Virus record (IMG/VR): IMGVR_UViG_3300025543_000079
Span: 1-37,854 of that record
Origin: a virus
Length of the DNA: 37,854 bases
Strand: one strand, 5' to 3'
Part shown: positions 1 to 37,854 of the stretch, piece after piece
Position numbering within the stretch: the first letter of the stretch is position 1
Layout of the letters: each line of letters begins with the position of its first letter
Position numbers and translations under genes: made by a program
Notes under the pieces: model-generated
Databases searched by the model: none
Told to the model about the DNA's origin: nothing
The model's input: the letters and a program-made list of their open reading frames with translations, nothing else

Positions 1-333
1 GAACGTGCCAAACTAATCGTTGAGAAGTTACTTGAAAAAGCGGTAGGTAGAAACGACCTAGTGTTTTCACATTTAAGATATTGGACGTGTGAGAATACTT
101 GGAGAAGACTAAGAAAAGCAATGAACCTTCAAGACGACAAAGAGTTTGTCATTCATTGTTTAAGACACACTTGTGCAACACGTATGGCTCAATCAGGTAA
201 AGTAGAACTTCACTTTATTGGTCAAATGTTAGGTCATAAGTCGTGGAAAATGATTAGTAGGTATTCACATTTAATACCTAATAATTTACGAGACGCAGTA
301 AATGTTCTTAACACTTTTAACAAAGCTAGTTAA
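1..333 (+). CDS. int: Tyrosine recombinase (phage integrase), 5'-truncated
   Basis: This is the C-terminal catalytic part of a tyrosine site-specific recombinase; the reading frame is open to the first base, so the N-terminal part lies outside the window. The visible catalytic signature is H-x-x-R in HCLRHTCATR (Arg codon 163-165), the GH of LGHKS (His codon 235-237) and the nucleophile Tyr of SRYSHL (codon 262-264). These give the order R-H-R/GH-Y of the family. Such enzymes integrate and excise phage DNA at attP/attB. A candidate attP lies directly downstream (343-504), followed by the RNA polymerase gene. A GTG at 61 is in frame but is not the real start, because coding continues upstream of it. 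Confidence 0.93.
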   Translation, partial: ERAKLIVEKLLEKAVGRNDLVFSHLRYWTCENTWRRLRKAMNLQDDKEFVIHCLRHTCATRMAQSGKVELHFIGQMLGHKSWKMISRYSHLIPNNLRDAVNVLNTFNKAS

Positions 334-342
334 GGAATGATG

Positions 343-504
343 GTGATTAGAGGATAGTTGATTAATGAGTATAGATTTAACTAATAAAAGCATACTAATT
401 ATGTGTGCATAGATACAATAGGATTTGCAATCCTCGTGTCTTTGCACTCGGTGGATATGTAAATCTTTAATTAGTTAAGTAAACACACAACTATTCTCTA
501 TCAC
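343..504. repeat. Nested inverted repeats between int and RNA polymerase
   Basis: Arms 343-360 and 488-504 are complementary over 17 pairs with one bulged T (348) and one G-T pair (353/495). Inside them 377-385 (TTAACTAAT) pairs perfectly with 470-478 (ATTAGTTAA) and can be extended to about 375-388/466-480. The interior can form three small hairpins: 390-395/403-408 with a 7-base loop, 420-424/430-434, and 436-438/445-447. The outline is a cloverleaf on a long double stem. It may be a DNA recombination site with symmetric arm sites, or a structured RNA made when int-RNAP is read through. It is not a normal tRNA, because there is no T-loop consensus and no 7-base acceptor stem. Pairing was checked by eye; no folding energy was computed. 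Confidence 0.7.
411..436. other. attP: Candidate attP core matching tRNA-Cys anticodon arm
   Basis: GATTTGCAATC at 422-432 is identical to 4689-4699, the anticodon loop and inner stem of the tRNA-Cys carried by this phage (read on its non-coding strand). The match extends left through GATACAA (412-418 versus 4681-4687) after a 2-base gap, giving 20 of 22 aligned bases over the anticodon arm and variable loop. The site is next to the integrase gene, where phages commonly keep attP. The core is flanked by AGGA and TCCT, so it is itself a small inverted repeat, as expected for a tyrosine-recombinase core site with a 7-base overlap. No T arm or acceptor arm of a tRNA is present, so this segment would not rebuild a complete tRNA after integration. 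The site is inferred; no host junction is visible. Confidence 0.6.
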
Positions 505-583
505 TTCAAATAATAAATAGCAAAGGATAGAACCTAAATTGTAGGTCATTCCGCAGTTGCATAATCAATCAACAGGAGAATAC

Positions 584-3031
584 ATGAGAATACTTGAAAT
601 AATGCCAGATTTTCTAAATCAAAAAGAGTTAGAAAAAATAGGTAATGAAAGAGGAAAACATAGGACTAATAAAAGACGTTTGTCTCACATAGAAAGAGAA
701 GACGAAAGTGTTACGTCCTACGGAAAAGTATTAGTAGCTAATCTTATCAGACCATACGCAGAAGCAATAAATGAATGGGTAGCACAAGCGTCATCTAATG
801 TTCATTCTAAAACACCCATAGCCCTCCAAAAAATCTCCCAAATAGAAGACCCAAAAATAACTGCTTTAATAGCCTTGAAGCATATTATGAATACTATAAC
901 GACTACTAAAAATTTAACTGCAACTGCAATTAAGTTAGGTGGTAGAATTGAAACTGAAATTAGTCTTAAAAATTTTAAGAACTTAAACCCAGAGTTATAT
1001 GCAGTAGTTAAAAAAGATTTAGACAAAAGGTCTTTTAACTATGCCTACAAAAGAAGAAAATACAGAGAAGTTGCCAAGAAAGATGAAGTTGTAAGTTGGG
1101 AAGAATGGTCAACTACCGAAAGACTACACACAGGAATGCAATTAATTAGTTTAATGGTAGAAAGTGTAGGACTTATAGAAATTGGTACTGACCAACATAA
1201 GCACAAAACCTTTAAAGTTATAAGGCAAACTGCTTTTACTAGAAAATGGATACAAGACAGAAATAGCTTTAATGAGTTATTAAACCCAGAGTATTTACCT
1301 ATGGTTCTTGCTCCAAAATCAGTCGTAGACGGGCAAGTACAAGGTCATGGGTACTGGACATCAGAAATGCCAGAATTAGACCTTGTTAAGCAACGTGGTA
1401 AGAAATTTACCAATGAGCTAGAAAACCATGACATGCCTGAAGTTACAAGTGCAGTTAATCTAATGCAAAGTACGGCTTATAGGATTAATACCTTTATACT
1501 TGGAGTTATGCAGAATGCTTGGGATAAGTCTCTTTCAATAGGAGGAATGCCACCCATTGAAAACCTAGACATACCACAAAAACCTTACGATATAGATACC
1601 AATAAAGAAGCTCTATTTGAGTATAAGAAAGCCTGTGTAATTGTACACACAGAGAATAACCGTATGTCATCTAAAAGAATGCTTTATGCTAAAATTATAA
1701 ATTTGGCAGAGCAGTTTAAAGAATATGTAACTATGTATTTTCCAATACAGTTAGACTTTAGAGGACGTGCATATTGTGTTCCTGCTTTTCTTAACTATCA
1801 ATCTATTAACGGTGCGAAAGCTCTGTTAAATTTTAGTCAAGGTAAAGCAATCACAAAAGAGAACAGAGGTGTATTTTGGCTATCTGTGCATGGAGCAAAC
1901 ATGTGGGGTAACGACAAAGTATCATTTGAAGATAGAGAAAAATGGACTTATGACAATGCAGATTGGATTAAGGCATGTGCTGAAGACCCTATTGGTAATA
2001 GGCAGTGGGAAGACGCAGACAATGCTTTTCAGTTTTTAGCATTTTGTGATGAATGGAATAGATACACAAAAGAAGGTGATGGATTTATTTCTCATATCCC
2101 AGTTAACGTAGATGGCAGTTGCAATGGTTTGCAAATTTACAGTTTGTTATTAAAAGACAAAGTTGCAGGGTCATTAGTAAACTGTGTGCCTAATGATGTA
2201 CCACAAGACATCTATGGACTTGTGAAAAATGAAGTAGTTAAAAATGCAGAACAAAAATCTGCTGAAGGAGAAGAGTTAGCTACTAAGTGGTTAGACTACG
2301 GTGTTAAAAGGTCTACTTGTAAAAGACCTGTTATGACACTTACTTATGGAAGTACAAGATACGCATGTACTGACTTTGTAGTTGAAGACTTAACTAAAAG
2401 AAAAGACAAAGGAGAAATGCACCCATTTGATGATTTGTTTAAACCATCAACATATTTGTCAAAATTAATTTGGCAATCAATAGGTGAGAACTTAAAATCT
2501 GCAAAAGAAGGAATGAGATATTTGCAGGACATAGCAAAAGTTGTCGCAAAGGAAGGTGTGCCTATACACTGGGTAACTCCAGTAGGTTTTCCTGTTTATC
2601 AATATTACCCAGAAATGAAAAGTAGAAGGGTAGAGACACATTTGATGGGACAGGTAATCCAATCCACAATAAGAGAAGCTAAACCAGAGACTGACAAAAT
2701 GAAACAACGTAATAGTTGTCCTGCTAACTACGTTCACTCGTTAGATAGTGCCTGTATGATTAGGACGGTTAACATTGCAAGAGAAAAAGGAATAGAAAAC
2801 TTTTGTAATGTGCATGATAGTTTTGCAACCCATGCCTGTGATATAGATAAACTTAATGAAAGTATTAGAGAAGCCTTTGTAAGTATTTTCTCTAAAGATT
2901 TACTTTCTGATTTTAAGGCAAAAGTATCAGAGACGTTGTCAGATGAGGCTATAGCTGAACTACCTGAAAGACCTAAAGATGGTGAGCTAGATTTAGATTT
3001 ACTACACAAATGTAAGTATTTCTTTGCCTAA
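584..3031 (+). CDS. T7-like single-subunit DNA-directed RNA polymerase
   Basis: This enzyme transcribes the phage middle and late genes from phage-specific promoters. All polymerase motifs of the T7 gp1 family are present in order: DFRGRAY near residue 391, DGSCNG with the catalytic Asp at 510 (T7 D537), KRPVMTLTYG with Lys580 and Tyr588 (T7 K631 and Y639), NYVHSLDS, and VHDSF with the second catalytic Asp at 745 (T7 D812). The protein ends in Phe-Phe-Ala, close to the FAFA terminus of T7. The length of 815 residues is slightly under T7's 883. I take ATG 584 as the start because AGGAG (574-578) lies just upstream; a TTG at 557 in the same frame has no such site. The likely target promoters are the repeats at 3070, 13737 and 27711. 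Confidence 0.98.
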   Translation: MRILEIMPDFLNQKELEKIGNERGKHRTNKRRLSHIEREDESVTSYGKVLVANLIRPYAEAINEWVAQASSNVHSKTPIALQKISQIEDPKITALIALKHIMNTITTTKNLTATAIKLGGRIETEISLKNFKNLNPELYAVVKKDLDKRSFNYAYKRRKYREVAKKDEVVSWEEWSTTERLHTGMQLISLMVESVGLIEIGTDQHKHKTFKVIRQTAFTRKWIQDRNSFNELLNPEYLPMVLAPKSVVDGQVQGHGYWTSEMPELDLVKQRGKKFTNELENHDMPEVTSAVNLMQSTAYRINTFILGVMQNAWDKSLSIGGMPPIENLDIPQKPYDIDTNKEALFEYKKACVIVHTENNRMSSKRMLYAKIINLAEQFKEYVTMYFPIQLDFRGRAYCVPAFLNYQSINGAKALLNFSQGKAITKENRGVFWLSVHGANMWGNDKVSFEDREKWTYDNADWIKACAEDPIGNRQWEDADNAFQFLAFCDEWNRYTKEGDGFISHIPVNVDGSCNGLQIYSLLLKDKVAGSLVNCVPNDVPQDIYGLVKNEVVKNAEQKSAEGEELATKWLDYGVKRSTCKRPVMTLTYGSTRYACTDFVVEDLTKRKDKGEMHPFDDLFKPSTYLSKLIWQSIGENLKSAKEGMRYLQDIAKVVAKEGVPIHWVTPVGFPVYQYYPEMKSRRVETHLMGQVIQSTIREAKPETDKMKQRNSCPANYVHSLDSACMIRTVNIAREKGIENFCNVHDSFATHACDIDKLNESIREAFVSIFSKDLLSDFKAKVSETLSDEAIAELPERPKDGELDLDLLHKCKYFFA

Positions 3032-3052
3032 ACGTATGCACTATCGGAAAGT

Positions 3053-3081
3053 AAGCAGGGTAGGAATAGTAAACCTGCCCT
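3053..3081 (+). other. Short hairpin overlapping the promoter-like motif
   Basis: AGGGTAGG pairs with CCTGCCCT (8 pairs with one G-T, 9-base loop) in the gap between RNA polymerase and SSB. It overlaps the promoter-like repeat at 3070-3086. It could attenuate upstream transcription or be a processing site; there is no following T run, so a classical intrinsic terminator is not supported. Confidence 0.4.
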
Positions 3082-3086
3082 ATTAG
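3070..3086 (+). promoter_or_regulatory. Putative phage RNA polymerase promoter, copy 1
   Basis: TAAACCTGCCCTATTAG matches copies 2 and 3 (13737 and 27711) at 15 of 17 positions. It lies in the 110-base gap between RNA polymerase and SSB, about 55 bases before the SSB start. Three near-identical intergenic copies on the coding strand, each ahead of a gene block, are what a T7-like polymerase promoter set looks like. The sequence is unlike the T7 consensus, which is normal for distant relatives. The transcription start has not been shown. Confidence 0.6.
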
Positions 3087-3141
3087 ACAATCAACAGTCT
3101 CTTTGGAGTAAATCAAAGAAACAACAACAAACAAGGATAAT

Positions 3142-3765
3142 ATGAACAAAAAAGTATATAACAAATTGGTAACGCCAATAGGCATTAGTCAATATTGTTG
3201 GCTCAATACCCCAGATACTAAATTTGATAAAGAGAATGGTGGTCACTTTAAGACTAACCTAATTGTCAAAGGGTCTGAGGCACAGTCAATCATTAAGTCT
3301 ATTAAAGACGAAATGAAAGTATCTTTAGAAATGGCTAAACAGCAATCTAAAGGTAAAGAACCTAAAACAGCTAACTTACCCTTCGAAGAAGAATATTTAG
3401 AAGGTAAGCCAACTGGAAACATCATTTTTAAATTTAAAGCGAAAGCTAAAATTAATATGAAAAGTGGTGAGACTATAGATATTAAAATTCCAGTCTTCGA
3501 TAGCAAAGGTACACCTATGAAAGACCAGATTTGGTCTGGCAGTGAAATGAAAGTTTCTGCTGATATGATACCTTATTACACCGCTATGGCAGGTGCAGGT
3601 GTCAGCTTGAGATTAAAAGCTGTGCAAGTAGCCAAGCTAGTCGAAGGTGGCAAAGGTGCAGGTTCACAAACTCATGGCTTTGAAGAAATCAAAGATGGCT
3701 ATGTTGCACCACAAGCAGAAAACGCATTTGAAAATGAAGTATCACCGTCCTCGACAGACTTCTAA
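3142..3765 (+). CDS. Single-stranded DNA-binding protein, T7 gp2.5-like
   Basis: The 207-residue protein sits between RNA polymerase and endonuclease I, the T7 position of gene 2.5 (232 residues). It begins with a short basic segment, has alternating beta-type stretches (GNIIFKFKAKAKI, ETIDIKIPVFD) compatible with an OB fold, and ends in a mildly acidic tail with terminal Phe (SSTDF). In T7 the C-terminal acidic tail and Phe contact DNA polymerase and helicase; I infer the same here. The start has a good ribosome site (AAGGA about six bases upstream). It is probably the first gene expressed from promoter copy 1. The 3' end overlaps the start of the endonuclease gene by 32 bases. Confidence 0.85.
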   Translation: MNKKVYNKLVTPIGISQYCWLNTPDTKFDKENGGHFKTNLIVKGSEAQSIIKSIKDEMKVSLEMAKQQSKGKEPKTANLPFEEEYLEGKPTGNIIFKFKAKAKINMKSGETIDIKIPVFDSKGTPMKDQIWSGSEMKVSADMIPYYTAMAGAGVSLRLKAVQVAKLVEGGKGAGSQTHGFEEIKDGYVAPQAENAFENEVSPSSTDF

Positions 3766-4147
3766 TCAAATTGGTTTGAAACATGGTTTCAGGTCTGGTT
3801 TAGAAATAGCTATCTCACAAGAGTTAGACGCTAATAAGGTAACGTATACCTATGAGAAGGTTAAATTGACTTATGTCAAACCTACGAAAGCTCATACGTA
3901 TACGCCAGACTTTTACCTACAAGAACAAAACATTTATATCGAAACTAAAGGTTTGTTTACTTCTGCTGATAGACAGAAAATGCGATTAGTAAAAGAACAA
4001 CACCCTGAATTAGACATCAGGTTTGTTTTCAGTAATTCAAGAAGTCGTATCTCAAAAAAATCAGAAACAACTTATGCAATGTGGTCTGAAAAATACGGAT
4101 TTAAGTTTGCAGATAAACACATACCGTTGGAGTGGTTAAATGAATAA
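3734..4147 (+). CDS. Endonuclease I (Holliday junction resolvase), T7 gp3-like
   Basis: The 137-residue protein closely follows T7 gp3 (149 residues): FRSGLE, HTYTPDF, ETKGL, QHPELDIRFVFS and KFADKHIPLEW are all in the T7 order. The acidic residues of FRSGLE and TPDF together with E-x-K of ETKGL form the PD-(D/E)XK active site. In T7 the enzyme resolves branched DNA before packaging and helps break down host DNA. Coding potential in this frame extends back to 3647, but that part lies wholly inside SSB and has no homology to gp3. ATG 3734 places 17 residues before FRSGLE, close to T7, so I chose it, although no strong ribosome site precedes it. It overlaps the next gene by 8 bases. Confidence 0.93.
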   Translation: MKYHRPRQTSNQIGLKHGFRSGLEIAISQELDANKVTYTYEKVKLTYVKPTKAHTYTPDFYLQEQNIYIETKGLFTSADRQKMRLVKEQHPELDIRFVFSNSRSRISKKSETTYAMWSEKYGFKFADKHIPLEWLNE

Positions 4148-4574
4148 TAATAGAGAAAGAACAGATTTTATAGTTGTTCACTCAACTAAAACAAAACCAA
4201 GTGAAGATTTAAACGCAAAGGATATAACTTTAAAACATGCAAAAGAAGGTTATTTCTACAATGCGTTTCACTTTATAATTAAAAGAGATGGGACTGTAGA
4301 AACTGGACGTAAAGAAGAAATGTCTGGTGCAATACTACCTATCAATCAACCTTTAATTACTAACAAAAATTCTATCGCAATAGGTCTCGTAGGAGGTCTA
4401 TTGGAAGATGGTACAGGTCTTGACGTTAACTTCACAATAGAGCAATACATATCTTTACGTGAACTTGTAAAAAGGCTCAAAAAGAAGTATAGCGTTGAGG
4501 TAGTGGGTTGCAGAAATGCAATTAACTCCAAAAAATCGTGTATGTCTTTTGATGTACAGGCGATTGTTGATTGA
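4140..4574 (+). CDS. T7 lysozyme (gp3.5) homologue, probably amidase-defective
   Basis: The fold family is N-acetylmuramoyl-L-alanine amidase (amidase_2). FHFIIKRDGTVETGR and SIAIGLVGG match T7 gp3.5 closely, and the length (144 versus 151) fits. T7 gp3.5 is a zinc amidase that also binds and inhibits T7 RNA polymerase. Its zinc ligands are H17, H122 and C130. Here H14 and C134 are kept, but the middle ligand falls in VVGCRNA, with Cys124 where the family has His. The catalytic Tyr46 of T7 (GYHF) is Phe43 here (AFHF); Lys132 matches T7 K128. I infer weak or absent amidase activity and a retained regulatory role on the RNA polymerase. GGAG lies 9 bases before the start. A separate GH24 endolysin is at 37246. 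Confidence 0.88.
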   Translation: MNNNRERTDFIVVHSTKTKPSEDLNAKDITLKHAKEGYFYNAFHFIIKRDGTVETGRKEEMSGAILPINQPLITNKNSIAIGLVGGLLEDGTGLDVNFTIEQYISLRELVKRLKKKYSVEVVGCRNAINSKKSCMSFDVQAIVD

Positions 4575-4608
4575 GACGCTTCTAGTTAGAAATAGCTAGA
4601 GGCGTTTC
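4573..4608. terminator. 13-bp hairpin after the lysozyme homologue
   Basis: Bases 4573-4585 pair with 4596-4608 over 13 positions (two G-T pairs), leaving a 10-base loop. The stem begins at the stop codon of the upstream gene. No clear T run follows on either strand, so it may be a bidirectional terminator, a processing site or a 3'-end stabiliser. It separates the plus-strand gene block from the minus-strand tRNA and lies about 45 bases beyond the tRNA 3' end. Confidence 0.55.
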
Positions 4609-4653
4609 GTATTTATGGGGTAATGGAGGGAGACTGAAGTTACCTCAACTCTT

Positions 4654-4727
4654 TGGAGGCTTCGCCCAGAATCGAACTGGGATACAAAGATTTGCAATCT
4701 TCTGCGTAACCATTCCGCCACGAAGCC
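4654..4727 (-). tRNA. tRNA-Cys (GCA), with encoded CCA
   Basis: On the minus strand the sequence folds as a complete cloverleaf. The acceptor stem GGCTTCG/CGAAGCC is perfect. There is a short D stem (GCG/CGC), an anticodon arm GAAGA-TTGCAAA-TCTTT with anticodon GCA, a variable loop around GTATC, and a perfect 5-bp T stem CCCAG/CTGGG with loop TTCGATT. Discriminator T and CCA follow directly, as in bacterial tRNA-Cys. Every other gene in the window is on the plus strand, so this RNA needs its own minus-strand promoter or prophage-state transcription. An A/T-rich TTTAAATAA just upstream on the minus strand is a weak -10 candidate. Its anticodon arm matches the candidate attP at 411-436; it may replace a host tRNA-Cys gene broken by integration. 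Confidence 0.95.
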
Positions 4728-4761
4728 CTCACTTATTTAAACTCACACAAATTATTACATT

Positions 4762-6372
4762 ATGAACGAAACTGAAAGCGAATTTTTATATCACGAGCCT
4801 TGTGACAACTGTTCTTCGTCTGACGCTAACGCCGTCTATTCAGACGGACATACACATTGTTTCTCATGTCAACACACCACAAAAGGAAAATCAACAATCA
4901 TGAATGCCGAATTACAACCAATCAAAAAAGAAGAGGTTACTAACTTTGTTAAAGGTGAACACTTACCTCTTAATAAAAGAGGAATTAATTTAGATACAGT
5001 AAAAAAATATAACTACCAAGTAGGTTCATGGTTTGCACGTCCATGTCATATTGCTAATTATTATAATGATAGCAAAGAAATCGTAGCACAAAAATTTAGA
5101 TACCCTAATAAAGATTTTCAATGGGTAGGTAATCCAAAAGAAGCAGGTTTGTTTGGACAAGAAACTTGTAGAGGAAAAGGAAAATATATTACTGTCTGTG
5201 AAGGAGAACTTGATTGTCTTTCATTTAGTCAGGTCAACGATAATAAATTTGATTTTGTCTCCATTAAAACTGGTGCGGCAGGTGCAAAAAAAGATATTCA
5301 AAATTCTCTAGAATTCTTGGAGGGTTACGAGAATGTAATCTTATGCTTCGACCAAGACGAAGCAGGGCAGAAAGCGGCAAACGAAGTTGCAAAACTTTTT
5401 ACGCCTAACAAAGCCAAGATTGCTTCTCTACCACTTAAAGACGCTAACGAAATGTTGTTAGCAGGTAGAACAGAAGAACTTAAATCAGCTATGTGGAATG
5501 CAAAACCATATAGACCAGATGGTATTGTATTAGGTTCTGAAATTTTTGAAGAAATATTAAAAGAAGATAAACACGTTACAGCACAGTACCCTTTTAAAAG
5601 TCTTAACGATAAGACACATGGTTTAAGAAAGGGAGAGCTTACAACTATTACAGCAGGTAGTGGAGTAGGTAAAAGTTCTTTCTGTCGTCATGTAGCATTA
5701 GATTTATTAAGACAAGATTTTAAAGTTGGTTACATAGCTTTAGAAGAAAGTATTAAACGTAGTGCATTAGGTATTATGGGTGTTGCCCTTCAAAAACCTC
5801 TGCATTTAACAAGAGAAGGTATAAATGAAACACAACTTGAAGAAACTTTTAAATCAACTGTTGGTAATGGGAATTTTTATTTATTTAATCACTTTGGCTG
5901 TACAGCCGCAGATAACTTACTTACTAAAATAAGATATTTAGCAAAATCATGTGAAGTAGACTTTGTAGTATTAGACCATTTACACATGGCTTTATCTGCA
6001 TTGGGTGATGAACATACTAATGATGAAAGAAAGTTAATTGATTATTTTGTAAGCACATTAAGAACACTTGTAGAAGAAACAGGCATAGGTGTCATACTTA
6101 TTAGCCATTTAAGAAGGTCAGAAGGTGATAAAGGCTATGAAGACGGTAAAGAAGTTACCATGAATGCTCTTAGAGGCTCAGCTTCAATAGGTCAATTATC
6201 AGATTTAATTATTTCTATATCCAGAGACATCAAGTCAGATAAAAAAATAGCTAATCTAGCAATTCTTAAAAATAGATATTCTGGTGAAACAGGCAAAGCA
6301 TGTTCTCTACTATATAATTTAGAAACAGGTTGTCTTTCTGAAACTACATCAGAGGTTTTAGATGACTATTAA
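4762..6372 (+). CDS. Primase-helicase, T7 gp4-like
   Basis: The bifunctional replication protein makes primers and unwinds the fork. The N-terminal zinc finger is visible as C14-x2-C17 and C33-x2-C36. The TOPRIM primase follows with CEGELDCL near residue 146 and FDQDEAG near 196. The C-terminal RecA-type hexameric helicase has a Walker A GSGVGKSS near 297, a Walker B-like VVLDHLHM near 402, and ISHLRR and LRGSASIGQLSD toward the end. The length of 536 is close to T7 gp4A (566). The ATG at 4762 has no evident ribosome site, and the leader back to the tRNA is short. A second ATG at 4900, after the zinc finger, could in principle give a gp4B-like helicase-only form, but its purine-rich AAAAGG is rather far upstream. 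Confidence 0.97.
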   Translation: MNETESEFLYHEPCDNCSSSDANAVYSDGHTHCFSCQHTTKGKSTIMNAELQPIKKEEVTNFVKGEHLPLNKRGINLDTVKKYNYQVGSWFARPCHIANYYNDSKEIVAQKFRYPNKDFQWVGNPKEAGLFGQETCRGKGKYITVCEGELDCLSFSQVNDNKFDFVSIKTGAAGAKKDIQNSLEFLEGYENVILCFDQDEAGQKAANEVAKLFTPNKAKIASLPLKDANEMLLAGRTEELKSAMWNAKPYRPDGIVLGSEIFEEILKEDKHVTAQYPFKSLNDKTHGLRKGELTTITAGSGVGKSSFCRHVALDLLRQDFKVGYIALEESIKRSALGIMGVALQKPLHLTREGINETQLEETFKSTVGNGNFYLFNHFGCTAADNLLTKIRYLAKSCEVDFVVLDHLHMALSALGDEHTNDERKLIDYFVSTLRTLVEETGIGVILISHLRRSEGDKGYEDGKEVTMNALRGSASIGQLSDLIISISRDIKSDKKIANLAILKNRYSGETGKACSLLYNLETGCLSETTSEVLDDY

Positions 6373-6586
6373 AAAAGTATCTGCAAAGAAAAAAAGAGAC
6401 GCTTTATTTTGGTCAGGGTTAGTTACTGAAGCATTAGCAAAAGCTAAATCAACAAACAAGAAACAAACAATAACAGTAGGAAGTTTAAAAACAGCATTCA
6501 TGTTGCAAGATAGTCTAACAAACCTAGCTTTAGGTGGGCAAGACGAGGCTTGGTATGTGGAAGTTAAATTAGAAACATTACATTAA
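6362..6586 (+). CDS. Small hypothetical protein, 74 aa
   Basis: I do not recognise this protein. It is rich in Lys in its first 35 residues, contains no Cys, and has no membrane segment or signal peptide. The start overlaps the end of the primase-helicase gene by 11 bases and has GAGG about 7 bases upstream, suggesting translational coupling. The following gene starts two bases after its stop. The position inside the replication block suggests a small accessory DNA-metabolism or host-interaction protein, but no motif supports a specific function. Confidence 0.75.
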   Translation: MTIKKVSAKKKRDALFWSGLVTEALAKAKSTNKKQTITVGSLKTAFMLQDSLTNLALGGQDEAWYVEVKLETLH

Positions 6587-6588
6587 TT

Positions 6589-7428
6589 ATGAAAAAACAT
6601 TTACGAATATTATCTCTTGGAGCAGGAGTACAAAGTTCAACACTAGCGTTAATGATTGAAAGAGGTGAAATACCAAATGTTGATGCCGCTATCTTTGCAA
6701 ATGTAAAAGGAGAACCAAAAAAAGTAGAAGATTGGTTAGCTTATTTAAGAACGCAAATTACTAAATTTCCTATTTATGAAGTTACTTGGAGAGATTTAAG
6801 ACAAGACATATTAGACGCTTCAAAAGGAGAGTACCATAGATTTACTGCTCCTTTTTTTACAAAAAATAGAACAACAGGTAAAAAAGGAATGCTTCGTAGA
6901 GTATGTACTGCTGATTATAAAGTAAAACCAGTTGTTCAAAAAATACGAGAATTGCTTGGTCTTCAAAAAAGAGAAAAAAGAAAAGAAGGTACAACAGTTG
7001 AATTATTAATGGGTATTTCAAAAGACGAAGCAACTAGAATGAAAATAAACCCTCTAAAATATATTACAAATATTTATCCTTTAATTGATAAAAGTTTGTC
7101 AAGAACTGATTGTTTAAATTGGATTACAAAACAAGGTTATCCTACACCACCACGTTCAGCTTGTACTTTTTGTCCTTTTCATTCAGCACATGAATGGCAA
7201 GAATTAAAAAAAGATAAAAAAGAATGGGACAAAGTAGTTGAGTTAGACAAAGCAATACGAAGCCCAGAAAGATTTAACAAGAAATCAGGTGCAGAAACTT
7301 TGACTGATGAAATCTATTTACACCGAAGTTGTAAACCTATTGATGAAATAGATTTTGACAAAACAAACAAACAACAAGACCTTTTTTACGGCATGGAAAA
7401 TGAGTGCGAGGGTTATTGTGGAAATTAG
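6589..7428 (+). CDS. PAPS-reductase-like / adenine nucleotide alpha-hydrolase family protein
   Basis: The 279-residue protein begins with the PP-loop SLGAGVQSS (residues 9-17), a variant of the SGGxDS ATP-pyrophosphatase signature. It then has RRVCTADYKVKPV (Cys106), and a Cys pair in SACTFCPFHS (C192, C195), with C273 and C277 near the end. This set is typical of the phage proteins annotated as phosphoadenosine phosphosulfate reductase. True CysH enzymes reduce PAPS to sulfite; related PP-loop proteins (DndC, tRNA-thiolation enzymes) activate or thiolate nucleic acids. The cysteine clusters could bind Fe-S or zinc. Its place between helicase and DNA polymerase fits nucleic-acid or nucleotide modification at least as well as sulfur assimilation. 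The substrate is unknown. Confidence 0.8.
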   Translation: MKKHLRILSLGAGVQSSTLALMIERGEIPNVDAAIFANVKGEPKKVEDWLAYLRTQITKFPIYEVTWRDLRQDILDASKGEYHRFTAPFFTKNRTTGKKGMLRRVCTADYKVKPVVQKIRELLGLQKREKRKEGTTVELLMGISKDEATRMKINPLKYITNIYPLIDKSLSRTDCLNWITKQGYPTPPRSACTFCPFHSAHEWQELKKDKKEWDKVVELDKAIRSPERFNKKSGAETLTDEIYLHRSCKPIDEIDFDKTNKQQDLFYGMENECEGYCGN

Positions 7429-7436
7429 AGGAAATT

Positions 7437-7718
7437 ATGAAATTACCAACAATAAATAAAAAGATATTAAACGCACAATTCGTTTCTTTATATTGGAAAG
7501 ATATAAATGGTTCGGCTGAATGGGTTTCTTTAAAGGACGCAGTTAATAGTAAAGTAACTATTTGTATTTCAAATGGTTGGTTACTTAAAGCTGACAAAGA
7601 TGTCCATGTATTAGCTTCAGATGTAAATTTTAATGATGATGGTACATTGGGTGATGTAGGTAACGTAACTACTATGCCTACTGTCAATGTATTAAAAATT
7701 AAGAAGGTAAAACTTTGA
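7437..7718 (+). CDS. Hypothetical protein, 93 aa
   Basis: I do not recognise this protein. I chose ATG 7437 because AGAGGAAA (7427-7434) is a good ribosome site just upstream; a GTG at 7404 in the same frame lies inside the preceding gene. It is acidic in its middle, has alternating hydrophobic stretches suggesting a small beta-rich domain, and ends in a basic KIKKVKL. It overlaps the DNA polymerase start by 4 bases (TTGA), which suggests coupled translation and perhaps a replication accessory role. Confidence 0.7.
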   Translation: MKLPTINKKILNAQFVSLYWKDINGSAEWVSLKDAVNSKVTICISNGWLLKADKDVHVLASDVNFNDDGTLGDVGNVTTMPTVNVLKIKKVKL

Positions 7719-9415
7719 GTTCTTTTATCTTTGATATAGAAACCAATGGCTTCCTTAATGTATGTGACAAAGTACATTGCATTGTCTTAAAGAATATCGA
7801 CACAGGTGAAATACTTACACCTAGTAACGAAGACGCTATTAAACTTTTAGAAGACGCAGAGTTAATCATAGGTCATAACATTATTAAGTTTGATATTCCT
7901 GTATTAGAGAAATTATATTCCGCTACATTTAGGGGTAAAATTTTCGACACATTAGTGGGTACAAGATTAGTATATAGTGACATTAAAGATAATGATTTTT
8001 CAAGAAAAGATTTTCCAAAAGATTGCATAGGTAAGCACTCATTAAAAGCATGGGGTAATAGAATAGGTGAGTACAAAGAACAGATAGATACCGATTGGCA
8101 GACATTTACACCTGAAATGCTTGAGTATTGTATTCAAGATACAGAAGTTACTTACAAATTATACAAAGTCTTAGAAGAAAAAGGTTACTCCCAAGAAGCT
8201 ATGGACTTAGAGCATGAAGTAGCTTTTTTAATATTTAAACAAGAACAACATGGTTTTACTTTTAACAGAGCTAAAGCAGAAGAGTTATCTATTAAGTTAA
8301 AAGCGAGACAAGCTGAGTTAGCTGAAGAATTACAAGGTGTGTTTGAACCTATCGTGAATGAAAGATGGTCTACTAAAACAGGTAAGAAATTAAAAGACCA
8401 AGTTACTATATTTAATCCATCAAGCAGACACCATGTAGCACAAAGATTAAAAGATAAGTATGGTTGGGACGCAAAAGAATTTACTACAGACGGTAAAGCT
8501 AAACTAGATGATACAATTCTTAGCAAACTTCCATACCCAGAAGCTAAAATATTGTGTGAACATTTTTTATTAAACAAAAGAATTGCACAGATAGCAAATG
8601 GTTCACAAGCATGGTTAAAACATGAACGTAATGGTAAAATTCATGGCACATGTAATACAAATTCTTGTGTTACTTCAAGAGCAAGTCATTCTTTTCCTAA
8701 TTTAGGACAAGTACCAAGCACTTCTGCACCTTTTGGAACAGAATGTAGAGAATTATTTACAGTACCAGAAGGTAAACGATTAGTTGGTATAGATGTTTCA
8801 GGTTTAGAAATTAGAATGCTTTGTCATTTTATGTCTAAGTTTGACAACGGTGAATACACTAAAGTTGTACTTGAAGGTGACATACATACAGAGACACAGA
8901 AACTTGCAGGGTTAGACAGTAGAGACAATGCAAAAAGATTTTATTATTGTTTTCTTTACGGTGGTTCAGTTAAAAAGATAGCTGAAGTAATTAACAAACC
9001 TTTTAAAGAAGCAGGAAAGATTAAGAAAAGATTTTTAAATAACTTACCTGCATTAGCAAAACTTATTGAAGGCGTACAGTCTGCGGCTGAACGTGGTTTC
9101 ATTAAAGGTTTAGATAAAAGAGAAATTAAAGTTCGTAATAGTTATTCAGCACTTAACACATTGTTGCAAAGTGCAGGAGCTATTCTTTGTAAGAAATGGT
9201 TAGTCGAATTTAATAAAGAAGTTAAGAAATTTAAGAACGCACAACAAGTTGTATGGGTACATGATGAAATACAAGTTGAGTGTGAAGAACAAGACGCTGA
9301 AGATATTGGAAAGATAGCAGTAGAATGTATTAAACGTGCAGGTGAACACTACCAATTAAGAGTGCCGCTAACAGGCGAATATAAAATATCAACCAATTGG
9401 AGTGGAACACACTAA
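7715..9415 (+). CDS. DNA polymerase I family, T7 gp5-like
   Basis: This is the replicative polymerase with proofreading. Exonuclease motifs are DIET (Asp7, Glu9), GHNIIKFDIP near residue 53 and YCIQDTEVTY near 138. Polymerase motif A is GIDVSGLEIR near 358, motif B RDNAKRFYYCFLYGG near 405 (with the Tyr equivalent to T7 Y526), and motif C WVHDEIQVEC near 514. The protein ends in His, as T7 gp5 does. The start is TTG 7715: no ATG precedes the exonuclease Asp, which is only seven residues in, so a later start would break the domain. The length of 566 compares with 704 in T7; the reduction probably includes the thioredoxin-binding insertion of the thumb. No thioredoxin gene is seen in the window. 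Confidence 0.97.
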   Translation: MSSFIFDIETNGFLNVCDKVHCIVLKNIDTGEILTPSNEDAIKLLEDAELIIGHNIIKFDIPVLEKLYSATFRGKIFDTLVGTRLVYSDIKDNDFSRKDFPKDCIGKHSLKAWGNRIGEYKEQIDTDWQTFTPEMLEYCIQDTEVTYKLYKVLEEKGYSQEAMDLEHEVAFLIFKQEQHGFTFNRAKAEELSIKLKARQAELAEELQGVFEPIVNERWSTKTGKKLKDQVTIFNPSSRHHVAQRLKDKYGWDAKEFTTDGKAKLDDTILSKLPYPEAKILCEHFLLNKRIAQIANGSQAWLKHERNGKIHGTCNTNSCVTSRASHSFPNLGQVPSTSAPFGTECRELFTVPEGKRLVGIDVSGLEIRMLCHFMSKFDNGEYTKVVLEGDIHTETQKLAGLDSRDNAKRFYYCFLYGGSVKKIAEVINKPFKEAGKIKKRFLNNLPALAKLIEGVQSAAERGFIKGLDKREIKVRNSYSALNTLLQSAGAILCKKWLVEFNKEVKKFKNAQQVVWVHDEIQVECEEQDAEDIGKIAVECIKRAGEHYQLRVPLTGEYKISTNWSGTH

Positions 9416-9819
9416 TGTATAATAAAAAATTTGACCTTGACCTAAAATATGGTCAGGAAAGAGAGAAGCGTTTAGCCTCTATCTTAGATAAAGATAAGAC
9501 CAAGATAGAAGTTAAAACAGAAAGAGACTGGTGGTTTAAAACAGGTAACATTGCAATAGAGATAGAATGTAACGGTAAACCTTCAGGTGTCATGGCTACA
9601 ACGTCTGATTACTGGTGTCATATACTGGCAGATGGTGACAAAGATTATTGTAGAATGATATTTGATACAGCAACAATCAAAAGGTTGGCTAAAAAATATA
9701 TCAAAACATTAAAGAACGGTGGTGATGGTTGGAGAAGCAAGTTTGTTCTTGTGCCTTTAGCCGAAATATTTCTACCAAAAAATTTAAGCAAATCTATGCA
9801 ACAAAGGATAGTAAAATGA
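9415..9819 (+). CDS. Putative PD-(D/E)XK-like nuclease, 134 aa
   Basis: The start is ATG 9415, overlapping the polymerase stop by one base; GGAG lies upstream at about 12 bases. A TTG at 9397 in frame lies inside the polymerase gene and is less likely. KIEVKTERD followed by GNIAIEIE resembles the E-x-K and neighbouring acidic strand of PD-(D/E)XK nucleases and Holliday-junction resolvase-like folds. DYWCHIL and RMIFDTATIK suggest a compact alpha/beta domain. Position between polymerase and 5' exonuclease fits a recombination or DNA-repair enzyme. I see motif resemblance only, and a non-catalytic DNA-binding role is possible. The stop overlaps the next start (ATGA). Confidence 0.65.
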   Translation: MYNKKFDLDLKYGQEREKRLASILDKDKTKIEVKTERDWWFKTGNIAIEIECNGKPSGVMATTSDYWCHILADGDKDYCRMIFDTATIKRLAKKYIKTLKNGGDGWRSKFVLVPLAEIFLPKNLSKSMQQRIVK

Positions 9820-10580
9820 GTGATAGATACAAAAAGAAAAGAGTATTAGTAATTGATGGCGATATACTTGCTTATCAAATAGCTACTAACAATGAGAGAC
9901 CAATCAACTGGGGTGATGGACTATGGACATTACATGCTGATGAGAACAGTTGTATTCAACAGCTAGACGCAGTGATAGATGACTTAGGTTCTAACTTGTC
10001 AGCAGACGATTATGTTGTGGCACTTACAGATAAGAATAATTTTAGAAAAGATGTCTTACCTACATACAAATCAAACAGAAAAGAAAAACGTAAACCAATA
10101 GTTCTAGGAGCTATGCGTGAACACATTATGAAAAAACATAATGGTGTTGTCTGGGCTAACTTAGAAGCTGATGATGTCATGGGTATTATGGCAACTGAAC
10201 CTGCACTAACTGAAGAAAGAATATTAGTTAGTATAGATAAAGACATGAAAACAATCCCATGTAATCTTTCACAAGACGGCAGTAACTTTGAACAAATACC
10301 TGAGAAGATAGCTAATTATAATTTTATGATACAGGCAATCATGGGTGACAAGACAGATGGCTATGATGGAATTGAAGGTGTTGGAATTAAAACAGCAGAG
10401 AAACTACTTCTTAAATATACCAACTGCACACTTAAAGATTTGTGGAAAGTGGTCAAAGGTATCTACAAAGAAAAAGGTTACACAGAAAAAGAAGCCTTAC
10501 AACAAGCTAGGGTCGCACACATTTTAAGACATGGAGAATACAATAAGAAAACAGGGAAGGTAAAACTATGGACGATATAA
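9816..10580 (+). CDS. 5'-3' exonuclease, T7 gp6 / FEN family
   Basis: The 254-residue protein shows the FEN/5'-nuclease metal-binding acids in order: VIDGDILAY near the start, NLEADDVMG in the middle, VSIDKDMKT, then MGDKTDGYDGIEGVGIKTA, the helix-3-turn-helix DNA-binding motif. T7 gp6 removes RNA primers, degrades host DNA and aids recombination; I infer the same role. ATG 9816 overlaps the preceding stop by four bases and has AAGGA 5 bases upstream. The frame is open further upstream to 9729, but that segment lies in the preceding gene and shows no family similarity. Confidence 0.93.
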   Translation: MSDRYKKKRVLVIDGDILAYQIATNNERPINWGDGLWTLHADENSCIQQLDAVIDDLGSNLSADDYVVALTDKNNFRKDVLPTYKSNRKEKRKPIVLGAMREHIMKKHNGVVWANLEADDVMGIMATEPALTEERILVSIDKDMKTIPCNLSQDGSNFEQIPEKIANYNFMIQAIMGDKTDGYDGIEGVGIKTAEKLLLKYTNCTLKDLWKVVKGIYKEKGYTEKEALQQARVAHILRHGEYNKKTGKVKLWTI

Positions 10581-10792
10581 GTAAACCAGTACACTATAAT
10601 CAAGGCGGTATCGAACCCATAGATTACATTGTTAAAAACAAACTTTCATACTGTGAAGGTAATGTTGTTAAGTACATAACTCGTTGGAGACATAAGAACG
10701 GCATTCAAGATTTAAAGAAAGCCAAACAATACATAGATTTTATTATTGATAAAGAAGCCAAACCCACAGTAACAGAAAGCAAAGATGATTAA
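10568..10792 (+). CDS. DUF3310 protein (T7 gp1.7-related)
   Basis: The 74-residue protein is a stand-alone DUF3310 domain, shown by KPVHYNQGGIEPIDYI at the start, then NVVKYITRWRHKNGIQDLKKAKQYIDF. The same domain is found in T7 gp1.7, which has been reported to have nucleotide kinase activity. Many phages carry a short version like this beside nucleotide-metabolism genes. It overlaps the exonuclease end by 13 bases and the NrdA start by 8, so these three genes are likely coupled. A role in deoxynucleotide supply is plausible from the neighbours, but the catalytic mechanism of the short forms is not visible in the sequence. Confidence 0.85.
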   Translation: MDDISKPVHYNQGGIEPIDYIVKNKLSYCEGNVVKYITRWRHKNGIQDLKKAKQYIDFIIDKEAKPTVTESKDD

Positions 10793-12536
10793 TTACGAAA
10801 GAGACGAACTACTTACTGACTTTGGTAAGACAACTTTAAAAGATAGGTACTTACTACCTAACGAGAACTCACCGCAAGATGGATTTATGAGAGCCGCTAA
10901 AGCATTCTCTGATAATGATGAGATGGCACAGCGTATATATGATTACGCTTCTAAATTATGGTTCATGTATTCTACACCTATTTTATCTAATGGTGGAGCA
11001 AACAGAGGTATGCCTATTTCTTGTTTCTTAAATTATGTAGGAGATAGTAGAGAAGGATTAACAGGACACTACACAGAGAACGCTTGGTTAGCTTCTATTG
11101 GTGGTGGCATAGGTGGTTACTGGGGACATGTACGTTCAGATGGTACAAGCACTTCAGGTGGTTCACAATCATCAGGTTCAATTCCATTTTTACATGTAGT
11201 TGACAGTGAGATACTTGCATTCTCTCAAGGTAAAACAAGGCGTGGTAGTTATGCGGCTTACATGGACATGTCTCACCCAGAGATAATGGAATTTTTAGAA
11301 ATGAGAAAACCTAGTGGAGGAGACATACATAGAAAATGTCTTAACCTTCACCATGCAATAAATATTTCAGATGATTTTATGCACTTGATTGAAAAGTGTG
11401 TAGCTGAACCCACGTATGATGACAGTTGGAACTTGATTGACCCACATACAAAAGAAGTAGTGCGTACAGTATCAGCTAGAGAGTTGTGGCAAAAACTATT
11501 AGAAAATAGAGTAGCTACTGGTGAGCCTTATGTTTCTTTCATAGATACTATCAATGAAGCATTGCCTGAAACACAAAAGAAATTAGGATTAAAAGTACAT
11601 CACTCAAACTTATGTACTGAAATTACTTTACCTACTAACGAAGATAGAACAGCAGTGTGTTGTTTGTCTTCTGTTAATTTAGAAAAGTATGATGAATGGA
11701 AGAATGATAAATTATTCATACCTGATTTAGTTAGATTTTTAGACAACGCTTTAACTTACTTTATAGAGAATGCACCTGACAGTGTGTTCAGAGCAAAGTT
11801 TAGTGCGGCACAAGAAAGAAGTATTGGATTAGGAGCAATGGGTTTCCATGCTTATTTACAATCTAAGAACATAGCTTTTGAAAGTGCGTTAGCTAAATCT
11901 TTAAATATGAAAATGTTTAAAAGTATTAAAGAAGAAGCAGTAGAAGAAAGTAAAAGACTTGCAGTTAAAAGAGGAGAAGCTCCTGACATGGAAGGCACTG
12001 GTATGCGTAATGCACACTTATTAGCTGTTGCACCTAACGCTTCATCATCTATTATTTGTGGGACTACTTCACCTTCAATAGAACCTTATAGAGCCAATGC
12101 TTATGTGCAAAAAACTATGTCTGGTTCATTCTTAGTTAAGAATAAATATTTAGAAAAACTATTAGAAAAGAAAGGGATAAACAATGATGCTATATGGTCG
12201 TCCATTGTCTCGCAAAGAGGCAGTGTCTTACATCTTAAAGAGTTATCAGACTATGAAAAAGATATTTTTAAAACTGGTATTGAAATAAATCAACAATGGA
12301 TAATAGAACATGCGGCTGACAGGCAGAAATATATTTGTCAAGGACAGTCAGTAAATCTTTTCGTCCCTGCTGATGTAAACATTAAAGAGTTGCATGACAC
12401 TCACATGTTAGCATGGAAAAAGAAATTAAAAACTTTGTACTATTGCAGAAGCGAAGCAATCAAACGTGCAGAGTTAGTATCAAAAAAAGTAGAAAGGACA
12501 ATCATACCAGAAGCAGATTGCTTGGCGTGTGAATAA
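10785..12536 (+). CDS. nrdA: Class Ia ribonucleotide reductase large subunit, short form
   Basis: The enzyme reduces ribonucleoside diphosphates to deoxy forms, with NrdB supplying the radical. Active-site residues are NLCTEI (Asn275, Cys277, Glu279), the redox pair Cys80 (PISCF) and Cys292 or Cys293 (AVCCLS), the glycine-rich GLGAMGFHAY, PNASSS, the radical-path pair in KTLYY, and a C-terminal C579-x2-C582 tail used for re-reduction. At 583 residues it is far shorter than E. coli NrdA (761). The first redox Cys is at position 80 instead of 225, so the N-terminal ATP cone, the overall activity switch, is absent. Such an enzyme should escape dATP shut-down, useful during phage replication. No C-terminal truncation is evident. 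Confidence 0.95.
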   Translation: MINYERDELLTDFGKTTLKDRYLLPNENSPQDGFMRAAKAFSDNDEMAQRIYDYASKLWFMYSTPILSNGGANRGMPISCFLNYVGDSREGLTGHYTENAWLASIGGGIGGYWGHVRSDGTSTSGGSQSSGSIPFLHVVDSEILAFSQGKTRRGSYAAYMDMSHPEIMEFLEMRKPSGGDIHRKCLNLHHAINISDDFMHLIEKCVAEPTYDDSWNLIDPHTKEVVRTVSARELWQKLLENRVATGEPYVSFIDTINEALPETQKKLGLKVHHSNLCTEITLPTNEDRTAVCCLSSVNLEKYDEWKNDKLFIPDLVRFLDNALTYFIENAPDSVFRAKFSAAQERSIGLGAMGFHAYLQSKNIAFESALAKSLNMKMFKSIKEEAVEESKRLAVKRGEAPDMEGTGMRNAHLLAVAPNASSSIICGTTSPSIEPYRANAYVQKTMSGSFLVKNKYLEKLLEKKGINNDAIWSSIVSQRGSVLHLKELSDYEKDIFKTGIEINQQWIIEHAADRQKYICQGQSVNLFVPADVNIKELHDTHMLAWKKKLKTLYYCRSEAIKRAELVSKKVERTIIPEADCLACE

Positions 12537-12640
12537 TGAAGATATGTATATTAAAAATAATTTATCATTACTCAACTTATTTAACCAGTTGGTCATGGCA
12601 AAAATTGTATGGAGATAGAACTAAAAGGGGACAGAAATGA
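12536..12640 (+). CDS. Possible 34-aa peptide after nrdA
   Basis: This short frame begins with an ATG overlapping the NrdA stop by one base and ends four bases into the next small gene (ATGA junction at 12637-12640). It encodes a hydrophobic-aromatic N-terminal half and a basic tail (DRTKRGQK). There is no clear ribosome site, so translation would depend on coupling to NrdA. The tight stop-start spacing on both sides is the only support. Confidence 0.3.
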   Translation: MKICILKIIYHYSTYLTSWSWQKLYGDRTKRGQK

Positions 12641-12792
12641 ATTACCCACCAATTAAATCTTTTGGTTTTAAAAAGAAAACAAGAAAAATAAAACAACAAA
12701 AACAAACAGTGCTATGGACGGTTTATCATACTGTCCTAGCAGTAGAGTTATTAATATTAATCATAATAGAAGGGATAGAGTTACTAAGATGA
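12637..12792 (+). CDS. 51-aa predicted membrane protein between nrdA and nrdB
   Basis: A strong ribosome site AGGGGA lies five bases before the ATG. Residues 12-22 are very basic (KKKTRKIKQQK) and residues 25-44 form a hydrophobic stretch ending in ILIII, typical of a single membrane span with the basic N-terminus inside the cell. The stop overlaps the NrdB start in an ATGA junction, so NrdB is probably translated by coupling to this gene; NrdB has no good ribosome site of its own. I do not recognise a family. Possible roles include anchoring the reductase or simply serving as a translation leader for NrdB. Confidence 0.6.
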   Translation: MNYPPIKSFGFKKKTRKIKQQKQTVLWTVYHTVLAVELLILIIIEGIELLR

Positions 12793-13739
12793 GTTTATTT
12801 AAAACAAGAGCATACTACAAACCCTTTGAATACGATTGGGCATTTGCAAGTTACGACATGCAACAAAAAATGCACTGGCTACCTAGTGAAGTACCATTGC
12901 ATGAAGATGTAAGAGACTGGAATGAAAGATTATCAGCAGAAGAAAAAAACTTAATAGGACAAATATTAAAATTCTTTACTCAAGGTGATGTTGATATTGC
13001 ACAAGCATATTTAGATAAATACATTCCTAAATTTAAACCACCTGAAATTAGAATGATGTTATCAGCGATAGCTACTTCAGAAGCTAACCATGCACACAGT
13101 TATTCTTTATTGAATGATACTATTGGATTACCTGATAAGGAATACAAAGCATTTCAAGAGTACAAAGAAATGTCTGATAAACATACTTATCTATTTCAAA
13201 GTAAAGGAACAGGCATAGAAGGATTAGCTAGAGAGATAGCTTGTTTCTCTGCATTTGGTGAAGGCTTACAGTTGTTTGCTTCCTTTGTTATGCTACTTAA
13301 CTTCCAACGATATGGGCGTATGAAAGGAATGTGTCAGATAGTTACTTGGTCTATCAGAGATGAGACACACCACGTTGAAAGTATGATTAAAATATTCCAT
13401 GCTTTAATTAAAGAGAACCCAAATATTTGGACTGAAAAATTTAAAGCAAGTATCTATCAAACAGCTAGAGACATGGTTGATTTAGAAGATAAGTTTATTG
13501 ATTTAGCTTTTGCACAAGGTGGTATTAGAGGACTTAAAGCTGATGAAGTTAAACAGTATATTAGATACATAGCTGATAGAAGATTGCTTCAGCTATCTTT
13601 AAAGCCTAACTTTGGTGTCAAAGAAAACCCTCTATCGTGGTTAGATTGGGTATTAAATGGCGTAGAACATGCAAACTTCTTTGAGAATAGAGCCACCGAA
13701 TATAATAAAGGGACTGTGACTGGCAGTCTGTGGGACTAA
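12789..13739 (+). CDS. nrdB: Class Ia ribonucleotide reductase small subunit
   Basis: The ferritin-like subunit holds the di-iron centre and tyrosyl radical used by NrdA. Likely metal ligands are Asp67 in TQGDVDI, Glu98 and His101 in SEANHAHSY, the Glu of GEGLQLF, and Glu and His in RDETHH. Tyr105 is seven residues after Glu98, the spacing of the radical Tyr122 in E. coli, so this is a classic tyrosyl-radical R2. I chose ATG 12789, giving 316 residues beginning MSLFKTRAYY, because it overlaps the upstream small gene by four bases; an ATG at 12714 in frame would add 25 unrelated residues from within that gene. The stop codon lies inside promoter-like repeat copy 2. Confidence 0.95.
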   Translation: MSLFKTRAYYKPFEYDWAFASYDMQQKMHWLPSEVPLHEDVRDWNERLSAEEKNLIGQILKFFTQGDVDIAQAYLDKYIPKFKPPEIRMMLSAIATSEANHAHSYSLLNDTIGLPDKEYKAFQEYKEMSDKHTYLFQSKGTGIEGLAREIACFSAFGEGLQLFASFVMLLNFQRYGRMKGMCQIVTWSIRDETHHVESMIKIFHALIKENPNIWTEKFKASIYQTARDMVDLEDKFIDLAFAQGGIRGLKADEVKQYIRYIADRRLLQLSLKPNFGVKENPLSWLDWVLNGVEHANFFENRATEYNKGTVTGSLWD

Positions 13740-13753
13740 ACCTGCTCTTTTAG
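13734..13753 (+). promoter_or_regulatory. Putative phage RNA polymerase promoter, copy 2
   Basis: GACTAAACCTGCTCTTTTAG is identical over 20 bases to 27708-27727 and 15/17 to the core at 3070-3086. It begins in the last codons of NrdB and ends directly before the ATG at 13754, at the border between the nucleotide-metabolism and head genes, just where T7-like phages place a class III promoter. CTAAA and TTTAG at its ends are a weak inverted repeat, so an RNA-processing or operator role is an alternative. Confidence 0.65.
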
Positions 13754-13939
13754 ATGAAAAACTTAACAGATGATGTGGTTTTACCATTGAAGGTAGACGA
13801 TTTAATTAAATTATTAAACAAGGTCTACCCTGAAAAGTCTCCTAACTTGCAAGATGATACTAAGACTATCTACTTTAAAGCAGGTCAAAGAGACGTAGTA
13901 AACTTTATTAACACTCTCAAAGAAAGGTCAGAACAATAA
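13754..13939 (+). CDS. Hypothetical protein, 61 aa
   Basis: I do not recognise a family. The protein has mixed charge and no membrane segment; VLPLKVDDLIKLLNKVYPE and QRDVVNFINTLKERSEQ look like two helices. Its ATG follows directly after promoter-like copy 2 with no ribosome site, so from that promoter the message could be nearly leaderless. The stop overlaps the next start by one base (TAATG). The place ahead of gp7.3 and portal genes resembles that of the small T7 genes 6.5-7, so a head-assembly or late host-interaction role is possible. Confidence 0.65.
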   Translation: MKNLTDDVVLPLKVDDLIKLLNKVYPEKSPNLQDDTKTIYFKAGQRDVVNFINTLKERSEQ

Positions 13940-14148
13940 TGTGTGGTTCACCAAAAATACCTCAAGCTCCAATACAGCCTATAGCTCCAATGCCAGTTAG
14001 AGGAGAACAAGCACAGGATTTATCTCCTGAATTAGTTAAAGCTAATGATGCAGATTTAGACATTAAAAAGAAGAAAGTTAAAAAATCAGGTACAACTGCT
14101 TTAAATACTTCTTCAGGTCTTAACATTGCTACTAGCTCAAGTATCTAA
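13939..14148 (+). CDS. T7 gp7.3-like virion/tail assembly protein
   Basis: The 69-residue protein has a Pro- and Gln-rich start (MCGSPKIPQAPIQPIAPMPV), a Lys-rich middle (KKKKVKKSG) and a Ser/Gly tail with TSSGLNIA. The tail pattern of a basic stretch followed by Ser-Gly-Gly/Leu-Asn-Ile resembles the end of T7 gp7.3 (SSGGGINI), which lies directly before the portal gene there as well. T7 gp7.3 is a virion protein needed for adsorption and tail assembly. Similarity is limited to composition, the tail motif and gene position, so this is a moderate call. Confidence 0.6.
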   Translation: MCGSPKIPQAPIQPIAPMPVRGEQAQDLSPELVKANDADLDIKKKKVKKSGTTALNTSSGLNIATSSSI

Positions 14149-14152
14149 TTAA

Positions 14153-15712
14153 ATGGAATACGAAGGTAGTCTACAGAAGCAACATACAGCTAAAGAACGA
14201 TACCTTAAACTTCAGTCAGAGAGAGAACATTATTTAGACAGAGCAGAAGAGTGTAGTGAACTAACTATTCCTTCTTTAATAAAACCAGATGGCTTTACTT
14301 CTTCAAGTGAGCTATACACTCCATTCCAATCAGTTGGTGCAAGAGGTGTCAACAACCTAGCAAGTAAACTTCTTTTACTTTTGCTTCCACCAAACTCCCC
14401 ATTTTTTAGACTACAAATAGCAGGTGAAGCTAAAAAAGAATTAGAAGAAAATAAAGACATGAAGACTGACATTGAGAAATCTTTGTCTGTTATTGAAAAA
14501 GAAGTATCAAGTAAAATAGAACAACTTGCATTAAGAGTTTCAGTTTATGAAGCATTAAAACATCTTATTGTTGGTGGTAATGTATTAACTTACCTACCTA
14601 AAAAAGGAAGCATGAGAGTATTTCCTTTATCACAGTACGTAGTTAGAAGAGATGCTTCAGGAAATATTTTAGAAATAATTATCAAAGAGAAAGCAAGTAT
14701 TTTATCTTTAGGTAAAGAAGTATCAGCACAAGTAATTGCTGACCCTGATTATAAATCTGATGAAGAAATAGAATTATACACTCATGTTTATAAATTAAAT
14801 GACAATGAGTTTTACGTTTGCCAAGAAGTAAACGGAATTAAAATACCTGAAAGTATTGGTACATTTAAAAATGAAAGAATGCCTTATCAAGCATTAAGAA
14901 TGGTAAGAGTTGACAATGAAGATTATGGAAGAAGTTACGTAGAAGAATTTATTGGTGATTTAAAATCATTAGAAGGTTTATCTCAAGCACTTGTAGAAAG
15001 TGCGGCGGCTTCATCTAAAGTAGTATTTATGGTTAGACCTAATGCTGTTACTAGAAAAAAAGATTTAGCTATGACTAGAAATGGTGACATCATTACTGGA
15101 AGTGCAGAAGATGTAACCGTATTACAGGCACAGAAACAATATGATTTACAAGTAGTACAGCAATCTATTGCTAAATTAGAAGAAAGAATGTCTTATGCTT
15201 TCTTACTACACACAGCAATACAAAGAGATGCAGAAAGAGTAACTGCACAAGAGATTAGATACATGGCAGAACAATTAGAGACTGCTATGGGTGGTATATA
15301 TTCATTATTATCACAAGAGTTTCAGCTACCGTTAGTTTCTATACTAATGAAAAGAATGGAAACAGCAGGAGAAATTCCCAAGTTACCTAAAGGCACAGTT
15401 AAGCCTACTATTATTACTGGTATTGAGGCACTAGGTAGAGGAAACGATTTACAAAAATTAAGAGAATTTGTTGCAGAGATAGGAAACTTAGCACAAATAA
15501 ATCCACAAGTTGTTCAGGCATTAAACCCAGATGATTTAATTAAACGTATAGCTATCGGTCTTGGTATTGATACTGACGGTTTATTAAAATCTCAAGAACA
15601 ACTAGCGGAAGAACAAGCGGCACAAGAAGAACAAGCACAGCAACAACAAATGATGCAGATGGCTGAAAAAGCTATCCCTCAAGTTGCAGGTAATCTTACT
15701 AAGCCACAATAA
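14153..15712 (+). CDS. Head-tail connector (portal) protein, T7 gp8-like
   Basis: The portal forms the ring through which DNA enters the capsid and onto which the tail is built. At 519 residues it matches T7 gp8 (536). Typical podovirus-portal segments are PFQSVGARGVNNLASKLLLLLLPPNSPFF (near residues 58-85), YEALKHLIVGGNVLTYL, and the C-terminal ERVTAQEIRYMAEQLETAMGGIYSLLSQEFQLPLV. The C-terminus is rich in Gln and Glu (AQEEQAQQQQMMQMAEKA), probably coiled. It lies four bases after the gp7.3-like gene and is followed by scaffold and capsid, the normal order. Confidence 0.96.
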   Translation: MEYEGSLQKQHTAKERYLKLQSEREHYLDRAEECSELTIPSLIKPDGFTSSSELYTPFQSVGARGVNNLASKLLLLLLPPNSPFFRLQIAGEAKKELEENKDMKTDIEKSLSVIEKEVSSKIEQLALRVSVYEALKHLIVGGNVLTYLPKKGSMRVFPLSQYVVRRDASGNILEIIIKEKASILSLGKEVSAQVIADPDYKSDEEIELYTHVYKLNDNEFYVCQEVNGIKIPESIGTFKNERMPYQALRMVRVDNEDYGRSYVEEFIGDLKSLEGLSQALVESAAASSKVVFMVRPNAVTRKKDLAMTRNGDIITGSAEDVTVLQAQKQYDLQVVQQSIAKLEERMSYAFLLHTAIQRDAERVTAQEIRYMAEQLETAMGGIYSLLSQEFQLPLVSILMKRMETAGEIPKLPKGTVKPTIITGIEALGRGNDLQKLREFVAEIGNLAQINPQVVQALNPDDLIKRIAIGLGIDTDGLLKSQEQLAEEQAAQEEQAQQQQMMQMAEKAIPQVAGNLTKPQ

Positions 15713-15724
15713 TAAAAGGAAACA

Positions 15725-16444
15725 ATGGTAGAAACAGTAGAGATAAAACAACCAGAAACTACAAGTGAAAAACCTGTAGAAGAAAATGTTACACAAAGTA
15801 AACCTGAAGGCTTACCTGAAAAATTCAACTCAGTTGAAGATTTAGCAAAGTCCTATCAGGAATTAGAAAAGAAACTTGGTGACAATACGGAAGCACCTAA
15901 AACAGATGCTCCCAAAAATGATTTAGATATTGCTGAAAAAGCAGTTGAGAGTGCAGGGCTTAACATGGAAAACCTGTCTTCTGAATATGCTGAAAAAGGT
16001 GAGTTAGATGCTAAGTCATACGAGGCTTTAGAAAAAGCAGGTATACCTAAAGAATATGTAAACCAGTTTATCGAAGGTCAAAAAGCAGTTGCAGACCAAC
16101 AAGCTAGTTCATTAAAAGAAATAGCAGGTGGCAATGAGGCTTATAATGAAATGTCTAACTGGGCGGCAGACAATATGACTGACGCAGAGAAGACAGCTTA
16201 CAATACAGCAGTTAATTCTAAAGATGTAGAAACTGCAAAGTTAGCAATAGCAGGTTTAAAAGCTAAATTTGATGGAGCTAACGGTAGTGAGCCTAACCTT
16301 GTAGAAGGCAAAGCTACAGTGTCAGGTCAAGATGGTTATAAGTCTTGGGCTGAAGTTACAAGAGCTATGGGAGATGAGAGGTATGCAAATGACCCTGCTT
16401 ACCAAGCAACAGTAAAAGAAAAACTAAGTAAATCGGAGTTATAA
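15725..16444 (+). CDS. Capsid assembly scaffolding protein, T7 gp9-like
   Basis: The 239-residue protein is very acidic and charged, with an N-terminus rich in Glu, Lys and Pro (KQPETTSEKPVEENV) and long predicted helices, as in T7 gp9 (307 residues). GLPEKFNSVEDLAKSYQELEKKLG is a common start of the ordered part in podovirus scaffolds. Scaffold guides capsid assembly and leaves before DNA enters. A good AAGGA site precedes the ATG. It sits between portal and capsid. Confidence 0.88.
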   Translation: MVETVEIKQPETTSEKPVEENVTQSKPEGLPEKFNSVEDLAKSYQELEKKLGDNTEAPKTDAPKNDLDIAEKAVESAGLNMENLSSEYAEKGELDAKSYEALEKAGIPKEYVNQFIEGQKAVADQQASSLKEIAGGNEAYNEMSNWAADNMTDAEKTAYNTAVNSKDVETAKLAIAGLKAKFDGANGSEPNLVEGKATVSGQDGYKSWAEVTRAMGDERYANDPAYQATVKEKLSKSEL

Positions 16445-16445
16445 T

Positions 16446-16577
16446 ATGAGCCTTTATAGAAATATGAACGCTAGAAAAAAATCTGGTACATCAAGACCAA
16501 AAAGTAAAAGTACGGTATCCGCTAAAGCATATAAAAATATGAAAGCAGGATTTCCTAAAAAGAAAAAGACGACATAA
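16446..16577 (+). CDS. 43-aa basic protein between scaffold and capsid
   Basis: This small frame starts two bases after the scaffold gene. It is strongly basic: MSLYRNMNARKKSGTSRPKS begins a sequence with about 14 Lys or Arg residues and no acidic residue, ending in FPKKKKTT. Such composition suggests binding to DNA or to the acidic scaffold. I do not know a named family for certain. No strong ribosome site is visible, so coupling to the scaffold gene is likely. The absence of any acidic residue in 43 codons supports a real protein rather than chance. Confidence 0.6.
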   Translation: MSLYRNMNARKKSGTSRPKSKSTVSAKAYKNMKAGFPKKKKTT

Positions 16578-16719
16578 AAAATAGTTGTGCAACACTTATG
16601 TGTGGCAACTGCCAACTTTAATTAGCCAAATAACTTGACCCTCTGCGGAGGACAATCTTGACTAAATAACTGAATTGAAGAGGCTTTTAATAAACAATAA
16701 ATAACAAAAGGAAAACACT
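16578..16719 (+). promoter_or_regulatory. Capsid gene leader, 142 bases without a gene
   Basis: This leader precedes the most highly expressed gene type. It can form AGTTG/CAACT (from 16585) with an inner ACAC-TTAT-GTGT hairpin, and a CCTC-TGCG-GAGG hairpin around 16640-16651. It ends in AAAGGA about eight bases before the capsid ATG. There is no full match to the promoter-like repeat; GACTAAA recurs at about 16659 but the rest does not align. The hairpins may protect or process the capsid mRNA. Confidence 0.4.
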
Positions 16720-17697
16720 ATGGCAAACGCAACTCCAGTATCAGTTGGAAGAGTAAATGCAAGTGGTTCTGAAGACGCATTGTTTTTAAAAGTATTCGCA
16801 GGTGAAGTAATTACTTCATTTGATAGAGCTTCAAAAACAGCAGGTGCAGATATGACTAGAAGTATATCTTCTGGAAAATCAGCAACTTTCCCAGTAATGG
16901 GTAGAGTAGCCGCTTCATACCATACAGCAGGAGCAGAAATCAACGGTTCTGACGTAAACCACAACGAAAAGGTTATTACAATTAATGACCTTCTAACATC
17001 TTCAGTATTCTTATCGAATATCGAAGAAGCTAAAAACCACTGGGACGTAAGGTCAGCTTACTCTTCTGAAATCGGAAGAGCTTTAGCATTTACTAAAGAT
17101 AAGCACATCTTACAAACTATTGGTCAAGCATCATTAGCATCAGCTAACGTATCTGACAGTGGATATGGTGCAGGAGCAACTATCACTAATACTGGTATCG
17201 CTTCAGCAACAGACGCAACTGCGGCTAACGCTATGATTGATGCACTATTTGGTGCGGCTAAACAATTAGATGCAAACTACGTACCATCTGAAGGCAGAAA
17301 ATGCTTTATCAGATTGGAAGAATACTACAAATTAGCAAACGCTACAAATGCAGTCAATGTTGACTTCAGTGGTGGAGCTAACGGTGGTGTTGCTTCAGGT
17401 AGAGTAGTTAAAATTGCAGGGATTGAATTAGTACCTGTAGCTCACTTTGTAGCGTCTAACGTCACTTCAGGCGTTGATGCAGGTGCGGCTATTGGAACAA
17501 CTCCTCAAGCAGTTAACTTGACTAACTATGTTGCACTTGTATCTCACCCTTCAGCAGTAGGAACTGTTAAGCTAATGGATTTAGCTGTTGAAAAAGAGTA
17601 CGACATCAGAAGACAAGGTACTTTGATGGTAGCTAAATACGCAATGGGACACGGTGTGTTAAGACCAGAAGCGGCAGTAGGTATCAAAGAAGCATAA
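16720..17697 (+). CDS. Major capsid protein, T7 gp10-like
   Basis: The shell protein has 325 residues (T7 gp10A 345). Recognisable segments of the T7-type HK97-fold capsid are LFLKVFAGEVITSFDRAS, SGKSATFPVMGRVAASYH (residues 50-68), HNEKVITINDLLTSSVFL, and the C-terminal YDIRRQGTLMVAKYAMGHG. It is rich in Ala, Gly and Thr, as capsids are. It has its own leader with a good ribosome site and is followed by a strong hairpin, like T7 gene 10 and its terminator. No slippery sequence for a longer B form is evident near the stop. Confidence 0.96.
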   Translation: MANATPVSVGRVNASGSEDALFLKVFAGEVITSFDRASKTAGADMTRSISSGKSATFPVMGRVAASYHTAGAEINGSDVNHNEKVITINDLLTSSVFLSNIEEAKNHWDVRSAYSSEIGRALAFTKDKHILQTIGQASLASANVSDSGYGAGATITNTGIASATDATAANAMIDALFGAAKQLDANYVPSEGRKCFIRLEEYYKLANATNAVNVDFSGGANGGVASGRVVKIAGIELVPVAHFVASNVTSGVDAGAAIGTTPQAVNLTNYVALVSHPSAVGTVKLMDLAVEKEYDIRRQGTLMVAKYAMGHGVLRPEAAVGIKEA

Positions 17698-17714
17698 TAC
17701 TTCTTAATTTATAC

Positions 17715-17747
17715 AGGGCGGAGATTAACACAGACAATCCGCCCTGT
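17715..17747 (+). terminator. Hairpin after the capsid gene (T-phi-like)
   Basis: ACAGGGCGGA pairs perfectly with TCCGCCCTGT (10 bp, GC-rich in an A/T-rich genome) around a 13-base loop, placed about 20 bases after the capsid stop. T7 has its main late terminator, T-phi, in exactly this position. No T run follows directly, so it may act as a partial terminator or 3'-end barrier rather than a complete stop. Confidence 0.75.
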
Positions 17748-17778
17748 GTACTCACACAAAATTTAACTTAAAGGATAT

Positions 17779-18387
17779 ATGGCAACACAAATTACACCTA
17801 CTACAGAATTACAGTCGGTCAACATTATGTTGAGTACGATTGGAGAAGCACCTGTTAACTCAATTACAGGAACTACTACAGTAGATGTATCAACAGCTAT
17901 AAATATTCTTAACGAAACTTCAATGTCCATTCAATCTCAAGGGTGGAATTTCAACACACATATAAATTATAAATCTTTATCAATCGACAGTGATGGTAAA
18001 GTACCCCTTCCTTCAAACTGCGTTAAAGCAGACGCAAACCCCTCTTACAGATATTTAAATTACACAATTAGAAACGGCTACTTATATGACATGGATAATC
18101 ACACAGATGTCTTTACTTCAGCACCTGCAAGTGTTGATTTGGTTCTAGTACAACAACTGGAACACTGTCCTGAATACGCTAGACAATATATTACAATGAA
18201 AGCGGCAAGAAGATTTGCTTCAAGATTTATAGGTGATAAAGAAATTACTCAATTAATAGGTCAAGATGAGAATGAAGCTCTAATGGCATTTCATCAAGCA
18301 GATAGCCAAGAGGCTGACGTTAATATTCTTAAAGGTGACAGCAATACATTTTCTATAATTAATAGAACACCTCGTAGGACTTACTAA
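17779..18387 (+). CDS. Tail tubular protein A, T7 gp11-like
   Basis: The 202-residue protein (T7 gp11: 196) forms the ring joining portal to nozzle. The starting segment TTELQSVNIMLSTIGEAPVNSI and later INILNETSMSIQSQGWNFNTH are hallmark sequences of podovirus gp11 proteins, as is YITMKAARRFASRFIGDKE. It is the first gene after the capsid terminator, with AAGGA upstream, and overlaps tail tube B by one base. Confidence 0.95.
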   Translation: MATQITPTTELQSVNIMLSTIGEAPVNSITGTTTVDVSTAINILNETSMSIQSQGWNFNTHINYKSLSIDSDGKVPLPSNCVKADANPSYRYLNYTIRNGYLYDMDNHTDVFTSAPASVDLVLVQQLEHCPEYARQYITMKAARRFASRFIGDKEITQLIGQDENEALMAFHQADSQEADVNILKGDSNTFSIINRTPRRTY

Positions 18388-20879
18388 TGGGAAGCGTAGT
18401 ATCGCAATCAATTCCTAATTTCTTGAATGGTATGTCCCAACAGACACCCACTCAAAGAGGTATCAATCAGGGAGAAGACCAAATAAATTTACAAAATGGT
18501 TTAGTTGATGGTTTAGCTAAAAGACCACCTTTAGATTATATAGCAACATTGGATAGTTCTAATATTTATTCTAATAAAACAAAATTTTGGTCTATACAAA
18601 GAGACGCTACTAATCAGTACATTGTGGTTTTATTCAACGGTGGTATTAAAGTATTTGATTTAGCAGGTAATGAAAAAACAGTTACTATTGCAAGTGGTTC
18701 AAGTTATTTAACTTCAACTAATCCTAGAGAGAATTTTAAATTAGTTAATGTTGCAGATTACACTTTCATTGCTAATACAAATACAACAGTTACAGCAGAC
18801 AGCACTACGTCTGCGGCTAAAGTAGAAGAGTTTTTAATTGTTTGTAAATTAACAAACTACGGTAGAGAATATAAAGTAGCATTGAAACACCCTTCAATGG
18901 CACAAGAGCTAGAAGTTATCTTTCAATTACCTACTGGTAATGATGCGGCTACAGATGCAAAATTTAGAGATACTAATAAAATTACAGACATACTTTTAAA
19001 AGGTACTTCAAGTACACATTGGGATAGTGCTGCAAATGGTATTGGTTTTAATGTTAGAAGAACTGACACAGGAGCTTCGGTATCTACATCACAAGGATTA
19101 TCTAATTATTCTGGTTTTACTTCTCATTTTACATTTGAAGAGTTTGACAGTGTAATCTATGGAAAACCTACTGATGGTAATGCGGCTTATGATATAACTA
19201 CTTCAGATGGTTCTGGTAATACAGCCATGTATGCAATCAGAGATGAGATACAAGATTTTAGTAAACTCCCTTTCTACGCAAAAACAGGTGTGATTATGAA
19301 AATAACTGGTGAAGAAGGTGATGAACTATCAGATTACTATGTAAAATTTTCAGGTAAATCAGGTGTATGGAATGAAACACTAGCACCTGCAACATCACTA
19401 GGAGTTACAAACTCTACAATGCCTCACGCATTAATTAATAATAATGATGGTACATTTACATTTCAAGAATTAGCATGGACTGACAGAGTGTGTGGTGATG
19501 CAGACAGTAACCCTAACCCTACATTTATTGGCAGAAAAATTAATAACTTAACTTATTACAAAAATAGATTAGGTATTTTATCAGGAGAAAACTTAGTATT
19601 AACAGAAAATGCTTCTTTCTTTAATTACTTTGCAACAACTTCTACACAAGTTTTAGACACTGACCCTATTGATATAGCGGCTAGTGGTACACAAGTTAAC
19701 ACACTTAAAAACTCTGTAGGATTTAATGAAAGTTTATTATTATTTTCTGATACAGCACAATATAAATTAGATAGTTCTGGGGAAAGTATTTCACCGACTT
19801 CAGCTATACTTAATGAAGTATCTTCATTTGAACATGATGATAAAGTTACTCCAGTATCAGCAGGTAAGTTTGCATATTTTGCACAAGCAAGAACTTCAGG
19901 TACAGCAATAAGAGAATACTTTGCTGATGATGATACCTTAACAAATGATGGTATGGATATTACTGTTTCAGTAGGAAACTTAATACCAAGTAACTGTTAT
20001 CAAATTGTATCTAATACAACAGAAGATACATTAATATTTTTAACTTCAGCTACAGGTGATACTCAAACAGCACCTTTCAGTGGCACTGCGTCTTCTACAG
20101 ATGCAGACACTATGTACATCTATAAGTATTTCTTTGATGGTGGCGAGAAAGTACAAAACGCTTGGTCTAAATGGACATTTACAGGTGCTAAAATTATAGG
20201 TGCTATGTCTTTAGAAAGTTTTATCTATGTAGTAATTTCTGAAGGGACTACTACAAAATTAGTTAAAATAGATTTAAGAAATTTAAAAGATGCCACTATA
20301 GGACATGGTGTTTACATTGACCTAAAAACGTCAGTGACAGGTACATACGCAAGTGGTACTGGCTTAACAACATTCACGTCACCTTATGGTGCTAAAACTG
20401 GTTTAATAGCTGTAGATAGAGATAACGGTAACAATTACACAGCTACAAACACAGCAGGTTCTACGTATACAATCGTTGGAGACCACACAGATTTATATAT
20501 TGGTGTGCCTTATGAAAGTAAATACACACTATCACCTCAATATATCAGAGAGAATACTGGAAGAGGATTAGTAGCTGTTACTTCAGGTAGATACCAAATA
20601 AGAAATATATCTTTTAATTTTGAAAACAGTGGGTTCTTCCAAGTGGAAGTTACTCCTACAAACAGAGATAAATCTACAAGTATTATGAATGGTTATATTA
20701 TTGGTACTGCAACAAGTATCATTGGACAACCTGCTATTGCTACAGGGACTTTAAGAGTGCCAGTTCAATCCCAAAATTCAGAATTTACTTTAGATATAAA
20801 ATCTTCATCACACTTACCTATGTATATTTCAGGTGCAGAGGTTGAAGGTTATTATCACAACAGAGCAAGAAGAATTTAA
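18387..20879 (+). CDS. Tail tubular protein B (nozzle), T7 gp12-like
   Basis: The 830-residue protein (T7 gp12: 794) forms the tail nozzle. SQSIPNFLNGMSQQTP at the start, INLQNGLVDGLAKRPPLDYI, and FIGRKINNLTYYKNRLGILSGENLVLTENASFFNYF (near residues 380-415) are family hallmarks. The rest is beta-rich. The ribosome site AGGAC lies about eight bases before the start. Stop and next start overlap by one base, continuing a run of TAATG junctions that links the tail and internal-virion genes. Confidence 0.95.
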   Translation: MGSVVSQSIPNFLNGMSQQTPTQRGINQGEDQINLQNGLVDGLAKRPPLDYIATLDSSNIYSNKTKFWSIQRDATNQYIVVLFNGGIKVFDLAGNEKTVTIASGSSYLTSTNPRENFKLVNVADYTFIANTNTTVTADSTTSAAKVEEFLIVCKLTNYGREYKVALKHPSMAQELEVIFQLPTGNDAATDAKFRDTNKITDILLKGTSSTHWDSAANGIGFNVRRTDTGASVSTSQGLSNYSGFTSHFTFEEFDSVIYGKPTDGNAAYDITTSDGSGNTAMYAIRDEIQDFSKLPFYAKTGVIMKITGEEGDELSDYYVKFSGKSGVWNETLAPATSLGVTNSTMPHALINNNDGTFTFQELAWTDRVCGDADSNPNPTFIGRKINNLTYYKNRLGILSGENLVLTENASFFNYFATTSTQVLDTDPIDIAASGTQVNTLKNSVGFNESLLLFSDTAQYKLDSSGESISPTSAILNEVSSFEHDDKVTPVSAGKFAYFAQARTSGTAIREYFADDDTLTNDGMDITVSVGNLIPSNCYQIVSNTTEDTLIFLTSATGDTQTAPFSGTASSTDADTMYIYKYFFDGGEKVQNAWSKWTFTGAKIIGAMSLESFIYVVISEGTTTKLVKIDLRNLKDATIGHGVYIDLKTSVTGTYASGTGLTTFTSPYGAKTGLIAVDRDNGNNYTATNTAGSTYTIVGDHTDLYIGVPYESKYTLSPQYIRENTGRGLVAVTSGRYQIRNISFNFENSGFFQVEVTPTNRDKSTSIMNGYIIGTATSIIGQPAIATGTLRVPVQSQNSEFTLDIKSSSHLPMYISGAEVEGYYHNRARRI

Positions 20880-21355
20880 TGAAAGAAAATTACGTAAGAA
20901 AAGCAGAATTAAAAGATGCTTTAGAGTTAGCTCCTAAAATGAGAATAGGAGATAGAAAAGAAATTATGGCTTCAAATGGTTCAACACCCTTAGAAAGTTT
21001 AGTTATTCCTTTTACACAAAAAGGTGCAAAGATTTATTCTATTATAGGTACAAAGTCAGAAGGTGTGATTGGAATGTTTGGTTCAACACCCACTAATGAA
21101 AAAGACTACGGTGTAGTTTGGCTTCTATCTAGTGAACATTTATTTAAACATATTAAACAGTTTATTAAAGAGTGTCCTAAATGGGTAGCAGAGATGAGTG
21201 AAGGTTATGAGTACGTCTATAATTTTGTAGATGAAAGAAATTGGAAAAGTTTAAAATGGTTACAATTCTTAGGATTTGAACCTAAAGAAAAAATAGGAGA
21301 CTTTGGTGTCGGTAAGATGCCATTTTTATTAATGATAAAAGAGGTAAATAATTAA
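20879..21355 (+). CDS. Internal virion protein A, T7 gp13-like (DUF2833)
   Basis: The 158-residue protein sits between tail tube B and a gp14-like gene, as T7 gp13 (138 residues) does. The sequence suggests a GNAT-like alpha/beta fold: VRKAELKDALELAPKM, GVIGMFGSTPTNEKDYGVVWLLSS and NFVDERNWKSLKWLQFLGFEP. In phages of this type the family is DUF2833. T7 gp13 is required for virion assembly. Acetyltransferase activity is not shown for it. Confidence 0.82.
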   Translation: MKENYVRKAELKDALELAPKMRIGDRKEIMASNGSTPLESLVIPFTQKGAKIYSIIGTKSEGVIGMFGSTPTNEKDYGVVWLLSSEHLFKHIKQFIKECPKWVAEMSEGYEYVYNFVDERNWKSLKWLQFLGFEPKEKIGDFGVGKMPFLLMIKEVNN

Positions 21356-21864
21356 TGTGTGATATTCAATCGGCACTGGCAGTAGCAGGAGCAGTTCAGT
21401 CATATCAACAAAAAAAGGCTGACAACAAAGCTATTAGAAGAGACCAAGAAACTACAAGACGAAATGCCGATAGAGGATATTTACACGACCTTAACAAAAT
21501 TGACCAAGAGAAAGTTAATGCTGACATGGAAAAAGCAAAAGCTGAACTTAAAACTAAAGCAACAAGAGATGGAGAGATTGCACAAAAAATAAATTTAGGT
21601 AACGCAAACAATACAAAAATAGTTCAATCTATTGGTGCGTTATATGATGAAGACTGGAATGAAATTACAAGTGGTTATGATAAAGATATGCAATTATTTT
21701 CTAATCAGAAAACAGAAGCATACGCTAACATGACAAAAACTTATAACAGTTTAAAACCACCTACAGAACCATCAAGAACAGGGCTAATGCTAGATATAGC
21801 TAGTTCATCTTATGATGGTTATCAACGAAGTCAAACTAACGCAGACCCAAAAAAGGATAATTAA
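21355..21864 (+). CDS. Internal virion protein B, T7 gp14-like
   Basis: The 169-residue protein (T7 gp14: 196) begins with MCDIQSALAVAGAVQSYQQKK, a Cys-containing Ala/Gly-rich N-terminus like T7 gp14 (MCW.. then an Ala-rich helix). A long charged helix (roughly residues 20-85) follows. T7 gp14 is ejected and forms a pore in the outer membrane. Order and one-base overlaps with the neighbouring genes support the assignment more than sequence identity. Confidence 0.8.
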   Translation: MCDIQSALAVAGAVQSYQQKKADNKAIRRDQETTRRNADRGYLHDLNKIDQEKVNADMEKAKAELKTKATRDGEIAQKINLGNANNTKIVQSIGALYDEDWNEITSGYDKDMQLFSNQKTEAYANMTKTYNSLKPPTEPSRTGLMLDIASSSYDGYQRSQTNADPKKDN

Positions 21865-23870
21865 TGGCTGAATATAAACGACAAGGCACTAACAAATATT
21901 ATGGTGCAGGTAGTGCAGGGTACGTATCATCAGGCAGTAGTGTAGATGGTTTAGCTAAATCTTTAACTAACGCAGGTTACAAAATTGGTAAAGCAGAGGA
22001 ATTAAGAATTGATAGAAAAAAAGATGCGGCTATTGCAAAGATAGACGAGATGTATGCAACAGGTAAATCTTTTGAAACTATACAAGCAGAGATTATTAAA
22101 GGAGACCACCCAGAGTTAACTGGTAAATACATTGACGCTACTACAAATTATCATGCAGGAAAAGTTAAAGCACATGAAGTAATTACAGCTATTATACAAG
22201 GCAAAAAAGATAACCAGTATGATATTAGAGATGAAAGTACAAATCTTGACATGTTTTATAAGCAATATATGCCAGATACAAAAGCAATGGATAGTGCTAC
22301 TTTATTAGGTTTCACTACACATTTTAATAAATTTAAATCTAAAGATGCCATTGCAGATGCAGACGCTAGAGGTGAATGGAACTCTGAAAAAAAAGTTATG
22401 GAAGGTACAGGTTTATTGTCTGACATTCCTATAGACACATTAAAAAAAGATTTACCAGATTTTTTAGAAAGTTTACAAATAGAGATGCCCTCAAGAGACG
22501 GCACAATGTCAACATTACTATATACAAATGCAGAAACTTTATCTGTTGTTAAAAGAAGTGCCATAGATATTATATCGAGTGCTAAAACAGAAGCAGATTT
22601 AGATAGAGCTGACATTTTATTAAACACTAATTTAGGTTATACAAAAAATGGAACAGCTATTGGCACTCTTTTATCGAGAAAATCAAAAGAAGTTTTAGCT
22701 ATTAGAGAAGCATTAGAAAAAAAACGAAGAGCATTAGTTATTAACGATAGACAAGAAGCAACATATCAAGAAAAAGAGAATGTTAAAGGTTTGTATGCCT
22801 CTGTATTTGAAAAAGTACAAGTAGAAAGTTCTACTGCTGATATGAAAGGTGCAGACATGCCTATGAGAGATAAAAACTATTCTGAATTAATGGAAATTAG
22901 AGATGAATTTGAAAAATTAGGTGTACCTGCATTTTTACAAAATTTTGATAACATGTTAGATAATAATAGATTTATTGACACTGACCCTGCTGTTTATGAC
23001 CAATTAGTATCTGATATTTTTGACGGTATTTATGAAAATCAAGAAGAGATAGCTGACGCTATAAATCAATTAAATTTAGACCCCAAACTTTTATCTTCAA
23101 CTTTAGTGTTGTTTGACAAATGGGAAAAAGATTTTAACAAGAACAGAGGAAACATTCACGAAACTAATTCAATATATAAAAACGGTATTGGCTATATTGA
23201 AAAAGCTGTTAAAGGCAATTTTACAAATCAAATGGGAGTGCTTAAAGATAATGGCAATCAAGCCATCAGGAATGCACATAACTACATGAAAAGAGAAATA
23301 TTTAATTTTGAAAATAATTGGGACACTTCTAAAAACGGTACAATTACAGACCCAGATAGAGACGCATTTTTACAAAAATTAGGGGATACTGTTATTAAAT
23401 ATTATAGCACTGATTTTGGTGTAAACCCTGTTATGAAATCTATGCCTGAATACGAATTAGAAATATTGGAACAAGAAAGAGAAAGACTAGTAAAACAAAA
23501 ACTTTATGAAGAAACAGGTGTTACTAATTTACAAACGTCATTAAAAGATTTTCTTGAAACTAATGAATTAGAAATTGCCGCATTAAGAGATAAAGTTGCA
23601 AGTGGTTTTGATGACGGTATTTTCTTCAGTGATACAGACTTTTTTGATTTAGATAGCACAGACAAACAGCAATATATTGATAAAAACATTGTCCCTGAAA
23701 TGAAAAAAATGTTTAAAGGTCTGCCAATAACACAAGAAGCTATCACAGCAATGGAGCAACAAGATTTTGATTCAATGAAACAAAACATTGCTGAAGCATT
23801 AGGTGGATTAATTTCTATTGAACAAATTGATATGGCTTTAAAAAGTCTAGTAACTAACGGAGGAAATTAA
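21864..23870 (+). CDS. Internal virion protein C, T7 gp15-like
   Basis: The 668-residue protein (T7 gp15: 747) is largely alpha-helical and charged, with few Cys. It lies between gp14-like and gp16-like genes. The Gly/Ser-rich start (YGAGSAGYVSSGSSVDGLAKSL) is common in this family. In T7, gp15 and gp16 are ejected together and span the periplasm. I see no enzymatic motif. Confidence 0.85.
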   Translation: MAEYKRQGTNKYYGAGSAGYVSSGSSVDGLAKSLTNAGYKIGKAEELRIDRKKDAAIAKIDEMYATGKSFETIQAEIIKGDHPELTGKYIDATTNYHAGKVKAHEVITAIIQGKKDNQYDIRDESTNLDMFYKQYMPDTKAMDSATLLGFTTHFNKFKSKDAIADADARGEWNSEKKVMEGTGLLSDIPIDTLKKDLPDFLESLQIEMPSRDGTMSTLLYTNAETLSVVKRSAIDIISSAKTEADLDRADILLNTNLGYTKNGTAIGTLLSRKSKEVLAIREALEKKRRALVINDRQEATYQEKENVKGLYASVFEKVQVESSTADMKGADMPMRDKNYSELMEIRDEFEKLGVPAFLQNFDNMLDNNRFIDTDPAVYDQLVSDIFDGIYENQEEIADAINQLNLDPKLLSSTLVLFDKWEKDFNKNRGNIHETNSIYKNGIGYIEKAVKGNFTNQMGVLKDNGNQAIRNAHNYMKREIFNFENNWDTSKNGTITDPDRDAFLQKLGDTVIKYYSTDFGVNPVMKSMPEYELEILEQERERLVKQKLYEETGVTNLQTSLKDFLETNELEIAALRDKVASGFDDGIFFSDTDFFDLDSTDKQQYIDKNIVPEMKKMFKGLPITQEAITAMEQQDFDSMKQNIAEALGGLISIEQIDMALKSLVTNGGN

Positions 23871-26800
23871 TGGCTACATTTTCTACAGGAAATGACAATA
23901 CAATAACATCAAGTACGTATGTTGGGGATTTAAAAAAACCTAACACTGGGCAACAAGCCCTAGAAGAAATACAATCAGAAAATTTTTACAACACTTTAAA
24001 AAGTTATTATTCATACAGAGAAGCAGACGATAAATTTAAAACTATGTCTCATGTAGATTTACTTGATTATTTTTATGAAGACAGGTCTTGGAGAAACAAC
24101 AACACAGTTTCTATGGGTATGGACATGGCTAATGTCATGGGTGAAGATGATGAAACAAGAATACAAGAATTTGCGTACATTGCACAAACATATAAATCAT
24201 TGCCTTCATTTTGGAATGACCCAAATAGAACTTTTGGTGCATGGTTAATTGATAATGGAGGAGCTATGATAGCTGACCCTGTAAATTTAATAGGTGTTGG
24301 TGTAGGTGGACAAGCCGCAAAACAAGCGTATTCTATTGCATTGAGAGCCGCTATTAAAAATAAAATGGCAGGAGAGTTATCAGAAGCTACTATAAAAGCC
24401 GCCGCTAATGAAGCACAAAAAGCCGCTATAGGTCAAGCTATGAAAAAAGGAGCATTAAACGAAGGTGCTGTTAATGCCGTTATAGCAGGTGGACAAGATA
24501 TTATGTTACAAAATACTTCCATCAACGCAGGTATACAAGATGAATTTAGTTTAAAACAATCAGGCATTAGTACATTTGCAGGATTTGGATTTGGCACAGT
24601 GTTTGGTGCAGGATTTTCAGGTGGTGCGTTTAAACTAACTAACAGTAGTCTTGCACGAAAATCTATAAAAAATTTAACCGACATACATAATTATGGTAAG
24701 AGTACCACAACTGGTGCTAAACTATTTGATGATTTAACTATCACTAGCAAGTCAAGCAAAGCTGACATAAATGCTCCTAAAAATAAACAACCCCCAAAAA
24801 CTACTAAAGAATATATTAAACAATTAATAAAAGATAGAATTGGTGCAGATGATAAACCACCTAAATTAATTATCAATGCTACTAAACAAAAAAAAGGTGG
24901 ATATGAAAATTTTGTTAAAAATAGTATTGCAGAAATTACAGAAAAAACAAAAATAGATTTAGAAAACGGTAAAATAACTAAAGAACAAATGGTGGAAGAC
25001 GCTGTTGCTTTAGGTGCAGATAGGAAAAAATTTGAAAAAATGGCTGATGATATGGCTAACTCTGAAGCATTTGTAAAAGCCCACGCCACTGTTGTGGCAC
25101 AAGGAGACAAAATTAGAAGCAGGTTTGATATGATAGGTACACTAAGTAATGAGTTAAATAATGTTGATTTAACACCTGCTGAACAATTAGACATTATTAA
25201 AGAAATAAGAGCATTAAGAGATGGTTTAGAGACAGATGTTATAAGAAAACAGAAAGGTGCGGCTAACTCAGGACGAATGCAAGTTGCCCATCAAATAAAT
25301 GCTGACGGAGACAGAGCCGCAAAATTATTAGTTGACCCTGAAGACCCTGCATTAAAAAAGAAAATTACAGGTACTTTTGAAGAAGAATTAGAATATTGGA
25401 AGGCGGTAGGTAAACTTGGAGATAGAGAACAAATTATTGCCGCACACCAAAAAGCTAGAGATATGGATAAATGGGATTTGTTATCTGAGTATGTTAATAA
25501 CAATCTTTTATCTTCACCAGATACACACATATTAAATATTATATCTGGTTTAACTCAAGTATTTTGGAAACCTGCAACAATGGCATTGAGAGGTGCTAAC
25601 ATGCTTCCACACGATAAAGCAAGAGCAGGAGTTATAATGAGAGAAGCCTTACAAACTTTTGTATATCAATTTGCTTACACAGGTCATGCTTTAAAAAGAG
25701 CAGGAAAATCTTTTTATGAAGGAAGAGCAATTCTTGATAGTACACACATGAAGCATGATAGTAATATTAGGCAAGGACAACTTCAAAGATATATTAGTGA
25801 AATGGGTAAATTATTTACCGAACCTATGGGAGATGTTGGTAGAGTTGTTCAAAAAGCTGTAGTAGACCCTATAGCAATTACTACGACATTGCCTATGAGA
25901 GTTTTAGCGGCAGGTGATGAATTTCTTAAATCAATGATGTTTAAAGGTAGAATGGCGGCACTTGTTAATTCAAGAGTATTAGAAGAAAGCCCAGATTTTT
26001 CTATCCTTAAAGGAGATGGATTTAGAGCAAAATATAAAGCAAAAAAAGCAGAATTAGAAGCAGACTATATAGATAATAAAACAGGTAGAGCAATAGATAT
26101 AGGAAACACTGTTCAAGATAGATTAAATTCACCTCTTCATTATGCTAGGGAAGGTTCTTACACTAACCCTGCTAATTCTATAAACCCAGAAACAGGTAAA
26201 TCAGAAGCTAAAATTACTGGTTGGATATTACAACAAACTGGAAAAGCAAAATGGAGTAGAGCATTAGGTCTTCACTTTATTAATACACCGTCAAACTTAT
26301 TAAGATGGAATTTTCAACATTTACCTTTTCTCGGTAGATACCAATTCCAAATGAAACACATGTTAGCGGAAGCTGATGCACCACCTTTAACTAAAGACAC
26401 AACCACATTTAAAAAAATTACAAACCTGTTAAGTAAAAGTAAAACAACAAGACCTTTTAGAGATGGTGTAGATAAACTTTCTTTAGGAAAGAGTATACAA
26501 ACTAGATACTTAAACCCAGAAGCGGCGGCTGAAGCTAATGCTAGAATACAAATGGGTTATCTTCTTTGGGGAAGTGCATTTGGTTTGGTAGCGGCAGGAA
26601 AATTAACAGGAGGCGGTAGCAGAGATTGGAGAGTTAACAGAGAAAGAGAAAGAAACACTGGTTGGCAACCTTACTCATGGAAAACCGCAGATGGTAGATA
26701 TATTTCTTTAAACAGACTAGACCCATTGTTTACACCAATGTTTATGATGGCAGATTTGTTTGAAGCATATTCTAGTTATGTTGAAGAAACTGATGATTTA

Positions 26801-27703
26801 CCACCAAGTGTAGATAAGAAATTTACAGAAGCCGCTATGGCAGGAGTAACATTATTAACTAGAAATTTAACTTCTAAATTTTATACAAAAAATATAATTG
26901 AATTATTTAACTTCATGTCTTCAGATGATTTTATGAATGAAAGAAGTCCTGCAAGAGCAGTTGGTTCAGTAGGTTCACAATTTGCATATAAATTAATTCC
27001 TATGTCTGGTGGTATAAAATATGTAAACAGAGTAACAGATGAATGGGAAAGAGATATTTATGATTTTATTGATAGACTTAAATTAGCAGACCCTAGAGGA
27101 ATAGGTGACAGGGTTATGCCACATAGAAACATGTTTGGACAAACTATTAATAGAAAAACAGGTTGGTTGTTTGGTCTAGGAGGAGCAACTGGTCTATGGT
27201 CAACACCTTTTGCTATGACAAAATGGCAAAACAATGAAACTGCTAAATTTCTTGATACAGTTAAAAAATGGAATTATGCACCTCCTTCTAAAATAGACAG
27301 AGCAACTGGTATAAATTTAAGAAATATTAGAAACAATGACAACCAAACTGCTTACGATAGGTGGTTAGAGATTAAAACTGAAGTAAAATTTAATTCTAAA
27401 GGTGGAATTGTTAAGAACCCTAAAACATTCACTGGAAAAACTTATGATTTACAACAAACAGTGGAAAGACTTATTGCAAATAAAAGAAGTCAATTTTATA
27501 GTCTTCCTACTGGAACTGTTAATGCGGTAGATTATAAAGCACAGATGATTACTAAAATAGTTCGTGAAGTTGAAAAAGTAGCCTATTGGAAAATGGTTGA
27601 TGAGTTTCCTGATATTAAAACAAGAATAGAACTTCAAGACAAATATAGTAAAGAAAGATTTAAAGAAGCTAAAACGTCTTATTTAGAAAACCTACTTAAC
27701 TAA
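23870..27703 (+). CDS. Internal virion protein D, T7 gp16-like
   Basis: The 1277-residue protein (T7 gp16: 1318) is the last of the internal core set. It has hydrophobic, Gly-rich stretches that could insert into a membrane, for example near residues 230-250 (FAGFGFGTVFGAGFSGGAF) and near 140 (ADPVNLIGVGVGG), and long helical regions. The extreme C-terminus is highly charged. T7 gp16 carries an N-terminal soluble lytic transglycosylase domain with a catalytic Glu. I do not find an ES-x(7)-GLMQ-like signature here, so this protein probably lacks that activity. It is followed directly by promoter-like copy 3. Confidence 0.88.
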   Translation: MATFSTGNDNTITSSTYVGDLKKPNTGQQALEEIQSENFYNTLKSYYSYREADDKFKTMSHVDLLDYFYEDRSWRNNNTVSMGMDMANVMGEDDETRIQEFAYIAQTYKSLPSFWNDPNRTFGAWLIDNGGAMIADPVNLIGVGVGGQAAKQAYSIALRAAIKNKMAGELSEATIKAAANEAQKAAIGQAMKKGALNEGAVNAVIAGGQDIMLQNTSINAGIQDEFSLKQSGISTFAGFGFGTVFGAGFSGGAFKLTNSSLARKSIKNLTDIHNYGKSTTTGAKLFDDLTITSKSSKADINAPKNKQPPKTTKEYIKQLIKDRIGADDKPPKLIINATKQKKGGYENFVKNSIAEITEKTKIDLENGKITKEQMVEDAVALGADRKKFEKMADDMANSEAFVKAHATVVAQGDKIRSRFDMIGTLSNELNNVDLTPAEQLDIIKEIRALRDGLETDVIRKQKGAANSGRMQVAHQINADGDRAAKLLVDPEDPALKKKITGTFEEELEYWKAVGKLGDREQIIAAHQKARDMDKWDLLSEYVNNNLLSSPDTHILNIISGLTQVFWKPATMALRGANMLPHDKARAGVIMREALQTFVYQFAYTGHALKRAGKSFYEGRAILDSTHMKHDSNIRQGQLQRYISEMGKLFTEPMGDVGRVVQKAVVDPIAITTTLPMRVLAAGDEFLKSMMFKGRMAALVNSRVLEESPDFSILKGDGFRAKYKAKKAELEADYIDNKTGRAIDIGNTVQDRLNSPLHYAREGSYTNPANSINPETGKSEAKITGWILQQTGKAKWSRALGLHFINTPSNLLRWNFQHLPFLGRYQFQMKHMLAEADAPPLTKDTTTFKKITNLLSKSKTTRPFRDGVDKLSLGKSIQTRYLNPEAAAEANARIQMGYLLWGSAFGLVAAGKLTGGGSRDWRVNRERERNTGWQPYSWKTADGRYISLNRLDPLFTPMFMMADLFEAYSSYVEETDDLPPSVDKKFTEAAMAGVTLLTRNLTSKFYTKNIIELFNFMSSDDFMNERSPARAVGSVGSQFAYKLIPMSGGIKYVNRVTDEWERDIYDFIDRLKLADPRGIGDRVMPHRNMFGQTINRKTGWLFGLGGATGLWSTPFAMTKWQNNETAKFLDTVKKWNYAPPSKIDRATGINLRNIRNNDNQTAYDRWLEIKTEVKFNSKGGIVKNPKTFTGKTYDLQQTVERLIANKRSQFYSLPTGTVNAVDYKAQMITKIVREVEKVAYWKMVDEFPDIKTRIELQDKYSKERFKEAKTSYLENLLN

Positions 27704-27707
27704 AATA

Positions 27708-27727
27708 GACTAAACCTGCTCTTTTAG
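27708..27727 (+). promoter_or_regulatory. Putative phage RNA polymerase promoter, copy 3
   Basis: GACTAAACCTGCTCTTTTAG lies five bases after the gp16-like stop and 34 bases before the tail-fibre ATG. It is 20/20 identical to copy 2 and 15/17 in the core to copy 1. T7 phi17 sits at the same gene boundary. It would drive fibre, lysis and packaging genes. Confidence 0.7.
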
Positions 27728-27760
27728 TAAAACTAATCCAAATATTAAGGAAAATAACAC

Positions 27761-30160
27761 ATGGCAAACAGTTTTGTACGTTATACAGGCGATAACAGTA
27801 CAACATCTTATTCAATACCCTTTAGCTATAGAGCTACAGGTGATTTAACAATCACTCTTGCAGGGTCAGCTACAACAGCTTATTCACTGAATGCCGCAGG
27901 AACTACCCTTACATTCAATACTGCACCTGCTTCAGGCGTAGCTATTGAGATTAGAAGAACAACATCACAAACAACTAGATTAACAGATTATGCTTCTGGT
28001 TCAGTTCTTACTGAAAATGATTTAGATACAGATAGTGAACAGGCATTCTTTATGTCACAAGAAGCTATTGATGATGCAGGAGACGTAATTAAAGTTTCTA
28101 ATGTAAACTTTCAATGGGACGTACAAAATAAAAGACTTACAAATGTTGCAGACCCTGTAGACAATACAGATGCTGTTAACAAACAATTTATTTCAACAAA
28201 CTTACCAAACATCACAACAGTATCAGGCATAAGTGCAGACGTTACAACGGTTGCAGGTATTAGTGCTAATGTAACAACAGTAGCAAATGATGCTACAGAT
28301 ATAGGTTTAGTCGCTACCAACATAGCTGATGTTACAACAGTTGCAACTAACATTGCAGACGTAGTTACAGTAGCAAATGATTTAAATGAAGCTATTTCAG
28401 AAATAGAAACTGCGGCTAACGATTTAAATGAAGCAACTTCAGAAATAGATACAGTATCAAACAATATAACTAATGTTAATACAGTTGGTACAAATATTGC
28501 CAATGTTAATACAGTAGCAGGTATAGATGCCAATGTTACTACAGTTGCAGGAATTAGTGCTGATGTAACTTCAGTAGTAGGTATTTCAACTGCTGTAACC
28601 AATGTAAATTCAAACAGCACAAACATTAATGCTGTTAATGCTAATTCAGCTAACATAAATACTGTTGCAGGTATTGATAGTGATGTAACTTCGGTTGCAG
28701 GTATCTCTAGTGCAGTATCAGCAGTAAATTCAAATTCAACAAACATCAATGCAGTTAATGCAAACAGTACAAATATAAATACTGTTGCAGGTAACAATAC
28801 AAATATTAATACAGTTGCAACTAATAATACAAACATCACAAGTGTTGCAGGAGTTTCAGCAGATGTAACTACAGTCGCAGGTATATCAGCTAACGTAACT
28901 GCTGTTGCAGGAGATGCTACAGATATTGGAACTGTGGCTACAGATATTGCTAATATTAATTCAGTAGCAGGAGCAATCACTAATGTTAATAATGTTGGTG
29001 GAGCAATTACAAATATTAATACAGTTGCAACAAACCTAGCTTCAGTAAATAACTTTGGTGAAGTTTATAGAATTTCAGCAACAGCCCCAACCACTTCTTT
29101 AGATAATGGAGATATGTGGTTTGATACTACAGCAGGAAAATTAAAAATATGGAATGGCTCGTCATTTGATTTAGCAGGTTCAAGTATTAATGGTACTTCA
29201 GCTAGATACAAATACACAGCAACAGCAAGTCAGACAACATTTACTGGTGCAGATGCTAATGGTAATACTTTAGCTTATGATAGTGGATTTACTGATGTAT
29301 ATTTAAATGGAGTAAAATTAGTTAATGGTTCGGATTACACAGCAACAGATGGAAGTAATGTAGTCTTAACAACAGGTGCTAGTGTAAATGATATTTTAGA
29401 AATTGTTGGTTTTGGTACATTTTCAGTAGCAGATTTTGATGCCTCTGGTTTAACTGGAACTCTTAACATTGCAAGACTTGCAGATAATTCAGTTACTAAT
29501 GCTAAATTAGCTAATCAATCTATTACTATAAATGGTTCAGCAGTTAATTTAGGTGGAAGTGTTACAGTTGGAGAAACTAAACCAACTATTAGTTCTATCT
29601 CTCCATCAACTATAACAAATGCAGAAGCAACAATTACAATTACAGGTCAAAACTTTCAGTCTATTCCACAAGTAGAATTTTTAAATCCATCTACAGGTAT
29701 TTGGTATAACCCAACATCAGTAACTTTTAATAACTCTACTTCTTTAACTGTAGTCGTTACTTTAACAGTAGATGCACAATACAAAATTAGAATAGAAAAT
29801 GGAGATGGTAATGCAGTATTAACTGGATTATTACTAACAGTTTCAGATGCACCTACATGGTCAACTGGTACTTCTCTTGGAACATTTGCAGGAGATTTCT
29901 CTGGAACACTTGCAACACTTTCAGCTACATCAGATAGTGCAATAACTTATTCAGAAACAACTTCAGTATTAAGTGGTGCAGGAATAACACTAAACACATC
30001 AACAGGAGTTTTAAGCACTACCGATTTCGGTGGAGCATCAACAACAGCAACAACATACACATTTACAATCTTAGCAACAGATGCAGAAAGTCAAACAGCA
30101 GACAGAACGTTTACAATCTCATCTAGCTTCGGTGCAACAGGTGGGGGACAATTTAACTAA
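27761..30160 (+). CDS. Tail fibre protein, T7 gp17-type N-terminus
   Basis: Residues 1-145 are the T7 tail-fibre N-terminal domain that attaches to the tail (NSFVRYTGDNSTTSYSIPF, TTRLTDYASGSVLTENDLDTDSEQAFFM). Residues about 146-430 are a repetitive stretch with a roughly 7- or 14-residue period (variants of N-I-N-T-V-A-G, A-D-V-T-T-V-A), probably a trimeric shaft. Then come a DMWFDTTAGKLKIWNG segment (about 445-460), a domain to about 555, an IPT/TIG-like domain (about 606-690) and a PIG/cadherin-like Ig domain (about 697-790). The protein should be the main receptor-binding shaft. The start has AAGGA upstream and follows promoter copy 3. The last two modules recur in the gene at 32481. Confidence 0.92.
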   Translation: MANSFVRYTGDNSTTSYSIPFSYRATGDLTITLAGSATTAYSLNAAGTTLTFNTAPASGVAIEIRRTTSQTTRLTDYASGSVLTENDLDTDSEQAFFMSQEAIDDAGDVIKVSNVNFQWDVQNKRLTNVADPVDNTDAVNKQFISTNLPNITTVSGISADVTTVAGISANVTTVANDATDIGLVATNIADVTTVATNIADVVTVANDLNEAISEIETAANDLNEATSEIDTVSNNITNVNTVGTNIANVNTVAGIDANVTTVAGISADVTSVVGISTAVTNVNSNSTNINAVNANSANINTVAGIDSDVTSVAGISSAVSAVNSNSTNINAVNANSTNINTVAGNNTNINTVATNNTNITSVAGVSADVTTVAGISANVTAVAGDATDIGTVATDIANINSVAGAITNVNNVGGAITNINTVATNLASVNNFGEVYRISATAPTTSLDNGDMWFDTTAGKLKIWNGSSFDLAGSSINGTSARYKYTATASQTTFTGADANGNTLAYDSGFTDVYLNGVKLVNGSDYTATDGSNVVLTTGASVNDILEIVGFGTFSVADFDASGLTGTLNIARLADNSVTNAKLANQSITINGSAVNLGGSVTVGETKPTISSISPSTITNAEATITITGQNFQSIPQVEFLNPSTGIWYNPTSVTFNNSTSLTVVVTLTVDAQYKIRIENGDGNAVLTGLLLTVSDAPTWSTGTSLGTFAGDFSGTLATLSATSDSAITYSETTSVLSGAGITLNTSTGVLSTTDFGGASTTATTYTFTILATDAESQTADRTFTISSSFGATGGGQFN
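28200..29060 (+). repeat. Coding repeat array of the tail-fibre shaft
   Basis: About 860 bases encode imperfect short repeats (AATATTAATACAGTTGC-like units, reading as N-I-N-T-V-A). Units diverge at synonymous and non-synonymous positions. The array invites slippage or recombination, which would vary the fibre shaft length. It also leaves a long shadow reading frame on the minus strand. Confidence 0.8.
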
Positions 30161-31419
30161 TGGCTAATACATATTTAACAAGAAGTTTAGCAAGTACAAA
30201 TACATCTTGGACTTTTAGTGCTTGGGTAAAAAGAAGTGGTATAACTGCAACAAATTATTTAATATCTTGGGGTAACTCTGGAACAGATGCAACAGGAATA
30301 GGTTTTGCTTCTTCAGATGAACTTTTTTATTATTCAGAAGATGGTGGAGATAATAAACAAAGAAAAACATCTGCTAAATACAGAGATACAAATGCATTTT
30401 ATCATATAGTCTGTAAATGTGATGCTAATGCAATTACTTTATATGTTAATGGAGAAGAACCTACTCAATCTTGGACAGTTGGTAGTTCAGCAAATCCATT
30501 AGACACAAGTACAATGGCAATAGGAAAATGGGTAACATCAGCTTATTATCATAATGGCTCAATGTCACACATTCATTTTATAGATGGCACAGCTTATGAC
30601 GCAACAGCATTTGGACAATATGATGCTAATGGTGTTTGGACAATTAAAACTTCTCCATCAGTTACTTATGGAACTAATGGTTTCTTTATTTTAAAAGATG
30701 GTAATTCAGTTACAGACCAATCTGGTGAAGGTAATAACTTTACAGTTGCAGGTGGTACATTAACGAATACTGAAGATAATCCTTCAAATGTTTTTGCTAC
30801 ATTAAATCCTTTAGTTAATAACGCAGGAGCAATGATGGCTTTAACTAAAGGTAATTTAACTTGCGAAAGCACAACTACATCTCCTGCTTGGAAACTTGCT
30901 GTAAGTACACTTGGAATGTCATCTGGAAAATATTATTGGGAAGTAAAATTTGATAATGTTCATAATTCTTATAATACAGGTGTTTTAGGTTCAAATATTT
31001 TAGTGGCTAATACAACTAATCCTATGAACCAAACAGGATATACAGGTTTTTACAATATAGATGGTGGAGAAATAAAAAAAGATGGTAGTGATACAACTGC
31101 AGATTATGGAACTTATGCTACAAACGATATTATGGGAATAGCTTGTGATATGGATAATTACACAATTACATTTTATAAAAATGGAGTTGCTCATGTTTCA
31201 GATGTAACATTAAGCACAACAGGAAGAGATATGGTGTTTCCTTGTTCTGTTCATTATCAAACAAATGGTGGTGTTCAATCATCTTACAACTTCGGCAATG
31301 GCTACTTCGGAACAACAGCAGTATCTAGTGCAGGAACTAACGCAAGTGGTAATGGTATTTTTGAATATGACGTACCAACAGGCTACACAGCCTTATCAAC
31401 AAAAGGATTAAATTTATAA
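30160..31419 (+). CDS. Tail-fibre-associated protein with LamG-like and SPRY-like domains
   Basis: The 419-residue protein starts at a TAATG overlap with the tail fibre. Residues 1-200 look like a concanavalin/LamG sandwich (WTFSAWVKRSG, YHIVCKCDANAITLYVNGE, MSHIHFIDGTAYDATAFGQ). Residues about 236-380 resemble a SPRY domain (GKYYWEVKFDN, GIACDMDNYTITFYKNGV). Both fold types bind carbohydrate or protein surfaces in phage adhesins. It has no T7-type attachment domain of its own, so it may be a fibre-tip subunit or a secreted adhesin. No signal peptide is visible. Confidence 0.78.
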   Translation: MANTYLTRSLASTNTSWTFSAWVKRSGITATNYLISWGNSGTDATGIGFASSDELFYYSEDGGDNKQRKTSAKYRDTNAFYHIVCKCDANAITLYVNGEEPTQSWTVGSSANPLDTSTMAIGKWVTSAYYHNGSMSHIHFIDGTAYDATAFGQYDANGVWTIKTSPSVTYGTNGFFILKDGNSVTDQSGEGNNFTVAGGTLTNTEDNPSNVFATLNPLVNNAGAMMALTKGNLTCESTTTSPAWKLAVSTLGMSSGKYYWEVKFDNVHNSYNTGVLGSNILVANTTNPMNQTGYTGFYNIDGGEIKKDGSDTTADYGTYATNDIMGIACDMDNYTITFYKNGVAHVSDVTLSTTGRDMVFPCSVHYQTNGGVQSSYNFGNGYFGTTAVSSAGTNASGNGIFEYDVPTGYTALSTKGLNL

Positions 31420-32444
31420 TGGCTTATACTACAATTAAAAAACCTTCTGATTATTTTAATACTAATTTATATACTGCAAATGGTAGTGGAAAAACTATAA
31501 GTGGTATGGATTTTCAACCAGATTTTGTTTGGACTAAAAATAGAGATAATGCTTCTTACATTCCTGCTCTTGTAGATGCTGTAAGAGGTGGAACAAAAAA
31601 ATTATTTTCAAATAATACTGATGCAGAAGCAACAGATGCTAATGCTATAACTGCATTTAATTCAGATGGTTATACATTTGGTTCAAGTGGAAGTTTTAAT
31701 TTTGGAACAGATGATTATGTAAATTGGTGTTGGAAAGCAAATGGTGCAGGTTCAGCTAATACAGATGGTTCTATAAGTTCTACAGTTTCAGCTAATACTA
31801 CAAGTGGATTTAGTGTTGGAACATTTTCTGGAAATGCTACAACAGGTGCAACAGTTGGTCATGGTTTAGGTGTTGCTCCATCTATGTTTATAGTTAAAAA
31901 AACTAGTGGTGCAGGAGATTGGTATTGTTATCATTCTGGAATAGGTGCAACTAAATTTATTAAATTAAATGATACAGCTGCTTCAGCTACAAATGCTTTA
32001 TGGAATAATACTGCACCAACATCATCTGTATTTAGTATGGACAGTAATAGTGCAGTAAATGGAAGTGGAGAGAGTTATGTGTTTTATGCTTTCGCAAATA
32101 TACAAGGCTTCTCAAAATTTGGAAGCTACGTTGGCAATGGAAGTACAGATGGAACATTTGTTTATACAGGATTTAAACCTGCTTTTGTTATGCACAAAAG
32201 AATAGATAGTACATCAGAATGGTTTATGTTTGATAATAAAAGACTTGGTTACAATTCTGAAAATTATAGACTTATGGCAAATCTTTCAAATGCAGAAGCA
32301 GACGCAGGTGAGTATGATTTGTTATCAAATGGTTTTAAAATAGGAATTACAAGTGGAAATGTAAATGGAAGTGGTGCATCATACATCTACATGGCATTTG
32401 CCGAACAACCTCTAGTCGGAGATAACCCTTGTACTGCAAGATAA
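31419..32444 (+). CDS. Tail-fibre-associated adhesin-like protein
   Basis: The 341-residue protein follows by a one-base overlap. It consists of two related halves: FQPDFVWTKNRDNASYIPALVDAVRGG and GFKPAFVMHKRIDSTSEWFMFDNKRLG share the pattern of a phi-P-x-F-V-x-x-K-x-R unit, and a third copy appears as GVAPSMFIVKKTSGAGDWYCYHS. This triplicated unit is common in marine phage structural proteins next to LamG-like adhesins. It is Gly/Ser/Asn-rich and beta-like. The function, probably host recognition, is inferred from context. Confidence 0.75.
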   Translation: MAYTTIKKPSDYFNTNLYTANGSGKTISGMDFQPDFVWTKNRDNASYIPALVDAVRGGTKKLFSNNTDAEATDANAITAFNSDGYTFGSSGSFNFGTDDYVNWCWKANGAGSANTDGSISSTVSANTTSGFSVGTFSGNATTGATVGHGLGVAPSMFIVKKTSGAGDWYCYHSGIGATKFIKLNDTAASATNALWNNTAPTSSVFSMDSNSAVNGSGESYVFYAFANIQGFSKFGSYVGNGSTDGTFVYTGFKPAFVMHKRIDSTSEWFMFDNKRLGYNSENYRLMANLSNAEADAGEYDLLSNGFKIGITSGNVNGSGASYIYMAFAEQPLVGDNPCTAR

Positions 32445-32480
32445 CATTATGAAAACAATTGAAATAGGAGAATACTTAAT

Positions 32481-33920
32481 ATGACAAAAGCTAGAGATAT
32501 AGCTGACTTTAAATTTGAAGATATAGTTGATACTGGTACTGAAGGTACTAAAGTCGCTAGTGGTACGACAGCAGAAAGAGGTAGTACAGCAGGTCAATTA
32601 AGGTTTAACTCTGAAACTGGATTAGCTGAATATTATACTGGTACTGCTTTTAAAAGTATTGATAGTCCACCAACAGTTTCTGGTGTCGGTGCTAGTAATA
32701 TTACAGAAACACAAATTAGTAGTAATTATGATTTATCTATAACTGGTTCTAGTTTTAATTCTGGTGCTACTGTTAAATTTATTGGTGCAAACAATACAGA
32801 ATATGCTAGTCCAACAGTTACAGTAAATTCAGATACCTCAATAACAGCTAGAGTTCCAACTTCAGTTACAAATGCTAATGAACCTTTTAGTGTTAAAGTT
32901 ACAAATACTTCTGGTTTATCAAATACTTTAGGAAGTGCATTTAATGTAGATGCTAAACCTGTTTGGCAAACAGCAAGTGGAAATATAAATAGTAATATTT
33001 TTGATGATGAAAGTTCAAGCACAGTTCACGCAACAGTTTCAGCTACAGATGATGAAGGAGATACTGTAAGTTATTCAGAAGTTACATCAACTTTATCTGG
33101 TGCAGGATTTTCTTTAAATTCTTCTAATGGTCAAATTACTGGTGACCCAAATAATGTTTCTAGCGACACAACAGTTAGTTTTGATTTAAGAGCAACAAGT
33201 GGCACACAAACTACAGATAGAAGTTTTAGCATGACTGTTAAACCAGGATTAATTACAACAGGTTTAACTCACTATTACAATTTTGCTAGTGGATTATCTT
33301 ATTCTGGTTCTGGTTCAACAGTCACAAATTTAATAAGTGGTGGTGATAATGCTTCATTATATAACTCACCTACTTATGACAGTAGCACAGGTACAATGGG
33401 ATTTAATCTATCAGGTTATTCTCAAAGACAATCAATGAGAATACCTACTGTTGATACTAATGTTTATTGTATTCAAATGCTTGTTGAATTTACTGCACAA
33501 AATGATGGTGGTGCTAGAAGTTATATAATGGATGGTAGAGATAATTCTGGTGGTGATGTGTATTGGCTATTTGATTATGATGCAAGTGGTTCTAATCAAT
33601 TTACAATAAACTCTGGTGGTGGAGAACAAAGAACAGCAATTAGTGGTGGTGTTTTAAATTTAGGATATAAAGTTTTTACATTTAATAGACCAAACAATAC
33701 TCTTGATGGATTTATTGATACGACACATATTTTAAATCCAGGTGGTTTAGGTACACAATCCTTACAAAGTCATATTGATTTTATGGATATTGAACGAGGC
33801 AATGGTGATAATGATTATCAAGCTAGAGGAAGAATAAAAGCAATTTTATTTTATGAAACTACATCATTAACAACAGCACAGATAACTCAAAATGTTAATT
33901 ATTTAAAAGCTAAATTCTAA
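32481..33920 (+). CDS. Second tail fibre/adhesin with IPT, PIG-like and LamG-like modules
   Basis: The 479-residue protein starts after AGGAG (about nine bases upstream). Residues 1-60 (TKARDIADF, GSTAGQLRFNSETGLAEYYTG) are a common fibre N-terminal module. Residues about 62-155 resemble IPT/TIG (YDLSITGSSFNSGATVKFIG). Residues about 159-250 are PIG/cadherin-like (VSYSEVTSTLSGAGFSLN). Residues about 258-479 are LamG-like (LTHYYNFASG, MRIPTVDTNVYCIQMLVEF). The IPT-PIG pair is clearly related to the C-terminus of the tail fibre at 27761. It is likely a receptor-binding or surface-adhesion protein. Confidence 0.8.
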   Translation: MTKARDIADFKFEDIVDTGTEGTKVASGTTAERGSTAGQLRFNSETGLAEYYTGTAFKSIDSPPTVSGVGASNITETQISSNYDLSITGSSFNSGATVKFIGANNTEYASPTVTVNSDTSITARVPTSVTNANEPFSVKVTNTSGLSNTLGSAFNVDAKPVWQTASGNINSNIFDDESSSTVHATVSATDDEGDTVSYSEVTSTLSGAGFSLNSSNGQITGDPNNVSSDTTVSFDLRATSGTQTTDRSFSMTVKPGLITTGLTHYYNFASGLSYSGSGSTVTNLISGGDNASLYNSPTYDSSTGTMGFNLSGYSQRQSMRIPTVDTNVYCIQMLVEFTAQNDGGARSYIMDGRDNSGGDVYWLFDYDASGSNQFTINSGGGEQRTAISGGVLNLGYKVFTFNRPNNTLDGFIDTTHILNPGGLGTQSLQSHIDFMDIERGNGDNDYQARGRIKAILFYETTSLTTAQITQNVNYLKAKF

Positions 33921-34159
33921 TGCCTAGAAAAAAAATTACACCAAAAGAATTTAGCGAAGTCGCTACTGGTGTAAGACTTTCATCACATGAGAAACTTTGT
34001 GCTGAACGAATGAATAACATCTTAAAAACTTTAGAAGAAATGAAAAAAGAAGTTAAATCGTTAAGACAAGATGTTTCTATGGGTAAGGGTGGACTTAAAG
34101 TTATCTTAGCTATTGGGACACTTGTAGTTGGAATTATAGGATTTTTTCAGTTTAAATAA
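33920..34159 (+). CDS. Small coiled-coil membrane protein (holin-like)
   Basis: The 79-residue protein has a basic start (MPRKKITPKE), a coiled-coil-like segment (about residues 24-52, MNNILKTLEEMKKEVKSLRQD) and one C-terminal membrane span (about 58-76, LKVILAIGTLVVGIIGFFQF). This layout resembles XhlA-type lysis accessory proteins and small class III-like holins. It opens the lysis cluster right after the fibre genes, where T7 has gp17.5. The next gene overlaps by one base. Confidence 0.7.
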   Translation: MPRKKITPKEFSEVATGVRLSSHEKLCAERMNNILKTLEEMKKEVKSLRQDVSMGKGGLKVILAIGTLVVGIIGFFQFK

Positions 34160-34386
34160 TGCTTTTTAAATACGTGTTGATACTGCATTTGTGTTCATTT
34201 GCAGGGCAACCTCAATGTTACAATCCTAAAGTAATACCTTTAGAGTTTGACACATATTACGATTGTATTCAACAAGGATACCTTAAAGCATCACAAGCAG
34301 TAGAAAATATAGGAACAGATTTAGTTAACAAACAAAAACTTGCAGTCAAATTTGAATGCAAAGAATTAACACAGGAAAAAACATAA
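34159..34386 (+). CDS. Small secreted or lipoprotein-like hypothetical protein, 75 aa
   Basis: I do not recognise a family. The N-terminus (MLFKYVLILHLCSFAG) looks like a signal peptide or membrane anchor. The mature part contains three Cys (Cys20, Cys36 and a late FECKEL Cys), suggesting a periplasmic disulfide protein or, if Cys12 is lipidated, a lipoprotein. In a lysis cluster this could be a spanin-type component. It overlaps both neighbours by one base. Confidence 0.65.
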   Translation: MLFKYVLILHLCSFAGQPQCYNPKVIPLEFDTYYDCIQQGYLKASQAVENIGTDLVNKQKLAVKFECKELTQEKT

Positions 34387-34517
34387 TGATGATATTTGGA
34401 CAAAACCCTCAAACATATATTAACAAAGCTAAAATATGGTACATGAATACAGATAAAAAAATTGTAGCTTTAATAATATGGTCAGCTTTATTATTTTTAA
34501 TAGGATATGCTCTTTAG
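34386..34517 (+). CDS. 43-aa predicted single-span membrane protein
   Basis: The frame starts ATG-ATG in a TAATG overlap with the preceding gene and runs 11 bases into the next. Residues 1-25 are polar with basic residues (NKAKIWYMNTDKK), and residues 26-43 are a hydrophobic span (IVALIIWSALLFLIGYAL) at the very end. The layout is like small holins or antiholins. No family is recognised. Confidence 0.6.
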   Translation: MMIFGQNPQTYINKAKIWYMNTDKKIVALIIWSALLFLIGYAL

Positions 34518-34836
34518 TTTATTAGGTAAAACTTTAATTAGTCATACAACAAAAGCACTTTCAACACATTTAGAAAAAAGAGGCAACAAACAAGTTGCTG
34601 AAATTGAAGCTAGTAAAGAAGTACAAAAAACTCAAATAGAAAATTCAGGAATAAAAGACGAATTAATTTTGATTTGGTTTTTAGGAATACTTACACTCCC
34701 TTTAATAGGAGAAACAGAAAGATTTATGAAGTGGGCTGAAGTTTTATCAGCTATGCCTTCTGAATTATTTTATATTTTTGGTGCTATCGTAGCGGCATCA
34801 TTTGGAATTAAAGTCTCAAGCATATTCAAAAAATGA
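34507..34836 (+). CDS. Holin, GTA-type 3TM family-like
   Basis: The 109-residue protein has an amphipathic N-terminus (LLGKTLISHTTKALSTHL), a charged linker (KQVAEIEASKEVQKTQIEN), then membrane spans at about residues 51-68 (ELILIWFLGILTLPLIG) and 86-104 (SELFYIFGAIVAASFGIKV). This matches the pattern of the holin family described for gene-transfer-agent release. It would permeabilise the membrane and release the GH24 endolysin at 37246. The start overlaps the previous gene by 11 bases. Confidence 0.78.
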   Translation: MLFSLLGKTLISHTTKALSTHLEKRGNKQVAEIEASKEVQKTQIENSGIKDELILIWFLGILTLPLIGETERFMKWAEVLSAMPSELFYIFGAIVAASFGIKVSSIFKK

Positions 34837-34991
34837 TAGATAGATTTTTCTACGCATTCTTTGGAGGTATCGACAACATCTTTATAAAATTAAACAAAAC
34901 TGTAGACGACCTATGGACGTTTAAGTTTCCTAATTCAAAATCTAAAAAATATGAGAGACATAAAAAAATTAACAGAGTTCATAAAAAATAA
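34833..34991 (+). CDS. 52-aa hypothetical protein downstream of holin
   Basis: The ATG overlaps the holin stop (ATGA). The protein has an aromatic N-terminal half (MIDRFFYAFFGGIDNIFIKL), possibly a short amphipathic membrane-binding helix, and a very basic C-terminal half (KFPNSKSKKYERHKKINRVH). No family is recognised. It overlaps the next small frame by 41 bases in another register, so at least one of the two is weakly supported. Confidence 0.5.
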   Translation: MIDRFFYAFFGGIDNIFIKLNKTVDDLWTFKFPNSKSKKYERHKKINRVHKK

Positions 34992-35115
34992 AGAACATAA
35001 AGATAAAGAAATGAACTTGTTTAAAAATCTTAAAAAAGAAGTTTCAATTAACGCGAATGGAACTCGAGAATACGTAATAAAAAAAGGTATTAACAAAGGA
35101 AAAATAGCTAAATGA
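34951..35115 (+). CDS. 54-aa lysine-rich hypothetical protein
   Basis: This frame begins inside the preceding one and its stop overlaps the next start (ATGA at 35112). It is rich in Lys (about 17 of 54) and predicted helical at first. No clear ribosome site is visible. The ATGA junction with the following gene favours real translation. Function unknown. Confidence 0.45.
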   Translation: MRDIKKLTEFIKNKEHKDKEMNLFKNLKKEVSINANGTREYVIKKGINKGKIAK

Positions 35116-35297
35116 AAAAAGAACATAATACAATGCTTATTGGTGTATTAGGTGCAATTCTTTTAGGAATTTCTAGTTGGGTACTAATGACTATCGTAGA
35201 ACTTGAGGTTCATATAGGAATGTTAAGCGAAGAGATTATGTCAATGGATAAACAGATTGGCAGAATTTATAATCACATGGATAGGCTATCTAAATAA
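35112..35297 (+). CDS. 61-aa membrane protein with C-terminal helix (spanin-like layout)
   Basis: A membrane span at about residues 8-29 (MLIGVLGAILLGISSWVLMTIV) follows a short basic start. The remainder (ELEVHIGMLSEEIMSMDKQI) is a periodic helix that could form a coiled coil in the periplasm. That is the layout of an inner-membrane spanin, though short for one, or of a holin regulator. It lies just before the terminase genes, where T7 has its spanin genes 18.5/18.7 nearby. No family is recognised. Confidence 0.6.
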   Translation: MKKEHNTMLIGVLGAILLGISSWVLMTIVELEVHIGMLSEEIMSMDKQIGRIYNHMDRLSK

Positions 35298-35419
35298 TGA
35301 AAACAGCAAAATCGTATGTACCTAGAGAAAAACCTAAAAAAAGAAAAGGAATACATGTCAAGTCAAGAAACAAAGGAAGTACCTTTAAAAAATACAACGG
35401 ACAAGGAAGACCAAAGTAA
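35297..35419 (+). CDS. 40-aa highly basic protein before TerS
   Basis: The start overlaps the previous stop by one base (TAATG). The 40 residues include about 16 Lys or Arg and only one acidic residue (REKPKKRKGIHVKSRNKGST). It overlaps the start of TerS by 65 bases in a different frame. The composition suggests nucleic-acid binding, perhaps in packaging, but no family is recognised with certainty. Confidence 0.55.
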   Translation: MKTAKSYVPREKPKKRKGIHVKSRNKGSTFKKYNGQGRPK

Positions 35420-35615
35420 TTTAGAAACAATAATAAAAGAGTTACCTCAATTATTAGTAACTCATTCTTATAACAAGTTAAAATCTGGTGACGAACTAAC
35501 AGCTTCAGAGATGAAAGTTTGTCTTGAGATATGTAAACAATATTCAAAAGACCCTATTGCTAAAAAAGAAGTAAACCTTTTAGATAGTGTACCTTTTGAT
35601 ACCCCAGAGGATTAA
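35355..35615 (+). CDS. Terminase small subunit, T7 gp18-like
   Basis: I chose ATG 35355 because AAAGGA lies about six bases upstream; an in-frame ATG at 35316 would add 13 Lys-rich residues inside the overlapping gene. The resulting 86 residues match T7 gp18 (89) in size. NLETIIKELPQLLVTHSYNKLKSGDELTASEMKVC is helical and DELTASEM resembles the T-A-x-x-L/M segment common in T7-type small terminases. The next gene is TerL, overlapping by one base. The subunit recognises concatemer DNA and stimulates TerL. Confidence 0.8.
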   Translation: MSSQETKEVPLKNTTDKEDQSNLETIIKELPQLLVTHSYNKLKSGDELTASEMKVCLEICKQYSKDPIAKKEVNLLDSVPFDTPED

Positions 35616-37246
35616 TGGATAAACGAATTAATAACTTTAAGAACTTTTTGTTCTTATGTTGGAAACATTTAAACTTACCAGAGCCAACACCCATTCAATA
35701 TGACATTGCAGACTTTCTTCAATCAAAAGAAAAAAGAATTGTAATAGAAGCATTCAGAGGTGTAGGTAAATCTTGGATTACTTCGGCATACGTATGCCAC
35801 CAGTTACTACTAAACCCTCAAAGAAACATATTAGTAGTATCTGCAAGTAAAACTAGAGCAGATGATTTCAGTACGTTTACACAAAGGTTAATCTCAGAGA
35901 TGCCTATGTTACAACACCTAATACCTAGAGATAACCAAAGACATTCAAAGATTAGCTTTGATGTTGCACCTGCTACAGCCAGTCATGCACCCTCAGTTAA
36001 GTCTATGGGTATTTCTGGTCAGATGACAGGTTCAAGAGCTGATATTATCATTGCAGATGACGTTGAGAGTGCGAATAACTCCCAAACACAGCTTATGAGA
36101 GACAGGTTGTCAGAAACAGTTAAAGAATTTGATGCAATTATTAAACCTGAAATTGGTAGAACTATATTTCTAGGAACACCTCAGAATGAGATGTCATTGT
36201 ACAACTCACTAGGTGAAAGAGGATTTAAGACAAAAATCTGGACAGCATTAGTACCTAATAAAACTCAGACAATCTCTTATGGAGATAAGTTAGCAAGTAT
36301 TATTAAAGGTGTTGAAGGTGAGCCTACAGACCCTAAAAGATTTGATGCTACAGACTTAATGGAACGATTAGCTTCGTATGGTCGTTCAGGGTTTAACTTA
36401 CAATTTATGTTGGACACTTCATTGTCTGATGCAAATAGATACCCTCTAAAATTAAACGACTTAATAATAGCTTCAGGTTGTTCAACTTGGAAAGAAGCAC
36501 CTGCAAAGATACAATGGGCTTCTTCACCAGAACAAATGAAAGCTATAGACCCAGACATTCCCAATGTGGGACTTAAAGGAGATTACTTTGTAGCTCCTAT
36601 GTATATGTCTGAAGAGTTTACTCCGTTTGAAGGTACATGTATGTCTATTGACCCATCAGGTAGAGGAGAAGATAAAACTGCTTATGCAGTCTTAAAAATG
36701 CTTCATGGAGTTCTATATTTGACTGCACAAGGTAGTCTTGAAGGTGGATACTCAGATACAACTATGGCTAGGTTATCAAATATTGCTAAGAAGCATGATG
36801 TTAACTATGTAGTCATTGAGAGTAACTTTGGTGATGGTATGGCAACTCAGTTGTTAAAACCTATCATGGCTAAGATACACCCATGTGAGATTGAAGAAGT
36901 TAGACATAATACACAGAAAGAAAAGCGGATAATAGATACACTAGAGCCTTTAATGAATAGTCATAGGTTAGTAGTAGATGATTTACTAATACACGAAGAT
37001 TTTAAGAATGAACCAGACCATCAGTTGTTTAGACAAATGACAAGGCTTACAAGAGACAAAGGTTCACTTAGACATGATGATGCCATAGACGCATTAGCCA
37101 TGTGTGCTAAATATTGGACAGATAGGTTAGATAGAGACCAAACCTTATCTTACAATCAGCACAAAGAAGATTTGATTAATCAAGATTTAGAGAAATTCAT
37201 GGAAGGAACAATAGGAAGACACCCAACCAAAGAAAGGTTTATATAA
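35615..37246 (+). CDS. Terminase large subunit, T7 gp19-like
   Basis: This is the ATP-driven packaging motor and nuclease. Walker A is FRGVGKSW (GVGKS at residues 49-53), Walker B IIIADDVES near 146, and the coupling segment FLGTPQNEMS near 189. The RNase H-like nuclease has MSIDPSGRGEDKT near 341, VVIESNFGDG near 402 and LRHDDAIDAL near 485, which supply the metal-binding acids. The length is 543 versus 586 in T7. It is the best phylogenetic marker in the window together with RNA polymerase. Confidence 0.97.
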   Translation: MDKRINNFKNFLFLCWKHLNLPEPTPIQYDIADFLQSKEKRIVIEAFRGVGKSWITSAYVCHQLLLNPQRNILVVSASKTRADDFSTFTQRLISEMPMLQHLIPRDNQRHSKISFDVAPATASHAPSVKSMGISGQMTGSRADIIIADDVESANNSQTQLMRDRLSETVKEFDAIIKPEIGRTIFLGTPQNEMSLYNSLGERGFKTKIWTALVPNKTQTISYGDKLASIIKGVEGEPTDPKRFDATDLMERLASYGRSGFNLQFMLDTSLSDANRYPLKLNDLIIASGCSTWKEAPAKIQWASSPEQMKAIDPDIPNVGLKGDYFVAPMYMSEEFTPFEGTCMSIDPSGRGEDKTAYAVLKMLHGVLYLTAQGSLEGGYSDTTMARLSNIAKKHDVNYVVIESNFGDGMATQLLKPIMAKIHPCEIEEVRHNTQKEKRIIDTLEPLMNSHRLVVDDLLIHEDFKNEPDHQLFRQMTRLTRDKGSLRHDDAIDALAMCAKYWTDRLDRDQTLSYNQHKEDLINQDLEKFMEGTIGRHPTKERFI

Positions 37247-37665
37247 TGGACTTAGAACAGACTAAAAAAGAGATTAAAAAAGAAGAAGGTTTCCGTATGG
37301 AAGTCTATAAAGATACTCTAGGTTTTAAAACAGGTGGCTATGGTCATAAAATGTTAGAGGGTGAGATACCTCCTACAGACATAGCAGGGTGGAATAAACT
37401 CTTTGAAAGAGACTTTGCTCGTGCTGTAACAGGTGCGGAAGATGTCCTTATGTTATGTCCCAATATCCACGACACTGCTAGACATATAGTGGTTGAGATG
37501 TGTTATCAGATGGGTGCTTATGGGGTCTCTAAGTTTAAGGGTATGCTTAAAGCTCTACAAGATGAGGACTATAAGACTGCCAGTGTGGAGATGCTAGATA
37601 GTCTATGGGCTAAACAGACACCCAATCGTGCTAACCGCATGTCTGAACGCATGGCAAATATTTAA
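37246..37665 (+). CDS. Endolysin, T4-type lysozyme (GH24)
   Basis: The 139-residue enzyme cleaves the glycan backbone of peptidoglycan. The catalytic triad of T4 lysozyme (E11, D20, T26) is present with exact spacing: Glu14, Asp23 and Thr29 in EEGFRMEVYKDTLGFKT. GYGHKM follows, and the C-terminal WAKQTPNRANRM matches the T4 QTPNRAKR segment. No signal peptide is visible, so export depends on the holin. It lies after TerL with a one-base overlap, unlike T7, whose gp3.5 amidase lies among the early genes. Confidence 0.93.
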   Translation: MDLEQTKKEIKKEEGFRMEVYKDTLGFKTGGYGHKMLEGEIPPTDIAGWNKLFERDFARAVTGAEDVLMLCPNIHDTARHIVVEMCYQMGAYGVSKFKGMLKALQDEDYKTASVEMLDSLWAKQTPNRANRMSERMANI

Positions 37666-37854
37666 AGAGAAAATCTGTGTGGGTATATCGTATATACACT
37701 GACCGAGTTTCCCCCATGCACCACGCCCAGAAACCTTAAAAATAGTCAATAAGTTAAGCATTTAGCGGATTTTTTTCATATATAAGGACAGCATATCCTT
37801 TGCGTGGGTCTGTGTGGGCGTGTTCTTTTTTTATTCATGTATGTGTGTGAGATA
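37666..37854 (+). other. Non-coding right end
   Basis: No gene is supported in these 189 bases. TCTGTGTGGG occurs twice (37674-37683 and 37809-37818), and CACGCCCA (37722-37729) is complementary to TGGGCGTG (37815-37822). GGATTTTTTTC and CTTTTTTTATTC are T-rich runs. These may belong to a terminator for the late transcript, an early host promoter zone, or the terminal repeat expected of T7-like genomes. The left window edge is in the integrase, so a terminal repeat cannot be checked here. Confidence 0.6.

Follow-up and report, generated by a model that had tools for sequence, protein, structure and literature searches.

Introduction

Two-component spanins, such as lambda Rz/Rz1 and T7 gp18.5/gp18.7, have an outer-membrane lipoprotein partner as their defining part. 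In the relevant passages of a survey of 677 phages, 91 were without a spanin, and how these breach the outer membrane was left open (PMC6139136); the word Pelagibacter is absent from the main text of that survey. One later answer to the outer-membrane step in a spanin-less phage is, in the passages that describe it, the disruptin of phiKT, a short amphipathic helix peptide (PMC12819732). The locus described here resembles the two-component spanins in having small late genes between holin and TerL, in a T7-like order. It resembles the phiKT case as a podophage locus in which no spanin is recognised and the lysis region contains short cationic frames, and it resembles holin/antiholin pairs in that a tiny, co-conserved single-span gene stands just before the putative holin.

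The window, that is, the whole stretch of DNA analysed, is an entire virus record of 37,854 bases (IMG/VR record IMGVR_UViG_3300025543_000079), possibly a fragment whose ends may be missing; Pelagivirus relatives have records of about 40-43 kb. Its TerL is 91.3% identical to that of S35-C6 and 90.4% identical to that of HTVC019P, and the window is classed by sequence as an HTVC019P-type pelagiphage, a virus of SAR11 bacteria. The gene names X79, S75, T43, HOL, B52, K54, M61, R40, CC121, C70 and R93 were coined in this analysis.

Table 1. Features of the window, and the two genes that relatives carry in its place of M61
Feature	Coordinates	Strand	Description
RNA polymerase (by position)	557..3031	+	
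X79	33920..34159	+	79 aa; heptads, then C-terminal span; first gene of the block
S75	34159..34386	+	75 aa; four conserved cysteines; phrog_19893, 4.9e-36
T43	34386..34517	+	43 aa; basic N-terminus, one C-terminal span; putative holin partner
HOL (putative holin)	34507..34836	+	109 aa; phrog_2524, 2.5e-8 (unknown function)
B52	34833..34991	+	52 aa; amphipathic N-terminus, Lys-rich tail, net +8
K54	34951..35115	+	54 aa; net +9; conserved ANGTxxYVIKKGINKGK; phrog_32989, 5.7e-32
M61	35112..35297	+	61 aa; N-terminal span and four-heptad coiled-coil pattern; phrog_33111, 2.8e-35
R40	35297..35419	+	40 aa; net +14; KKYNxQGR-like end; phrog_17967, 9.1e-8
TerS (putative small terminase subunit)	35355..35615	+	ORF listed from 35316; relatives start at MSSQE
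TerL (large terminase subunit)	35615..37246	+	identity to S35-C6 and HTVC019P
Lysozyme (probable endolysin)	37246..37665	+	Pfam PF00959, 2.3e-8, 34.8 bits against a cut-off of 22.3
CC121			121 aa; span and long helical part; with C70 before R40 in relatives
C70			70 aa; two conserved cysteines

The small frames are genes

The first-pass annotation had listed five short frames starting at 34386, 34833, 34951, 35112 and 35297, and all five are present at these coordinates. Their placement between holin and terminase fails for the first, T43, which is upstream of the putative holin; its ORF was listed from 34356, and relatives support the start at 34386. Most of the frames had been said to be linked by TAATG or ATGA, as was confirmed at the junctions: S75/T43 and M61/R40 share TAATG, HOL/B52 and K54/M61 share ATGA, and T43/HOL and B52/K54 overlap by 11 nt and 41 nt, respectively. 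The two proteins described as single-span have one hydrophobic span each (KD peaks 2.22 and 2.25), and the three described as very basic carry net charges of +8, +9 and +14.

The 1,034 bases concerned are fully (100%) covered by six ATG ORFs of at least 40 aa. When 5,000 sequences were simulated with a first-order Markov model, the mean was 0.36 such ORFs and none of the 5,000 had six or full coverage. Frame conservation and synonymous bias were then evaluated as pN/pS, using homologue pairs with 70-97% nucleotide identity and at least 5 changes. The values were 0.33 in frame and 0.62/0.74 in the shifted frames for T43, 0.40 and 1.23/1.21 for B52 (the weakest selection among the five), 0.32 and 1.22/1.21 for K54, 0.22 and 0.83/2.9 for M61, and 0.33 and 1.04/1.07 for R40, all to be taken as a guide because the pairs lack independence, B52 overlaps K54 and R40 overlaps TerS, and an upstream extension that overlaps the preceding gene is included in some of the rows for T43. 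The in-frame range is thus 0.22-0.40, with higher values in both shifted frames. The frames are intact across the close group rather than broken in close relatives. The five small frames are genuine protein-coding genes under purifying selection.

The expectation that four of the five would be too short for standard callers was partly borne out, as isolate records annotate several and miss others. The HTVC131P record has four as CDS (gp52, gp54, gp55 and gp56) and misses R40; the HTVC019P record annotates gp51, gp53 and gp56 as hypothetical, contains R40 and misses B52; R40 is included in the HTVC022P record and missed in that of HTVC304P. Likewise, the genes are undescribed as to function but not as to existence, since isolate records list them as hypothetical proteins and K54, M61 and R40, three of the five, match PHROG families of unknown function. 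B52 matched no PHROG family, and T43 had no PHROG or Pfam match at E<=1.

The start of TerS is most likely 35355, not 35316, as judged from the HTVC304P and HTVC201P starts, and the overlap with R40 is then 65 nt. TerS had no PHROG or Pfam family match at E<=0.1; its identity rests on position and on the labels of same-position genes in other records.

Gene order and distribution in SAR11 phages

The usual Pelagivirus order is X79, S75, T43, HOL, B52, K54 (if present), the slot occupied by M61 in the window, R40, TerS, TerL and lysozyme. A set of 76 loci was compared from HOL to TerS, the window included and near-copies present (68 different TerL sequences; HTVC019P three times). X79 was found in 73 of these, T43 in 71, B52 in 70, K54 in 32 and R40 in 74.

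In the window itself the lysozyme lies 2.4 kb downstream of the putative holin. In HTVC119P (L092) and HTVC200P (L109) the lysozyme is within the block, between T43 and HOL and adjoining the latter, and in HTVC100P a putative M15 peptidase, a different endolysin, directly precedes HOL, which is followed by R40, B52, K54 and M61 in that order. These three arrangements and two endolysin types indicate that the block belongs with lysis genes. Mostly, but not always, it adjoins genes for holin and endolysin, in SAR11 phages that belong to Autographiviridae as well as in others. RNA-seq of HTVC022P, in the part of the report on time classes, showed genes of each class to be adjacent (PMC12753301).

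In tblastn searches against 50,697 phage records, M61 was found at E<=0.01 in 20 records, all Pelagibacter phages, and K54 in 23 (22 Pelagibacter and 1 uncultured). At E<=1, R40 was found in 23 records, all Pelagibacter, T43 in 24 (21 Pelagibacter and 3 uncultured) and B52 in 19 (18 Pelagibacter and 1 uncultured). Among phages with no family named in their records, one to several of the small genes are present in HTVC100P, HTVC204P, Greip, Lederberg, HTVC112P, Baldr and Kolga. Furthermore, M61 of the window and of HTVC011P are 85% identical, while the TerL proteins of the same pair are 54% identical. Since the small genes are carried beyond the family of the window, they are SAR11-phage genes moving between distant phages. 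Cross-family transfers of curli and other genes have been reported, in passages on transfers that do not name this block (PMC9599517).

Two of the genes also travel separately. In Kolga, K54 is among hypothetical genes between the putative capsid gene and the tail genes, and R40, encoded on the opposite strand, has a thymidylate synthase gene nearby and is 6.5 kb away from the lysozyme; in HTVC027P, K54 is upstream of the GroES and capsid genes. As both occur outside lysis regions, a role dedicated to lysis or packaging is less likely for them; neither K54 nor R40 is specific to lysis. K54 has 18 invariant columns in 23 rows, and its fold model is one long helix with low confidence toward the C-terminus. 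R40 is nearly all basic. Both may be nucleic-acid- or ribosome-binding proteins riding in the operon.

R93, a basic family of 83-93 aa, is found behind the slot in HTVC100P, HTVC204P, Greip, Lederberg and HTVC010P and is present in HTVC027P as well (loci L096, L097, L098, L101, L104 and L105).

M61 and CC121+C70 are mutually exclusive

Among the 76 loci, M61 is present in 32 and CC121 with C70 in 41; none has both and three have neither. In one of the 41 (L015), CC121 is split into two frames. Additional loci were fetched by M61 (best 80 of 399 matches) or by CC121 (best 80 of at least 565), giving 70 and 78 new locus identifiers, respectively, of which at least 6 and at least 2 are on contigs already in the set. 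All 70 fetched by M61 were without CC121, all 78 fetched by CC121 were without M61, and 76 of these 78 had C70 nearby. Because many fetched loci end at contig ends, whole records were also searched: in 21 with M61 and 18 with CC121, the other gene was found in none, a result that is weak on its own in a hand-chosen set made up in part of possible fragments and that stands beside matches of the same queries in 4 of 14 and 1 of 17 records. M61 and CC121+C70 are mutually exclusive in all records examined. This pattern was newly observed here; most of the genes were already known as hypothetical proteins of isolates. The proteins match PHROG families 33111 (M61), 32989 (K54), 17967 (R40), 20984 (CC121) and 24646 (C70), but these families carry neither a function nor a record of exclusion.

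On a TerL tree, made by a quick method with one kind of support value and containing two long rows of unsure placement, the distribution of CC121 needs 10 changes and that of M61 needs 11, equal to the number forced by the starred branches. On this tree, M61 and CC121+C70 have switched repeatedly, with at least 10 switches.

The alternation extends beyond Autographiviridae: HTVC010P and three phages of like gene order differ at this place, CC121 and C70 lying between R40 and R93 in HTVC010P, with M61 in that position in HTVC100P and near R93 in Greip and Lederberg. Neither set was found in HTVC201P, HTVC204P and one IMG/VR genome. Compared with HTVC304P, HTVC201P (L085:1497-1520) has lost M61 with its last codons remaining, so M61 is dispensable there. 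The host was considered as the cause of the swap and rejected; HTVC201P and HTVC204P infect FZCC0015, but so does HTVC200P, which has CC121+C70.

In Kolga and Baldr, M61 is accompanied by another protein with a span and a helix (111 or 108 aa), and M61 is therefore no stand-in for every such protein. Comparison of the Baldr 108-aa protein with CC121 gave an hhalign probability of 20.5% (E 0.0011); if the two are homologous, Baldr is an exception to the exclusion. The profiles of M61 and CC121 showed no likeness (hhalign probability 5.7%). A common origin was also considered for S75 and C70 (0.8%) and for M61 and X79 (10.1%) and was left unproved by these hhalign probabilities.

The exclusion suggests two interchangeable solutions to one task, probably the bursting of the host cell, although the pattern itself names no task. 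The possibility was considered that M61 and CC121+C70 are unrelated to lysis: they would be membrane proteins made late that serve superinfection exclusion or remodel the envelope, placed where small genes accumulate. Frequent swapping is typical of accessory genes, the neighbours K54 and R40 are found outside lysis regions, and in Kolga M61 ends a rightward operon after the tail-fibre genes, about 14 kb from the lysozyme. However, M61 is beside holin, X79 or S75 in many contexts, including outside Autographiviridae, and accessory genes should sometimes co-occur, which none did in the records examined. A role apart from lysis is considered rather doubtful.

Predicted properties of M61 and CC121

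The membrane span of M61, with its hydrophobic peak from residue 8, runs straight into nine hydrophobic a/d positions from L31 to L59, and none of 20,000 column shuffles was as regular. Eleven of the 61 positions are invariant and 15 near-invariant. The basic N-terminus, judged by eye with the positive-inside rule, suggests an N-in, C-out orientation, the topology of an i-spanin. The coiled coil of about 30 residues is short and could not span the periplasm alone. No related solved structure was found at E<=1. For CC121, 49 of 20,000 shuffles scored as high as the far part, which is regular, against 6,626 of 20,000 for the near part, which is not. A "virion structural protein" family was weakly matched by 5 of 8 CC121 members (best 0.0011).

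M61 was also considered as a SAR11 chromosomal gene. A genome collection gave four matches, provisionally read as phage DNA: three are on contigs of 3-9 kb, and the fourth, with X79, S75, K54 and TerL as neighbours, is in an assembly from Pelagibacteraceae. A 107-kb contig of the uncultured Pelagibacteraceae assembly AG-333-N15 (L258:4440-5766 and beyond) carries X79, S75, M61, K54 and TerL and would be prophage or phage DNA.

Comparison with spanins and disruptins

All frames of the window were scanned with a pattern of our own for a lipobox behind a signal-like start. On the + strand there was one pass, inside the RNA polymerase frame, and on the - strand there were four, each antisense to a long gene and outside the block; no credible lipoprotein gene was found in the window. 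As a control, T7 gp18.7 was the sole + strand pass in 5.9 kb of T7. When 94 loci of relatives were scanned, five passes were obtained upstream of TerL, of which four are pieces of X79 and one (L056) looks real. The latter is a lipoprotein-like frame of 66 aa with a good lipobox, 1284 bases before TerL, and is a possible true o-spanin in one phage.

The complete relatives HTVC131P, HTVC019P, HTVC011P and Kolga gave 2, 1, 1 and 0 passes on the + strand, none of them in the block, and 8, 9, 4 and 2 on the - strand, including one antisense in the block in each of HTVC019P and Kolga. One + strand pass of HTVC131P is an unannotated 54-aa frame after the lysozyme, and none is there in HTVC019P. This frame was taken as a chance pass; the window may not extend to the corresponding end.

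In the absence of a credible lipoprotein gene in the window, a canonical two-component spanin fails on its defining feature, and a unimolecular spanin, with a lipobox at the N-terminus and a C-terminal span, likewise finds no credible lipoprotein frame there. For both M61 and CC121 the predicted topology is that of a type II inner-membrane protein with a helical part in the periplasm, like that of i-spanins, but M61 has only 61 aa with about 30 periplasmic residues, C70 is without a lipobox, and there was no significant Rz sequence match. The best match of M61 to the Rz families was to phrog_739 at E 0.019, with only 4 of 23 members at E<=0.1 and no Pfam Rz match; for CC121 it was 1 of 8 members at E 0.098. 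X79 scored 0.2 against PF03245, below the family cut-off. The first-pass annotation had offered spanins, antiholins or packaging accessories as roles for the small genes. The holin and endolysin company in three arrangements and the predicted i-spanin topology of M61 speak for this list; the lack of a lipoprotein partner in the window and the occurrence of K54 and R40 outside lysis regions speak against it.

An alternative is that B52 acts like a disruptin, a cationic amphipathic peptide disrupting the outer membrane, with M61 being secondary. Its short length, charge, amphipathic moment of 0.51 and presence in 70 of 76 loci would suit such a peptide, as would the lack of a credible lipoprotein in the window and the precedent of phiKT in the part of that report describing the disruptin (PMC12819732). 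The amphipathic part of B52, however, is not cationic, its charge being in the tail, unlike LL-37-type peptides and unlike the phiKT disruptin; B52 is under the weakest selection of the five genes and was not found in 6 of 76 loci. That B52 is the principal outer-membrane agent is quite improbable. Among B52 and its relatives, of which 49 were aligned, the tails are Lys-rich or, in some relatives, consist of Cys/Lys repeats such as KCKCKGKCKCK, with a possible metal or disulfide role.

Proposed role of the block

On the reading tentatively preferred, at somewhat less than an even chance, M61 and CC121/C70 replace one another as inner-membrane accessories of lysis in a system that does without a lipoprotein; their role would be like that of spanins, which by definition they are not. 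T43 would sit with the holin in the inner membrane and tune it. M61, or CC121 with C70, would be anchored in the inner membrane and oligomerise through a coiled coil in the periplasm; after the wall has been cut by the lysozyme, it would help to breach the outer membrane without the usual lipoprotein. The amphipathic, cationic chain of B52 could assist in this breach.

HOL has at least one membrane span (hydrophobic peak 1.77), and its 109-, 117- and 125-aa forms are united by one profile family. It matched no curated holin family, no Pfam family at E<=1 and, among PHROG families, only phrog_2524. The DUF3154 label comes from one depositor, who gave it in AP013545 to the gene lying where the B52 match starts. 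T43 adjoins HOL in 70 of 76 loci; it differs from described holin/antiholin pairs in being a separate gene with no dual start and in having no family match.

This association with HOL bears on another possibility, that M61 and CC121+C70 are alternative antiholins or regulators of lysis timing, coiled coils anchored in the membrane that would postpone triggering by binding to holin or T43. In all 76 loci the slot falls between holin and TerS, as it must by the choice of loci, and M61 is small and highly conserved, as would be expected with a fixed partner. The loss of M61 in HTVC201P also suits a regulator better than an essential part. However, M61 is not bound to one holin subtype, as it occurs with the 109-, 117- and 125-aa forms, no antiholin family was matched, and the only holin-family frame of HTVC011P is about 18 kb from M61. 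Regulation of the holin by these proteins thus appears unlikely, while deserving some weight. The preferred reading as lysis accessories can be widened to the proposal that SAR11 phages of different families share one lipoprotein-free system for outer-membrane breach (or lysis timing), its inner-membrane part existing in two non-homologous, exclusive editions exchanged as cassettes; this is more doubtful again.

The exclusion pattern points to two small gene sets that are directly usable in the existing spanin-null lambda test. In the literature on pelagiphage or SAR11 lysis, holins, spanins and outer-membrane disruption, covered as titles and abstract openings with few subscription papers, the block is unmentioned.

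X79 and S75

The cysteines C12, C20, C36 and C67 of S75 are invariant in 47 of 47 sequences; in a 35-row alignment the first is shifted and not invariant. An AlphaFold2 model has a b-b-a-b fold (pLDDT 79). A structure search with S75 returned three viral proteins at E<=0.001 and no PDB match at that threshold, the best VIA Z being 4.9, to PaaB. S75 might be a secreted regulator like T4 RI, but its hydrophobic N-terminus is modelled as a strand. C70 may share the layout of S75, although the profiles do not match.

X79 matched phrog_37133 (3.3e-52) and, distantly, the hemolysin family phrog_1193 (4.6e-4), which we take to be XhlA-like. Its heptad contrast was not equalled in regularity by any of 20,000 shuffles. 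X79 of the window is 94% identical to the HTVC011P copy, against 54% for TerL, pointing to either recent exchange or strong constraint.
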